A stretch of DNA of 64,000 nt from Acuticoccus sp. I52.16.1 (GTDB lineage Bacteria; Pseudomonadota; Alphaproteobacteria; Rhizobiales; Amorphaceae). Positions 1-64,000 of this stretch are shown one piece after another. A program made the position numbers and the translations under genes. Position 1 is the stretch's first letter, and each line of letters starts with the position of its first letter. The stretch covers positions 1,984,001 to 2,048,000 of the forward strand of contig NZ_CP094828.1 in the NCBI RefSeq assembly GCF_022865125.1. Reading direction: 5' to 3'. The notes under the pieces are model-generated. The model ran no database searches and was not told where the DNA came from. It was given only the letters and a program-made list of their open reading frames with translations.

Positions 1-462
1 CTGCGTCGCGGATTGCCGCTGCTGTGCATCTGCCGCGGCGTGCAGGAGCTGAACGTCGCGCTCGGCGGCACGCTGCACGCCGAACTGCACGAGATCCCCG
101 GCCGGGACGACCACCGCTCGCCGCCGCAGCCGGACCTCGACGCCCGCTTCGCGCTCCGCCACGACGTCAGCCTGACGCCGAACGGCTGCCTCGCCGCGGT
201 GCTGGGGGCCGGCCCGGTGCGGGTCAACTCGGTGCACCGCCAAGGCATCGACCGACTGGGCGACGGTCTCACGGTCGAGGCCCTCGCCGCCGACGGCACG
301 ATCGAGGCCGTCAGCGTGGACCATGCGAGGGCGTTCGCGCTCGGCGTCCAGTGGCACCCCGAACATTGGGTGCGCAGCGACGGACCCTCGCGCGCCATCT
401 TCGACGCGTTCGCCGCCGCCTGCCGTACCGCCCAGACCGCCCGCACCAAGGAAGCCGCCTGA
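1..462 (+). CDS. Class I glutamine amidotransferase, peptidase C26 (PuuD-like), 5'-truncated
   Basis: C-terminal part of a gamma-glutamyl-gamma-aminobutyrate hydrolase type protein; the reading frame is already open at base 1, so the start lies outside the window. The nucleophile elbow is visible as LLCICRG with the catalytic Cys, and the His of the triad lies in GVQWHPEH about 110 residues later, the spacing expected for this family. Family members hydrolyse gamma-glutamyl amides in the cytoplasm, for example in putrescine breakdown. The stop is only 2 bp before the nitrile hydratase alpha start, so the genes are probably co-transcribed. The substrate here is unknown; in this context it may handle an amide or gamma-glutamyl product, which is inference. 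Confidence 0.85.
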
Positions 463-464
463 TC

Positions 465-1097
465 ATGGCCGCGCACGACGACCACCATCACCACGACCAT
501 GACCACGACGACCACAGCCACCTCTCCGAGATGGAGGTGCGGGTGCGGGCGCTACAGTCTCTCCTCGAGGCGAAGGGCTTCGTCGACCCGGCGGCCATCG
601 ACGAGATCGTCACCCTCTACGAGCACGAGGTGGGGCCGCAGAACGGCGCCAAGGTGGTGGCCCGCGCCTGGACCGACCCCGCTTTCGCCGACCGGCTCTT
701 CGCCGACGCCACGGCGGCAGTCGCGGAGCTGGGCTTCTCCGGCCGGCAGGGGGAACACCTCGTCGCCGTCGCCAACACGCCACAGGTGCACAACATGGTC
801 GTGTGCACGCTGTGCTCCTGCTACCCGTGGACGGTGCTGGGCGTCCCGCCGGTCTGGTACAAGTCCGCCGCCTACCGTGCCAAGGCGGTGGCCGACCCGC
901 GCGGCGTGCTGAGCGACTTCGGCGTCACCCTCCCGCAGGCGACGAAGATCCGGGTGTGGGACTCCACGGCCGAGATGCGCTACCTCGTCGTGCCGCTGCG
1001 CCCGGCCGGGACCGAGGCGCTCGACGAGGCGGCACTCGCCGCGCTCGTGACCCGCGACTCGATGATCGGCACCGGGCTCGCCGGGGGCGCCGCGTGA
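465..1097 (+). CDS. nthA: Nitrile hydratase alpha subunit, cobalt type
   Basis: Catalytic subunit of nitrile hydratase, which hydrates nitriles to amides in the cytoplasm. The metal-binding claw reads V-C-T-L-C-S-C (Cys114, Cys117, Cys119). Thr rather than Ser after the first Cys is the established signature of the cobalt enzyme; in the mature family the last two cysteines become sulfinic and sulfenic acids. The protein is 210 residues, normal for the family. The N-terminus is odd: residues 3-18 are almost only His and Asp, a possible metal-binding tail. The start is the first ATG after the upstream stop. The stop overlaps the GTG start of the beta subunit (GTGA), indicating translational coupling. 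Confidence 0.95.
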
Positions 1098-1708
1098 ACG
1101 GGCCGGCGGACCTCGGCGGCAAGCACGGCTTCGGCCCGGTGATCCCGGAGAAGAACGAGCCGAAATTCCACGCCCAGTGGGAGCGCGAGGTGATGGGGCT
1201 GGTGCTGGCGATGGGCGCCTCGGGCCTGTGGCCGCTCGACCGCGCGCGCTACATGCGCGAGACGTTGCCCCACGTCACCTACTACAGCTCCACCTACTAC
1301 CAGATCTGGTTCGCGGCGCTGGAGCGGCTGATCGCCGAGGCCGACCTCGACACCGCGCCCCCGCGCGTCCTGCGGCGCGAGGACGTGCGCCCGGCGATGG
1401 CCCGCGGCAGCCCCTACGACCGCCCCGGCCCCGCCCCGGCCTTCTCGGTGGGCGACAGGGTGCGCGTCCACCCGATGCGCCCGGCGACACACACCCGCGC
1501 CCCGGCCTATGTGCGCGGCCGCGTCGGCACCATCGAGAGTGTCCGCGGCAGCCACGTCTTCCCCGACAGCAACGCCCACGGCGAAGGCGAGAACCCGGTG
1601 CCGCTCTACACCGTCCTCTTCACCGCCGAGGCGCTGTGGGGACCGGACACCACCGCCGACGAGGTGTGCGCCGACCTCTTCGAGCCGTACCTGGAGCGGG
1701 TGCAATGA
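1094..1708 (+). CDS. nthB: Nitrile hydratase beta subunit
   Basis: Beta subunit of the alpha/beta nitrile hydratase heterodimer, which lines the substrate channel and contacts the metal centre with conserved arginines. The N-terminus ([13 protein letters not shown]) and the later F-x-V-G-D-R-V-R-V segment, the start of the C-terminal SH3-like barrel, are typical. It is 204 residues, slightly shorter than many homologues. It starts with GTG inside the alpha-subunit stop and ends with an ATGA overlap into the accessory gene, so alpha, beta and accessory form one coupled operon. Confidence 0.93.
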
Positions 1709-2052
1709 GCGCCGAAGCCGCCGCGGCGCCGACCCTCGGCGAGCTCGCCCGGGACGACGGCCCCGCCTTCGCCGCGCCGTGGGAGGCGACCGCCTTCGCC
1801 CTGCGGGCCCACCTCCTCGACCGCGGCCTCGTCGACCCCGCGCGCTTCGCCGAGCTCTATGGCGAGGAACTTCGCCGCGGCCACGCCCAGCCGGAGGACG
1901 GCACCGCCGACTATGTGGCCTTCGTGCGCGCCCTGGAGCGGGCGATCGCCGCCGTCGCGCCCGAGGCCGACCTCGTCGCCGAGCAGCAACGCTGGCGCGA
2001 CGCCGCCGCCTCGACCCCGCACGGAACGCCCATCGCCCTCCCCGACCGCTGA
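1705..2052 (+). CDS. Nitrile hydratase accessory protein (activator / beta-like small subunit)
   Basis: A 115-residue protein of the nitrile hydratase accessory family (P14K/NhlE type), which for cobalt enzymes carries the alpha subunit during metal loading and self-subunit swapping. Like the family it resembles the N-terminal part of the beta subunit: an early F-A-A-P-W-E segment followed by F-x-L-x-x-x-L and a helix-rich region. It overlaps the beta subunit by ATGA and is the last gene of the operon. A strong hairpin lies about 30 bp downstream, between it and convergent rsmD. Confidence 0.85.
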   Translation: MSAEAAAAPTLGELARDDGPAFAAPWEATAFALRAHLLDRGLVDPARFAELYGEELRRGHAQPEDGTADYVAFVRALERAIAAVAPEADLVAEQQRWRDAAASTPHGTPIALPDR

Positions 2053-2080
2053 CCCCGCCGCCCGACCCGGCACACAATGC

Positions 2081-2101
2081 CCCCGCCGAGCCCCGGCGGG
2101 G
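2081..2101. terminator. Hairpin between convergent operons
   Basis: Perfect 8-bp GC stem (CCCCGCCG / CGGCGGGG) with a 5-nt loop in the 94-bp gap between the nitrile hydratase operon and convergent rsmD. There is no T-run on either side, so a role in termination is only suggested by position. Confidence 0.4.
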
Positions 2102-2146
2102 ACAACTTCGCCCGCATCGGCGTGCCGGCGGGCACCGGGCGGGACG

Positions 2147-2704
2147 TCAGCTCGGGGTGCGGGTGAAGAAGGCGACGGCGCTCTCGCCGGCTTCACGGAC
2201 GAAGGGCGGGTCGAAACCGTCCAGCGTCGCGGGCATGGCGTCAGCCCGCTCCTCGAGCACGACGAGCGCATCGGGGGCCAGCCATTGCGCGGCCAGCGCC
2301 GCCAGGACGGCCGCCTCGCCGAGACCGCGACCGTAAGGCGGATCGGCGAAGACGACGTCGAACGGGGGGACGGGGCACGGGCCGGGCTTGGTCGCGTCAC
2401 GGCGCCAGACGCGGGTCAGGCCGAGCGAGCCGACCGCCTCGACGTTGCGGCGGATGGCGGCGCGGGCCTCGGCGCCGGTCTCGACGAAGAGGGCGAAGGT
2501 GGCGCCGCGGGAGAGCGCCTCGATGCCCAGCGCGCCGCTGCCGGCGAAGAGGTCGAGCACGCGGGCCCCGTCCAGCGGGTCGCCGAAGCGGTGGGCGAGG
2601 ATGTTGAAGATGGTCTCGCGCAGCCGGTCGGTGGTCGGCCTGGTGGCATCGCCCTTGGGGGCGGTCAGCGCGGTGCCGCGATGACGTCCACCTACGACGC
2701 GCAT
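2147..2704 (-). CDS. rsmD: 16S rRNA (guanine(966)-N2)-methyltransferase RsmD
   Basis: SAM-dependent methyltransferase that modifies G966 of 16S rRNA during 30S assembly. The start M-R-V-V-G-G is the usual RsmD N-terminus, followed by R-P-T-T-D-R-x-R-E-T-I-F-N, the SAM-binding loop D-L-F-A-G-S-G-A-L-G and the N6/N2-MTase motif D-P-P-Y-G. It is 185 residues, the normal size. The frame stays open about 50 codons upstream, but that stretch is Arg/Pro low-complexity, so the internal ATG was chosen. It lies downstream of rluB on the same strand, a frequent arrangement in Hyphomicrobiales. The 278-bp gap to rluB holds no gene that I can support. Confidence 0.93.
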   Translation of the reverse strand: MRVVGGRHRGTALTAPKGDATRPTTDRLRETIFNILAHRFGDPLDGARVLDLFAGSGALGIEALSRGATFALFVETGAEARAAIRRNVEAVGSLGLTRVWRRDATKPGPCPVPPFDVVFADPPYGRGLGEAAVLAALAAQWLAPDALVVLEERADAMPATLDGFDPPFVREAGESAVAFFTRTPS

Positions 2705-2982
2705 GGCCGGCCTTCCTGCGGCGCCGGGCCTCCTGCGGTGCGGGGGGCGACGATGCGAAGGTCGATGGTGCAGGGGGCGATAGCGCGGCGGGGGTCGACG
2801 ATGGAGGACGCGCGGCGTGCGGCGCTGCGCCGGGCCGGGCCGCACCATGGGCCGGGCCACGGGCCGGACCGATGCGGCGCCGCCTCACCGGACGCCGCGG
2901 CGAGGCGTGCGGCCCGGACGCGGTGGTGGCGGCCCGCCGGAGCGGGCCAGTCGCGACGGTCGGTGGCGCTCATGTGGCCGGC

Positions 2983-5250
2983 CTACCGTGGCGGCTTGGA
3001 CCGCGACCCGGCGGGCCGATAGGACGAGCCGCCGGGACGTGCCCCGCCCGGCTTCGGTCCGGATCTCGGACCCGACCTGGGGCCCGGCTTCGGACCGGAC
3101 TTCGGACCGGGCTTCGGACCCGACCTCGCACCGGGCCCGGCGTCGAACTTCGGACCGGACCGAGGAGGACCGGAACGCGGGCCACGCGGCCCGCCGGCGT
3201 CCGCCGAGCGGCCTTCCGGCCGGCGATCGCCACGGGGGGCGAAGCTCTTCGGCTTGCTGCGGAACTCGCCGCGCCCCTCGCCACCGCCGTCGGAACGCGC
3301 GCCGGGACCGCCGCGGGGGCGGGCGTCGCGCTGCGGACCGCCGGCGCCGGGTTTGCGGAAGGCGCCGTCACGCGGGCCACGGCCGCCGGGCGCACCGCCG
3401 GAGCGCCCACGCGGACCCTCGGCCGAGGCACGGCCACGGGGGCCATCACTCCGGCCGCGGCTGTCGTCTCCGCCCGGGCGCCGGCCGCCATCGCGATGGA
3501 ATCCGCCGGGGCGGTCGTCGTTGTCGCGGCGCCGGGGGCGCTCGGAATCGAAGCGCGCGGGGCGGTCGCCCTGGCGCTCGCCACGGTCCGACCCGCCACG
3601 CGGAGCCCCGTCGTGGCGTGGCGTCCATCCGCCACGGTCGCGCCCGGCGCTGTCGCCGTCCCGGCCTCCGCGCGGACCGCCGAAGCGGGCGCCGCGGTCG
3701 GGCCTGTCCCCACGGTTGGGGCGGTCGCCGCCGTCACGGCCTTCGGGACGGGAGTAGCGGTTGCCGCCTTGCGGGCGGTCGCCGCGATCCGGACGGTCGC
3801 CACGCGGGTTGCGGTCGCCGCCGTCGCGGCCTTCGGGACGGGCGTAGCGGTTGCCGCCTTGCGGGCGGTCGCCGCGATCCGGACGGTCGCCACGCGGGTT
3901 GCGGTCGCCGCCGTCGCGGCCTTCGGGACGGGCGTAGCGGTTGCCGCCTTGCGGGCGGTCGCCACGGTCCGGACGGTCGCCGCGCGAGTTGCGGTCGCCG
4001 CCGTCGCGGCCTTCGGGACGGGCGTAGCGGTTGCCGCCTTGCGGACGGTCGCCGCGGTCCGGGCGGTCGCTGCGCGAGTTGCGGTCGCCGCCGTCGCGAC
4101 TGTCGAAGCGGCCCGGTCGGTCGCCCCTTTGCTGGCGGTCACCGCCGCCACGGCCGTCGGAACGGTTCCGGTCGCGGCCGGTGTCGGCGTCGTCGGTCTC
4201 CCGGCTCTGGCGGTAGTCGGAGTAGGCGCGGGTCCCGCTTTCGTCGAGGACGCGCGCCTCGCGGGGGGGACGATCGTCGCCGAAGCGGCTCTTCCCGGCG
4301 GGGGCGCGGCGGCCGTCACGCGCACCGGCGCCACGCGCGGGCGCCTCGTCGCGACCCGGGCGGCGGTCGCCACCCTCGCGGCGCGCGCCACCGTCCTGGC
4401 GAGCCTTGGGGCCGGGGCGGGCGGGCTTGGTCTTGATCACCGCGGCGGCCACCGGAGCGTCGAAGTCCGCTTCGGCGTCGGCCGCGAGGCGCGGGCCGAG
4501 CTGATCCTTCAACCGGCGGGTCGGGATCTCCATCACCTCCCCGCGCGCCAGCTCGCCGAGCTGGAACGGCCCGTACGAGACCCGAATGAGGCGCGACACC
4601 TGCAGGCCGAGCGAGCCCAGCACGATCTTCACTTCGCGGTTCTTGCCTTCCGACAGCGCCACGGTGAGCCATGCGTTGTCGCCGGTTTCACGGTCGATGG
4701 TCACGTGGATCGGGCCGTAGAGGATGCCGTCGACCGCGGTTCCCTCGGAGAGCTGGGCGAGCTTCTCCTTGTCGAGGTCGCCGTGGACGCGGGCCCGGTA
4801 TTTGCGGGTCCAGCCGGTGGCGGGAAGCTCGAGCACGCGGGCGAGACCGCCGTCGTTGGTGAGGAGGAGCAGGCCCTCGGTGTTGATGTCGAGCCGGCCG
4901 ACGGTGACGACGCGGGGGAGCGTCTGCGGCAGCGCGTCGAACACGGTGGTGCGGCCGTCCGGGTCACGGTTGGTGGTGACGAGGCCGCGGGGCTTGTGGA
5001 ACATGAAACAGCGGGTGCGCAGGCGCTGCGGGATCAGCTCGCCGTCGACACGGATCTCGTCCTCGGGGGTGACGGTGACGGCGGGGGTATCGAGCGTGGT
5101 GCCGTTTACGGAGACGCGTCCCTCGGCGATCATGGCCTCGGCATCGCGGCGCGAGGCGACCCCGGCGCGAGCCATCACCTTGGCGACACGGTCGCCTTTG
5201 GGCATACCGGCGTCGGGATCGCTGGCCTCTGGGGGGGACGTGTCGGACAT
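2983..5250 (-). CDS. rluB: 23S rRNA pseudouridine synthase RluB with very long Gly/Arg/Asp-rich tail
   Basis: Pseudouridine synthase of the RsuA/RluB group, predicted to modify helix 80 of 23S rRNA (U2605 in E. coli). An S4 RNA-binding domain spans about residues 18-65. The catalytic motif G-R-L-D-I-N-T-E-G puts the nucleophile at Asp121, and L-L-L-L-T-N-D-G follows. The catalytic part ends near residue 245. The remaining roughly 500 residues of this 755-residue protein are disordered-looking G/R/D/P sequence, including about four 30-residue repeats (G-D-R-P-D-R-G-D-R-P-Q-G-G-N-R-Y). Tails of this kind are known on alphaproteobacterial RluB, but this one is long. The start lies 21 bp from the divergent tadA start. 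Confidence 0.93.
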   Translation of the reverse strand: MSDTSPPEASDPDAGMPKGDRVAKVMARAGVASRRDAEAMIAEGRVSVNGTTLDTPAVTVTPEDEIRVDGELIPQRLRTRCFMFHKPRGLVTTNRDPDGRTTVFDALPQTLPRVVTVGRLDINTEGLLLLTNDGGLARVLELPATGWTRKYRARVHGDLDKEKLAQLSEGTAVDGILYGPIHVTIDRETGDNAWLTVALSEGKNREVKIVLGSLGLQVSRLIRVSYGPFQLGELARGEVMEIPTRRLKDQLGPRLAADAEADFDAPVAAAVIKTKPARPGPKARQDGGARREGGDRRPGRDEAPARGAGARDGRRAPAGKSRFGDDRPPREARVLDESGTRAYSDYRQSRETDDADTGRDRNRSDGRGGGDRQQRGDRPGRFDSRDGGDRNSRSDRPDRGDRPQGGNRYARPEGRDGGDRNSRGDRPDRGDRPQGGNRYARPEGRDGGDRNPRGDRPDRGDRPQGGNRYARPEGRDGGDRNPRGDRPDRGDRPQGGNRYSRPEGRDGGDRPNRGDRPDRGARFGGPRGGRDGDSAGRDRGGWTPRHDGAPRGGSDRGERQGDRPARFDSERPRRRDNDDRPGGFHRDGGRRPGGDDSRGRSDGPRGRASAEGPRGRSGGAPGGRGPRDGAFRKPGAGGPQRDARPRGGPGARSDGGGEGRGEFRSKPKSFAPRGDRRPEGRSADAGGPRGPRSGPPRSGPKFDAGPGARSGPKPGPKSGPKPGPRSGPRSGPKPGGARPGGSSYRPAGSRSKPPR
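3741..4100 (-). repeat. rluB: Four in-frame 90-bp tandem repeats inside rluB
   Basis: The unit beginning cttcgggacg recurs at 3741, 3831, 3921 and 4011, exactly 90 bp apart, with few substitutions. Because 90 is a multiple of three, the copies give near-identical 30-residue repeats in the RluB tail (core R-Y-A-R-P-E-G-R-D-G-G). Copy number could vary by slippage or recombination without a frameshift. Degenerate units continue on both sides. Confidence 0.9.
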
Positions 5251-5271
5251 CGTCGAACCTTCGTGACGTTC

Positions 5272-5718
5272 ATGGAGCATGCGCTCGCCGAAGCCCGGAT
5301 GGCGGCGGCGCGCGGCGAGGTGCCGGTGGGGGCGGTGGTGGTCAAGGACGGTGCGGTCCTGTCCTCGGCCGGCAATCGCACCCTTGCCGACCTCGACCCC
5401 ACCGCACATGCCGAAATCGTCGCACTCAGAGCGGCCGCGCGGATCCTCGGATCCGAGCGACTCCCTGGGTGCGATCTTTACGTGACATTGGAGCCCTGCG
5501 CCATGTGTGCCGCAGCGATCAGTTTCGCAAGGATCCGAAGACTGTATTTTGGCGCGCTCGATCCGAAAGGCGGAGCGGTGGAGAGCGGGCCTTGCCTCTA
5601 CACCCAACCGACCGTGCACCACAAGCCCGAAGTGTACGGCGGATTCGCGGCGACGGAGGCGGGGGCGCTGCTGGCGGCGTTCTTCCGGGCGCGGCGGGGG
5701 GCGGCGGGCGGCGCCTGA
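5272..5718 (+). CDS. tadA: tRNA adenosine(34) deaminase TadA
   Basis: Deaminates A34 to inosine in tRNA-Arg(ACG), an essential step for decoding CGN codons. The zinc cytidine-deaminase fold is shown by H-A-E-I-V-A-L (Zn ligand His, catalytic Glu) and P-C-A-M-C-A (two Cys ligands). The 148-residue length fits. I start at the ATG at 5272; an in-frame GTG at 5263 is an alternative that would leave only 12 bp to the rluB start. The gene is divergent from rluB, and the two share a 21-bp gap. Confidence 0.95.
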   Translation: MEHALAEARMAAARGEVPVGAVVVKDGAVLSSAGNRTLADLDPTAHAEIVALRAAARILGSERLPGCDLYVTLEPCAMCAAAISFARIRRLYFGALDPKGGAVESGPCLYTQPTVHHKPEVYGGFAATEAGALLAAFFRARRGAAGGA

Positions 5719-5770
5719 GGGGAGGGGCGGGCCGGGCCGTGGCGGCCGGGCCCTCGAGGTCGGGCGGCGG

Positions 5771-6253
5771 TCAGAGCGCGGGGGCACCCTCGGGAGCGGG
5801 CTCGGCACCGCGGCGGCGGGACGCGGCGCGCTTGCCGGCGCGTCCGGCGCGTGCGGCGGCGGATTTGTGCGCGGATTTAGGCGCGGCCTCGGGCCTCGTT
5901 GCCTCGGGCGCGGCGGGATTGGCCGCGGCGGACTTGGGTGCGGCGGACTTGGGCGAGCCTGACTTGGGCGAGCCTGACTTGGGCTTGGTGCGGCGAGGCG
6001 GCTCGGCGCGGCGGGGGGGCTCGGCGGGCGCCGGCTCGGGCCTCGCGGCGGCGGCTTCGGCAAGCGGGGCGGCGGGGCGCGGCCGGGTCGCCCTGGCGAC
6101 GGCGGCCTCGCCGAGGGTCATGAGGCGCTCGGCGCGCAGCTCGCTCTCGGCGCGGAGCCAGTGGTCGGCGTCGCGACCGGCGGGGCGGCCGGTCTCCTCC
6201 CAGATCGCGTAGGCGCGCTGGGCGATGCGCGCGGTGTCGATACCATCGATCAT
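5771..6253 (-). CDS. DUF2934 domain protein with Ala/Pro/Lys-rich tail
   Basis: A 160-residue protein. Residues 4-40 (I-A-x-R-A-Y-A-I-W-E-E-T-G-R-P-A-G-R-D-A-D-H-W) match the DUF2934 signature, a short domain of unknown function common in Hyphomicrobiales. The rest is low-complexity sequence rich in Ala, Pro, Lys and Arg, with K-S-G-S-P and K-S-A-A-P repeats that recall histone-H1-like tails. The ATG at 6253 was preferred because AGGGA lies 8 bases upstream; another ATG at 6271 is in frame. Function is unknown; a basic Ala/Lys tail could bind nucleic acid (inference). Confidence 0.75.
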   Translation of the reverse strand: MIDGIDTARIAQRAYAIWEETGRPAGRDADHWLRAESELRAERLMTLGEAAVARATRPRPAAPLAEAAAARPEPAPAEPPRRAEPPRRTKPKSGSPKSGSPKSAAPKSAAANPAAPEATRPEAAPKSAHKSAAARAGRAGKRAASRRRGAEPAPEGAPAL

Positions 6254-6889
6254 TGCGTCGTTCCCTGACATGTGGTCGCCCGGCCCGGGCGGCTCGTCAC
6301 GGCGCCACCTCGGGCTCCTGGGCACGGACCAATGGTGACGGAAATTGGCAAACAAATGTTTACCATCGCCGTGCCGCGCGGGTGCCGGGGCGGCGCGGAT
6401 GGCTCCTGCGGCCGGGCCGGGCGGGCGGCGCCGAGACGCGGGCGGGCGTGAGGCGGCAGGCGTGCGGCGGGCGGGCGTGAGGCGGCGATTGGGCGTGCGG
6501 GTGCGATCCCTCGGAAGGGTTGGGGAGGGGCCGGGCGCGCGGAGAACGGCGCAATGGAGTTTTGGAGAGCCGCTCGCCGCGCGCCCGCCGTTCGGCTGCT
6601 GGTCCGGCGGGGGCTTTCGGCCCTGCGGCGGCGGTGTGCCGCGCGCGCTCGGCGACACGTCGCCCGTCCTCGGCGGAGCGGTGCCCGGGGATCGAACCCT
6701 GCACTTACACGCGAGGTAGGGGGCTCGGCGCCGTCCGACCCGTCGTCCCGCCGGAAGGATCCGGGCTCGTTACGCCCTCGCCCCTCCGGCGACCGAAGCA
6801 CCCGATCCCTGTCGGCCGGTCCGGACAGGCCTCCCCGGTGTCGAGTGCGGGGGGATGGTACGGTGCGGCGGTGGGGGCGGGGATAAGGT
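6254..6889. other. Long intergenic stretch without a supported gene
   Basis: About 640 bp between the DUF2934 gene and the YceI-like remnant. Open frames here are compositional: Arg/Pro/Ala-rich, without a ribosome binding site or a recognisable domain. The only structured item is the tRNA-arm-like hairpin at 6681-6704. Base composition changes abruptly to AT-richer DNA at about 6930-7080, unlike the rest of the window. Confidence 0.6.
6681..6704 (-). other. tRNA T-arm-like hairpin, possible tRNA 3' remnant or attachment site
   Basis: On the minus strand the sequence reads GTGC-A-GGG-TTCGATC-CCC-GG-GCAC, with the GGTTCGATCCC core of a T-arm and loop. The matching acceptor, D-arm and anticodon arm are not found within 100 bp upstream, and the 3' end reads CCG rather than CCA, so it is not an intact tRNA. 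It may be a relic of integration at a tRNA gene or a chance match. Confidence 0.25.
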
Positions 6890-7021
6890 TTAGGCGGCCT
6901 CGAGCTCGAGGCGCACGTCGAGCACGATGTCGTCGTTGATGATTGTGCGGGAATTAAAGAAATCAACGCTCCCACGATCGCCTTCGCGGAGAGTATCTCT
7001 ATTAAAACCTGTTACTTTCAT
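6890..7021 (-). pseudogene. Possible C-terminal remnant of a YceI-family protein
   Basis: A 43-codon open frame from an ATG at 7021. Its end (I-I-N-D-D-I-V-L-D-V-R-L-E-L-E-A) resembles the last strand pair of YceI lipocalin-like periplasmic proteins, which typically end V-G-D-E-V-x-L-R-I-E-x-E-A. YceI proteins are about 190 residues, so only the last fifth could be present. The upstream sequence in the same frame does not continue the family and no clear ribosome binding site is seen. Either a decayed fragment or a chance match. Confidence 0.3.
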
Positions 7022-7077
7022 TTTCCGCACGAAATTGGCCGAATGGATCGATTGCTCAAATTGACCTGCGCGGCCAC

Positions 7078-7296
7078 TCAGACGTTGAGCGCCGCCTCAT
7101 AAATTGCAACGCCAGCGAGAGTATCCGCTCCCAGCTTCCCCCGCGCCCCCAGCACTTCGATCCCCACGATCCGGTCGGTATCGTCGTAGTCGAAGACCAC
7201 GCCCGGGCGGACCTCTTCGCTCTCCAGCACGCGGGCGCTGGACAGGGTGATGTAGGCGGCATCGGCCTCGGGGTCGTAGGTGATCGTCGGCTTCAT
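7078..7296 (-). CDS. DUF2283 family protein
   Basis: A 72-residue protein matching the whole DUF2283 domain: Y-D-P-E-A-D-A-A-Y-I near the N-terminus, then P-G-V-V-F-D-Y-D and I-V-G-I-E-V-L-G-A. Members are small, of unknown function, and often sit beside a DUF4258 gene. Here a perfect AGGAGG precedes the ATG, and the start overlaps the stop of an upstream DUF4258 gene (ATGA). The pair resembles a toxin-antitoxin layout, in which this would be the antidote-like partner, but no activity has been shown from this sequence. Confidence 0.88.
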   Translation of the reverse strand: MKPTITYDPEADAAYITLSSARVLESEEVRPGVVFDYDDTDRIVGIEVLGARGKLGADTLAGVAIYEAALNV

Positions 7297-7540
7297 AAGC
7301 GCCTCCTGGCATTACGGTCGAAGAATACCGTAATTATCTCTACCACGTCAGCCTGCGGCCGGCAGACGACTCTCAGAACGCGGTTGCCGTGGGCCGCGAT
7401 CCGCGCATAACGGCGTTCGAGCGTGGCGTCTTCCGGGTCCGGCTCGACGTATATGGGGCGTTCGACGGCGGATTCGATCCAGTCGAGCTGAATACCGCGG
7501 CGCGCGAGCTCGTCGCGGGCATGTTTGGTGAAGCTATACC

Positions 7541-7544
<4 letters not shown>
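7293..7544 (-). CDS. DUF4258 family protein starting at a rare CTG codon, coupled to lepA
   Basis: An 83-residue protein (start [13 protein letters not shown]) matching DUF4258: the early K-H-A motif, a central R-P-x-Y-V-E-P segment and the terminal R-V-L-R-V-V ... V-V-E-I-I-T-V-F-F strand pair. The frame is closed by TAG at 7547-7545, and no ATG, GTG or TTG precedes the conserved start of the domain. The only plausible initiation codon is CTG at 7544, four bases after an AAGGTGG ribosome binding site. It overlaps the lepA stop as CTGA. The end overlaps the DUF2283 start as ATGA, so lepA, DUF4258 and DUF2283 look like one coupled transcript. DUF4258 folds are compared with RelE/BrnT-like toxins; function here is unproven. 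Confidence 0.75.
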
Positions 7545-9400
<1,856 letters not shown>

Positions 9401-9696
9401 GGGGCCTATTTAGCAGCGCGCCACGCCCCCGAAAAGCGACGCTTCGCCTCCAGGTGGCATGCATGGGGCGCGGGTGCGGGGCGGCGGCGGGCGGCTTCCA
9501 TAGCCGAGAGTCTAATTCTCGCACCACAGGCTGCAGGTTGCGCGTTTATTTCGTCAAGATTGTATGATGAGCTGGCGAAGCCATGGCCGAAACCGGCCCG
9601 GCGTCTCATGTCCTGGCGTGCGCCGGAGTCACCAACAGCCCGCCGATCCGGCCGGGCGCCAATCAACGAGGCCGTGGCACACAGGAGGAAACTGTG
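9401..9696. other. Divergent intergenic region lepA / PQQ-type dehydrogenase
   Basis: About 296 bp between divergent genes; it must carry promoters in both directions. A comparatively AT-rich patch lies at 9507-9565. I do not see a convincing -35/-10 pair or a riboswitch-like fold. Confidence 0.5.
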
Positions 9697-10947
9697 ATGC
9701 CTATGATGACCGATGTCGGCCGTACCGCCCTGATGGCGGGTGCGGCGCTCTTCATGCTGTCGGCCGCGCCCGCTTTGGCGCAGCAGGACCCGCCGGCCCC
9801 CGCCGCGATCGACAATCCGCCCCCTGCCGACGGCCCCCTCGCCGGCCGGCCGGAGACGCCGGGCGCCCAGCGCCTCGCCCCCCTCTCCTCCCCGCCCTTC
9901 GCCACCGAGGAGGCGGACCTGCCGCTCGCCAAGATCGTCGTGCCGGACGGGTTCGAGGTCGAGGTCTATGCCGCGGGGATCAAGGACGCCCGCACCGTTC
10001 GCGTCGGCGAGAACGCGGTGTTCGTGTCCAACTGGCAGGGCAACAAGATCTGGGTGATCACCGAGGAGAACGGTGAGCGCACCGCCGAGGTGCTCTACGA
10101 CGGGCTCGACTGGCCCAACGGAATCGCGCTGCACGACGGCACGCTCTACGTCGCCGAGCACAAGACCATCTCCAAGGTCGACGCCATCGAGAGCCACCTC
10201 AAGGATCCGCCGCCGCTGGAGACGATCTACGACGACCTCGGCGACCCGCGGCCGCACGGCTGGCGCTTCCTCGACGTCGGCCCCGACGACAAGCTGTATG
10301 TTTCCAACAGCGCCCCCTGCAACATCTGCATGTTGGACGAGGGCTTCGGCGAGATCCGCAAGATCAACCTCGACGGGTCGGGCGCGGAGCCGGTTCTGCG
10401 GGGCATGCGCAACACCGTCGGCTTCGACTTCCATCCCGGCAACGGGCATCTCTATTTCACCGACAACAACCGCGACTGGCTGTCGGAGGACCTGCCCAAC
10501 GGCGAGCTGAACCGGATGACCGAGCCGGGCAAGCAGCACTTCGGCTTCCCCTTCTGCCACCAGGGCGACCTCGCCGACCCGGAATTCGGCTGGGGCTATG
10601 ATTGTGCCGACTTCGAGCCGCCGGTCGCCAAGCTGGGCCCGCACGTCGCCCCGCTGGGGATGCGCTTCTATACCGGCTCGTCGTTCCCGCAGAAGTACCA
10701 GGGCGCGATCTTCGTCGCCCGCCACGGCCCGTGGAACCGCACCAAGAAGATCGGTGCCGACATCCTCGCCGTCTTCCTCGACGAGAACGGCGACGTCACC
10801 GGGATGGAGCCCTTCCTCTCCGGCCTGATCGAGAACAACGAGTATATCGGCCGCCCGGTCGACGTCGAGCAGATGGCGGACGGCTCGCTGCTCGTCACCG
10901 ACGACTGGAACGGCGCGGTCTACCGCGTGTCCTACACCGGCGACTGA
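9697..10947 (+). CDS. Exported PQQ-dependent sugar dehydrogenase-like protein (sorbosone dehydrogenase family)
   Basis: Predicted periplasmic quinoprotein of 416 residues. A signal peptide (about residues 1-29, ending A-P-A-L-A-Q) is followed by a six-bladed beta-propeller of the glucose/sorbosone dehydrogenase type: P-D-G-F-E-V-E-V-Y-A, L-D-W-P-N-G-I-A-L, V-G-F-D-F-H-P and G-F-P-F-C-H. Family members oxidise sugars or alcohols using PQQ and pass electrons to cytochromes; the substrate here cannot be read. AGGAGG lies 9 bases before the chosen ATG (GTG at 9694 is also in frame). The adjacent diheme cytochrome is a plausible electron acceptor. Confidence 0.85.
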   Translation: MPMMTDVGRTALMAGAALFMLSAAPALAQQDPPAPAAIDNPPPADGPLAGRPETPGAQRLAPLSSPPFATEEADLPLAKIVVPDGFEVEVYAAGIKDARTVRVGENAVFVSNWQGNKIWVITEENGERTAEVLYDGLDWPNGIALHDGTLYVAEHKTISKVDAIESHLKDPPPLETIYDDLGDPRPHGWRFLDVGPDDKLYVSNSAPCNICMLDEGFGEIRKINLDGSGAEPVLRGMRNTVGFDFHPGNGHLYFTDNNRDWLSEDLPNGELNRMTEPGKQHFGFPFCHQGDLADPEFGWGYDCADFEPPVAKLGPHVAPLGMRFYTGSSFPQKYQGAIFVARHGPWNRTKKIGADILAVFLDENGDVTGMEPFLSGLIENNEYIGRPVDVEQMADGSLLVTDDWNGAVYRVSYTGD

Positions 10948-10954
10948 GCGGCCG

Positions 10955-10980
10955 GGCGGGGGCGGTCCGCCGCCCCCGCC
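10955..10980. terminator. Strong GC hairpin after the PQQ-type dehydrogenase
   Basis: Perfect 11-bp stem (GGCGGGGGCGG / CCGCCCCCGCC) with a TCCG loop, 7 bp after the dehydrogenase stop. No T-run follows, so it may attenuate or protect the upstream mRNA rather than terminate fully; the cytochrome gene begins 42 bp later. Confidence 0.45.
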
Positions 10981-11022
10981 TGCGCCGACGGCCGGCCTCC
11001 CCTCTCGAACGACGGACCGACG

Positions 11023-11592
11023 ATGCGGACCTTGACGACGATCGCGCTGGCGCTGGGGCTCGCGAGCCCCGCGGCGGCGGACCTGAAATTTTTCCCCGAA
11101 CGCCAGGAGACCTGCGTCGCCTGCCACGGCGAGAACGGCGTCTCCGAGATCCCGGAGGTCCCCTCGCTGGCGGGGCAGCCGGACTATTATGCCCTCCTCC
11201 AGCTGGTGGAGTTCCGCGAAGGCAACCGCGATTCGCCCGAGATGGCGGCCACCGTGGACGGCATGACCAACGACGACCTGAAGGCCGCGGCCGCCTTCGT
11301 CGGCAGCCTGCCGCCGGCGCCCGCCCCCGGCCCCGGCGACCCGGCGCAAATGAAGGCCGGCTCCGCCCTCTCCGCCCAGCACGGCTGCGCCCGCTGCCAC
11401 GGCGCCGAATACCGCGGCGGACAGCAGATCCCGGCCCTGCGGAACCAGCGGGCGGACTACATCGTCAAGGCGTTGCAGGACTACCGGGCCGAGCGGCGCA
11501 TCGGCGAGCGGGCCGCCATGGTCGAGGTCGCCGCCGAGCTGAGCGACGCCGAGATGGCCGACCTCGCGCATTATTTCGCGCATCAGCCCTGA
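11023..11592 (+). CDS. Diheme c-type cytochrome (cytochrome c4-like)
   Basis: Exported electron carrier of 189 residues with a signal peptide (about residues 1-19, ending A-A-A-D). Two heme-binding motifs are present: C-V-A-C-H at 31-35 and C-A-R-C-H at 122-126, one in each half of a duplicated domain as in cytochrome c4. M-T-N-D-D-L and L-S-D-A-E-M-A-D-L-A-H-Y at the ends of the halves are typical. It lies directly after the PQQ-type dehydrogenase, so it probably takes electrons from it towards a terminal oxidase (inference from context). Confidence 0.9.
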   Translation: MRTLTTIALALGLASPAAADLKFFPERQETCVACHGENGVSEIPEVPSLAGQPDYYALLQLVEFREGNRDSPEMAATVDGMTNDDLKAAAAFVGSLPPAPAPGPGDPAQMKAGSALSAQHGCARCHGAEYRGGQQIPALRNQRADYIVKALQDYRAERRIGERAAMVEVAAELSDAEMADLAHYFAHQP

Positions 11593-11683
11593 GCCGGCGC
11601 CGGCGGACGGGGCCGCTGGCCTTGCGGCGATATGGTGCTAGACGTCCTCGAGGCCGGGGCACACGGCAGGGAAGGAAACGCAT

Positions 11684-12724
11684 ATGGACAATCCGCGCTG
11701 GACGCAGCGGCCGGACGGAGCGAACTGGGGCGACTTCAGCCCCGACGACCAGCTCGGGCGGCTCAACCTCATCACCGCCGAGAAGGTGCGCCAGGGGGTC
11801 GCCGAGGTGCAGGAGGGGCTGACCTTCTCGCTCTCGCTGCCGCTCGACTATCCCGGCGGCAACGGGCTCAATCCGCGCCGGCACCCGCCCGTTCTGCGCC
11901 CGACGATGCGCGACGGCCTGCCGATGTTCAACGCCGCCGACGTCGGCACCACCGACGTGGTGTGCGACGACCTCGTCATCATGCACCTGCAATATTCGAC
12001 GCAGTGGGACGCGCTGTGCCACGTCGGCTCGCAGTTCGACGCCGATGGCGACGGGGTGGCCGAGCGCGTCTACTACAACGGCTTTCGCGCCGACGAGCAT
12101 ATCGTCGGACCGGACGACGCGGCCGACGGCGGGATCACCGACGGGATGCGCCGCGAGAGCACCTCGGGTGCCGGCAAGCTGGGCATCGAGGGGATGGCCG
12201 CGCACGGGGTGCAGGGCCGCGCCGTGATGATCGACCTGCGTGCCCACTTCGGCGACGCGCGCCGCCTGGTCGACTACGACGACATGATGCGGGTGATCGA
12301 GGCCGACGGCGTCGTCGTCGAGACCGGGGACATGGTGTGCCTGCACACCGGGTTCGCGCAGCGGGTGCTGGAGATGAAGCGCCAGCCGGACCCGGACCTG
12401 CTGCACGGCATGTGCTGCGCGCTGAACGGACGCGACACGCGGCTGCTGCAGTGGATCACCGACAGCGGGCTCGCGGTGCTTATCGCCGACAACTACGCCG
12501 TCGAGGGGCTGCCGGCCGAGGAGGGCGTGCTGCCGTGCGCGCGCATGCCGCTGCACGAGCACTGCCTGTTCAAAAACGGCATCCACCTCGGCGAGCTGTG
12601 GCACCTGACGCCGCTGGCCGAATGGCTGCGCGCGCGGGGCCGGTCGCGCTTCCTGCTGACGGCGCCCCCGCTGCGGCTGCCGGGCGCCGTGGGAAGCCCT
12701 GCCAATCCGATCGCGACGGTCTGA
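11684..12724 (+). CDS. Cyclase family protein (kynurenine formamidase-like metal hydrolase)
   Basis: A 346-residue member of the cyclase/KynB-like fold. The family metal site HxGTHxDxPxH is replaced by Q-W-D-A-L-C-H-V-G-S-Q-F-D, as in the longer subfamily. P-L-H-E-H-C-L-F-K-N-G-I-H-L-G-E-L-W is the conserved C-terminal block. Such enzymes hydrolyse amides, lactones or formyl groups in catabolic routes. The next gene follows after 4 bp, and the whole set through 14382 runs the same way, suggesting one pathway. The substrate is not identifiable from sequence. Confidence 0.85.
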   Translation: MDNPRWTQRPDGANWGDFSPDDQLGRLNLITAEKVRQGVAEVQEGLTFSLSLPLDYPGGNGLNPRRHPPVLRPTMRDGLPMFNAADVGTTDVVCDDLVIMHLQYSTQWDALCHVGSQFDADGDGVAERVYYNGFRADEHIVGPDDAADGGITDGMRRESTSGAGKLGIEGMAAHGVQGRAVMIDLRAHFGDARRLVDYDDMMRVIEADGVVVETGDMVCLHTGFAQRVLEMKRQPDPDLLHGMCCALNGRDTRLLQWITDSGLAVLIADNYAVEGLPAEEGVLPCARMPLHEHCLFKNGIHLGELWHLTPLAEWLRARGRSRFLLTAPPLRLPGAVGSPANPIATV

Positions 12725-12728
12725 CCGC

Positions 12729-14060
12729 GTGGCGCGGACGGTGCGGATCGGCGCGGGGGCCGGTTTCTCGGGCGACCGGATCGAGCCGGCGGTCGAGCTG
12801 GCGGAAAAGGGCGCGCTCGACTTCCTGGTGTTCGAGTGCCTGGCCGAGCGGACCATCGCCCTCGCCCAGGGCGTGCGCCGCGCCGACCCGGAGGCGGGGT
12901 TCGACCCACTCCTCGAGGCGCGCATGCGGGCGGTGCTGCCGGCGTGCGCGGCGAACGGGGTGCGGATCGTCACCAACATGGGGGCGGCCAACCCGGTCGC
13001 CGCCGCCTCGCGGGTGCGGGCGATCGCGCGCGAGCTGGGGCTGAACCCGGTGGTCGCGGCCGTCACCGGCGACGACGTCCTGGAGGGGCTGGCCGCGGCC
13101 GACCCGGTGCTGGAGGAGACCGGGGCGCGGCTCTCGTCGCTGGGCGATGCGGTGATCTCGGCCAACGCCTACCTGGGGGCGGGGCCGATCGCGGCGGCCC
13201 TGGACGACGGGGCGGAGATCGTCGTCACCGGGCGGGCGGCGGACCCGGCCTTGTTCCTGGGCCCGCTGGTGCACGCCTTCGGCTGGGCGATGGACGACTG
13301 GACGCGGCTGGGACGCGGCACGCTGGCGGGGCACCTGCTGGAGTGCGCCGGGCAGGTCACCGGCGGCTACTTCGCCGATCCGGGGGTGAAGGACGTCGCG
13401 GATCTGGCGCGGCTGGGCTTCCCGATCGGCGAGGTGGACGCGGACGGGGGACTGACGCTCACCAAGGTGGCCGGCTCCGGCGGGCGCATCGACCGGGCGA
13501 CGGTGATCGAGCAGCTGCTCTACGAGGTGCACGACCCGGCGACCTACCTGCAGCCGGACGTGGCGGCGGACTTCTCCGCCGTGACGGTGCGTGAGGTGGG
13601 GCCGGACCGGGTGCGCGTGGAGGGTGCGGACGGGCGCGCGCGGACGGGATCGTACAAGGTGTCGGTCGGGTACCTCGACGGGTTCATCGGCGAGGGGCAG
13701 ATCTCTTATGCCGGCGGCGGGGCGCTGGCGCGGGGGCGGCTGGCGCTCGAGATCGTCGAGGCGCGGCTGGCGCTGACCGGGGTGCCGGTGCGCGAGCTGC
13801 GGGCGGAGCTGATCGGCGTCGACAGCGTGTTCGAGGGGGCGGCGGCGCGGGGCGAGCCGGGCGAGGTGCGACTGCGCGTCGCGGCGCGAACGGCGGACCG
13901 GGCGGCGGCGGCGGCGATCGGGCAAGAAGTGGAGTCGTTGTATCTTTGCGGGCCGGCGGGGGGCGGCGGCGCCACCAAGAGCGTGCGCGAGGTGCTGGCG
14001 ATCGCCTCGACCTACGTGGCCGAAGGGGACGTCGTGCCGCGCGTGACGGTGGTCAATTGA
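12729..14060 (+). CDS. AtuA-like protein (DUF1446, acyclic terpene utilisation family)
   Basis: A 443-residue cytoplasmic protein of the DUF1446/AtuA family. Typical segments are I-G-A-G-A-G-F-S-G-D-R at the start, D-F-L-V-F-E-C-L-A-E-R-T, G-L-N-P-V-V-A-A-V-T-G-D-D-V, I-V-V-T-G-R-A-A-D-P-A and G-T-L-A-G-H-L-L-E-C. AtuA is needed for citronellol/geraniol catabolism in Pseudomonas, but its reaction is not established. The start is GTG, 4 bp after the cyclase stop. The family's C-terminal ferredoxin-like domain is missing here and is encoded by the next gene. Confidence 0.85.
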   Translation: MARTVRIGAGAGFSGDRIEPAVELAEKGALDFLVFECLAERTIALAQGVRRADPEAGFDPLLEARMRAVLPACAANGVRIVTNMGAANPVAAASRVRAIARELGLNPVVAAVTGDDVLEGLAAADPVLEETGARLSSLGDAVISANAYLGAGPIAAALDDGAEIVVTGRAADPALFLGPLVHAFGWAMDDWTRLGRGTLAGHLLECAGQVTGGYFADPGVKDVADLARLGFPIGEVDADGGLTLTKVAGSGGRIDRATVIEQLLYEVHDPATYLQPDVAADFSAVTVREVGPDRVRVEGADGRARTGSYKVSVGYLDGFIGEGQISYAGGGALARGRLALEIVEARLALTGVPVRELRAELIGVDSVFEGAAARGEPGEVRLRVAARTADRAAAAAIGQEVESLYLCGPAGGGGATKSVREVLAIASTYVAEGDVVPRVTVVN

Positions 14061-14076
14061 TGCGGGAGGTGAGGTG

Positions 14077-14382
14077 ATGCGGCTTCGCGAGGTGGCGCAC
14101 GCGCGCGCGGGAGACAAGGGGAACACCTCCAACATCTCGCTGATCGCCTACGATCCGGGGGACTTCGCGCGGCTGGAGCGGGAGGTGACGGCGGCGCGGG
14201 TGAAGGCGCATTTCGGCGCGCTGGCGACCGGCGAGGTGGTGCGTTACGCGCTGCCGCAGCTGGGGGCGCTGAACTTCGTGCTGCGCGGCGCGCTGCGCGG
14301 CGGGGTGACGCGCTCGCTGGCGCAGGACGCGCACGGCAAATGCCTGTCCGGCGTGCTCCTGGACATGGAGATCGAAGGCTGA
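14077..14382 (+). CDS. AtuA-related small protein (stand-alone C-terminal AtuA domain)
   Basis: A 101-residue protein corresponding to the C-terminal domain found fused to AtuA in some bacteria. Key features are H-A-R-A-G-D-K-G-N-T-S-N-I-S near the start, Y-A-L-P-Q-L-G-A-L-N-F-V-L and the terminal L-S-G-V-L-L-D-M-E-I. A GGGAGGTGAGG ribosome binding site precedes the ATG; GTG at 14074 is in frame. It follows the AtuA-like gene by 16 bp and presumably works in a complex with it. Function beyond that is unknown. Confidence 0.8.
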   Translation: MRLREVAHARAGDKGNTSNISLIAYDPGDFARLEREVTAARVKAHFGALATGEVVRYALPQLGALNFVLRGALRGGVTRSLAQDAHGKCLSGVLLDMEIEG

Positions 14383-14501
14383 GGTCATTCAGTCCCGGTT
14401 CAGCGCCAAATTGTAAATATGCCTCATCGGGAGGGCGTTGAATGCGCGGAATGCGACGCGCACCGTCGTCGATCGCACGAGACACGAGGGAGAGGCTTAC
14501 C

Positions 14502-15365
14502 ATGCGAGTGATCCTGGCAGCGGCCGCGGCGGCGGTCTTGTGCCTGGCACAGCCGTTCGAGGTGCGCGCCGCCGGCCCGATGGGCCTCCCTTCGGGCGGG
14601 CTGGAGAGCGCACTCGGCGCCGGGCCGGACGGCATTGTGGCGGTGCAGAACCGTGGCGGGCAGGCCCGCGGCGGCGGTGGGCGCTCGGCCTATCGCGGCG
14701 GCGGCGGGCGGGCACCGCGCGCCGGCGCCTCGCCCCGGCGCCTTCCGCGCGGCGGCACCGCGCGCCGTGCGCCGTCACGCAACGCGATCCGGGGCGGCGT
14801 GCCGCGTTCGGCGCGGATGGGGACGAGCCCGGCAGCGCGGCAGACGGTGCGCGGTCAGGCCCCCGGCCCGTACAACCGGCCGGGCGGCTACGAGCGGTGG
14901 CGCCGTGACATGCGCGACGCCGGCCGGCGGCCCTCCGGCGGGCGCCCCAGCGGCGGCCGCCCGCACGCCGGCAGACCGCCCCACAACGGCCACCGCCGGC
15001 CCGACGCCCGCCGTCACGCCGGCCACCACGGCTCGCGCTACTACCGCCGTGGCCGCTGGTACAATGGCGACCCGCGGTGGCGTGGCGACCGGCGCTACCA
15101 CAACGGCTATTATTGGCGCCCGGCCTACGACGGCTGGTACTACTGGGCCAACAGCGCCTGGATCTGGGCCCCGGCGATCGGCGTGATCGCGGCGACGATC
15201 CCGACCTGGTCCAACACCACCACCGTCGTCGTGACGCAGTCGTTCGAGCCGTGGACCGACGAGTGGTTCGCTTGGTGCGACGCCCGCTACCGCAGCTTCG
15301 ACCCCAACACGGGCACGTTCCTGGGCTACGACGGCCGCCGCCACTTCTGCGTCTACCGCGGCTGA
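14502..15365 (+). CDS. Exported basic Gly/Arg-rich protein with BA14K-like C-terminus
   Basis: A 287-residue secreted or membrane-associated protein. A signal peptide covers about residues 1-23 (V-I-L-A-A-A-A-A-A-V-L). It is followed by a long Gly/Arg/His/Pro-rich basic linker, a short Tyr/Trp-rich stretch and a hydrophobic segment (A-P-A-I-G-V-I-A-A-T-I). The end, W-C-D-A-R-Y-R-S-F-D-P-N-T-G-T-F-L-G-Y-D-G, matches the C-terminal repeat of BA14K-like proteins, an immunoreactive and lectin-like family first described in Brucella. Its Cys pair may form a disulfide. The internal ATG preceded by GAGGGAGAGG was taken as the start. Stand-alone transcription is suggested by the terminator that follows. 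Confidence 0.7.
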   Translation: MRVILAAAAAAVLCLAQPFEVRAAGPMGLPSGGLESALGAGPDGIVAVQNRGGQARGGGGRSAYRGGGGRAPRAGASPRRLPRGGTARRAPSRNAIRGGVPRSARMGTSPAARQTVRGQAPGPYNRPGGYERWRRDMRDAGRRPSGGRPSGGRPHAGRPPHNGHRRPDARRHAGHHGSRYYRRGRWYNGDPRWRGDRRYHNGYYWRPAYDGWYYWANSAWIWAPAIGVIAATIPTWSNTTTVVVTQSFEPWTDEWFAWCDARYRSFDPNTGTFLGYDGRRHFCVYRG

Positions 15366-15393
15366 TCTTCGAGCCCTTCTCGCTCCGACATGA

Positions 15394-15429
15394 GACGAAA
15401 AGGCCCCTCCGGGGGCCCTTTTTTTCGTC
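15394..15429. terminator. Bidirectional Rho-independent terminator
   Basis: GACGAAAA-GGCCCC-tccg-GGGGCC-ctTTTTTTTCGTC: a GC-rich hairpin flanked by A and T runs, placed between the BA14K-like gene and the convergent YrhK-domain gene. It can serve both strands. Confidence 0.88.
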
Positions 15430-15443
15430 GGCCGCGGGGACGG

Positions 15444-15743
15444 TCAGTCGCCGGCGGCCTTGCGGGCGAGGGACTGCACGTCGCCCCGTCCGAGGTGGCG
15501 CAGCTCGCGGGCGAGGCGGATCGACGGTTTGGCCGCGAAGAGGAGCGAGCCCACCACGAAGCACCACACGCCCGCCGTCTTCGTGGCATCCCGGAAGAAG
15601 AGCACCGAGCCGACGAGGAAGGCCGCCGCGGCCCCGAAATCGACCAGCGTGTAGGCCAGCTCGTAGGCCGCATAGATGCGCCTCTCGCGCGGCGACAGGT
15701 CGGAGTGCGGCTCGAACATCTCGCGTTCATCGTGCTGTGCCAT
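15444..15743 (-). CDS. YrhK-domain membrane protein
   Basis: A 99-residue protein with two predicted membrane helices (T-L-V-D-F-G-A-A-A-A-F-L-V-G-S-V-L-F-F and T-A-G-V-W-C-F-V-V-G-S-L-L-F-A) in the arrangement of the YrhK domain (Y-E-L-x-Y-T-x-V-D-F ... K-P-x-I-R). Function is unknown. The ATG chosen follows GAGGGA; an upstream in-frame start would add only an Ala-rich leader. Converges on the upstream BA14K-like gene. Confidence 0.75.
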   Translation of the reverse strand: MAQHDEREMFEPHSDLSPRERRIYAAYELAYTLVDFGAAAAFLVGSVLFFRDATKTAGVWCFVVGSLLFAAKPSIRLARELRHLGRGDVQSLARKAAGD

Positions 15744-15914
15744 GCGTCCCTCGCTCTGCGACTGCGACAATGGACGAGGTGCGGCAGCGGCGGCGCACGG
15801 CAACCCCCGGCGCCGCGGGCGAGGCCACCGTCGCGTCGGCAGGGCGGCGTGGGTCGCAAATCGGCGCGGATCCCCTATGATCCGTGCCTAGCAAGGAACG
15901 CGACAGGACCGAAC

Positions 15915-16403
15915 ATGGACGTCGAACTCACCGTCTACCTCTCAGGCGAGATCCACACCGACTGGCGGGATCAGATCGCCATCGCCTGCGAGGAGATGGA
16001 CCTCCCCGTCAACCTCACCGGGCCGGTGACGGATCACGACGCATCGGACGATTGCGGCGTGACCATCCTCGGGCCGGAGGAGAACCCGTTCTGGAAGGAC
16101 CACAAGGGCGCCAAGCTGAACGCGATGCGCACGCGCACGCTGATCGGTGAGGCCGATCTCGTGGTGATCCGCTTCGGCGACAAGTACAAGCAGTGGAACG
16201 CCGCGTTCGACGCCGGCTACGCCGCCGCCCTCGGCACGCCCTACATCGTGATGCACGCCAAGGAGCACACCCATCCGCTGAAGGAGGTGGACGCCCAGGC
16301 ACTGGCCGTGTGCGAGACGCCCGAGCAGGTGAGCGCGATCCTGCGCTATGTCACCCGCGGCGAACTGGAGCGGCCGAGCCCCAACCTGTCGCTGGTGCGG
16401 TAG
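15915..16403 (+). CDS. YtoQ family protein
   Basis: A 162-residue cytoplasmic protein matching YtoQ end to end: V-Y-L-S-G-E-I-H-T-D-W-R near the N-terminus, V-T-D-H-D-A-S-D, A-D-L-V-V-I-R-F-G-D-K-Y-K-Q-W-N-A-A-F-D and P-Y-I-V-M-H. The fold resembles nucleoside 2-deoxyribosyltransferases, but no activity is established for the family. It sits alone, with no obvious operon partner. Confidence 0.88.
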   Translation: MDVELTVYLSGEIHTDWRDQIAIACEEMDLPVNLTGPVTDHDASDDCGVTILGPEENPFWKDHKGAKLNAMRTRTLIGEADLVVIRFGDKYKQWNAAFDAGYAAALGTPYIVMHAKEHTHPLKEVDAQALAVCETPEQVSAILRYVTRGELERPSPNLSLVR

Positions 16404-16514
16404 GCGGCACCGCTCCCCTCCCGCGCTGCCCGTCGCGCCCCGCACTCGCCGGCCGCTCGCTCAGCTCGGACGGCTTGCGTAGGCCGGGGGGCGGCGATGC
16501 GCTACGCTTGCGGC

Positions 16515-16721
16515 ATGACCCGAATCATCTCCGTCATCATCGCGCTGGCGATCATCGCCCACCTGATCCGCCCGCTGGGGCTTCCGGGCCTGCGGCGGCG
16601 GGCGGACGCCTGGAAGCTCGTCGTCGTCGCGTTCGTGCTGTTCGCGGCGGTGATCGTGCTGCGGCCGGAGCCCTCGGTCGAGCCGATGGCGGCGCTCGCG
16701 AGCCTGGAGCGGCGGGCCTAG
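16515..16721 (+). CDS. Small two-helix membrane protein
   Basis: A 68-residue protein with two hydrophobic segments (I-I-S-V-I-I-A-L-A-I-I-A-H-L-I and L-V-V-V-A-F-V-L-F-A-A-V-I-V-L) separated by an Arg-rich loop. It is not assigned to a family. An ATG at 16497 would add six residues; neither site has a strong ribosome binding site. It lies alone between YtoQ and the DUF3095 gene. Confidence 0.5.
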   Translation: MTRIISVIIALAIIAHLIRPLGLPGLRRRADAWKLVVVAFVLFAAVIVLRPEPSVEPMAALASLERRA

Positions 16722-16914
16722 CGCCCTTCTCCCTCGGTTCGGGTCGACTGATGGAGCAGGGCCACCCCCATGGGCGCCGCCAGCACGCATGCGGGACGTC
16801 GTTGCGCCGCTCGGACGGGCCAGCGGAGCGGTCACGCCCTCGTGTTGCCGGGCTGCCCTCCGGCACGGCGGCGCCTACGTATGAAGGGACAGCAACGTCC
16901 CGAGGGCGCCCGCG

Positions 16915-18063
16915 ATGGCCGATCACAGCCGGCTCGACGATTATCCATCCTTCGCCGATTTCGGCCGCGTCACCGACCCCACCCTCTATGCGGCGCTGCC
17001 CGACGGTTGGTTCGTCGGCCTGACGGACGTCGTCGATTCCACGCAGGCGATCCTCGCGGGGCGCTACAAGGCGGTCAACGTCGCCGGGTCGGCGGCGATC
17101 TCGGCGGTGATGAACCGGCTCGGCACGCCGCACTTTCCCTTCGCGTTCGGCGGCGACGGGTGCGCGTTCGCACTGCCGGCGCGCGACCGCGAGGCCGCCG
17201 AGCGCGCCCTCGCCGAGACGGCGGCCTGGGTGCGGGACGATCTCGGCCTCGAGCAGCGCGCGGCGATCGTGCCTGTGGCGGCGCTGCGGGCGGCGGCCAA
17301 GGACGTGCGGGTCGCGCTCTTCCGTCCCGCACCGCCGGTGGCCTACGCGATGTTCGACGGCGGCGGCGTCGCCGAGGCGGAGCGGTGGATGAAGGCCGGC
17401 CAGCACCGGGTGGCACCGGCCGCCCCCGGCTCCCGTCCGGACCTGACGGGCCTCTCGTGCCGCTGGCGGCCGATCGCGCCGCGGCACGGGGCGATGGTCT
17501 CGGTGATCGTGGTGCCGGGGCCACGCGGCGGGGTGGCGTTCCGCCAGGCGGTGGGCAGGATCATCGCCGTGCTGGGCGAGGCGGAGCGGTTCCAGCCGGT
17601 CGACGCGGCCGCGTTGCAGCCGGCGCTGCTGTCGCGCGGGATATGGCTGGAGGCGCTGGCGCGGCGCGGCGGCTGGGCGCGCCTCACCGAGGCGCTGGCG
17701 GTGGCGGCGCACAACGTGCTCGGCTGGGTGCTCTTCCGCACCGGGCTGCAACTCGGCGCCTTCAACCCCGCCAGCTACCGCGACGCGGTGGCCGACAACG
17801 CCGACTATCGCAAGTTCGGCGACGCGCTGCACCTGACGATCGACTGCGACCCCGCGCTGGAGGCCGAGCTGATGGCCGTGATCGACGCTGCCGAGAGCGA
17901 CGGCGCGCTGGTTGCCGGCATCCACCGCCAGGACGCGGCGCTGATGACCTGCATCGTCCCCTCCTACCAGGACGACGGGCACTTCCACTTCGTCGACGGG
18001 GCGGGCGGCGGGTACGCCGCGGCCGCGGCCCAACTGACGCGCAAGCGCCTGGAGCTGGCCTGA
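16915..18063 (+). CDS. DUF3095 family protein (nucleotide cyclase-like)
   Basis: A 382-residue protein that covers DUF3095. L-T-D-V-V-D-S-T near residue 40, K-x-V-N-V-A-G-S-A-A-I, and F-P-F-A-F-G-G-D-G around residue 80 follow the layout of class III cyclase domains, with acidic metal-binding positions and a GGD turn. The C-terminal half carries L-Q-L-G-x-F-N-P and Y-R-x-F-G-D-x-L-H-L-T-I-D-C. Family activity is unproven. It is a monocistronic unit converging on the RTX gene. Confidence 0.8.
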   Translation: MADHSRLDDYPSFADFGRVTDPTLYAALPDGWFVGLTDVVDSTQAILAGRYKAVNVAGSAAISAVMNRLGTPHFPFAFGGDGCAFALPARDREAAERALAETAAWVRDDLGLEQRAAIVPVAALRAAAKDVRVALFRPAPPVAYAMFDGGGVAEAERWMKAGQHRVAPAAPGSRPDLTGLSCRWRPIAPRHGAMVSVIVVPGPRGGVAFRQAVGRIIAVLGEAERFQPVDAAALQPALLSRGIWLEALARRGGWARLTEALAVAAHNVLGWVLFRTGLQLGAFNPASYRDAVADNADYRKFGDALHLTIDCDPALEAELMAVIDAAESDGALVAGIHRQDAALMTCIVPSYQDDGHFHFVDGAGGGYAAAAAQLTRKRLELA

Positions 18064-18091
18064 CCGGCTCCCCCGACCGACGCGGCCGGCG

Positions 18092-19192
18092 TCAGAAGAA
18101 GGACAGGTCGAGGTCGAAGAGCGTGGCGCCCTCGGCGGTGAAGGTATGCGTGCCCTCGCCGTCGACCGTGACCTCGAAGAGGCCGGCGCGACGGTCCGCC
18201 ACCGCGATCTCGACGTCCTGCCGGTCGACGCCGATCCCGAACTGGATCTCGATCGTATCGCCCTGGGCACGGGTGAAGTCGGTGATGACGTCCTCGTTCA
18301 TCGCGCCGAAGATCAGCAGGAAATGGTCGGCGCCGCCGTTGCCGGTCATCACGTCGGTATCGAAGACGTTCTGCGGCGCGAAGGGGCCCGCGCCGCCTAG
18401 GGTATCGTTCCCCGCACCGCCGACGAGCGTGTCGTCGCCGCCGTCGCCGTAGACCTCGTCGTCGCCGCGGCCGCCGTTCAGGAGGTCGTCGCCGCGTCCG
18501 CCGAGGATCACGTCGTCGCCGGCGCCGCCGCGCGCGGTGTCGTCGCCGGGGCCGCCCTCCAGGCTGTCGTCCTCGGCCCCGGCGGCGAGATAGTCGTCGC
18601 CGGCGTCGCCGAAGAGGCTGTCGACGCTGCGATCGGTGATGATGACGTCGCCGCCGGCGTTGCCGCGGATGACGGCGGTGTCCAACGAGGTGACGTTGGC
18701 GAGGAGGACCCTGTCGGAGCCCACGGTGCCGCGGAAGGTCAGGTTCTCGACGTTGACGACGATGGTCCCGTCGCTGACGACGATCGCCTGACCGTCGAGC
18801 AGCTCGATCGCGGCCGGCAGGCGCGGGGCGTCGCGGCCGAAGACCTTGAGCGCGGTGGGATGATCCGGCCGGCTGACGACGACGAAGTCGCCTTGGTCGA
18901 CCTCCTCGCCCTCGCCCCCGTCGATGATGTCGCGGCCACCGACGGAGACGAGCGTGTCGTCGCCCAGCCCGCCGATGAGGACGTCGTCGTCGTGGTCGAA
19001 GAACTCGGCCTCGTTGAGCGAGCTGGGAACGACCCGGCCGCCGACGAGGAGGTCGCCGCCGGGGCCGCCGTCCAGCCAGTCGCGGCCATGGTCGCCGATG
19101 ACGATGTCGTCGCCACCACGGGCGATGAGGACGTCGGCATCGGTGGTGCCGACGAGCGAATCGAAAAAGTCGAAGCCGAACTTGATGGCCAA
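18092..19192 (-). CDS. RTX / hemolysin-type calcium-binding repeat protein
   Basis: A 366-residue secreted protein with many nonapeptide repeats of the G-G-x-G-x-D-x-L/U-x type (for example G-G-R-G-D-D-L-L-N-G-G-R-G-D-D), in two blocks near residues 20-90 and 180-270. These bind calcium outside the cell. The C-terminus (F-D-L-D-L-S-F-F) is the kind of uncleaved signal read by type I secretion systems. There is no N-terminal signal peptide, as expected. The TTG start is chosen because AGGAGG lies five bases upstream and the protein then begins at the conserved A-I-K-F-G. No secretion ATPase is nearby. Enzymatic function: none seen. Confidence 0.85.
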   Translation of the reverse strand: MAIKFGFDFFDSLVGTTDADVLIARGGDDIVIGDHGRDWLDGGPGGDLLVGGRVVPSSLNEAEFFDHDDDVLIGGLGDDTLVSVGGRDIIDGGEGEEVDQGDFVVVSRPDHPTALKVFGRDAPRLPAAIELLDGQAIVVSDGTIVVNVENLTFRGTVGSDRVLLANVTSLDTAVIRGNAGGDVIITDRSVDSLFGDAGDDYLAAGAEDDSLEGGPGDDTARGGAGDDVILGGRGDDLLNGGRGDDEVYGDGGDDTLVGGAGNDTLGGAGPFAPQNVFDTDVMTGNGGADHFLLIFGAMNEDVITDFTRAQGDTIEIQFGIGVDRQDVEIAVADRRAGLFEVTVDGEGTHTFTAEGATLFDLDLSFF

Positions 19193-19517
19193 GCGCGCCT
19201 CCTCTCGGGATGAATCGGTCAAAGATCGGCGGCGCGGTGCCGCGGGTAAGCCGCGACTCCAACGACCGAATATGAAATCGGTGCGCGAAAATCGAGAAGT
19301 TCCGGCCCGCATGTTCCAGTTTTCGCGCAAGATTAAAATACGCTCGGCATCAACTCTCTCGTGAATGTGATGCGGGGACGGCCGACGTGATCGGGCCGCA
19401 GCGTGCGAGCCGGGGTCTAACGACTTCGTCAGGAATTAAGTTGTAGGCTGGGGCACGGACGGGCCGGTCGCGCGGGTGGCGCGCGGGGCCCTCTTTGTCG
19501 AGTGGGAGACGTGTGTG
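19193..19517. promoter_or_regulatory. Divergent control region with a 10-bp inverted repeat
   Basis: A 325-bp gap between the RTX gene and a divergent small exported protein. It contains TGCGCGAAAA (19282-19291) and its exact inverse TTTTCGCGCA (19320-19329), 28 bp apart, in an AT-richer part of the region. The arms could be protein-binding half-sites or a stem of a leader RNA. No family assignment. Confidence 0.4.
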
Positions 19518-19796
19518 ATGAACCGCATCGTGATCGGCGCCGCCGCCTTTGTGGCGCTCGGCGGAATGGCCGCGGCCGACGGCTTCGGCGACACGCAACT
19601 CAGCTATCGCGACGGGATCGTCTACGACGACGATCTGGTGCCGGGGCGCGGACCGAACGCGTCCTACGACGGCGGCGACCAGTACGAACCGGTGGCGCGC
19701 GGCACATACGGCGTGACCTACGGCACGCTGGAGCGCACGCGGCGCGACCCGTCGCCCGACCTCATCGGCCCGGACGGGCGGCTCCGGGGGCGCTGA
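19518..19796 (+). CDS. Small exported hypothetical protein
   Basis: A 92-residue protein with a signal peptide (about residues 1-20, I-V-I-G-A-A-A-F-V-A-L-G-G-M-A-A-A-D). The mature part is acidic and Tyr/Gly-rich and has no domain I recognise. The ATG at 19518 follows GGGAG and begins exactly at the signal peptide. It is divergent from the RTX gene. Confidence 0.6.
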   Translation: MNRIVIGAAAFVALGGMAAADGFGDTQLSYRDGIVYDDDLVPGRGPNASYDGGDQYEPVARGTYGVTYGTLERTRRDPSPDLIGPDGRLRGR

Positions 19797-19825
19797 GGCC
19801 CCCGTTTCCTAGACGGCGCCCTTCC

Positions 19826-20944
19826 CTATTCGGCGGCCTCGACGACCTCCGTCGCCTCGGCCATCGCGCCGGCGAGTTCGGCGTCCAGCACGTCGAGCGC
19901 GGCGTCGGGCGCGGCGGTGACGCGGATGCAGCGGTTCTGCGGCGCCACGAACGGCATGCGCACGAAGACGCCGCGGGCCGAGAGCGCGGCGACGAGCGCG
20001 CGGGCGACGGTGCCGTCACGCCCGGTGTCGAGGGCGACGAAGTTGGTGGCGCTGGGGAGCGCGGTGAGCCCGTGCGCGGCGGCGATGGCGCCGATGCGCA
20101 CCTTCGCGGCGTCGACCTCGGCCAGCATGTGGCGCAACCACGCCTGGTCGTGCAGCGCGGCGAGCGCGGCGACCTGGGCGATGCGGTTGACGCCGAAGTG
20201 GTTGCGCACCTTGTCGAACGCGGTGGCCATCTCCGGCGTGGTGACCGCGTAGCCGACGCGCAGGCCCGCCAGCCCGTAGGCCTTGGAGAATGTGCGCAGG
20301 CGGATGAGGCGCGGGTGCTCCAGCATCATCGGCATCTGCGCCGCGGCGGGCGCGAACTCGACGTAGGCCTCGTCGAGCACCAGGACGGCATGGTCGGGGA
20401 GCCGGTCGATCATCGCGGCGAGCCGGTCGGCGTCGTGCCAGGTGCCCATGGGGTTGTCGGGATTGGCGAGATAGACGAGCGCGGCCCTCTCACGGTGGGC
20501 GGCCTCGACGAGGGCGTCGGGGTCCTCGTGGTCGCCGGCATAGGGCACGGTGACGAGCCGGCCGCCGAAGCCGTTCACGTGGTAGTTGAAGGTGGGATAG
20601 GCGCCGGCGGAGGTGACGACGGCGGTCCCGTCGGTCACGAAGAGGCGGGCGATCACCTGCAGGATGCCGTCGATCCCCTCGCCGACGCCGATGCGCGCGG
20701 GGGAAATGCCGTAGTGCGCGCCGAGCGCCTGCTTCAGCTCGAAATTCTCCGGGTCGCCGTACTGCCAGGCGTCGGGCCCGGCGGCGGCGATCGCCTCGGC
20801 GACCTGCGGCGAGGCCCCGAAGGCGTTCTCGTTGGCGCCGATGCGCGCACGGAAGGCGGCGCCGCGGGCACGCTCCTGCGCTTCGGGTCCGACGAAGGGG
20901 ACGGTGGAGGGCAGCGCTGCCGCAAGGGGTGTCAAGGGAAGCAT
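19826..20944 (-). CDS. hisC: Histidinol-phosphate aminotransferase-like PLP enzyme
   Basis: Fold-type I aminotransferase, 372 residues. I-G-A-N-E-N-A-F-G-A-S-P at the start, A-N-P-D-N-P-M-G-T, V-L-D-E-A-Y-V-E-F and the PLP lysine motif T-F-S-K-A-Y-G-L-A-G-L-R-V-G-Y (Lys near residue 220) are all of the HisC subgroup. It would move an amino group between glutamate and an imidazole or aromatic 2-oxo acid; histidine versus phenylalanine/tyrosine synthesis cannot be decided, because no his or aro genes are adjacent. The 197-bp gap to ahcY holds only the ahcY terminator hairpin. Confidence 0.85.
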   Translation of the reverse strand: MLPLTPLAAALPSTVPFVGPEAQERARGAAFRARIGANENAFGASPQVAEAIAAAGPDAWQYGDPENFELKQALGAHYGISPARIGVGEGIDGILQVIARLFVTDGTAVVTSAGAYPTFNYHVNGFGGRLVTVPYAGDHEDPDALVEAAHRERAALVYLANPDNPMGTWHDADRLAAMIDRLPDHAVLVLDEAYVEFAPAAAQMPMMLEHPRLIRLRTFSKAYGLAGLRVGYAVTTPEMATAFDKVRNHFGVNRIAQVAALAALHDQAWLRHMLAEVDAAKVRIGAIAAAHGLTALPSATNFVALDTGRDGTVARALVAALSARGVFVRMPFVAPQNRCIRVTAAPDAALDVLDAELAGAMAEATEVVEAAE

Positions 20945-21100
20945 CGGGGGCCTCGAATGCGGGTTGGGCCGGAGTTGGCGAGGCCGCCGAGCGCGCGACG
21001 GCCGAGATGCGAAAAAGGCGGCCCACCAGGGGACCGCCGACAGAGGCCGGTCGGAACCGGCCGCACATGCCCGAAGGATCGGCCCGAAGAGGCCGTCAGC

Positions 21101-21136
21101 CGCCGCGGGCCACCGCCGGAGCGACGGCCCGCGGCG
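21101..21136 (-). terminator. Hairpin downstream of ahcY
   Basis: Perfect 11-bp stem (CGCCGCGGGCC / GGCCCGCGGCG) starting about 6 bp after the ahcY stop on the minus strand. It lacks a T-run but is well placed to end the ahcY transcript. Confidence 0.5.
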
Positions 21137-21141
21137 ACCCG

Positions 21142-22557
<1,416 letters not shown>

Positions 22558-22585
22558 GTGGATTCCTTGTCCTTCCGTTGACGGG

Positions 22586-22614
22586 TCTATATGGCGCCCG
22601 GCGCTTCGGATCAA
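22586..22614 (-). promoter_or_regulatory. Candidate ahcY promoter
   Basis: On the minus strand TTGATC (22614-22609), a 17-bp spacer and TATAGA (22591-22586) form a good sigma-70-type promoter, giving an mRNA start about 20 bases before the ahcY ATG. Confidence 0.55.
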
Positions 22615-22618
22615 GGAT

Positions 22619-22634
22619 ATAAAGATATCGTTAT
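22619..22634. promoter_or_regulatory. Operator-like palindrome upstream of ahcY
   Basis: ATAAAGATATCGTTAT: arms ATAAAGA and TCGTTAT, one mismatch from a perfect inverted repeat. It matches the site at 40690-40705 in front of the ArsR-methyltransferase gene at 13 of 16 positions. It lies just upstream of the predicted ahcY -35 box. Confidence 0.65.
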
Positions 22635-22645
22635 TCCAGCATGGC

Positions 22646-23455
22646 TCAGGATTTGCGGTAGCGGCGCGCCAGGTAGAGGACGTCGCGCTTGCGCAATCCC
22701 TTGTGCAGGACCGAGCCTTTGACCCCGGCGAACTCCTGCAACACGCGGCCCGCCCAGCGGTAGCGGGCGAGGCGGGCGCGCTTGTCGCCGTCGGTCGCGT
22801 CGAGCGCGGCGACGACGCCGGCGGTGAGGTCCGTCTCGGCGACCTTTTCGAGGCGCGGCACGGCGAACGCGGTGTCCAGCGCGGGGAGCATCGCGGGGTT
22901 GCGCATGTCGGCCCAGGTGAATGTGCCGCCGGGCTTCAGGACGCGCGCCACCTCCCGCGCGAAGGCCGGCACGTCGGCGTAGCAGTGCGAGGACTCGATG
23001 TTGACGACGACGTCGAAGCTCGCGTCGGCGAACGGCAGCGCCTCCGCGTCGCCGACCTCGTAGGTGAGGTTCGGCACGTCGGCATGGAAGCGGCGGGCGC
23101 GCTTGACGGCGGTGGACGAGAAGTCGGCGCCGACGACGGCGGCGGGGGCGAAGGTGCGGGCGATGTAGGCCGCCCCGCCGCCACGGCCGCTGCCCACCTC
23201 CAGCACGCGGGCGCCGGCGAGCGGCAACCCCTCGACCGCCTGATGATAGAGGCCGATGAAGGCGCGGTTGGGCTCGTCCTCCGCCGCCAGCGGCACCGGA
23301 TCCGGCGGCAGGTAGCCGTAGTTCATGAAGGCGAAGGCGCGCTCGGAGGAGATCAGCGAGATCGCCTGGTACCAGCGCTTCCAGATGAACTTGAGCGTCT
23401 TGGGATATTCGCCCCGCTCGGCCGCCCGCAGGACGCGGTTGAAGGCGCGGCTCAC
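22646..23455 (-). CDS. Class I SAM-dependent methyltransferase (UbiE/sterol-type)
   Basis: A 269-residue methyltransferase. The SAM-binding signature is [16 protein letters not shown], with later motifs [23 protein letters not shown] and [12 protein letters not shown]. The layout resembles small-molecule or lipid C-methyltransferases rather than RNA or protein enzymes. It starts with GTG overlapping the stop of the diiron hydrolase gene (GTGA), so the two are co-translated and probably act on the same compound. Substrate unknown. It ends only 12 bp before the ahcY operator. Confidence 0.85.
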
Positions 23456-24297
23456 GCGGCGGACACGGGCTGGGGCAGGTGCGCGGTCTCCAGCATCTTG
23501 TCGAGCCGCGCGCGGCCGGCCTGGAGCAGCCTCGCGTCTTCCGGCGCGATGGGATTGTAGAACGGCAGGAAGTAGCGCAGCAGGCCGGAGGAAGTGCGGC
23601 GCAGCAGGCCCGGCCGCACGAACAGCAGCCAGACGATGCGCCCGTAGAGCTTGGGCCCACGCTTGCGCCCGTTGGCGACGGCGATCGCGACCGTGTGGCG
23701 GATCCACAGCCGGTAGAAGAGCGCCAGCACGCCGGCCATCGCCGCGGTGCGCATGACGTAGCGCTGGATGCCGGACATCTGCGGGGTGGCGGCGGTCAGG
23801 ACGTGCGGGGCGACGGCCGAGTGCTCCAGCTCCTCGACCGCATGCCAGATCCAGAGGCACCCGTAGTGGTCGGCCGACTGGTCGAACAGGTCCGGCGTCT
23901 TCAGCATCATCTTGGAGGTGCCGTAGGTGATCTGCTCGATGGCGCAGGTGACGAGGAGGCGGTCGATCGGGCGCTTCACCCGGCCGAGCACCTTGCGCAC
24001 GGTCTCCTCCATCCCGTCGATGTCGTAGCCGAGCGAGCGCAGGGCGACGTTGTAATCCTCGTGCTCGCGGGTGTGGTACGCCTCCTGGACGGAGTAACCC
24101 TTGATCTCCGCCTTCAGCTCGGGATCGTCGAGTTGCGGCGCATAGTGGCGCAGTGAGCGGATGAAGAACCGCTCCCCCTCCGGCAGGAAGATCGAGAAGG
24201 CGTCGACGGCCGCGGATTTGACGAGGTCGTCGTCGAACCATCGGCGCTGCGGATCGCCGGAGATGCCGAAGCGGAGGTTGCGTGCGATGATGTCCAT
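23452..24297 (-). CDS. Metal-dependent hydrolase of the COG3687 diiron-like family
   Basis: A 281-residue helical protein of the predicted metal-dependent hydrolase family. Likely metal ligands are Glu72, His75 and His79 in E-A-Y-H-T-R-E-H, the Glu in A-I-E-Q-I-T and H-A-V-E-E-L-E-H, a ferritin-like pattern. A C-terminal hydrophobic segment (A-M-A-G-V-L-A-L-F-Y-R-L-W) suggests membrane association. Biochemical activity is not established for the family. Coupled by GTGA to the downstream methyltransferase. Confidence 0.8.
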   Translation of the reverse strand: MDIIARNLRFGISGDPQRRWFDDDLVKSAAVDAFSIFLPEGERFFIRSLRHYAPQLDDPELKAEIKGYSVQEAYHTREHEDYNVALRSLGYDIDGMEETVRKVLGRVKRPIDRLLVTCAIEQITYGTSKMMLKTPDLFDQSADHYGCLWIWHAVEELEHSAVAPHVLTAATPQMSGIQRYVMRTAAMAGVLALFYRLWIRHTVAIAVANGRKRGPKLYGRIVWLLFVRPGLLRRTSSGLLRYFLPFYNPIAPEDARLLQAGRARLDKMLETAHLPQPVSAA

Positions 24298-24516
24298 GAG
24301 GCCCCCGGATCGCGGTGCGCACGCCCCCCTGCGAAGCTCGCGGCGAAGGACCGACACCGTTGCGCCGTGGCCGCCGGGCTCGTCAGGTTGACTGCGGCAT
24401 TGGGCGGGCCGCGTGTCGCCAGCGGCGGCCCCGCACGGTCTCGCTGTACCATGGCCGTCGAATGGCTAAAACCGCGCGGTCGGCGCAATGCTGCCCTGCG
24501 TGTAGCGCATAATGCA

Positions 24517-24540
24517 GCCCGCCGTGAAGAGGCGGCGGGC
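24517..24540 (-). terminator. Hairpin downstream of the exported Glu/Ala-rich protein
   Basis: Perfect 8-bp stem GCCCGCCG / CGGCGGGC with an 8-base loop, 8 bp after the stop of the minus-strand gene at 24549. No T-run is seen. Confidence 0.4.
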
Positions 24541-24548
24541 ACGGCCCG

Positions 24549-25127
24549 TCATTGCGAGGACGGAACCTCGGGCGTCTCGCCGTCGGGCGCGGTGGGCGCT
24601 TCGGCGACGGTGTCCCCGGTGTCCGGCTCGGCCGCGATCTCGAGGTCGGCGATGCGCCGCTGGAGGCTTTCCAGGCGCAGGTCGTAGTCGAGGAAACGGG
24701 CGTCGTAGTCGGCGAAGCGGGCGTTGTAGCTCGCTTGCAGCTCCTGCACGGAGATCGGCTCGTCGGTCTGCGAGGCGGGGGCGGGGATCGCTTCGTCCGG
24801 GTTCGGCTCGGCGGTCGCGGCCTCGACCGCGTCGGCGGTCGCCTCGGCCTCGGCCTCTTCGCTGGGCGTGACGGCCTCGGCGGCGACCGGTTCTTTCGGC
24901 TGCGCGGCGGGCGTGTCGGGCGCGGTGGGGGGCGCGGCTTCTTCGCCGGCCGCGGGCTCGGCCTGGACCTGCGCGAGGTCGGCGGACGGCTGCGGGATGT
25001 CGTCGCCGAGCCGAGAGGCAGCGAGCTCGGCGATGGTCGCGGGCTCGTCGTCCGGGACGGTCTGCGCACCGGCGGCGGCCACGGCGAGCCCGGCGGCACC
25101 CACGACGGCGGCGATCAAGCGGATCAT
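24549..25127 (-). CDS. Exported Glu/Ala-rich hypothetical protein
   Basis: A 192-residue acidic protein with a signal peptide (about residues 1-23, I-R-L-I-A-A-V-V-G-A-A-G-L) and a low-complexity Ala/Glu/Pro body. A C-terminal coiled-coil-like stretch contains Y-N-A-R-F-A-D-Y-D-A-R-F-L-D-Y-D-L-R-L, a heptad-like repeat. No family recognised. It lies 70 bp downstream of atpC without an obvious terminator between, so it may be read from the ATP synthase transcript. An earlier in-frame ATG exists at 25151. Confidence 0.6.
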   Translation of the reverse strand: MIRLIAAVVGAAGLAVAAAGAQTVPDDEPATIAELAASRLGDDIPQPSADLAQVQAEPAAGEEAAPPTAPDTPAAQPKEPVAAEAVTPSEEAEAEATADAVEAATAEPNPDEAIPAPASQTDEPISVQELQASYNARFADYDARFLDYDLRLESLQRRIADLEIAAEPDTGDTVAEAPTAPDGETPEVPSSQ

Positions 25128-25197
25128 TGCGTTCCTCACGATACGTCGCATTGCTAACGCGCTCGTGAAGGAACGGTTCCGCGGGTCGTCACGATCG

Positions 25198-25590
25198 TCA
25201 GAGCTGCGAGTGCACCATGTGCAGCACGGAGATGCGGCGCATCGCCTCGTCGTGGTCGGCGGGCTCCATCTCGGCCGCTTCCTTCTGCGCCGCCTCGATC
25301 ATCGCCGTCATCGAACCGGCCGACAGCTCGCTGATCGGGGTCGCAGACTCGGCCAGCACCGTGCAGGTGACGCCGTTCATGTCGCAGAAGCCGCCGTCGA
25401 TGAAGAGCTTTTCGCCGGCGGCGCCACCGCCGGTCACTTCCAAGATGCCGGGATCGAGGAGGGCCAGCAGGGGCGCGTGGCCGGCCATGACCTGGAACTC
25501 GCCCTCTGCACCGGGGAGCTTCACCGCCTCGACTTCGCCGGAGAAGAGGAGCCGCTCGGGGGAGACGATCTCGAAGGGGAAGGTGGCCAT
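25198..25590 (-). CDS. atpC: F1F0 ATP synthase epsilon subunit
   Basis: Central-stalk epsilon subunit, 130 residues, which couples and regulates rotation of gamma. The N-terminal beta-sandwich is clear: F-P-F-E-I-V-S-P-E-R-L-L-F-S-G-E-V, P-G-A-E-G-E-F-Q-V-M-A-G-H-A-P-L-L-A, then F-I-D-G-G-F. The C-terminal helical part is short, as in many alphaproteobacteria. Its ATG overlaps the stop of the preceding small CxxC protein by one base (TGATG). Confidence 0.96.
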   Translation of the reverse strand: MATFPFEIVSPERLLFSGEVEAVKLPGAEGEFQVMAGHAPLLALLDPGILEVTGGGAAGEKLFIDGGFCDMNGVTCTVLAESATPISELSAGSMTAMIEAAQKEAAEMEPADHDEAMRRISVLHMVHSQL

Positions 25591-25823
25591 CAGGACTCAG
25601 CCTTAGCGTTGATCTGTTCTGGGGTCTGAAGGCCCGTTCCGCAGAACGGGCAATACAGCACGGGCCGGTCGAAAAAACCGAGGCCGCCGGGGGTGGGGAG
25701 GGTCGCCACGACCATCGTCAGCACCCCGTCATCGTCGACGAACAGCGCCGGCTCGGCCCCCTCGCCGGGGCCCGCGAGGACCTCGGCGAGGGATGCGCAG
25801 CACGGTGTGTCCGCCGCGGCCAC
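25590..25823 (-). CDS. Small CxxC zinc-ribbon-like protein inserted between atpD and atpC
   Basis: A 77-residue protein of unknown function. It has P-C-C near the N-terminus and a C-terminal V-L-Y-C-P-F-C-G-T-G-L-Q-T knuckle typical of half zinc ribbons, so metal binding by the CxxC pair with the early Cys pair is possible. It begins with GTG immediately after the atpD TAA, and its TGA overlaps the atpC ATG. That placement and coupling suggest expression in step with ATP synthase subunits. No standard F1F0 subunit has this sequence. The GTG start is fixed by the adjacent atpD stop. Confidence 0.75.
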   Translation of the reverse strand: MAAADTPCCASLAEVLAGPGEGAEPALFVDDDGVLTMVVATLPTPGGLGFFDRPVLYCPFCGTGLQTPEQINAKAES

Positions 25824-27275
<1,452 letters not shown>

Positions 27276-27367
27276 TTAACCGGTGGTGCGCTATTGTCCA
27301 GTACAACGGCGACCTTAAGGGTGACGTCCTGAGAAGAAAACGGGGTGGGGGGCGACAATCGCGCCGA

Positions 27368-28123
27368 TCATGAGACTTCTGCCTGTCGCATCTCGCGAAT
27401 GAAAGGCCTCACGCGTTTTTTGTCCTGCGGCAGCGCCCAGGCGAAGATGCCCGGCAGCCGTCCTGCACGGCGATAACCGAGCGCCTCGAGGAATTCGTCG
27501 CACTGACGCTTCTTGTCTTCGACGAGGATGACCGGCTTGCAGCGCTCGATCGTCGCACGTGCGCCGGCGAGGGCGGCCATCTCGTGGCCCTCGACGTCGA
27601 GCTGAAGCACCGAGAGGTCGGCGATTGCGTAGGCGTCGATGGTGGTCAGCATCGTCGGCTGCCCGCGCTCGGAGATCGTCGACGCGCCGCCGCGGTGACC
27701 TTTTTCGCCGGTGTCGATGTAGGCGACGTCGATCCGCTCGCCCAGGCCGGCATTGGTGAGGAGCACGTTGGCGAGGCCGTTGGCCTCCACGCACTGCTTG
27801 GCGAGCACGTAATTTTCCAGCACCGGCTCGAACGCGTAGACGCGGCCGGGGCAGGCCTTGGAGAAGGACGGCAGCATATCGCCGAAGAACGTCCCGGCGT
27901 GCACCATGTCGCCGGGCCGGTCGGCGAAGAGCTTGGCGACGAGCGCGTGCGTCATCGGCTCGAAATGTCGCCCGTCGAGCACGCATTTCGAGGCCGGGCG
28001 GCCGGCGGCGTAGGCCGGGACGAAGTGCGTCTCGGCGCCGACCTTGGCCGGGCGGTAGGCGACCGAGTAGGCCGCAGTGTCGCCGGTGGTCTTGCGGCCC
28101 ACCTTCTCGGCTTGCGCGCTCAT
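27368..28123 (-). CDS. FkbM family methyltransferase, second of a pair
   Basis: A 251-residue SAM-dependent methyltransferase. FkbM features: D-M-V-H-A-G-T-F-F-G-D-M-L as the SAM loop, V-Y-A-F-E-P-V-L-E-N, L-T-T-I-D-A-Y and L-Q-L-D-V-E-G-H-E-M-A-A-L. FkbM enzymes O-methylate sugars, polyketides or lipids. The ATG overlaps the stop of the first FkbM gene (ATGA). It is divergent in sequence from its neighbour but has the same architecture, suggesting an old duplication. It lies 125 bp before atpD. Confidence 0.82.
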   Translation of the reverse strand: MSAQAEKVGRKTTGDTAAYSVAYRPAKVGAETHFVPAYAAGRPASKCVLDGRHFEPMTHALVAKLFADRPGDMVHAGTFFGDMLPSFSKACPGRVYAFEPVLENYVLAKQCVEANGLANVLLTNAGLGERIDVAYIDTGEKGHRGGASTISERGQPTMLTTIDAYAIADLSVLQLDVEGHEMAALAGARATIERCKPVILVEDKKRQCDEFLEALGYRRAGRLPGIFAWALPQDKKRVRPFIREMRQAEVS

Positions 28124-28863
28124 GACGGGCGCCGGGCGCCGGCCGGGCGCGCCCGCACCACGGGAGCATTGGTCGCCTCGAAGATGCGGTTCTTCTCCCA
28201 GGCGCCGACCTCCTGGTAGCCCGCCTTGGGGAACGACTGGGCCAGCCACTCGGCGGTGGTGCGCCGCCCCTCGATGACGAGCTTGGGATGGAAGCGGCGG
28301 ACCAGCCGGCCGGCACCGCGCAGCGCCTGGCGCTCGAATCCCTCGATGTCGAGGTGGATGACGGAGACCTTGCGGCCGCGCTCGACCAGCTCGTCGACCC
28401 GCACCACGTCGACCTCGATGTAGCCCTCGTCCTCCGCGCTCGCACGGGCGTTGAGCGCACTCTGCGCGGCGGCGGGCTCGTCCTTGTCGAAGTCGTGCAC
28501 GCGTAAGGGGAGCTTGTTGGGCTTGTTGCCGACCGCGACCTGGTGGAGGCGCACATTCGCCAGCTTGTTCAGCTCGATGGTGCGGCGACATGCCTCATGA
28601 CACAGCGGGTTCGGCTCGAACGTGTGGACCAGCTTGCCCGGCGCCAGCGCCTTGGAGATCGCCGGCAGGAAGTCGCCGATGAAGGCGCCGCCGGTGACCA
28701 CGTCGCCATCGGCGGCATGGTCGCAGATGTACTTGATGGTTTGCGGCTCGTAGACCTTGCCGCGGGCGAGCACCTTCGGCAGCACGCGCATGTGGTACGA
28801 CTTCGGCACGGCGTAGGCGCCGTACTCGTTTTTCATGATCTCGAAGTCGTCGTCCGTGTGCAT
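28120..28863 (-). CDS. FkbM family methyltransferase, first of a pair
   Basis: A 247-residue protein with the same layout as its neighbour: D-V-V-T-G-G-A-F-I-G-D-F-L, V-H-T-F-E-P-N-P-L-C, V-D-V-V-R-V-D-E-L and H-L-D-I-E-G-F-E-R-Q-A-L. The start M-H-T-D-D-D-F was chosen because upstream residues are low-complexity. It lies 139 bp after atpG, with a strong hairpin in between. Targets are unknown; a glycan or lipid O-methyl transfer is the family expectation. Confidence 0.82.
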   Translation of the reverse strand: MHTDDDFEIMKNEYGAYAVPKSYHMRVLPKVLARGKVYEPQTIKYICDHAADGDVVTGGAFIGDFLPAISKALAPGKLVHTFEPNPLCHEACRRTIELNKLANVRLHQVAVGNKPNKLPLRVHDFDKDEPAAAQSALNARASAEDEGYIEVDVVRVDELVERGRKVSVIHLDIEGFERQALRGAGRLVRRFHPKLVIEGRRTTAEWLAQSFPKAGYQEVGAWEKNRIFEATNAPVVRARPAGARRPS

Positions 28864-28973
28864 CCAACGCTCTCGTCGCGCGGTTCGCGGCGCGGTCGCG
28901 GGGTCTCGGGGGCCGGGTCGTGTCGAAATCGGCGGCGCGCAGGCGAACGCCGCACCGTTGGCCGGCGCGGCCA

Positions 28974-28995
28974 CGCCCCCGACGGATCGGGGGCG
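28974..28995 (-). terminator. Hairpin between atpG and the FkbM genes
   Basis: Perfect 9-bp stem (CGCCCCCGA / TCGGGGGCG) with a 4-base loop, starting 8 bp after the atpG stop on the minus strand. No T-run follows. It could attenuate transcription from atpHAG into the FkbM genes and atpD, or stabilise the 3' end. Confidence 0.5.
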
Positions 28996-29002
28996 GTGTG
29001 CC

Positions 29003-29896
29003 TCAGAGCGACTCGGCGCCGGAGATGATTTCGATCAGCTCCGTCGTGATCTGCGCCTGGCGGGTCCGGTTGAACTCGAGGGTCAGGCGGTCGATCATGT
29101 CGCCGGCGTTGCGCGTCGCATTGTCCATCGCGGTCATGCGGGCGCCCTGCTCGGAGGCGTCGTTCTCCAGGAGCGCGCGGAAGATCTGCACGCGGATGTT
29201 GCGCGGGACCAGCGCCTGGAGGATCTCGGCCGCGCTGGGCTCGTACTCGTAGACGCCGCCGCCCTCGGCTTGCAGCTCGGTGTCCTCGTCCTCGCCGATG
29301 ATCGGCGCGGCGGGGATCAGCTGCTGCCCGGTCGGCACCTGGCTGATGACGTTCTGGAACGCCGAATAGTAGACGGTCGCGACGTCGAACTCGCCGGCTT
29401 CGAAGCGGCTGACGACCTTGTCGGCCACCAGGTGCGCCTCGGCGAACGAGATCTTGCGGATCGACTTGAAGTCGACCAGCTCGACGATCCTGTCACGGTA
29501 GCCGCGCTTGAGGATGTCGAAACCCTTGCGGCCGACGCAGAGGAACTGGACGTCCTTGCCGGCCAGCATGAGGTTCTGCGCGTCGGCCAGCGCCTTCTTG
29601 ACGATGGACGAGTTGAAGCCGCCCGCGAGACCGCGGTCCGCCGTGCAGACCACCAGGAGGTGGCGCTGGTCGGACCCGGTGCCGGTCATCAAGATCGGTG
29701 CGTCCGGATCGCCTTCGGTGAGCTGCGCGAGGTTGGCCAGCACCGCCGCCATGCGCTCGGCATAGGGGCGCGCGGACTCCGCCGCCTCCTGCGCCTTGCG
29801 CAGTTTGGCGGCGGCGACGAGCTGCATCGCCTTGGTGATCTTCTGCGTCGCCTTGACGGAGGCGATGCGGACTTTGAGGTCCTTCAGAGACGCCAT
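29003..29896 (-). CDS. atpG: F1F0 ATP synthase gamma subunit
   Basis: Rotor shaft of F1, 297 residues. The N-terminal helix ([22 protein letters not shown]) and the C-terminal helix ([13 protein letters not shown] ... I-T[11 protein letters not shown]) form the coiled-coil shaft. [10 protein letters not shown] is the conserved DELSEED-contact region. Follows atpA by 27 bp. Confidence 0.97.
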
Positions 29897-29923
29897 TATG
29901 AATTCCCGGTGTCGGCGGCGGGC

Positions 29924-31480
<1,557 letters not shown>

Positions 31481-31481
31481 C

Positions 31482-32036
31482 TTATGCGGCTTCCTTCATG
31501 GCCTGGCGCATCCCCTGGAGGCGGGTGCGCACGGAAGTATCGATCATCTGACTGCCGAGGCGAACGATCAAGCCGCCGATGAGCGACGGGTCGACGATCG
31601 TCTCGAGTTTCATGGTGCCGCCGGTCTTCTCCGACAGCACCCGGCGCAGCGTCTCGAGCTGCTCGTCGTTCAAGGGTTCGGCGCTGGTGACGACCGCGAG
31701 CGTCTCGCCGCGGTGCTTGGCCATCAGGTCGCCGTACGCCTTCAACATGTCCGGCAAGGCGAAGAGGCGGCGGTTCCGGGCCGTCAACTTGGCGAAATTC
31801 GCCACGAGGCCGGACACGCCGTGCGACTGCATCACCGCGTCCAGGGCGCGGATCTGATCCTCCGCCTTGAAGACGGGGCTCTCCAGAAGTCGCCGCAGAT
31901 CATCGCTTTCGCTGATCATCTGGCGAAGTGTGGTCACATGGGACTCGACGTCATCGAGCGCGTTTTGATCGCGCGCGAGGTCGAACAACGCGGATGCATA
32001 GCGTTCAGCGACGCCTGATGATTCGGATGTAGCCAA
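31482..32036 (-). CDS. atpH: F1F0 ATP synthase delta subunit
   Basis: Peripheral-stalk delta subunit (OSCP), 184 residues: [12 protein letters not shown] near the start and the C-terminal [25 protein letters not shown] signature. The start is TTG, seen from AGAG upstream and the conserved M-A-T-S beginning. First gene of the cluster; its promoter must lie in the 277-bp gap up to 32313. Confidence 0.96.
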
Positions 32037-32229
32037 GGCGCTCTTTCTGGTGTTCGTCTTGCCCGTGGGGGGACAGCGGCGCGCTTAGCATACGCGTATT
32101 TGGGGCGCAACGTCGGCGGGCCGCGTAAAGCCATCGAACCGGCCGCCGGGGGCGAGGTTTTTGTTCCGCAAAGGTGACCGGCGCCCGCCCTCCCCGACCA
32201 GAACCGCCCCGAACGCCGCCCGCGACGGC

Positions 32230-32263
32230 AAAACGCCCGGCCGACACGAAGGTCGACCGGGCG
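32230..32263 (-). terminator. Rho-independent terminator of the chemoreceptor operon
   Basis: On the minus strand CGCCCGGTCGAC-cttcgt-GTCGGCCGGGCG-TTTT: a 12-bp stem with one mismatch followed by four T, 51 bp after the stop of the methyl-accepting protein. It insulates the chemoreceptor operon from the downstream atp promoter. Confidence 0.8.
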
Positions 32264-32313
32264 AAGGCCGTCGCGCGCAATGCCGCGGCTCGGATCGGCG
32301 GCGGTGCCGCCCG

Positions 32314-34017
32314 TCAGACCGCCGAGCGGGCGCTGACGTCGTCGTTGGCCACCGTGCCGATGAACGCGTCGATACTGCCCGACAGGTCGTTGCTCGACGC
32401 CTGTAGCGCCTTCGAGAGCTGGTTGACGCTCGTCGCCACCTGGCGCGTCTCGCCCACCTTGTTCTCGACGCCCTGAACGTTGTCCGCGACGCCCGTGGTC
32501 TGCGCCGACACCTCGTTGACGTTGCGCGAGATCTCGCCCAGCGCCGCCGACTGCTCCTCGACCGCCGCCGCGACCGCCGCGGAGTTGCCGTTCACCTCCG
32601 CGATCGAGCTGGAGATCAGGCCGATCGCCTGGACCACCTCGTCCACCTCGCTGGAGACGTGGCCGATGACGCGGCCGATGTCCTCGGTCGCCTTGGCCGT
32701 CTGGTCGGCGAGCTGCTTCACCTCGTGGGCGACGACCGCGAAGCCCTTGCCGGCATCGCCGGCCCGCGCCGCCTCGATCGTGGCGTTGAGGGCGAGAAGG
32801 TTGATCTGCCCGGCGATGCCGTTGATCAGGTCCACCACCTGGTGGATCTCGTCCGAGCGTTCCTTGAGGCCGTTGACCTTCGCCGTCGCCGTCTCGGTGG
32901 CGTCGGTGGTCGTCTGCGTCAGGTTGGAGACGTTCTGGAGCTGGCCGGAGATGTCGTGGATCGAGGCGGTCATCTCCTCGACCGCGGCGGCCACGCCCTT
33001 CACGCTGAGCCCGGTCGCCATCGCCGCGTCGTTCACGGTGCGGGTGTAGCTGTAGCTCGCGCCCACCACGTCGTCGAGCGAGGTGGCCGCGCCGTCGAGC
33101 TTGATGCCCGCCTCGGACAGCTGCGCCAGAAGCTGGCTCGACTGGCCGCGGAAGCCGCGCACCGCCTCGGTGATCTCCTCGGCGCGGCGCGCCTTCTCCT
33201 CGGCCTCGCGCTTGTGCTCGGCCTCGACCTCCTCGTTGTGCTCGCCCTGCTCGCGGAACACCTCCAGCGCGCGGGCCATCTCGCCGATCTCGTCGCCCCG
33301 CGTCGTGCCCTCGATCTCGACCGACCAGTCGTGGTCCTTGAGGCGCCCGGTGGTCTCCGCCAGGCGCTTCACCGGCAGTGCGACGCCGAGCCGCATGACG
33401 ATGGCCATCACCATCGAGACGACCAGGATGACGACCGCCGACCCGAGCGAGCCGTACATCAGGAACTTCAGGTCGCGCAGCTGGTACTCGCGCTGCATCG
33501 TCAGGGCGCGGCCGGACTCGCTGCTGATCTTGGCGAAGCCGCGGTCGATGTCGCTCCACAGGCGCTGATTGAGGACCGACAACTCGCGCAGGCGCGCCAT
33601 GTCGAAGGTCAGCGGATCGGTCATCTCGTCGAGCTGGGTCTCGGCGACCTCGCTGCGCCACTGTTCCAGCAGCCGCGCCAGCGTGCTGACGTCGCCGGAC
33701 AGGTCCGCGCCGGGGTCGACCACGCGCGACAGGTCCCGCTGCGCCGCGTCGGACCGGGCGAAGCCGCCTTCCACCCGCTCGGCGTTGGTGACGTCGCCGC
33801 TGTTGATGTACGCCAGCAGCGCCGCGTGCGTGTCGGACGCGGCGCGGTGCCAGGCGTCGACCAGCTCCAGCTGTTCGGACCGGCGGCCGCTCTCTTCGAG
33901 CCCGTTCACCACTTTCAGCGACTCGTACAGGATGAATCCGGCCGACAGCATCGTCACCGCGATGATGCCGGCGAACGCGACCCAGAGCTTTTTCGAAATC
34001 GAGAGATTGGCCATCAT
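32314..34017 (-). CDS. Methyl-accepting chemotaxis protein
   Basis: A 567-residue transmembrane chemoreceptor. TM1 is about residues 10-30 ([18 protein letters not shown]), a helical periplasmic domain of about 150 residues follows, and TM2 ([14 protein letters not shown]) leads into a HAMP domain. The signalling hairpin tip is [30 protein letters not shown], which binds CheA/CheW. No CheR-binding pentapeptide ends the protein. Its ATG overlaps the stop of the upstream periplasmic sensor gene (ATGA), so the two are co-translated. ATG at 34014 is also possible. Confidence 0.93.
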
Positions 34018-34643
34018 CGCTTGAACGCCCGCCGCTGAAGTTCCGTGAGATTGAGTTCGATCGTGACCGCGCCGATCGGCTTGCCGGTATCCGGATCGTT
34101 CACGGTCATGTTGAGCTGTGCCCGCCAGGTGCGGGTGTCCTCGTGCCACTCCGCCTCGTCGACGAAGATCGCCTCCGGGCCGATGAGGAAGGTCTTCTGC
34201 CACTTGCCCTCGTCACCCTGCCAATAGTCGGAGGTGATGCTCGACTGGCCGACGTTGAGGCCGTAGGCATCCATGACGAAGATCTCGCTGTAGAGACCGA
34301 TCGAGCGCGCCTGTACGCGCGTCAGATAGGTCGACAGCGGGCTGGACATCGTCGCCGCGATGAGGGGCTTGCGCGCCGTCTTGCGCTCCGCCCGCCACAC
34401 CTCGTCGAGCGCTTCGATCTCCTGCTGGGTGAAGCCACGCCGCTTCTCGTTCTGCATCTTGACCGACATCGCGACCAGCGGATTGGCCAGGAACTGGCGC
34501 GCATCGGCGATGACCTGCTCGGTGATGAGCGACGCCGTGAGCCCCTTCTCCACCTCGACCGCCCCAGCCGTCGATCCCGTCGCGAGCCATGTGCTCGCCA
34601 AGATCGACAGTGCGGTCGCGCAAGCGAGTGTTGTTTGACGCAA
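34014..34643 (-). CDS. Secreted PDC-like sensor protein, partner of the chemoreceptor
   Basis: A 209-residue protein with a cleavable signal peptide (about residues 1-28) and no other membrane segment. The mature part resembles stand-alone PDC sensor domains: [25 protein letters not shown], then K-T-F-L-I-G-P and [23 protein letters not shown] folds bind small ligands such as amines, acids and amino acids. The TTG start is supported by AAGGAGG five bases upstream. Overlap with the downstream chemoreceptor suggests it binds ligand in the periplasm and docks on that receptor (inference). Confidence 0.8.
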
Positions 34644-35015
34644 GGCGCCCTCCTTTTAACTGGTGCTGTTCAGTGGCTCTGGCAGGTTCCGCACACGCCA
34701 AGACCGAACGCCAAGCGTAAAAGTAGTGCGCGCACCTTTCTCGGGGCTTCCGAGAGGCGTGTATTCAGCTTTGCGAAACTGAATGGACTTGGGCCGAACC
34801 CCGCGACGCGCGGACGATCACCCTCGAACGACCGAAGACGGACCCGCGACGACGGTGCACGCCCGGCCGCGTACCGGCGCGGCGTGAGCTCGCCCCGGCG
34901 CATCGTGCGGGCCGATGGGCCCCGCGGCGGGAGAGTCACAAACTAGACTCCGGAGCGCACTCGGGCGTTGCCTGCCCGTTCGGACAGCCTGGGGCCGGGC
35001 TTGCCCGCGCGCCGC
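34644..35015. other. Intergenic region upstream of the chemoreceptor operon
   Basis: A 372-bp gap with no supported gene. It should carry the promoter of the sensor-chemoreceptor operon. Two small inverted repeats are seen: ATTCAG...CTGAAT at 34763-34784 and TCTCGG...CCGAGA at 34739-34755. Neither matches a riboswitch that I know. Confidence 0.5.
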
Positions 35016-35981
35016 TCAGCCGCGCGGCGGGGCCTCGACCTTCACCGCCGGGCCGCCGGCGCGGCGGGCGGGCGGCGCGCGACGGCGCCACAGGCGGCCG
35101 TCGATCACCGACAGGCCGAGGATGATGAGGCCGAGGCCGGCGAGCTGGAAGACCGTGACCGTCTCGTCCAGGAGGAGGACGCCGCTCATCAGCGCCACGA
35201 CCGGGATCAGCACCGTCACCAGCATCGCGTTCATGGCTCCGGCGCGTGCGATGATCGCGAAATAGAGGATGTAGGCGAGCGCGGTACCCAGCACCGCGAA
35301 GGCCACCACCGCGGCCCACACCGTCCCGCTCGGCACGGGCAGCGTGAACGGAGCGTCGACGATCAGCGCCGCCGGCACCAGGATCAGCGAGGCCGACAGG
35401 GTCTGTCCCGCGCTGAGGAGCACCGGGTGCAGCGCGAACCGCCCCAGCCCCCGCGCGAACACCGAGGCGAAGGCATAGGAGAGCGCCGCCCCCAGGACCG
35501 CCACCTTCGCCCAGACGGCGCCGCCCAGGTCGTCGAGCACGCTGGGCCCGACGATCACCACGACCCCGGCGATGCCCAGGACGATGCCGATCACGCGCGG
35601 CGCGGTCAGCCGTTCGTCGGGCAGGAGGGCGCCGGCAATGAAACCGGTGAAGAGCGGCGTCGTGCCGATCAGCACCGCGGCCATCCCCGAGGTGATCGCG
35701 GTCTGCCCCCAGACGATGAGCGCGAACGGGATCACGTTGTTGACGATCCCCATCGCCCCCAGCGACAGCCACGCCGCCCGCGACGTCGGCAGCGCGATCC
35801 GCATCACCGCGACGACGCCCCACAGGCACACGGTGGCCAGCGCGACGCGCAGCGCGACGACGGTCAGCACCGGCAGTTCGGTCAGCGCGATCTCGGCGAA
35901 GGGGAAGGAGAGCCCCCACACCAGCGCGAGGCCGACGAGCATCGCCCACGCGAGACCGTCCATGCGCGTCGCCGTCGCCAT
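35016..35981 (-). CDS. EamA/DMT family exporter
   Basis: Inner-membrane transporter, 321 residues, with ten predicted helices in two EamA repeats. A-L-V-W-G-L-S-F-P-F-A-E-I starts the first and V-L-G-A-A-L-S-Y-A-F-A-S-V-F-A-R the second. Members export amino acids, metabolites or drugs; the substrate is not predictable. The C-terminal tail is Arg/Pro-rich. Reads away from the alpha/beta hydrolase gene with a 21-bp gap on the same strand, so it could be the last gene of the channel-hydrolase operon. Confidence 0.88.
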   Translation of the reverse strand: MATATRMDGLAWAMLVGLALVWGLSFPFAEIALTELPVLTVVALRVALATVCLWGVVAVMRIALPTSRAAWLSLGAMGIVNNVIPFALIVWGQTAITSGMAAVLIGTTPLFTGFIAGALLPDERLTAPRVIGIVLGIAGVVVIVGPSVLDDLGGAVWAKVAVLGAALSYAFASVFARGLGRFALHPVLLSAGQTLSASLILVPAALIVDAPFTLPVPSGTVWAAVVAFAVLGTALAYILYFAIIARAGAMNAMLVTVLIPVVALMSGVLLLDETVTVFQLAGLGLIILGLSVIDGRLWRRRAPPARRAGGPAVKVEAPPRG

Positions 35982-36002
35982 CGCAGCTTCCTTCTGGCCG
36001 TA

Positions 36003-36791
36003 TCAGAGCCGCTCGCGCACCGGGGCGAGACACGTCTCGGGGAGGACTTCGTGGATAAAGTGCCCTTCGCCGGCGACCTGTACCACCGTCACGCCGAGTT
36101 CGGCATCAAGCCGCCGGACATCCGCCGCCGCCAGCACGCTCGACTGCTCCGGATCCCCGGCGATCAGCGTGACCGGGACGTCGAGCGCGGCGAGGCAGGC
36201 GACCGGGTCGAACCCGGCGCCGATCGACAGGTCGATCAGGCCGTCGAGGACGCGGCTGTCGAACGTGGCGAGCTGACGGCCCCGGCGCCGCACCGCCTCG
36301 GGGCCGAACCGTTCGGCGAGGCTGACGCGGCCGTGGCCGGAGCCCCAGCCCGCGACCTCGGCCGCCCACGCCTCGGCCGAGTAGCCGGCGAACGGCCCCT
36401 CCATCTGCTCCTTGAGGCGGATGAAGCCACGGTAGAAGGCGCGCCGCTCGGTCCGTGCCGGATCGAAGGCGAAGAGCGGCGGATCCTCCAGCACCAGCGC
36501 GCGGATCGCCCCGGGCCGCTGCGCCGCCAACGCCAGCGCGACGCACCCGCCCAGCGAGTGGCCGTAGAGGATCGGCGGCGGCCCCGGCGGCAGCCGGATC
36601 GCTTCGGCCATGCGCATGATCCGATAGGGCGCGGTGCGCGGCCCGTCGCCGTGGCCGGGGAGATCGAGCGCCAGGGTCGGCACGTCGAGCGCGGCGGCGA
36701 GCTCGTCGAAGTCGAAGCGGTCGCGGGTGACGGCGTGGAGGAAGACGACCTGCGGCGCCCGCTCGGTGCCGGGGCCGGTGCCGGCGGTCAT
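36003..36791 (-). CDS. Alpha/beta hydrolase
   Basis: A 262-residue hydrolase. The oxyanion loop is V-F-L-H-A, the nucleophile elbow is Y-G-H-S-L-G-G with the catalytic Ser, D-P-E-Q lies in the usual acid position and the terminal G-E-G-H-F-I-H carries the catalytic His. Closest in layout to small esterases and haloperoxidase-like enzymes. Substrate unknown. Its ATG overlaps the stop of the upstream ion-channel gene (ATGA). Confidence 0.87.
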   Translation of the reverse strand: MTAGTGPGTERAPQVVFLHAVTRDRFDFDELAAALDVPTLALDLPGHGDGPRTAPYRIMRMAEAIRLPPGPPPILYGHSLGGCVALALAAQRPGAIRALVLEDPPLFAFDPARTERRAFYRGFIRLKEQMEGPFAGYSAEAWAAEVAGWGSGHGRVSLAERFGPEAVRRRGRQLATFDSRVLDGLIDLSIGAGFDPVACLAALDVPVTLIAGDPEQSSVLAAADVRRLDAELGVTVVQVAGEGHFIHEVLPETCLAPVRERL

Positions 36792-37618
36792 CGCCGCGGC
36801 GCCCCGGCGTCGAGCCGCTGGACCGCCGCGGTCAGTGCCCGCACCTCCTCGCGCAGCGCCTTCACGTCGTGCGCCACGTGGGTCTGCTCCTCCATCATGG
36901 CACTGCGGCTGGCGGCCGCCTCCTGCTCCACGTCCTGCTGCATGCCCGAGACGATGATACCGATGAAGAGGTTCAGCACCGCGAACGTCGTCACCATGAT
37001 GAACGGCACGAAGAAGGCCCACGCATAGGGGTGCACCTCCATGACCGGCCGCACGATGCCCATCGACCAGGACTCCAGCGTCATGATCTGGAACAGCGAG
37101 TAGGCCGAGGTGCCGATCGAGCCGAACCACTCCGGAAAGGTCGCCCCGTAAAGCGAGGTCGCCATCACCGAGAACACGTAGAAGATGATGACCATCAGCA
37201 GGATGATGGACGCCATGCCCGGCAGCGCCGCCACCAGCCCGCCGACCACGCGGCGCAGGGTCGGCACCACCGAGATGAGGCGCAGCACCCGCAGGATCCG
37301 CAGCGCCCGCAGCACCGAGAAGCCGCGCGAGGTCGGCAGCAGCGCGATCGCCACGACGAAGAAGTCGAACAGGCTCCAGGGGTCGGTGAAGAAGCGCAGG
37401 CGGAAGGCGTAGATCCGCAGGAGGATCTCCACCGTGAACACCGCGAGGATGATGCCGTCGACGACCTCCAGCAGCGGGCCGACGGTGGCCATCGCCCGCG
37501 AGGACGTCATCAGGCCGAGGATGATCGCGTTCACCACGATCAGGCTGACGATGAAGATCTCCCACCGGCGCGAGAGGAGGAGGCTTTGGAGGGGCTGCTG
37601 CAACGGAGGTCTCCGCAC
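36788..37618 (-). CDS. NaChBac-type voltage-gated sodium channel
   Basis: A 276-residue single-domain six-helix channel; four subunits form the pore. The S4 voltage sensor, with Arg every third position (V-L-R-A-L-R-I-L-R-V-L-R-L), lies near residues 98-112, and the selectivity filter T-L-E-S-W-S near 179-184 is the bacterial sodium-channel signature. S6 (V-T-T-F-A-V-L-N-L-F-I-G-I-I-V) is followed by an acidic neck and a C-terminal coiled coil. The start is GTG, in keeping with the length of homologues. Bacterial Nav channels are known mostly from marine or alkaline-habitat species, which hints at a saline habitat. Confidence 0.93.
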   Translation of the reverse strand: MRRPPLQQPLQSLLLSRRWEIFIVSLIVVNAIILGLMTSSRAMATVGPLLEVVDGIILAVFTVEILLRIYAFRLRFFTDPWSLFDFFVVAIALLPTSRGFSVLRALRILRVLRLISVVPTLRRVVGGLVAALPGMASIILLMVIIFYVFSVMATSLYGATFPEWFGSIGTSAYSLFQIMTLESWSMGIVRPVMEVHPYAWAFFVPFIMVTTFAVLNLFIGIIVSGMQQDVEQEAAASRSAMMEEQTHVAHDVKALREEVRALTAAVQRLDAGAPRR

Positions 37619-37728
37619 GTTGATCGGAGCCGTCGTTGCCGTCCGGCGCGGCGAGCGTCAAGGACGCGCGGGCAGCCCAGGCATGCCGTGCCCCCCTCCC
37701 GGCGCGCCGCGCCGCCCCCATGCGAGGC

Positions 37729-38592
37729 CTATTTGAAGATCGACCGATAGCCTTGCAGCTCGCGGAACTGCGCCTCGAGGCGCGCCTCGCGCTCGGAGAT
37801 CGGCTTCTCCTTCGGCAGCTCGTACCAGAAGCCGATGTGCCCGCCGACCTCGGCGATCGCGTTGCGGCCCGCCACCGTGGCCCCGGCGCCGACGGCCACG
37901 CGCAGGTTGTCCGTCACCTGCCGCACCACGCTGCCAGACACCTTGTGATAGCTGACGTCGCCGCCGATCTCGAACGTGGAGAAGGTCTGCGCCAGGATCA
38001 TCCAGTTCGGCAGCACCTGGGCGCCGAGGGTGAGGTCGACCTTCAGCTCATCCGGCGCCTCCGCCTCGAACCGGGCACGATAGGCGACCTGCGCGTCGGC
38101 GAAGACGGGCTTGTCCATGATCGTCGTGCCGTAGCCGGCCAGCGCGCGCACCTCCAACGCCGGGCCGTCGTTGGGCTTCTCGTCCCCCGCGGTGGAGTAG
38201 CCGCCGGAGAAGGCGGTGATCTCCGTCGACGCGACCCACAACGGACCTTGGAAGAGGCGAATCCGCGCCCCGCCCGCGACGGAGGCGAAGGTCTGCGGCT
38301 CGGGGGCGATCAGCGTGGGGGTGATCTCCCGCTCGATCTGCTCGTCCGTCATCTCGCCGCGCACCACCGCGGTCAGCCACGGGCGCAGGCCGTATTCCAA
38401 CGCCGCCGACAGGGTGAGCTTCTGGTATTCCGGCACGGCGACGAGGTTGCCGCTGCCGTCGAACCCGTGGTCCCCGTAGGTGAAACTGGAGGTGATGTAG
38501 GTGTTCGTCTCGCCCTGCTCGAGCGTCCAGGCGCCGGCCAGCGCGGAGGTGGTGGCGCAACCGGCGATCAGGGCAGCAAGGGCAATCCGCAT
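37729..38592 (-). CDS. Exported protein, probable outer-membrane beta-barrel
   Basis: A 287-residue protein with a signal peptide (about residues 1-19, A-L-A-A-L-I-A-G-C-A-T-T-S-A-L-A). The rest alternates polar and hydrophobic residues with aromatic girdles (for example T-Y-I-T-S-S-F-T-Y-G and L-P-N-W-M-I-L-A-Q-T-F), as in beta-barrels. A conserved family could not be named with confidence. The start was set at the ATG that opens the signal peptide. Confidence 0.6.
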   Translation of the reverse strand: MRIALAALIAGCATTSALAGAWTLEQGETNTYITSSFTYGDHGFDGSGNLVAVPEYQKLTLSAALEYGLRPWLTAVVRGEMTDEQIEREITPTLIAPEPQTFASVAGGARIRLFQGPLWVASTEITAFSGGYSTAGDEKPNDGPALEVRALAGYGTTIMDKPVFADAQVAYRARFEAEAPDELKVDLTLGAQVLPNWMILAQTFSTFEIGGDVSYHKVSGSVVRQVTDNLRVAVGAGATVAGRNAIAEVGGHIGFWYELPKEKPISEREARLEAQFRELQGYRSIFK

Positions 38593-38831
38593 GGCGCGCT
38601 CCCGCTCACCTGTGGATGAATACAATCTATGATTTACCCATACAGCAACCCGATGTTGAATGACAGTGGCGCTTTTGCAACCTCCGGAAGCAGTTTGGCG
38701 GCGGGTGGTTCACCCCCTTGTGCGGGGCGGGCGACATTGTATGGTGCCCCGCCTGCGAGACGGGCCGGTCAGGCCCGTGCGCCCGGCCGGGCCATCCCCC
38801 AGCTCGGCTTCGAATGGGCGCATCTTGCATC

Positions 38832-38916
38832 GCGAGAGTGGCGGAATCGGTAGACGCAGACGACTCAAAATCGTCCGCCGCAAGGCTTGGGGGTTCGAGT
38901 CCCCCCTCTCGCACCA
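38832..38916 (+). tRNA. tRNA-Leu(CAA)
   Basis: An 85-nt tRNA. Acceptor stem gcgagag / ctctcgc, discriminator A and encoded CCA. The anticodon loop ctcaaaa gives anticodon CAA (reads UUG). A class II variable arm follows (gtccgccgcaaggctt region) and the T-arm is GGGGGttcgagtCCCCC. It stands alone between the exported-protein gene and the MATE gene. Confidence 0.97.
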
Positions 38917-39016
38917 CTCGCTCCGATCACGCCGGATCACCAGGGCCCCGCGCGGGGACGGCCGGCCCGCGGCCGACCGACGGCCGACGGCCGACGCACC
39001 AGGATCGGGCGCGCCG

Positions 39017-40366
39017 CTACGCCAGGGCCGCGGGGCCGAATGTGGCGCGGGCGCGGGCGGGAACCGCCAGCAGCAACGTGAACCCGCGGGCGCCGAGGAA
39101 GACCAGCAACGCCAGCCACAGGCCGTGATTGCCCAGGAGCGGCACCGCCACCGCCCACACCGCGAAGAACGCCAGCGCCGACACGACCATCATGTTGCGC
39201 ATCATCACCGACCACGTCGCGCCGATGTAGATGCCGTCCATGATGAAGGCCAGCGCCCCGACGATCGGCGTCGCCGCCGCCCAGCCGAGATAGACGAGGC
39301 TCATCGCCCGCACCTCCGGCGAGGTCGTCAGCGCGTAGACGAACGCTTCGCCGAAGACGAGCGCCGCGGCCGAGAGGGTCGCCGCCATCGCGATGCCGAT
39401 CACCACCGACAGGCGCACCGTGCGGTCGAACGCGGGCCGATAGTTGGCGCCGACCGAGCGGCCGGCGAGTTGCTCGGACGCGGTGGCCAGCCCGTCGAGG
39501 AAGTAGCCGCCGAGAAGGAAGACGTTGAGGAGGATGGCATTGGCCGCGAGCGTGACGTCGCCGAAGCGCGCCCCGACCGCGGAGAAGAACGAAAAGGTGC
39601 CGATGAGCAGCATCGAGCGGATGAAGATGTCGCGGTTGACCGCCATCATCCGGAAGAAGCCGGCGCGCTCCAGCACCGCGGCGAGCGCCGGGCGCGGCCG
39701 GCGGCCGAGCGCGCGCCCCACGACCACGGCGCCCAGCGCCAGCGTCACCGCCTCGGCGAGGACCGAGGCCGCCGCCGCCCCGGCGACGCCGTAGCCCAGC
39801 CCCATGACCATCCACACCGAAGCGGTGATGTTGACGAGCGCCGTCACCACCTGCAGCATCAGGCCGACGCGCGAGCGCCCCAATCCCAGCAGCCAGCCGA
39901 GAATCGCGTAGTTGCCCAGCATCAGCGGCATGGCGAAGACGCGGACGGTGAAATAGTCGCGCGTGGCCGAGGCCACCGCCTCGGACGGTCCCATGGCGAG
40001 AAGGAAGAGGTCGAGCATCGGCCGGCGCAGGAGGACGATCAGGACGCCCGCGACCGCCGCGAAGAGCAGCGCCCGCCACAGCACCATCGCCTCCGCCTCG
40101 CGGTCCTCGGCGCCCATCGCCTGGGCGACGAGGCCGGTGGTGCCCGAGCGCAGGAAGTTGAGGCTGACGCCCAGGAAGTCGAACAGCAGCGCACCGAGCG
40201 CGACGGCGCCGAGGAGGGCCGCGTCGCCCAGCTGGCCGATCACCGCGACGTCGACGATGCCGATCAGCGGCGTGGACAGGTAGGCGAGCGTCATCGGCAC
40301 GGCGATCCCGGCGACCGTGCGCACGGTCACTGCGAAGGGCCGAGGCGTTCGACTGACGGTGATCAT
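39017..40366 (-). CDS. MATE family efflux transporter (DinF-like)
   Basis: Inner-membrane multidrug/toxin exporter, 449 residues with twelve predicted helices in two MatE repeats (A-G-I-A-V-P-M-T-L-A-Y-L-S and R-S-M-L-L-I-G-T-F-S-F-F). D-V-A-V-I-G-Q-L-G-D near residue 40 carries the conserved Asp of DinF-type members. Substrate unknown. The 354-bp gap from its start to the ArsR-type gene carries promoters for both directions. Confidence 0.92.
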   Translation of the reverse strand: MITVSRTPRPFAVTVRTVAGIAVPMTLAYLSTPLIGIVDVAVIGQLGDAALLGAVALGALLFDFLGVSLNFLRSGTTGLVAQAMGAEDREAEAMVLWRALLFAAVAGVLIVLLRRPMLDLFLLAMGPSEAVASATRDYFTVRVFAMPLMLGNYAILGWLLGLGRSRVGLMLQVVTALVNITASVWMVMGLGYGVAGAAAASVLAEAVTLALGAVVVGRALGRRPRPALAAVLERAGFFRMMAVNRDIFIRSMLLIGTFSFFSAVGARFGDVTLAANAILLNVFLLGGYFLDGLATASEQLAGRSVGANYRPAFDRTVRLSVVIGIAMAATLSAAALVFGEAFVYALTTSPEVRAMSLVYLGWAAATPIVGALAFIMDGIYIGATWSVMMRNMMVVSALAFFAVWAVAVPLLGNHGLWLALLVFLGARGFTLLLAVPARARATFGPAALA

Positions 40367-40657
40367 GATTTGTCCTCGTTCGCCCGCTCATCGCGCCCTG
40401 CGCGTCCCGAGGCAAGACCTGCAACCCCACATTCCACCAGCCGGCGGCGCGCCTCTGCCGCGCGCCGCGCCTCGCCGCCGGGCTGCGGGAGCGGCAACTC
40501 CGGGGCAGGCTCGGTCGCCGGACGCCGATGCGCCCCGGCAGGTGACCGTCGCAGCCTCCTCGGCGACGGGTCGCGAGGTATTTGTTAGTCCGCTGTAATA
40601 ACGCGCTTTTCCCGCAACTTCCCGCGGCATTGGGGCGGCCGGGAGCGAGAGCGGCGG

Positions 40658-40686
40658 TTGACAGGGGGGCAGGGCGTCCGCATAAT
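40658..40686 (+). promoter_or_regulatory. Sigma-70-type promoter of the ArsR-metF-metH operon
   Basis: TTGACA (40658-40663), an exact 17-bp spacer and CATAAT (40681-40686). Transcription should begin about 40693, inside the operator palindrome that follows. Confidence 0.8.
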
Positions 40687-40689
40687 CTT

Positions 40690-40705
40690 ATAAAGATTTC
40701 TTTAT
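40690..40705. promoter_or_regulatory. Operator palindrome of the ArsR-metF-metH operon
   Basis: ATAAAGATTTCTTTAT: perfect 7-bp arms ATAAAGA / TCTTTAT with a 2-bp centre. It sits 3 bp after the -10 box and covers the predicted transcription start, an ideal site for a repressor of the ArsR family. The matching site at ahcY is at 22619-22634. Confidence 0.75.
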
Positions 40706-40720
40706 GTGGAAGTGCGCACG

Positions 40721-41731
40721 ATGGATGCCGGCTCCTCCGGTAGTGGACACGAAACGCTCGTCGCGGCTCTGCGGGCCGCGGGCGAGACGACACGCCTGCG
40801 CATCCTCTCCCTCCTCAGCGACTCCGATCTGACGGTAAAGGACCTCACGCTCATCCTCGGCCAAAGCCAGCCCCGTATCTCCCGCCACCTCAAGCTGTTG
40901 GCGGACGCCGGCCTCGTCGCCCGTTCGGCGGAGGGCGCGTTCGCCTTCTATCGCCTGGCCGACACCGGCGCCGGCACCCGCCTCGCCGAGGCGCTCCTCG
41001 CCCAGCTCGACCCCGACGATCCGATCCACCAGCGCGACCGCGAGCGGCGCAGCGGCATCCGTGCCGCCAAGGCCGCCGCCGCGGCGGACTACTTCGCCAC
41101 CAACGCCGAGGTGTGGGACCGCATCCGCTCCCTCCATGTACCGGAGGCCGAGGTCGAAGCCGCGATCCGCGCCATCCTCGGCGAGAAGCCGATCCGCAAC
41201 CTGCTCGACGTCGGAACCGGCACCGGCCGGATGCTGGAGCTGATGGCCCCGCACGCCCAGCGCACCCTGGGTGTCGACGCCAGCGCGGCGATGCTCTCGG
41301 TGGCGCGCGCCAATCTCGCCAAGGCCGGCGTCGCCAACGCGCGCCTCGCCCAGGACGACATCTACGCCCTCTCCGCGGGCGCCGACCGGTTCGACGTCGT
41401 CCTCATCCACCAGGTGCTGCATTATCTCGACGATCCCGGCCGCGCGCTCGCCGAAGCGGCGCGCGCCCTCGCCCCCGGCGGGCGCCTGCTGGTGGTCGAC
41501 TTCGCCCCCCATACCTTGGAGGAGCTGCGTCTCAAGGACCAGCACCGCCGCCTCGGCATCGCCGACAGCGAGATGGCCGACTGGCTCCAGAGCGCCGGTC
41601 TCGTCAGCGTCGCCACCCAGCGCCTCACCGGCGCGGACGCCAGCGACACGCTCACCGTCACCCTGTGGCTCGCCAAGGACCCCCGCATCATTTCCGACGA
41701 CATTCGCCAAGAGGAAGGCGCCTACGCATGA
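40721..41731 (+). CDS. ArsR-family regulator fused to a SAM methyltransferase domain (SahR-like)
   Basis: A 336-residue two-domain protein. Residues about 8-90 form an ArsR winged helix (E-T-T-R-L-R-I-L-S-L-L-S, then the recognition helix Q-S-Q-P-R-I-S-R-H-L-K-L-L). From residue 125 a class I methyltransferase domain follows (L-L-D-V-G-T-G-T-G-R-M-L-E-L-M, F-D-V-V-L-I-H-Q-V-L-H-Y). Fusions of this kind next to metH are known as SAH-sensing regulators; the methyltransferase domain probably binds SAM or SAH as a signal. The ATG at 40721 was used; GTG at 40706 directly abuts the operator. The stop overlaps metF (ATGA). Confidence 0.88.
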   Translation: MDAGSSGSGHETLVAALRAAGETTRLRILSLLSDSDLTVKDLTLILGQSQPRISRHLKLLADAGLVARSAEGAFAFYRLADTGAGTRLAEALLAQLDPDDPIHQRDRERRSGIRAAKAAAAADYFATNAEVWDRIRSLHVPEAEVEAAIRAILGEKPIRNLLDVGTGTGRMLELMAPHAQRTLGVDASAAMLSVARANLAKAGVANARLAQDDIYALSAGADRFDVVLIHQVLHYLDDPGRALAEAARALAPGGRLLVVDFAPHTLEELRLKDQHRRLGIADSEMADWLQSAGLVSVATQRLTGADASDTLTVTLWLAKDPRIISDDIRQEEGAYA

Positions 41732-42594
41732 CCCGGGTTTCGTTCGAGTTCTTCCCCCCCAAATCCGACGCCATGGAAGAGACGCTTTGGGCCACCATCA
41801 AGAAGCTGGAGCCGCTGGAGCCGGATTTCGTCTCGGTCACCTACGGCGCGGGCGGCTCGACGCGTGAGCGCACCCACCGCACGGTGAAGCGCATCGCCGA
41901 CGAGACGAACCTCAAGGCCGCCGCCCACCTCACCTGCGTCGCCGCTTCCAAGGAGGAGGTGAACGCCGTCATCCACGACTATTGGGACGCGGGCGTGCGC
42001 CACATCGTGGCCCTGCGCGGCGACATGCCCGAGGGGCCCGGCACCCCCTATCAGGCGCACGCCGACGGCTACGCCAACGGTGCCGAGCTGACCGCCGGCA
42101 TCAAGGCGATCGCCCCGTTCGAGGTGTCCGTCGGCTGCTACCCCGAGTGCCACCCCGACTCGGCCGACTGGGAGGCCGACATCGACATGCTGGAGCAGAA
42201 GGTCGACGCCGGCGCCGACCGCGCGATCACCCAGTTCTTCTTCGACAACGCGCTGTTCGATGCCTACCGCGAGCGCATCGCCAAACGCGGCATCGAGGTG
42301 AACCTCGTGCCGGGGATCATGGCGGTGCACTCCTTCAAGCAGGTGAAGCGCTTCGCCGACATGTGCGGCGCCTCGGTGCCGGACCGCCTCGCCTCGCGCT
42401 TCGAGGGCCTCGAGGACGACGCCGAGCAGCGCATGCTGGTGTCCGCCGCCATCGCCGCCGAGCAGGTGCTCGACCTGCAGGCCCGCGGTGTCGACACCTT
42501 CCATTTTTATACGATGAACCGCGCCGAGCTCGTCTACGCGCTGTGCCGCCTCATCGGGATCAACCCGGCGACGCAGCCGGCCGCCGCGGCTTGA
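41728..42594 (+). CDS. metF: 5,10-methylenetetrahydrofolate reductase
   Basis: FAD enzyme of one-carbon metabolism that makes 5-methyltetrahydrofolate for MetH. 288 residues, normal size. S-F-E-F-F-P-P-K at the start, [17 protein letters not shown] and [12 protein letters not shown] are the family signature segments. Overlaps the regulator gene (ATGA) and is followed by metH after 11 bp. Confidence 0.97.
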
Positions 42595-42605
42595 CCGGAG
42601 TTTCT

Positions 42606-46287
<3,682 letters not shown>

Positions 46288-46295
<8 letters not shown>

Positions 46296-46336
46296 GGCAC
46301 GCGCGGTGGGACGGTCCGCCACGGTCCACCGCGCGA
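46288..46336. repeat. 49-bp palindromic direct repeat, copy 1 (covers the metH stop)
   Basis: Reads cggcctgaggcac followed by a near-palindrome with arms CGCGCGGTGG / CCACCGCGCG. The first bases belong to the last codons and stop of metH. A nearly identical copy lies at 46421-46469, with 84 bp between the two. The palindrome can form a long hairpin. Confidence 0.85.
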
Positions 46337-46420
46337 CTTGTTCGAGCCGGCGAAAGCGGCTCAAGCGGCCGGGAGGCTCCCTCCCGGTTCGTGACCGGAT
46401 CCCCGGTGCCGTCCTCGCGA

Positions 46421-46469
46421 CGGCCTGAGGTGCGCGCGGTGGGACGGTCCGCCACGGTCCACCGCGCGA
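46421..46469. repeat. 49-bp palindromic direct repeat, copy 2
   Basis: Matches copy 1 at 47 of 49 positions (only the two bases after cggcctgagg differ). It is followed directly by the terminator at 46477. Duplication of the gene 3' end or a REP-like element are both possible. Confidence 0.85.
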
Positions 46470-46476
46470 TCCGACC

Positions 46477-46510
46477 AGCCGCCTCGCGGGCCACCCGCGG
46501 GGCGGCTTTT
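46477..46510 (+). terminator. Rho-independent terminator downstream of metH
   Basis: AGCCGCC-tCGCGGG-ccac-CCGCGg-GGCGGCT followed by TTT: nested stem with T-run, ends the metF-metH transcript. It lies 13 bp before the end of the convergent LysE-type gene. Confidence 0.75.
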
Positions 46511-46523
46511 CGTCGCCCGGCTG

Positions 46524-47147
46524 TCAGGAGAGGCGTGCGGTCAGCACCTTGAGGCTGGCGAGGCCGAAGCCGGCGGCGAACACCCCCTCGAACCCGCGGC
46601 GGGCGCGAACATAGGCCCGCGTCATCGCCGGCACCGAGAAGAGCGTCGCGTACGTGGTGTTGACGAGGACGCTCTGCACGGTCAGCGCGGCGATCACCAC
46701 CGCGAACTCGCCGGGCGTGGCGTCCCGCGGCACACCCATCGAGTAGATCGAGCCGATGAAGAAGATCGCCTTGGGGTTGGTGAGGTGCAAGGCCAGTCCC
46801 TTGCGGTAGACGGCGCCCGGCCCGCCGCTCATCGCGCGCGGGTGCAGCGCCCCGGCCGACAGCGCGGCGCGGGCCGACTTGACGGCCAGGACGGCGAGAT
46901 AGGCCGCGCCGGCATAGCGCACGATCTCGAACACCCAGCCGTGCGCGGCCATCAGCGCGGCGAGGCCGAAGGCCGCCGCCAGCGACCAGATCAGTGATCC
47001 GGTCGAGATCCCGGCCGCCAGCGTCAGCCCCGCCCGGCGGCCGCGCGCCATCGCGGTCCCGGCGATGGCGAGCGTCGCCGGGCCGGGGCTCGCCATCGCG
47101 AGGAGCGCCGCCAGCAGGATGAGGGGCAGGTGGAGATGATCGCTCAT
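46524..47147 (-). CDS. LysE/RhtB family amino acid exporter
   Basis: A 207-residue inner-membrane exporter with six predicted helices. S-P-G-P-A-T-L-A-I-A-G in the first helix loop, G-L-x-L-A-A-G-I-S-T-G-S-L-I-W and L-T-N-P-K-A-I-F-F-I-G-S are RhtB/LysE signatures. Exports small amino acids or homoserine-like compounds. Convergent with metH, divergent from the 2OG-oxygenase. Confidence 0.9.
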   Translation of the reverse strand: MSDHLHLPLILLAALLAMASPGPATLAIAGTAMARGRRAGLTLAAGISTGSLIWSLAAAFGLAALMAAHGWVFEIVRYAGAAYLAVLAVKSARAALSAGALHPRAMSGGPGAVYRKGLALHLTNPKAIFFIGSIYSMGVPRDATPGEFAVVIAALTVQSVLVNTTYATLFSVPAMTRAYVRARRGFEGVFAAGFGLASLKVLTARLS

Positions 47148-47298
47148 GGGAACCTCGGCTGTCCGGCCTCCGGCGCGACCCGCCCGCAGACGCGGGGGGT
47201 GCGCCCGCACGCGGCGGGGGGTGCGCCCGCGGCCCGCATTGAAACCGCGCGAGGCGGCGCGATACTGTCCCCACTTCGCCGGCCTGTCGAGGGATGCC

Positions 47299-48138
47299 AT
47301 GTTCGCCATCAAAGCCGTCAGCTACACCGACCCCGAGGCGCCGGCGCAGTTCGCCCGCTCGCTGCACGAGACCGGTTTCGCCGTCCTGAAGGATCACCCG
47401 ATCACCCCCGACCGGATCGACCGCGCCTACGCCCAGTGGGGCGAGTTCTTCGCCGAGGAGACGAAGTTCGGCTTCAAGGTGCAGCCGCCGTCGCCGGAGG
47501 GATATTTCCCCTTCCGGTCGGAGAACGCCAAGGGATCCAAGGCGAAGGACCTCAAGGAGTTCTTCCAGGTCTATCCCAAGACCCCGCTGCCGGGCTCGGT
47601 CGAGCCCGTGACCCGTGCCCTCTACGACGACCTCTTCGGCCTCGGCGTCACGCTGCTGGAGTGGATCGAGACCAACACCCCGGCGGACGTGCGCGCGACC
47701 TTCGCCGAGCCGTTGCCCGACATGCTGCGCGGGTCGGACAACTCGATGTTCCGCATCCTGCACTATCCGGCGCAGGCCGGTGAGCCGCCCGAGCCCGGCG
47801 CCACCCGTGCCGCCGCCCACGAGGACATCAACCTCATCACCCTGCTGCTCGCCGGCTCCGCGCCCGGCCTGCAGGCACAGGACCGCACCGGCGAGTGGCA
47901 CGAGGTGCCGTGCGATTCCGGCATGATCGCAGTCAACATCGGCGACATGCTGCAACTCGCCTCGGGCGGCTACTATCCGTCCACCACGCACCGTGTGATC
48001 AATCCGGAGGGGGGCGCAGGCGGCGCGCGGTTCTCGATGCCGATGTTCATCCACCCCCGCTCCGAGGTGCCTTTGAGCCCGGAGAAGACCGCCGGCGCCT
48101 ACCTGATGGAGCGCCTGAAGGAGATCGGCCTCGCCTGA
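47299..48138 (+). CDS. 2OG-Fe(II) oxygenase, isopenicillin N synthase-like
   Basis: A 279-residue oxygenase. The iron triad is visible as A-A-H-E-D (His and Asp) and S-T-T-H-R-V-I-N-P (His); R-F-S-M-P is the 2-oxoglutarate anchor (R-x-S). The N-terminal half has the short D-I-O-X-like start (E-T-G-F-A-V-L-K-D-H). Substrates of close groups include gibberellin-like, amino-acid and nucleoside-type compounds. It precedes a BMP-type transporter on the same strand by 108 bp, so both may serve one imported compound (inference). Confidence 0.88.
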   Translation: MFAIKAVSYTDPEAPAQFARSLHETGFAVLKDHPITPDRIDRAYAQWGEFFAEETKFGFKVQPPSPEGYFPFRSENAKGSKAKDLKEFFQVYPKTPLPGSVEPVTRALYDDLFGLGVTLLEWIETNTPADVRATFAEPLPDMLRGSDNSMFRILHYPAQAGEPPEPGATRAAAHEDINLITLLLAGSAPGLQAQDRTGEWHEVPCDSGMIAVNIGDMLQLASGGYYPSTTHRVINPEGGAGGARFSMPMFIHPRSEVPLSPEKTAGAYLMERLKEIGLA

Positions 48139-48246
48139 GCCCGGCCGGGCGGCGGGACGAACTCGTATCGTGGCCCTGGCCGGCGACTTGCTAGCCAAGC
48201 GGCCGGATCCGGCACTAGTGTCGAGAACAAGCAACTGGAGGGTTCA

Positions 48247-49254
48247 ATGCTCAAGGCCGTTCTGGCCGGCGTCGCCGGTGCCGTCTTCGCCGTCTCCGTC
48301 CCCGCGACCGGGCACGCGCAGGACTTCAAGCCCGCCGTGGTGTTCGACATGGGCGGCAAGTTCGACAAGTCGTTCAACGAAGGCGTCTGGAACGGCGTCA
48401 AGCGCTTCATGGACGAGACCGGCGTCGAGGTGATGGAGTTCGAGGTCACCAACGAGACGCAGCGCGAGCAGGCGATCACCCGCATGGCCCAGCGCGGCGC
48501 GGACCTGGTGCTCGGCGTCGGCTTCGCGCAGGCCGACGCGATCGACAAGGTCGCCCAGGAATATCCCGACACCGAGTTCGCGATCATCGACGTCTACTGG
48601 CTCGACCAGCCGAACCTGCGCCAATACCGCTTCGAGGAGCACGAGGGGTCCTACCTCGCCGGCGTCGCCGCGGCGATGGCCTCCGAAAGCGGCACGGTCG
48701 GCTTCGTCGGCGGGATGGACGTGCCGCTGATCCGCAAGTTCGCCTGCGGATACGTGCAGGGCGTGATGGACACCAAGCCCGAAGCGACGGTGCTGCAGAA
48801 CATGACCGGCACCACCCCCTCGGCCTGGAACGACCCGTCCAAGGGTGCCGAGCTGGCGCAGAGCCAGATCGACCGTGGGGCCGACGTCGTCTACCACGCC
48901 GCCGGCGGCACCGGCCTCGGCGTGATCCGCGCCACGGCGGACGCGGGCAAGCTCGCCATCGGCGTCGACTCCAATCAGGAGGACGTGGCGCCCGGCCAGG
49001 TGCTGACCTCGATGCTCAAGCGCGTCGACAATGCCGCATACGACACGCTGATGGACGCCATGAACGACGAGTTCACCCCCGGCATCGTCTCGCTGGGTCT
49101 GCAGGAGGAGGGCGTCGGCCTCGTCGAGAACGAGAAGAACGCCGCGCTCCTGACGCCGGAGATCCGCGAGGCGGTCGAGGCGGCGAAGGCCGGCATCATC
49201 TCGGGCGAGATCGAGGTGCACAACTACGAGGACGATCAGGGGTGCCCGGTCTGA
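48247..49254 (+). CDS. BMP family ABC transporter substrate-binding protein
   Basis: Periplasmic binding protein, 335 residues, with a signal peptide (about residues 1-24). The mature part has V-V-F-D-M-G-G-K-F-D-K-S-F-N-E, the first ligand loop of the BMP/Med family, and later H-E-G-S-Y-L-A-G-V-A-A-A-M-A and G-F-V-G-G-M-D-V. Known members bind nucleosides or purine derivatives. TGGAGGG precedes the ATG. First gene of a transporter operon. Confidence 0.93.
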   Translation: MLKAVLAGVAGAVFAVSVPATGHAQDFKPAVVFDMGGKFDKSFNEGVWNGVKRFMDETGVEVMEFEVTNETQREQAITRMAQRGADLVLGVGFAQADAIDKVAQEYPDTEFAIIDVYWLDQPNLRQYRFEEHEGSYLAGVAAAMASESGTVGFVGGMDVPLIRKFACGYVQGVMDTKPEATVLQNMTGTTPSAWNDPSKGAELAQSQIDRGADVVYHAAGGTGLGVIRATADAGKLAIGVDSNQEDVAPGQVLTSMLKRVDNAAYDTLMDAMNDEFTPGIVSLGLQEEGVGLVENEKNAALLTPEIREAVEAAKAGIISGEIEVHNYEDDQGCPV

Positions 49255-49267
49255 GACCCGCGCACTC

Positions 49268-50824
49268 ATGACCACCGGCGAAGCGCCGGCCATCGCGCTG
49301 GCCGGCATTTCGAAGCGCTTCGGCGCGGTCCAGGCGAACGACGACGTCTCGCTGACCGTCCGCGCCGGCTCCATCCATGGGATCATCGGCGAGAACGGGG
49401 CGGGCAAATCCACCCTGGTGTCGATCCTCTCGGGCCACTACCACGCCGATTCGGGCACGATCCGGCTCTTCGGCGAGGAGGTGAAGCTCGCCTCCAGCGC
49501 CGACGCGATCGCGCAGGGCATCGGCATGGTGCATCAGCACTTCATGCTGGTGCCGAACTTCACGGTCCTCGAAAACCTGATGCTCCAGACCGCGAAGGCG
49601 CCCTTTCTCAAGGCGAGCCGGGCGGAGGTGCGGGAGCGGCTGAAGGAGATCGAAGCGACCTACGGCCTGTCGGTCGATCCCGACGCGGTGGTCGAGCGGC
49701 TGCCTGTGGGGTTGCAGCAGCGTGTCGAGATCATCAAGGCGTTGCTGGCGGGCGGGCGCATCCTCATCCTCGACGAGCCGACCGGCGTGCTGACCCCGGA
49801 CGAGACCGACCGCCTGTTCGACAGCCTGGCGACGCTCAAGGCCAAGGGCGTCACCATCCTCCTCATCACCCACAAGCTGCGCGAGATCATGGCTGCGACG
49901 GACGATGTCTCGGTCATGCGGCGCGGCCGGATGGTGGCCGAGCGGCGCACCGAGGACACGAATCGCGAGGAGCTGGCCGAGTTGATGGTCGGCCGCGCGG
50001 TGGCGACGGTCCGCAACCAGGGCACGCGCCCGGCCGGCGCCCCGGTGCTGATCGCGCAGGGGCTGACGGTTCGCGACGAGGCCGGCGTGACGCGCCTCGA
50101 CGGCGTCTCCTTCGCGTTGCATGCGGGCGAGATCGTCGGCGTCGCGGGGGTCGCCGGCAACGGACAGTCGGAGCTGCTGGGCGTGCTGGCGGGGTTGGTC
50201 GAGCCGGCGGGCGGCACCTTCACCGTCGGCGGGCGGTCGGTCGGTCCCGGCTCGCCGGCGGATCCGAGCGAGATCCGCGCCCTCGGCGTCGCCCACGTGC
50301 CGGAGGACCGACGCCGCGAAGGCCTGGTGCTGCCGTTCGACATGAGCGAGAATTCGGTATTGGGATACCTCGACGAGGCACGCGCCCGCCGACGCTGGCT
50401 TCTCGAGACGCGCCGGATGCGCGCCCGCTGTCAGGCGCTGATGGACCGCTTCGACGTGCGTCCCGCCGACCCGCGCCTCGCCGCCGCCGGCTTCTCCGGC
50501 GGCAACCAGCAGAAGCTCGTCATCGCCCGCGAACACGGTGCCGCACCTCGCGTGCTGCTGGTCGGCCAGCCGACGCGGGGGGTCGACATCGGCGCCATCG
50601 AGTTCATCCACCGCGAGCTGCTGGCGCTCAGGGACGCGGGCTGCGCGATCCTCCTCGTCTCGGTCGAGCTCGACGAGATTCTGGCGCTCTCCGACCGGGT
50701 CATCGGCATGAACGGCGGGCGCATCGTCGGCACCGTGGCGGCGGCCGATGCCGACCGGCGCAACGTCGGTCTGATGATGGCGGGCATCGCCGGCTCGGCG
50801 GGCGCGCTGGAGGCCAGCGCGTGA
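49268..50824 (+). CDS. ABC transporter ATPase with two nucleotide-binding domains
   Basis: A 518-residue protein with two fused ABC domains. The first has G-E-N-G-A-G-K-S-T (Walker A), L-P-V-G-L-Q-Q-R and I-L-D-E-P-T. The second has V-A-G-N-G-Q-S-E as a degenerate Walker A, F-S-G-G-N-Q-Q-K and V-G-Q-P-T-R-G-V-D, as in sugar/nucleoside importers of the BMP type. Powers import through the two permeases downstream. Overlaps the first permease by GTGA. Confidence 0.95.
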   Translation: MTTGEAPAIALAGISKRFGAVQANDDVSLTVRAGSIHGIIGENGAGKSTLVSILSGHYHADSGTIRLFGEEVKLASSADAIAQGIGMVHQHFMLVPNFTVLENLMLQTAKAPFLKASRAEVRERLKEIEATYGLSVDPDAVVERLPVGLQQRVEIIKALLAGGRILILDEPTGVLTPDETDRLFDSLATLKAKGVTILLITHKLREIMAATDDVSVMRRGRMVAERRTEDTNREELAELMVGRAVATVRNQGTRPAGAPVLIAQGLTVRDEAGVTRLDGVSFALHAGEIVGVAGVAGNGQSELLGVLAGLVEPAGGTFTVGGRSVGPGSPADPSEIRALGVAHVPEDRRREGLVLPFDMSENSVLGYLDEARARRRWLLETRRMRARCQALMDRFDVRPADPRLAAAGFSGGNQQKLVIAREHGAAPRVLLVGQPTRGVDIGAIEFIHRELLALRDAGCAILLVSVELDEILALSDRVIGMNGGRIVGTVAAADADRRNVGLMMAGIAGSAGALEASA

Positions 50825-51924
50825 GAGGCCCGCTCCCCGCCTGGGCGGACGTCTTCGTCATCCCGCTGCTCAACGTGGCGCTCGCCTTCGTCGTGGCGGG
50901 GCTGGTGGTGGCGCTGATCGGCGAGAATCCGGTCGAGGCGCTGGACGTCATGATCCAGGGCGCCTTCGTCTATCCCGGCAGCCTGGGCTACACGCTCTAC
51001 TACGCCACCAACTTCGTCTTCACCGGGCTGGCGGTGGCGGTCGCCTTCCATGCCAGGCTGTTCAACATCGGCGGCGAGGGGCAGGCGGCGATGGGCGGGC
51101 TCGGCGCGGTCCTCGTGTGCCTGGCGCTCGACCCCTACCTGCCGGGCGTGATGGTGATCCCGGCGGCGATCCTGGGCGCGGCCTTGTTCGGCGGGGCGTG
51201 GGCGTTCCTGCCGGGGTTGCTGCAGGCGACCCGCGGCAGCCACGTCGTCATCACCACGATCATGTTCAACTTCATCGCCGCCGGCATCCTGGTGTGGCTC
51301 CTCACCGGCCCGCTGATCCGCCCCGGCCAGTCGACCCCGCAGACGCGCAACATCGCGCCCGACGCCACCATCCCGCAGTTCCACGAACTGGCGCGCGCGC
51401 TGGGCTTCGAGGCGTCCTCCTCGCCGCTCAATCTGTCGATCCTCCTGGCCCTGGCGGCGGCGGCGGGCGTGTGGGTGCTGATCTGGCGCACGCCGTTCGG
51501 CTTCCGCCTGCGCACGCTCGGCGAATCGGAGCCGGCGGCGCGCTATTCCGGCGTCTCGGTGCCGCGGATGGTGATCGTGACGATGGTCGTCTCCGGCGCC
51601 CTGGCCGGGCTGATGGCGACCAACGCGGTGCTGGGGGCACAGGAGAAGCTCGTCAACAACTATACCGCCGGGTTCGGCTTCACCGGCATCGCCGTGGCGC
51701 TGATGGGGCGCGCGCATCCGGTCGGCATCGTCATGGCGAGCCTCCTCTTCGGGGCGCTCTACCAGGGCGGCACGGAGCTCTCGTTCACCTACCAGACCCT
51801 GGACCGCAATGTCGTGCTGGTGCTGCAGGGCTTCATCATCCTCTTCTCCGGCGCGCTGGCGCACATGCTGGACGGGCCGCTGTCGCGCCTCTTCGCGCCG
51901 CGCACACGGCTGGCGCCGTCATGA
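50821..51924 (+). CDS. ABC transporter permease 1 (BMP-type importer)
   Basis: A 367-residue inner-membrane permease with about nine to ten helices. F-N-I-G-G-E-G-Q-A-A-M-G-G-L is the family loop that contacts the ATPase; G-R-A-H-P-V-G-I-V and the Y-S-G-V-S cytoplasmic motif follow. Starts at GTG inside the ATPase stop. Forms a heterodimer with permease 2 at 52570. Confidence 0.92.
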   Translation: MRGPLPAWADVFVIPLLNVALAFVVAGLVVALIGENPVEALDVMIQGAFVYPGSLGYTLYYATNFVFTGLAVAVAFHARLFNIGGEGQAAMGGLGAVLVCLALDPYLPGVMVIPAAILGAALFGGAWAFLPGLLQATRGSHVVITTIMFNFIAAGILVWLLTGPLIRPGQSTPQTRNIAPDATIPQFHELARALGFEASSSPLNLSILLALAAAAGVWVLIWRTPFGFRLRTLGESEPAARYSGVSVPRMVIVTMVVSGALAGLMATNAVLGAQEKLVNNYTAGFGFTGIAVALMGRAHPVGIVMASLLFGALYQGGTELSFTYQTLDRNVVLVLQGFIILFSGALAHMLDGPLSRLFAPRTRLAPS

Positions 51925-52098
51925 GGCGGGCCTTGCACCGCCGCGCCCGCGGGTGCACCGTCGCGCCGTCAGAAATGGTGAGGGCGTGGCTTGGTTGGCG
52001 CGCCCCCCGCGCAGCGCGGGTCCAGGCCTTGCCGCGGCATGAGCCCCTTGACCCGACCCCGCCGCATGGTGCGCCGGGGAACGGGAAAGGACGTCTCG

Positions 52099-52524
52099 AT
52101 GCAACACCAGATCTCCGTGATCACCCTCGGCGTGGACGACCTCGCCACCGCCAGCCGCTTCTACCAGGACGGTTTCGGCTGGGAGCCGGTCTTCCAGAAC
52201 GAGGAGATCGTCTTCTACCAGATGAACGGCGTCATCCTGGGCACCTTCCTCGCCGCGTCGCTGGCGGCCGACATGAACCAGCCGGCGCCCTTCCAGAGGC
52301 CGGGTGCCTTCGCGCTGGCGCACAACGTGACCTCGGCGGACGGGGTGCAGCCGGTGATGGACGCGCTGCTGGCGGCGGGCGGCACCCTCTTGCGCGCAGC
52401 CGATGCGCCGCCGCACGGCGGCCTTCGCGGCTACGTGGCGGACCCGGACGGACACGCCTGGGAGATCGCCTGGCAGCCCATGGTGAAGATCGCCGCGGAC
52501 GGGCGGGTCAGCTTCGAGTTCTGA
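52099..52524 (+). CDS. VOC (glyoxalase-fold) protein inside the transporter operon
   Basis: A 141-residue vicinal-oxygen-chelate domain protein: two beta-alpha-beta-beta-beta modules, with I-T-L-G-V-D-D-L-A-T-A-S-R-F-Y at the start and D-P-D-G-H-A-W-E-I-A near the end (Glu as a likely metal ligand). Could be a dioxygenase-, isomerase- or binding-type member. It lies between the two permease genes, 174 bp after the first and 45 bp before the second, an unusual place. Confidence 0.85.
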   Translation: MQHQISVITLGVDDLATASRFYQDGFGWEPVFQNEEIVFYQMNGVILGTFLAASLAADMNQPAPFQRPGAFALAHNVTSADGVQPVMDALLAAGGTLLRAADAPPHGGLRGYVADPDGHAWEIAWQPMVKIAADGRVSFEF

Positions 52525-52526
52525 CC

Positions 52527-52548
52527 GGGCCGGCCGCGTCGCCGGCCC
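52527..52548. terminator. Hairpin between the VOC gene and permease 2
   Basis: GGGCCGGC-cgcgtc-GCCGGCCC, an 8-bp perfect stem right after the VOC stop. No T-run; it may tune expression of permease 2. Confidence 0.4.
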
Positions 52549-52569
52549 CGCCCGCATGGAGGGCCCGGC

Positions 52570-53547
52570 ATGGCGGCTGAAATGTGGCTCGACGCCATGC
52601 AGATCCTGGCGAGCACCTTGCGGCTCGCCACGCCGCTGATCCTGTGCGCGATGGCCGGCATGTTCTCCGAGCGTGCCGGCATCGTCGACATCGGCCTCGA
52701 GGGCAAGCTCCTGATGGGGGCCTTCGCGGCCGCCGCCGTGACGAGCCTCACCGGGACCCCGTGGGCCGGGCTCGGCGCGGCCATCGCCGCCGCGGTCGCG
52801 CTGGCGCTGGTACACGGCTTCGCCTGCATCACCCACCGGGGCGACCACATCGTCTCCGGTGTCGCCATCAACATCCTCGCCTCGGGGCTGACGGTGGTGA
52901 TCGGCATCGCGCTCTTCACCCAGGGCGGACAGACGCCGCCGCTGTCGCGTGACGAGCGCTTCGGCCCCATCACCCTGCCGTTCGAGGCCGGTGTGGCGGA
53001 TGTCCCATGGTTCGGCCCGTTCTATTCGGAACTGCTGTCGGGCCACAATCTCCTGGTCTACGCCGCGCTGCTGGCGGTCCCGTTGGCCTCGCTGGTCCTG
53101 TTCTCGACGAGCTTCGGCCTGCGCCTGCGGGCCGTCGGCGAGGCGCCCGAGGCGGTCGATAGCGCGGGCTACTCGGTCGCCTGGCTGCGCTACCGGGCGA
53201 TCATCATCACCGGCGTCCTGTGCGGCATCGCCGGGGCGTACCTGTCGACCGCGCACGGCGGCGGGTTCGTGCGCGAGATGAGCGCGGGCAAAGGCTACAT
53301 CGCCCTGGCGGCCCTCATATTCGGCAAATGGCGCCCGCTGCCGACCCTGCTGGCGTGCCTGCTGTTCGGCGTGCTGGAAAGCTCCGCGGCGCGGCTGTCG
53401 GGGGTGTCCGTCCCGCTGGTCGGGCAAATTCCGATCGAGGTCATCCTCATCGCGCCTTATGTGCTGACCGTCGTTCTGCTGGCCGGATTCTTCGGCCGGG
53501 CGATCCCGCCGCGTGCGCTCGGCGTGCCGTATCTCAAGGAGCGGTGA
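52570..53547 (+). CDS. ABC transporter permease 2 (BMP-type importer)
   Basis: A 325-residue inner-membrane permease. S-E-R-A-G-I-V-D-I-G-L-E-G-K-L-L-M-G-A is the family ATPase-contact region (compare F-N-I-G-G-E-G-Q in permease 1), and I-T-G-V-L-C-G-I-A-G-A-Y-L and G-K-G-Y-I-A-L-A-A-L-I-F-G-K-W are typical later segments. Preceded by GGAGGG. Completes the importer. Confidence 0.93.
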   Translation: MAAEMWLDAMQILASTLRLATPLILCAMAGMFSERAGIVDIGLEGKLLMGAFAAAAVTSLTGTPWAGLGAAIAAAVALALVHGFACITHRGDHIVSGVAINILASGLTVVIGIALFTQGGQTPPLSRDERFGPITLPFEAGVADVPWFGPFYSELLSGHNLLVYAALLAVPLASLVLFSTSFGLRLRAVGEAPEAVDSAGYSVAWLRYRAIIITGVLCGIAGAYLSTAHGGGFVREMSAGKGYIALAALIFGKWRPLPTLLACLLFGVLESSAARLSGVSVPLVGQIPIEVILIAPYVLTVVLLAGFFGRAIPPRALGVPYLKER

Positions 53548-53732
53548 GGCCGGCGCGGCGTCCGCGGGCCGGTCGTGCACAATCACGCAGATTGGCCCTT
53601 GAAGAGCGCGCGCGGCCGTGTGAAGAGCGTCGCCAACGTACCCGGCCAAACGAAAGCAAGCTGTTTTGCCAATGGTGCGTTAACCGTGGCTTGCTAATCC
53701 ACAATCGAAATTTATGCGTCGGAGTCGCGTGA

Positions 53733-54212
53733 ATGACTGAGTTCCGAACGAGGCGTTGGGTGACGCGGGGTATGACCGCCGCCCTCGTGGCAGTGGCGTT
53801 GGCCGGGTGCGCCCAAAAGCCGACGAACACCGGCGGCGCGGGTGCCGCCACGCCCGGCTCGCCGCAAGACTTTGCGGTCAACGTGGGCGACCGCGTGTTC
53901 TTCACCGTCGACTCGTCGGAGATCAACCCGACGGCGGCCGGCGTGCTGGACCGCCAGGCGACCTGGTTGCAGAAGTACTCGCAATACCAGATCACCATCG
54001 AAGGCCACGCCGACGAGCGCGGCACGCGCGAGTACAACATCGCGCTGTCCGCCCGCCGGGCCGAGGCCGCTCGCCGCTACCTCGCCGGCCGCGGCATCAA
54101 TGCCGGCCGCATGCGGACCCTGTCCTTCGGCAAGGAACGCCCGGTCGCGGTGTGCGACAACGAGTCCTGCTGGAACCAGAACCGCCGCGCGGTCACTGTT
54201 CTGGGCGGTTAA
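53733..54212 (+). CDS. pal: Peptidoglycan-associated lipoprotein Pal
   Basis: Outer-membrane lipoprotein of the Tol-Pal system, 159 residues. The lipobox is L-A-G-C (Cys at about residue 26). The OmpA-like peptidoglycan-binding domain contains F-T-V-D-S-S-E, I-E-G-H-A-D-E-R-G-T-R-E-Y-N and S-F-G-K-E-R-P. It anchors the outer membrane to the wall during division. In related bacteria tolQRAB stand directly upstream; here a transporter operon does. Confidence 0.95.
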   Translation: MTEFRTRRWVTRGMTAALVAVALAGCAQKPTNTGGAGAATPGSPQDFAVNVGDRVFFTVDSSEINPTAAGVLDRQATWLQKYSQYQITIEGHADERGTREYNIALSARRAEAARRYLAGRGINAGRMRTLSFGKERPVAVCDNESCWNQNRRAVTVLGG

Positions 54213-54272
54213 TTATGTTCCCCACGGCGTCGGCGCCCTATTTGCGGGGCTGACGTCGTGATGGAGAGTCCC

Positions 54273-55178
54273 ATGCGCATCGTTCTGACGCTGATGATGG
54301 TCGCGTTGACCACCCCGGCGCTCTCTCTGCCGCGCTGGACCGCGGACGCCGACACCACGGTGACGGCGGTGCAGAACCGTTTTCTGCCGCGCTTCTTCGG
54401 TGACGGCGGAGAACAGCAGGAGGGCGGCGAGGCGAACTCCGAGCTGCGCATCCAGCAGCTGGAGACCCAGGTGCGGATGCTCACCGGCCAGGTCGAGCAG
54501 CTCACCTTCACCGTGCGCCGCCTGCAACAGCTGATCGAGGCCGGCGGCGCCGGTCAGACCAGCGGCGCCATCGGCACCGACCAGCGCGGCGCCGTGCAGC
54601 CCGGCGCCGGCGCGCCTCCGCGCTCCCTCGGCCAGGTTCCGGCGCAGCCCGCCCCGTCGTCGACCGTCGGGCAGGCCGCGCCGTCCAACACCTTCGGCCA
54701 GTCGGGCACCGGCCCGGTGGACCTGTCGGCGCTCAACGGCGACCTTTCGGCGACGCCGCCGCCGGCTTCGCCCACGCCCTCCACCCGGGCCGCGCCGAGC
54801 AATCCCGAACTCGACAAGGTGCGCGACCTGCAGCACTCGGGGCGCTTCGCGATGGCCGCGGACGCCGCGCGCACGGTGCTGACCGACAATCCGAGCGGCC
54901 CCGTGGCCGGCGAAGCCCGGTTCATGCTGGGCGAGGCCCTCTTGGCGCAGCGCGACTTTCGCGCCGCCGCCAACCAGTTTCTCGAGACCTACACGACGGA
55001 CCCCAACGGGGCGCGGGCGGCCGAAAGTCTCCTGAAGCTGTCGACCTCGCTCAACGGGTTGGGCGAGAGCGAGGCGGCGTGCTCCTCGCTGGAAGAGCTG
55101 TTCGGCGCCTATCCGAACGTGAGCGGCAGCCTGCGCGCCCAGGCCGAGGCCGAGCGACGCACCGCAAACTGCGCTTGA
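54273..55178 (+). CDS. cpoB: Tol-Pal system protein CpoB/YbgF
   Basis: A 301-residue periplasmic protein. A signal peptide (about residues 1-18) is followed by a coiled coil (L-R-I-Q-Q-L-E-T-Q-V-R-M-L-T-G-Q-V-E-Q-L), a Pro/Ala-rich linker and C-terminal TPR-like repeats (G-E-A-R-F-M-L-G-E-A-L-L-A-Q-R-D-F-R-A-A-A-N-Q-F). It coordinates wall synthesis with outer-membrane constriction. The start at 54273 follows GGAGAG. It ends in TTGA overlapping tilS. Confidence 0.9.
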   Translation: MRIVLTLMMVALTTPALSLPRWTADADTTVTAVQNRFLPRFFGDGGEQQEGGEANSELRIQQLETQVRMLTGQVEQLTFTVRRLQQLIEAGGAGQTSGAIGTDQRGAVQPGAGAPPRSLGQVPAQPAPSSTVGQAAPSNTFGQSGTGPVDLSALNGDLSATPPPASPTPSTRAAPSNPELDKVRDLQHSGRFAMAADAARTVLTDNPSGPVAGEARFMLGEALLAQRDFRAAANQFLETYTTDPNGARAAESLLKLSTSLNGLGESEAACSSLEELFGAYPNVSGSLRAQAEAERRTANCA

Positions 55179-56395
55179 TCGCGGCCGCGACCGCTCCCGA
55201 GCTCGACCTTTCGCACGTCGACGCCGTCGGCGGTGCGCTCGGCGTCGCCGTCTCCGGCGGCGGCGATTCCGTCGCTCTCGCCGTGCTCCTGTGCCGAGCG
55301 CGGCCGCAGCGCGACATCACCCTCCTCACCGTGAACCACGGCCTGCGGCCCGAGGCGGCGGACGAATGCCGCTTCGTCGCCGCCCTCGGCGCCACCCTCG
55401 GCCGCCGGGTCGAGGTGCTGACGGCGGACGGGCCGCCCGTCGGCTCGCTCCAGGCCTGGGCGCGTGAGGCCCGTTACACGGCCCTGGCCGAGGCTGCCGC
55501 CACGCTCGGCCTCGCCGCCGTCGCGACCGCCCATACGGCGGACGACCAGGCCGAGACCATGCTCCTGCGCCTCGCCCGCGGCAGCGGCCTCAAAGGCCTG
55601 GCGGCGATGCGGCCGGATACCACCCATCACGGCCTGCGCATCCTGCGCCCCCTCCTCGGCACACGGCGCGAGACGCTGCGCGTCTTCCTGCGCGAGCGCG
55701 GCATCGCGTGGCGCGAGGATCCCTCCAACGACGACACGCGCTTCGACCGGATCGCCATGCGTGCCCTCGCCCCGGAGCTGGAGCGCGCCGGGCTCTCGAC
55801 CACGCGTCTCGCCGCCACGGCGACGCACCTCGCCCGCGCCAGCGACCTGGTCGACACCCTCGCCGCCGAGCTCCTCGCCCGGGCCGCGCGGCGCCGCCGC
55901 ACGGGCGCCACGGTCATCGCGCCGGCGCCGTGGTTCGCAGCGCACGAGGAGGTACGGCTGCGCGCGTTCGCCGAGGCGCTTCGCAGCACCGGCGGCCTCA
56001 CGCACCCGCCGCGCTTCGCCACGCTGGCCGCGGCGGATGCGGCGCTGCGTCGCGGGGAGGCGACGACGCTGGGCCGCTGCCGCGCCGTTCCGCACGGTGC
56101 GTCGCTGGCGCTGTGGCGCGAGGCACGGGGGATCGAGGCGATCGCGGTAGCTCCCGGAGGCCGCGGCGTGTTCGACGGACGCTACGCCGTCGCGCTGCGG
56201 GCGAGCGCGCCCGAAGTGCGCGTCGCGGCGGCCGGGCCCGCGGGCCGCGCGTGGGCCGCACGGGACGAGGTCGGCGCCGCGGCCGAGACGATGCCGGCGG
56301 TTTTCGTGGCCGGCGCCCTGGTCGCGTTGCCGACGCTGGGCGTGCGTCGGCGCGACTGGCCCGCAAACGCGGCGATCGTGCGGCCCTTGCGTTGA
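55175..56395 (+). CDS. tilS: tRNA(Ile)-lysidine synthetase
   Basis: Attaches lysine to C34 of tRNA-Ile(CAU), changing it to read AUA. The PP-loop S-G-G-G-D-S is at residues 27-32, with L-T-V-N-H-G-L-R and [10 protein letters not shown] next. 406 residues, with the C-terminal half weakly conserved as usual. The start is TTG overlapping the cpoB stop (TTGA); a longer start would run inside cpoB. Confidence 0.93.
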
Positions 56396-56532
56396 GGTGC
56401 GCTCTTTGGTCCACTGGCTTCCATAACCGCCAAGTAGTTGGCACCAGACCCCGAAGTTCCTATGTTGTTGGCAGTCTCCGAGGGGTCGCCGAGCCGCTCG
56501 CGCGCCAGTGTTGGTGCCAATCAAGGTATGTC
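56396..56532 (+). promoter_or_regulatory. Leader region of ftsH with 9-bp inverted repeat
   Basis: A 137-bp gap before ftsH. TTGGCACCA (56438-56446) and its exact inverse TGGTGCCAA (56512-56520) bracket a 65-bp segment holding CCTATGTTG, which resembles the -10 of alphaproteobacterial heat-shock promoters. No clear -35 partner is seen. Confidence 0.35.
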
Positions 56533-58458
<1,926 letters not shown>

Positions 58459-58480
58459 CGGCATCGCGACGACGACATCA

Positions 58481-58506
58481 CGGCCGCCTCCCCAGGCGGC
58501 CGTTTT
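58481..58506 (+). terminator. Rho-independent terminator of ftsH
   Basis: CGGCCGCCT-cccc-AGGCGGCCG followed by TTTT, 22 bp after the ftsH stop. Confidence 0.85.
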
Positions 58507-58607
58507 CGTGCAGATGCCCCGGCGACCTCGAACCGGAGCGCAGCCCGGCGCCGCGAGCTCGCCACGGCCTGCTTCTGGGCCGGCGGCCCATCTGGTAGCG
58601 TGGCGGG

Positions 58608-59174
58608 ATGCCTGCACCTGCGCCTGCCCCTCGCTTCGGCCCACTGCCGCCGGACCATGTGCCGGACCTTCTCGGACCTGACCTTCGCGTGGTGTTCTGC
58701 GGGACCGCGCTCGGCCGCGTTTCGGCGCAGAAGCGGGCCTATTATGCCCACCCCGGCAATCTCTTCTGGCGCACCCTGCACGCCACGGGGCTGACGCCCA
58801 TCCGCCTCGCGCCGGCCGACTGGCCACGCCTCGTCGAATGGGGCATCGGCCTCACCGACGTGTGCAAGGCCCACTTCGGCAACGACGCCGAACTCCCCGC
58901 CGGCGCGTTCGATACACACGCCCTGCGCGCCAAGATCGAGCGGCACGCACCGCGGATCCTCGCCTTCACCTCCAAGACCGCCGCGGCCGCCGTCCTCCAG
59001 CGCCCCACCGGTGCCGTCCCCCTCGGCGCCCAGCCCGAGAGGATCGGCGCGACGCGCCTCTTCGTGCTGCCCTCGCCCTCGGGCCAGGCGCGCCGCTATT
59101 GGGACACGGCGGTGTGGCAGTCGCTCGCCGACGCGGTCCAGGCCACACGCACGACGCACGGCTCCCGCCGCTAG
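58608..59174 (+). CDS. Mug-like mismatch-specific DNA glycosylase
   Basis: A 188-residue DNA repair enzyme of the Mug/TDG branch of uracil-DNA glycosylases, expected to remove uracil or ethenocytosine opposite guanine. [13 protein letters not shown] takes the place of the family motif G-I-N-P-G, then [16 protein letters not shown] and the second loop L-P-S-P-S-G. The altered first motif (T-A-L-G for I-N-P-G) means the catalytic Asn is absent, so activity may differ. Lies alone between ftsH and glmM. Confidence 0.8.
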
Positions 59175-59323
59175 CAGTGCCGCCCGCGCCGGGCTCACCC
59201 GCCATATCCGCCGAAATACGGGGCGCGGTCACGAGGATGCAGCAATTCTGCGTTCCCTTACGAATGGTTGACTCCCATCCGGCAGGATCGCTTAGTCGCC
59301 GGCACGTATTGAAGGTCGAGTAC

Positions 59324-60667
59324 ATGTCACGAAAGTATTTCGGAACCGACGGCATCCGGGGGCCCGCCAACGGTGCCAACATGACCCCCGAAATCGCCAT
59401 GCGTGTGGGCATGGCCACCGGCATCGTCCTCGCCACCCGCGAAGGCAGCCAGCGCATCGTCATCGGCAAGGACACCCGACTGTCGGGCTACATGCTGGAG
59501 ACGGCTCTGTGCGCCGGCTTCACCGCCGTCGGCGCCGACGTGTTCATGCTCGGTCCGATTCCCACGCCCGCCGTCGCCATGCTGACGCGCTCGCTGCGGG
59601 CCGACATCGGCGTCGTCATCTCGGCCTCGCACAACGGTTATGCCGACAACGGCATCAAGATCTTCGGCTCCGACGGTTTCAAGCTGTCCGACAGCGTCGA
59701 GGCCGAGATCGAAGCGCTGATGGACAGCGACATGAGCCCCCAGCTCTCGCGCAACGGCGACATCGGCCGCGCCACCCGGCTGGACGGCGTGCGCGACCGC
59801 TACGTCGAGTTCGCCAAGCGCACCTTCCCGCGCGCCCGCTCGCTGGACGGCCTTCGGGTCGTCGTCGACTGTGCCAACGGAGCGGCCTACCGCGTCGCGC
59901 CGGACGTCTTCTGGGAGCTGGGCGCGGAGGTGATCTCCATCGGCGTCACGCCCAACGGCACGAACATCAACCGCGACTGTGGGTCCACCTCGCTCGACAC
60001 CATACGCGCCAAGGTGCGCGAGGTCCGCGCCGACGTCGGCGTCGCGCTCGACGGTGACGCCGACCGGGTCATCATCATCGACGAGAAGGGCGACGTGGTC
60101 GACGGCGACCAGCTGCTGGCGGTGATCGCCCGCTCGTGGCAGCAGTCGGACCGGCTGGAGCAGAACACCGTGGTGACGACGATCATGTCGAACCTCGGCC
60201 TGCAGCGTTATTTCGACGGTTGCGGCATCACCATGGAGCGGACCAAGGTCGGCGACCGCTACGTCGCGGAGCGGATGCGCGAAGGCGGCTTCAACATCGG
60301 CGGCGAGCAGTCCGGCCACATCATCCTGTCCGACTATACGACCACCGGAGACGGCATCCTCGCGGCGCTGGAGCTGATGGCGGTGGTGGTGGAGAGCGGC
60401 CGGCGCGTGTCGGAAGTATGCCACCGCTTCGAGCGGGTGCCGCAGATCCTCAAGAACGTGCGCTTCAACGGCGGCAAGCCGCTGGAGGCCGAGCCGGTGA
60501 TCGACGCGATCGACGCCGCCAAGGCGCGGCTCGGCGGCGGCGGGCGCATCGTCATCCGCCCCTCCGGCACCGAGCCGCTGATCCGCATCATGGCCGAGGG
60601 CGACGATGCGGCGCTGATCCACACGCTGGTCGACGAACTCTGCACCGTCGTCGGCGCGCACGGCTGA
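59324..60667 (+). CDS. glmM: Phosphoglucosamine mutase
   Basis: Converts glucosamine-6-phosphate to glucosamine-1-phosphate for peptidoglycan and LPS. 447 residues. [10 protein letters not shown] at the start, phosphoserine loop I-S-A-S-H-N with catalytic Ser102, metal loop D-G-D-A-D-R, sugar loop G-G-E-Q-S-G-H and phosphate loop [10 protein letters not shown]. Standard neighbour of ftsH. Confidence 0.98.
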
Positions 60668-60670
60668 CGC

Positions 60671-61393
60671 TCAGGCCCAGATCGCCACACGAAGCCCCCG
60701 CGCGTCGACGTCCGGCGGGTCGGGGAAGGGTTGCGCCTCACCGCGGGCGCAACGGCGGGCGATGAGCGCGATGGCGGCGGCGTCGACCGCATCGACGAGC
60801 GGCATCCCCGCCGGACGCGCGTCGAATAGCGCGGACGGGATGCCGTGGCGCTCCAACAGCGCGATCCGCTCGGCAAGGCCTTCCTTTGCGGGCACACCCT
60901 TCACACGCTTGGCCGTCGGCATCGGCGTATCGCCGTTGAGCCGCCAGAACGCGACCTCGGCATGGGTCTCGAAGACGGTGTGCTGGTTCTCCTGTGTCAG
61001 GATCGCGTCCAGTGCGCGGATCGCCGGGAACAAGGCGAACCCCTGGCGGCTGATTTTCCTCGGGGGCTGTGAGGTCGCGAGCGCGACGTCACATGCCGTC
61101 CGATAGTCGAGGGAATAGACCGCGGCCCGCGACGGCATGGAAAACACCGACGACTGGCGCGGCCCGAGCAACCGGCGGATGGCCTGCTCCGCCCGCCGAC
61201 CGGGACCGACGATGCGTTCAGGGAGCCCCATCGGCATGTCGACGGCGAGCACTTCGCCGCCGGCGATCATCTCTCTCAGGTCCCGATGGAACGAGAGGCG
61301 CGCTCGCGTCTCTCCTATGGCCATGATGGAGCAGACGGCCCAACCGCTTCGACAGCCGTCCGCGCCGTGAACCCGGGCTATGGCGTCGTCCAT
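60671..61393 (-). CDS. DUF429 family protein
   Basis: A 240-residue protein matching DUF429: G-A-D-G-C-R-S-G-W-A-V near the start, A-V-D-M-P-M-G-L-P, S-V-F-S-M-P-S-R-A-A-V-Y, Q-G-F-A-L-F-P-A-I-R and E-T-H-A-E-V-A-F. It has an RNase H-like fold in known structures; activity is not established. Convergent with glmM (3-bp gap), downstream of the pyridoxal kinase on the same strand with a 13-bp gap. Confidence 0.85.
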   Translation of the reverse strand: MDDAIARVHGADGCRSGWAVCSIMAIGETRARLSFHRDLREMIAGGEVLAVDMPMGLPERIVGPGRRAEQAIRRLLGPRQSSVFSMPSRAAVYSLDYRTACDVALATSQPPRKISRQGFALFPAIRALDAILTQENQHTVFETHAEVAFWRLNGDTPMPTAKRVKGVPAKEGLAERIALLERHGIPSALFDARPAGMPLVDAVDAAAIALIARRCARGEAQPFPDPPDVDARGLRVAIWA

Positions 61394-61406
61394 CCGCCTG
61401 GTCTCC

Positions 61407-62228
61407 TCACGATCGCGCCGGGACGCCCGCGAACGGCTCCAGGGTGACGCTCCCGCGGTCGGGTCGGGCGATGGCGTCGGCCGCGGCGGCATAGTCCAGC
61501 ATATCGGTCGCGGAGGCGCGGACGGCGGCAAAGGTCGCGGCGGCGGCGTCGCGCACGGCCTCGGCCGGCGCCCCGGCGAGCGCGGCCGAGAGGTAGACGG
61601 CGCTGAAGAGATCGCCGGTGCCGCGCGGGGCGTGGGCGCGCTCCTCGTGCAGCGCCACCGCCGCCGTATCCGGACCCAGGACGAGCGTCCCCAGCCGACC
61701 CGCCCGACGGATCGCCGAGGTCACCACCACCTGGCGCGTCCCGATCGCGGCGGCGGCGGCGGCGAGGTCGTTCGTGCCGCCGAGGTCGGCCAGCTCGTGG
61801 ACGTTCGGTGTGATGATGTCGGCCCGCGACACCAGCCGCGTGGCGATCGCCTCGGCGATGGCGTCGGGCACGTAGCGGCCGCGCTCGTCGCCCATCACCG
61901 GGTCGACCAGCACCAGCGCATCGGGCCGTGCCGCGCGCACGCGGTCGATGAAGCTCGCCGCCGCGTCGATCTGCCCGGCGTTCGCAAAGTAGCCCGTCAG
62001 CACCGCGTCGACCCGGTCGGCGTGGGTGCCGAGGTCGGCAAGGTGCGCGGCGAGGTCCGGATTCGGCGTGCGGGTGGACGGGCCGAGACCGGGGTGCCAT
62101 GGGAGGAGCACCGTCGGCACCGGCCAGGCGGTGCAGCCCCGGTGCTCCAGCGCGAACGTGATCGGGCGGAGACCCACCGCCCCACGCATCACCGTGGATG
62201 AGATGGCCACCACCGTCTTGCCCTGCAT
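61407..62228 (-). CDS. pdxY: Pyridoxal kinase PdxY
   Basis: PfkB/ThiD-superfamily kinase of 273 residues that phosphorylates pyridoxal in vitamin B6 salvage. I-S-S-T-V-M-R-G-A-V-G near the start, L-V-D-P-V-M-G-D, I-T-P-N-V-H-E-L and the anion hole P-R-G-T-G-D-L-F are the family motifs. The ATG follows AAGAGGA; TTG at 62246 is less likely. Transcribed divergently from the CitE-like gene. Confidence 0.9.
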   Translation of the reverse strand: MQGKTVVAISSTVMRGAVGLRPITFALEHRGCTAWPVPTVLLPWHPGLGPSTRTPNPDLAAHLADLGTHADRVDAVLTGYFANAGQIDAAASFIDRVRAARPDALVLVDPVMGDERGRYVPDAIAEAIATRLVSRADIITPNVHELADLGGTNDLAAAAAAIGTRQVVVTSAIRRAGRLGTLVLGPDTAAVALHEERAHAPRGTGDLFSAVYLSAALAGAPAEAVRDAAAATFAAVRASATDMLDYAAAADAIARPDRGSVTLEPFAGVPARS

Positions 62229-62301
62229 TGTCGTCCTCTTGCTCAACCCGTCGACGGGACGATAGCAGGGACGACCGCACCTTTCGCGGTCGGAGACGAA
62301 A

Positions 62302-63159
62302 ATGCCGAAGCTGCGCCGAACCGTCCTCTACATTCCGGCCGACAATGCCCGCGCGCTCGCCAAGGCGGCGGAGCTGCCGGCCGATGCGGTCATCGTCGAC
62401 CTCGAGGATGCCGTGGCGCCGGACCGCAAGGCCGCCGCCCGCGACGCCGCACGGCAGGCGGTGGAGACGCTGACGCCCCTGAAGGAGGTGGCGCTGCGCG
62501 TCAACGGCGCCGACACCGAGTGGCACGCCCAGGACGTTGCCCTCGCGGCCGGCCTCGCCGTCCCGGTGGTGCTGCCGAAGGTGAAGACGGCGGACGACGT
62601 CGCCCGGCTCGCCGCCGCCGCCGGCACGGTGTGGCCGATGCTGGAGACCGCCGAAGGGGTCTGGAACGCGCTGGCGATCGCGCGGGCGGCCGTCGCATCG
62701 GGCGGCGGGGCGGCGGCGACCGCGCTTATCGTCGGCACCAACGATCTGGCGCTGGAGCTGGGCGCCGATCCGGGCGTGGACCGTGCCAACCTCGCCTTCG
62801 CGCTGCAGGCGATCGTCCTGGCCGGGCGCGCGGCGGGGGCCGATGTGATCGACGGGGTGATGAACGACTTTCGCGACGAGGCGGGTCTGGTGGCCGAGGC
62901 GAAGGCCGGCCGCGCGCTCGGCATGACCGGCAAGACGGTGATCCACCCGGCGCAGATCGGCCCGGTGAACGCCGCGTTCGCCCCCTCCGAGGGGGAGGTC
63001 GCGCACGCCCGCGCCGTGGTCGCCGCCATGGAGGAGGCCGACGCGGCGGGCCGCTCGGTCGCCACGCTGAACGGGCGCATGGTGGAGCGCCTGCACGCGG
63101 ACGCCGCGCGGCGGGTCCTCGCCCTCGCCGAGGCCGTCGCCGGGTCCGACGCTCCGTGA
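62302..63159 (+). CDS. HpcH/HpaI aldolase / citrate lyase beta (CitE-like) family protein
   Basis: A 285-residue TIM-barrel enzyme. R-T-V-L-Y-I-P-A-D-N at the start, V-I-V-D-L-E-D-A-V (metal Asp/Glu), V-L-P-K-V, M-L-E-T-A-E-G-V and K-T-V-I-H-P-A-Q-I are CitE-like signatures. Stand-alone members act on malyl-, citramalyl- or related CoA thioesters. No citrate lyase alpha or gamma genes are near. Overlaps the exonuclease III gene by GTGA. Confidence 0.9.
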   Translation: MPKLRRTVLYIPADNARALAKAAELPADAVIVDLEDAVAPDRKAAARDAARQAVETLTPLKEVALRVNGADTEWHAQDVALAAGLAVPVVLPKVKTADDVARLAAAAGTVWPMLETAEGVWNALAIARAAVASGGGAAATALIVGTNDLALELGADPGVDRANLAFALQAIVLAGRAAGADVIDGVMNDFRDEAGLVAEAKAGRALGMTGKTVIHPAQIGPVNAAFAPSEGEVAHARAVVAAMEEADAAGRSVATLNGRMVERLHADAARRVLALAEAVAGSDAP

Positions 63160-64000
63160 GCGGCGACAGCCCGGCCTGGGACGCCGCCGACGCCGCCGCC
63201 GCGAGCGACAGCCCCCGCACGCCGGAGAGCGGCACGACGGACGCCGTGCCCGCGCTCGACGCGCGCCCGCCGCTGACGGTGGTCACCTGGAACGTCAACT
63301 CCATCCGCGCGCGGGTCGAGCTCTTCGCCAAGATGGTGCGCAAGGTGAAGCCGGACGTGGTGCTCTTACAGGAGACCCGCTGCGCCGACGGGCAGTTTCC
63401 GATGAAGCCGATGCGCAGTCGGGGATTCAAGTACACCGCGCTCAACGGCGTCGGCGGCCATCACGGCGTCGCCATCCTCTCCAAGGTGCCGATCCTGGAC
63501 GTGACCGCCGACACATTGGGCGGCATCGACCACCCGCGTCACGTCTCGGCGGTGGTAGACTTCGGCGGCCCGATCCGTCTCCATTCCCTCTATATCCCGG
63601 CCGGTGGGGACGAGCCGGACACCGCGATCAACCCCAAGTTCGCCCACAAGCTCGCCTTCCTGGAGGAGATGCGAAGCTGGGGCCACCGGGCCGTCGCCGA
63701 GCCGGCGCTGCTGACCGGGGACTTCAACGTCGCGCCCTATCCGGACGACGTGTGGTCCCACAAGCAGCTCCTGAAGGTGGTGAGCCATACGCCGGTGGAG
63801 ACCGATGCGCTGGAGCGGGTGCGCGCCGAGCAGGGCTGGGTGGACGTCGTGCGCCGCGATCGCCCGGAACCGGAGAAGATCTACACCTGGTGGAGCTACC
63901 GCAATCCGGTATGGCCGGGGAACAATCGCGGCCGGCGGCTCGACCATGTCTGGGCCTCGCCGCAGATCGCGGACCGGGTGACCACCACGGTGCTGACCGA
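63156..64000 (+). CDS. xthA: Exodeoxyribonuclease III, 3'-truncated by the window
   Basis: AP endonuclease/exonuclease III; the frame is open from the GTG overlapping the CitE-like stop to the window end. From about residue 42 it reads V-T-W-N-V-N-S-I-R-A-R, then L-L-Q-E-T-R-C (metal Glu), Y-I-P-A-G-G-D, L-L-T-G-D-F-N-V-A-P (catalytic Asp/Asn) and R-R-L-D-H-V-W-A-S, with the last His motif just present. The first 40 residues are Ala/Asp/Ser-rich and not conserved, so the true start may be GTG at 63246. Confidence 0.9.
   Translation, partial: MSGDSPAWDAADAAAASDSPRTPESGTTDAVPALDARPPLTVVTWNVNSIRARVELFAKMVRKVKPDVVLLQETRCADGQFPMKPMRSRGFKYTALNGVGGHHGVAILSKVPILDVTADTLGGIDHPRHVSAVVDFGGPIRLHSLYIPAGGDEPDTAINPKFAHKLAFLEEMRSWGHRAVAEPALLTGDFNVAPYPDDVWSHKQLLKVVSHTPVETDALERVRAEQGWVDVVRRDRPEPEKIYTWWSYRNPVWPGNNRGRRLDHVWASPQIADRVTTTVLT

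Follow-up and report, generated by a model that had tools for sequence, protein, structure and literature searches.

A pair of FkbM-family methyltransferase genes between atpG and atpD of the Acuticoccus F1 ATP synthase operon, and a candidate separate promoter for atpD

The window analyzed here, a stretch of 64,000 nucleotides from the 5.5-Mb genome of Acuticoccus sp. I52.16.1 (genome G000 in the comparisons below), carries the F1 genes of the ATP synthase on its minus strand in the order atpH-atpA-atpG-Fk1-Fk2-atpD-atpC, Fk1 and Fk2 being two FkbM-family genes that together form a 1.76-kb insert between atpG and atpD. The features of the locus are as follows, with positions counted in the window.

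74 nt upstream of atpH, minus strand: promoter-like site TTGCGCC-N14-GCTAAGCG, conserved in the family
31482-32036, minus strand: atpH (delta), first gene of the F1 operon
29924-31480, minus strand: atpA (alpha)
29003-29896, minus strand: atpG (gamma), last gene ahead of the insertion
28864-29002, minus strand: spacer between atpG and Fk1, unalignable even among the three species with the pair
28974-28995, minus strand: perfect 9-bp hairpin lacking a U-tract, of a kind found at chance frequency
28120-28863, minus strand: Fk1, FkbM-family methyltransferase, 247 aa
27368-28123, minus strand: Fk2, FkbM-family methyltransferase, 251 aa, sharing an ATGA overlap with Fk1
27243-27367, minus strand: leader of atpD, non-coding and conserved among the three species with the pair
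27333-27343, minus strand: conserved leader block CCGTTTTCTTC
27291-27319, minus strand: conserved leader block CTTAAG-N15-GACAATAG, a candidate promoter
25824-27242, minus strand: atpD (beta)
25198-25590, minus strand: atpC (epsilon)

Gene order and family profiles bear out the preliminary description of this locus in that two same-strand FkbM genes part atpG from atpD, and the ATGA overlap it reported is seen at 28120-28123. This overlap is not kept in the relatives, the two genes being separated by a one-base gap in G002 and by about 50 nt in G005. The same description drew attention to the perfect hairpin just behind atpG, which is real. Perfect 9-bp hairpins occur eight times in the window and 4-12 times in shuffled versions, however, and with its frequency not above chance and a U-tract absent we rejected it as a terminator or special element. 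Folding z-scores behind atpG are low in four genomes and near zero in others. Intrinsic terminator prediction on the coding strand from atpG to atpD returned none, so that read-through into atpD is also possible.

Profile searches place Fk1 and Fk2 in the FkbM methyltransferase family, both scoring above the curated cut-offs of PF05050 (22.7 bits; Fk1 67.6 bits, 1.9e-18; Fk2 48.4 bits, 1.6e-12) and TIGR01444 (37.7 bits; 92.6 and 58.7 bits, respectively). Fk1 is predicted (mean pLDDT 71) to adopt a class I (Rossmann-like) methyltransferase fold, and nearly all of the structure matches listed for the model are methyltransferases, with Z up to 14.9 and an rmsd of 2.7 over 167 residues; among the sequence relatives found, only 2py6, an FkbM protein, has a solved structure. 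The pair thus shares with the known family the fold (in the Fk1 model) and the FEP and LD(I/V)EG motifs, which both proteins keep, and differs from it in the SAM-binding loop, where the usual (D/E)-x-G-A-N-x-G reads TGGAFIGD in Fk1 and HAGTFFGD in Fk2, with two glycines kept. Fk1, Fk2 and a homologue from another family (genome G284) have G-(A/T)-F-(I/F)-G-D-x-L-P in its place, and in a FastTree phylogeny of FkbM proteins these three form a subclade with support 0.99, the support for its internal branching being 0.64. The suggestion that the pair arose by an old duplication proved only partly right: a recent tandem duplication is rejected, because Fk1 and Fk2, which share 29% identity in a direct comparison, are each closer to the G284 protein (38%) than to one another (27%) when the three are compared. 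Members of the FkbM family generally transfer methyl groups to hydroxyls of sugars or natural products. A distant FkbM relative in G058 lies amid genes that, judged by eye, resemble glycosyltransferase genes, and by analogy with this neighborhood and with the general use of the family the pair perhaps acts on an envelope glycan. Our literature search on the glycan function of FkbM proteins, and on insertions between atpG and atpD, found almost nothing.

We then compared eight genomes of the genus, that of the window included, and two of its sister genus. The FkbM pair is present in three of the eight genus members (G000, G002 and G005), always at the atpG-atpD joint. A tree of AtpA, AtpG and AtpD groups these three as a clade with full support, so that a single insertion followed by descent is the simplest account of this clade-specific insertion. 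Searching 297 genomes of the order with a profile gave only one further close homologue, that of G284, a lone gene away from the atp genes and with no evident glycan genes in its surroundings. Just distant FkbM matches came from 190 genomes of the class, and likewise from a search of plasmid records for the pair. Both genes are under purifying selection, less tight than that on their neighbors (dN/dS 0.28-0.41 for Fk1 and Fk2, 0.10-0.22 for atpG and atpD), and from these ratios we conclude that selection has kept them. The preliminary view of a foreign pair that breaks up the F1 genes is supported by the gaps of 148 and 85 nt between atpG and atpD in the sister-genus family mates (G008 and G009, respectively) and by the lack of the pair in five of the eight genus members.

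The atpG-atpD joint is enlarged or broken in all eight members of the genus. The gap measures 1760 nt in G000, 2141 nt in G002 and 1991 nt in G005, which hold the FkbM pair, about 2350 nt in G006, where the cargo is kdsD-kdsA, 568 nt in G003, with a 143-aa ORF that has no match to known families, and 308 nt in G004, with no clear gene. G001 has atpD-atpC-ahcY inverted relative to atpA-atpG (L046), on a 13.5-kb contig of a fragmented draft in which an assembly error is possible. In G007 kdsD-kdsA follows atpG, and atpD-atpC has moved far away from atpHAG on the same 4.9-Mb contig (L053, 8636-10682), with ahcY still downstream and a divergent neighbor upstream. The kdsD (KpsF/GutQ type) and kdsA genes lie directly behind atpG in both genomes (L051, 6822-8826, in G006; L052, 9174-11151, in G007), where they are the sole copies found, and relatives have kdsA and kdsD elsewhere. 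G006 and G007 are sisters in the AtpA/AtpG/AtpD tree (support 0.99). The genus members being related, these states are not eight independent events; the tree requires a first loosening of the joint plus distinct events for the FkbM pair, the kds genes, the small ORF and the rearrangements. G002 (C24), G005 (C4) and G006 (C245) encode on another contig a second AtpD-like protein, about 53% identical and perhaps that of an N-type ATPase; none was found in the window genome.

Among 49 relatives from beyond the genus that have atpG and atpD on a single contig, the gap is below 250 nt in 45 and above it in four (counted by hand), and in 80 named genomes the median gap is 60 nt and the maximum 566. 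Where the gap is larger it contains small genes, those of the OsmC family being the most frequent, as in several families of the Rhizobiales (L057, L083, L085, L120 and L139; gaps of 451-584 nt), the L120 protein matching OsmC PF02566 at 3.9e-20. G025 has a 1.16-kb gap (L059, 5618-6772) with a 95-aa ORF that matches CRISPR_Cas2 (PF09827, 1e-7) but may encode a Cas2/VapD-like protein and not a CRISPR component. The arrival of small cargo here is therefore recurrent in the order, but opening of the joint throughout a genus is exceptional among the genomes sampled.

The preliminary description proposed looking for a separate atpD promoter in 27243-27367, and the leader there is conserved: the 58 nt before atpD are 82-90% identical across G000, G002 and G005, which exceeds most of the FkbM coding sequence, and in these same three species the spacer behind atpG cannot be aligned. 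In four other genus members (G003, G004, G006 and G007) and in the family mate G009 a motif CTTGC-N16-GTT is found 56-69 nt before atpD. It occurs at this place in none of the 80 other genomes, and on average in 0.017 of 10 regions after shuffling, counts to be read with the facts that the patterns were picked after viewing the sequences and that genus members are not independent. A relaxed form of the motif covers the three FkbM species as well, at 77-79 nt before atpD, the motif being degenerate in the window's own clade. It resembles the family-conserved TTGCGCC...GCTA site before atpH and is loosely like the Caulobacter RpoD consensus, TTGaCgS/GCtANAWC (PMC8144410). A matrix built from the atpH sites missed the expected atpD site in G000, G002 and G005, with single-genome scores that were mostly not significant, and an E. 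coli-type sigma-70 scan of 25000-33000 gave no promoter. In G007, atpD must start its own transcript, since the gene upstream is divergent. We consider a separate atpD promoter in the window genome likely on this evidence, the conserved block, the lineage motif and the relocation in G007 speaking for it and the failure of the matrix at the window site against it. The earlier proposal that the pair may alter the ratios of the F1 subunits is weakened to the extent that such a promoter is supported.

Our preferred reading, to which we assign a probability of roughly 60%, is that a promoter of its own before atpD makes the F1 operon two modules, that the joint between these is tolerant, and that the FkbM genes are passenger cargo with a job of their own. 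The modules would be atpH-atpA-atpG and atpD-atpC, and atpD would have gained its promoter in the ancestor of the genus or earlier, the latter being possible because one of the two family mates bears the same motif. Following this gain, the joint would have tolerated extra DNA; the FkbM pair would have entered once, in operon orientation, in the ancestor of the three species, and other lineages of the genus would have received other cargo (kdsD-kdsA, the 143-aa ORF) or undergone a break there. The atpH promoter probably drives the pair by read-through, and selection would keep both genes for a job of their own, perhaps hydroxyl methylation on an envelope glycan or a small molecule. Across the genus the joint has been opened repeatedly and by different routes, probably owing to a promoter that belongs to the downstream half. 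We regard it as quite unlikely that the atpD promoter made the joint a highly expressed site open to reuse, into which genes of envelope biosynthesis (the FkbM pair and kdsD-kdsA) were repeatedly placed for ATP-synthase-linked expression.

A possible if doubtful alternative is that the operon is still one polycistronic unit that tolerates the 1.76-kb insert, with beta and epsilon made from the long message at a level set by translation initiation at atpD, and with the leader acting in translation or RNA stability and not as a promoter. This account would accommodate the location of all genes on a single strand, the lack of a predicted terminator between them there, the position of the most conserved leader segment right at the atpD start, and the weakness of the promoter motif in the window clade. 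It fits less well with G007, where atpD-atpC stands alone behind its divergent neighbor and this relative certainly transcribes the two genes separately, and with a motif whose distance from atpD is fixed in several lineages and which the 80 other genomes lack. We consider it highly improbable that the pair is instead kept in the operon by a tie to ATP synthase or the energy state, such as the modification of an F1 subunit or of a membrane component needed with it. The constant place and direction of the pair in three species, and the purifying selection on both genes, are what such a tie would predict, but most genus members do without the pair, sister lineages carry unrelated cargo at the same joint, and the sole clear outside homologue, that of G284, is a lone gene away from the atp genes; the earlier idea of co-expression for a purpose linked to ATP synthase is left without support. 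Repeated delivery to a target site of a mobile element or site-specific recombinase, which the repeated and differing insertions at one place might suggest, is scarcely credible, as the insert shows no sign of an integrase or transposase, no direct repeat of at least 14 nt brackets it, the only tRNA gene is 10 kb away, and the cargo of G006 and G007 consists of two core-pathway genes for which neither genome yielded a copy elsewhere.

The gene order of the F1 operon is a textbook example of an arrangement that subunit stoichiometry is thought to maintain. The genus and its sister genus offer a natural series of such operons, with the joint intact in the sister genus and padded, filled, inverted or relocated in the genus itself, that could test whether the alpha/beta ratio is set by operon integrity or by local promoters and translation. 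According to one published view, interrupting the F1 gene unit should be disadvantageous (PMC5709465). The preliminary statement that atpG and atpD are almost always adjacent holds for the Alphaproteobacteria, of which 89.1% have epsilon-beta-gamma-alpha-delta as one unit, and fails for the Cyanobacteria and Bacteroidetes, of which 89.7% and 87.8%, respectively, have the operon split between gamma and beta (PMC5709465). Those splits leave beta-epsilon as its own unit and have the same break point as the locus described here, where atpG and atpD are non-adjacent through the two-gene insert in the window genome and through relocation in G007; they are old and phylum-wide, whereas here the break is recent, confined to one alphaproteobacterial genus, and filled with cargo that differs between lineages. 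The OsmC loci of the Rhizobiales likewise have small same-strand cargo between atpG and atpD, but this is a single, different gene in tight spacing, and the atpD motif is absent in the four loci from named genomes. In Rhodopseudomonas blastica, the Walker group reportedly found in 1984 one extra gene of unknown function between gamma and beta of the atp operon, at the same joint of an alphaproteobacterial F1 operon, though one gene and not an FkbM pair. Splitting between gamma and beta is thus itself known, and the present locus is a variant of it, with repeated cargo at this joint within one alphaproteobacterial genus.
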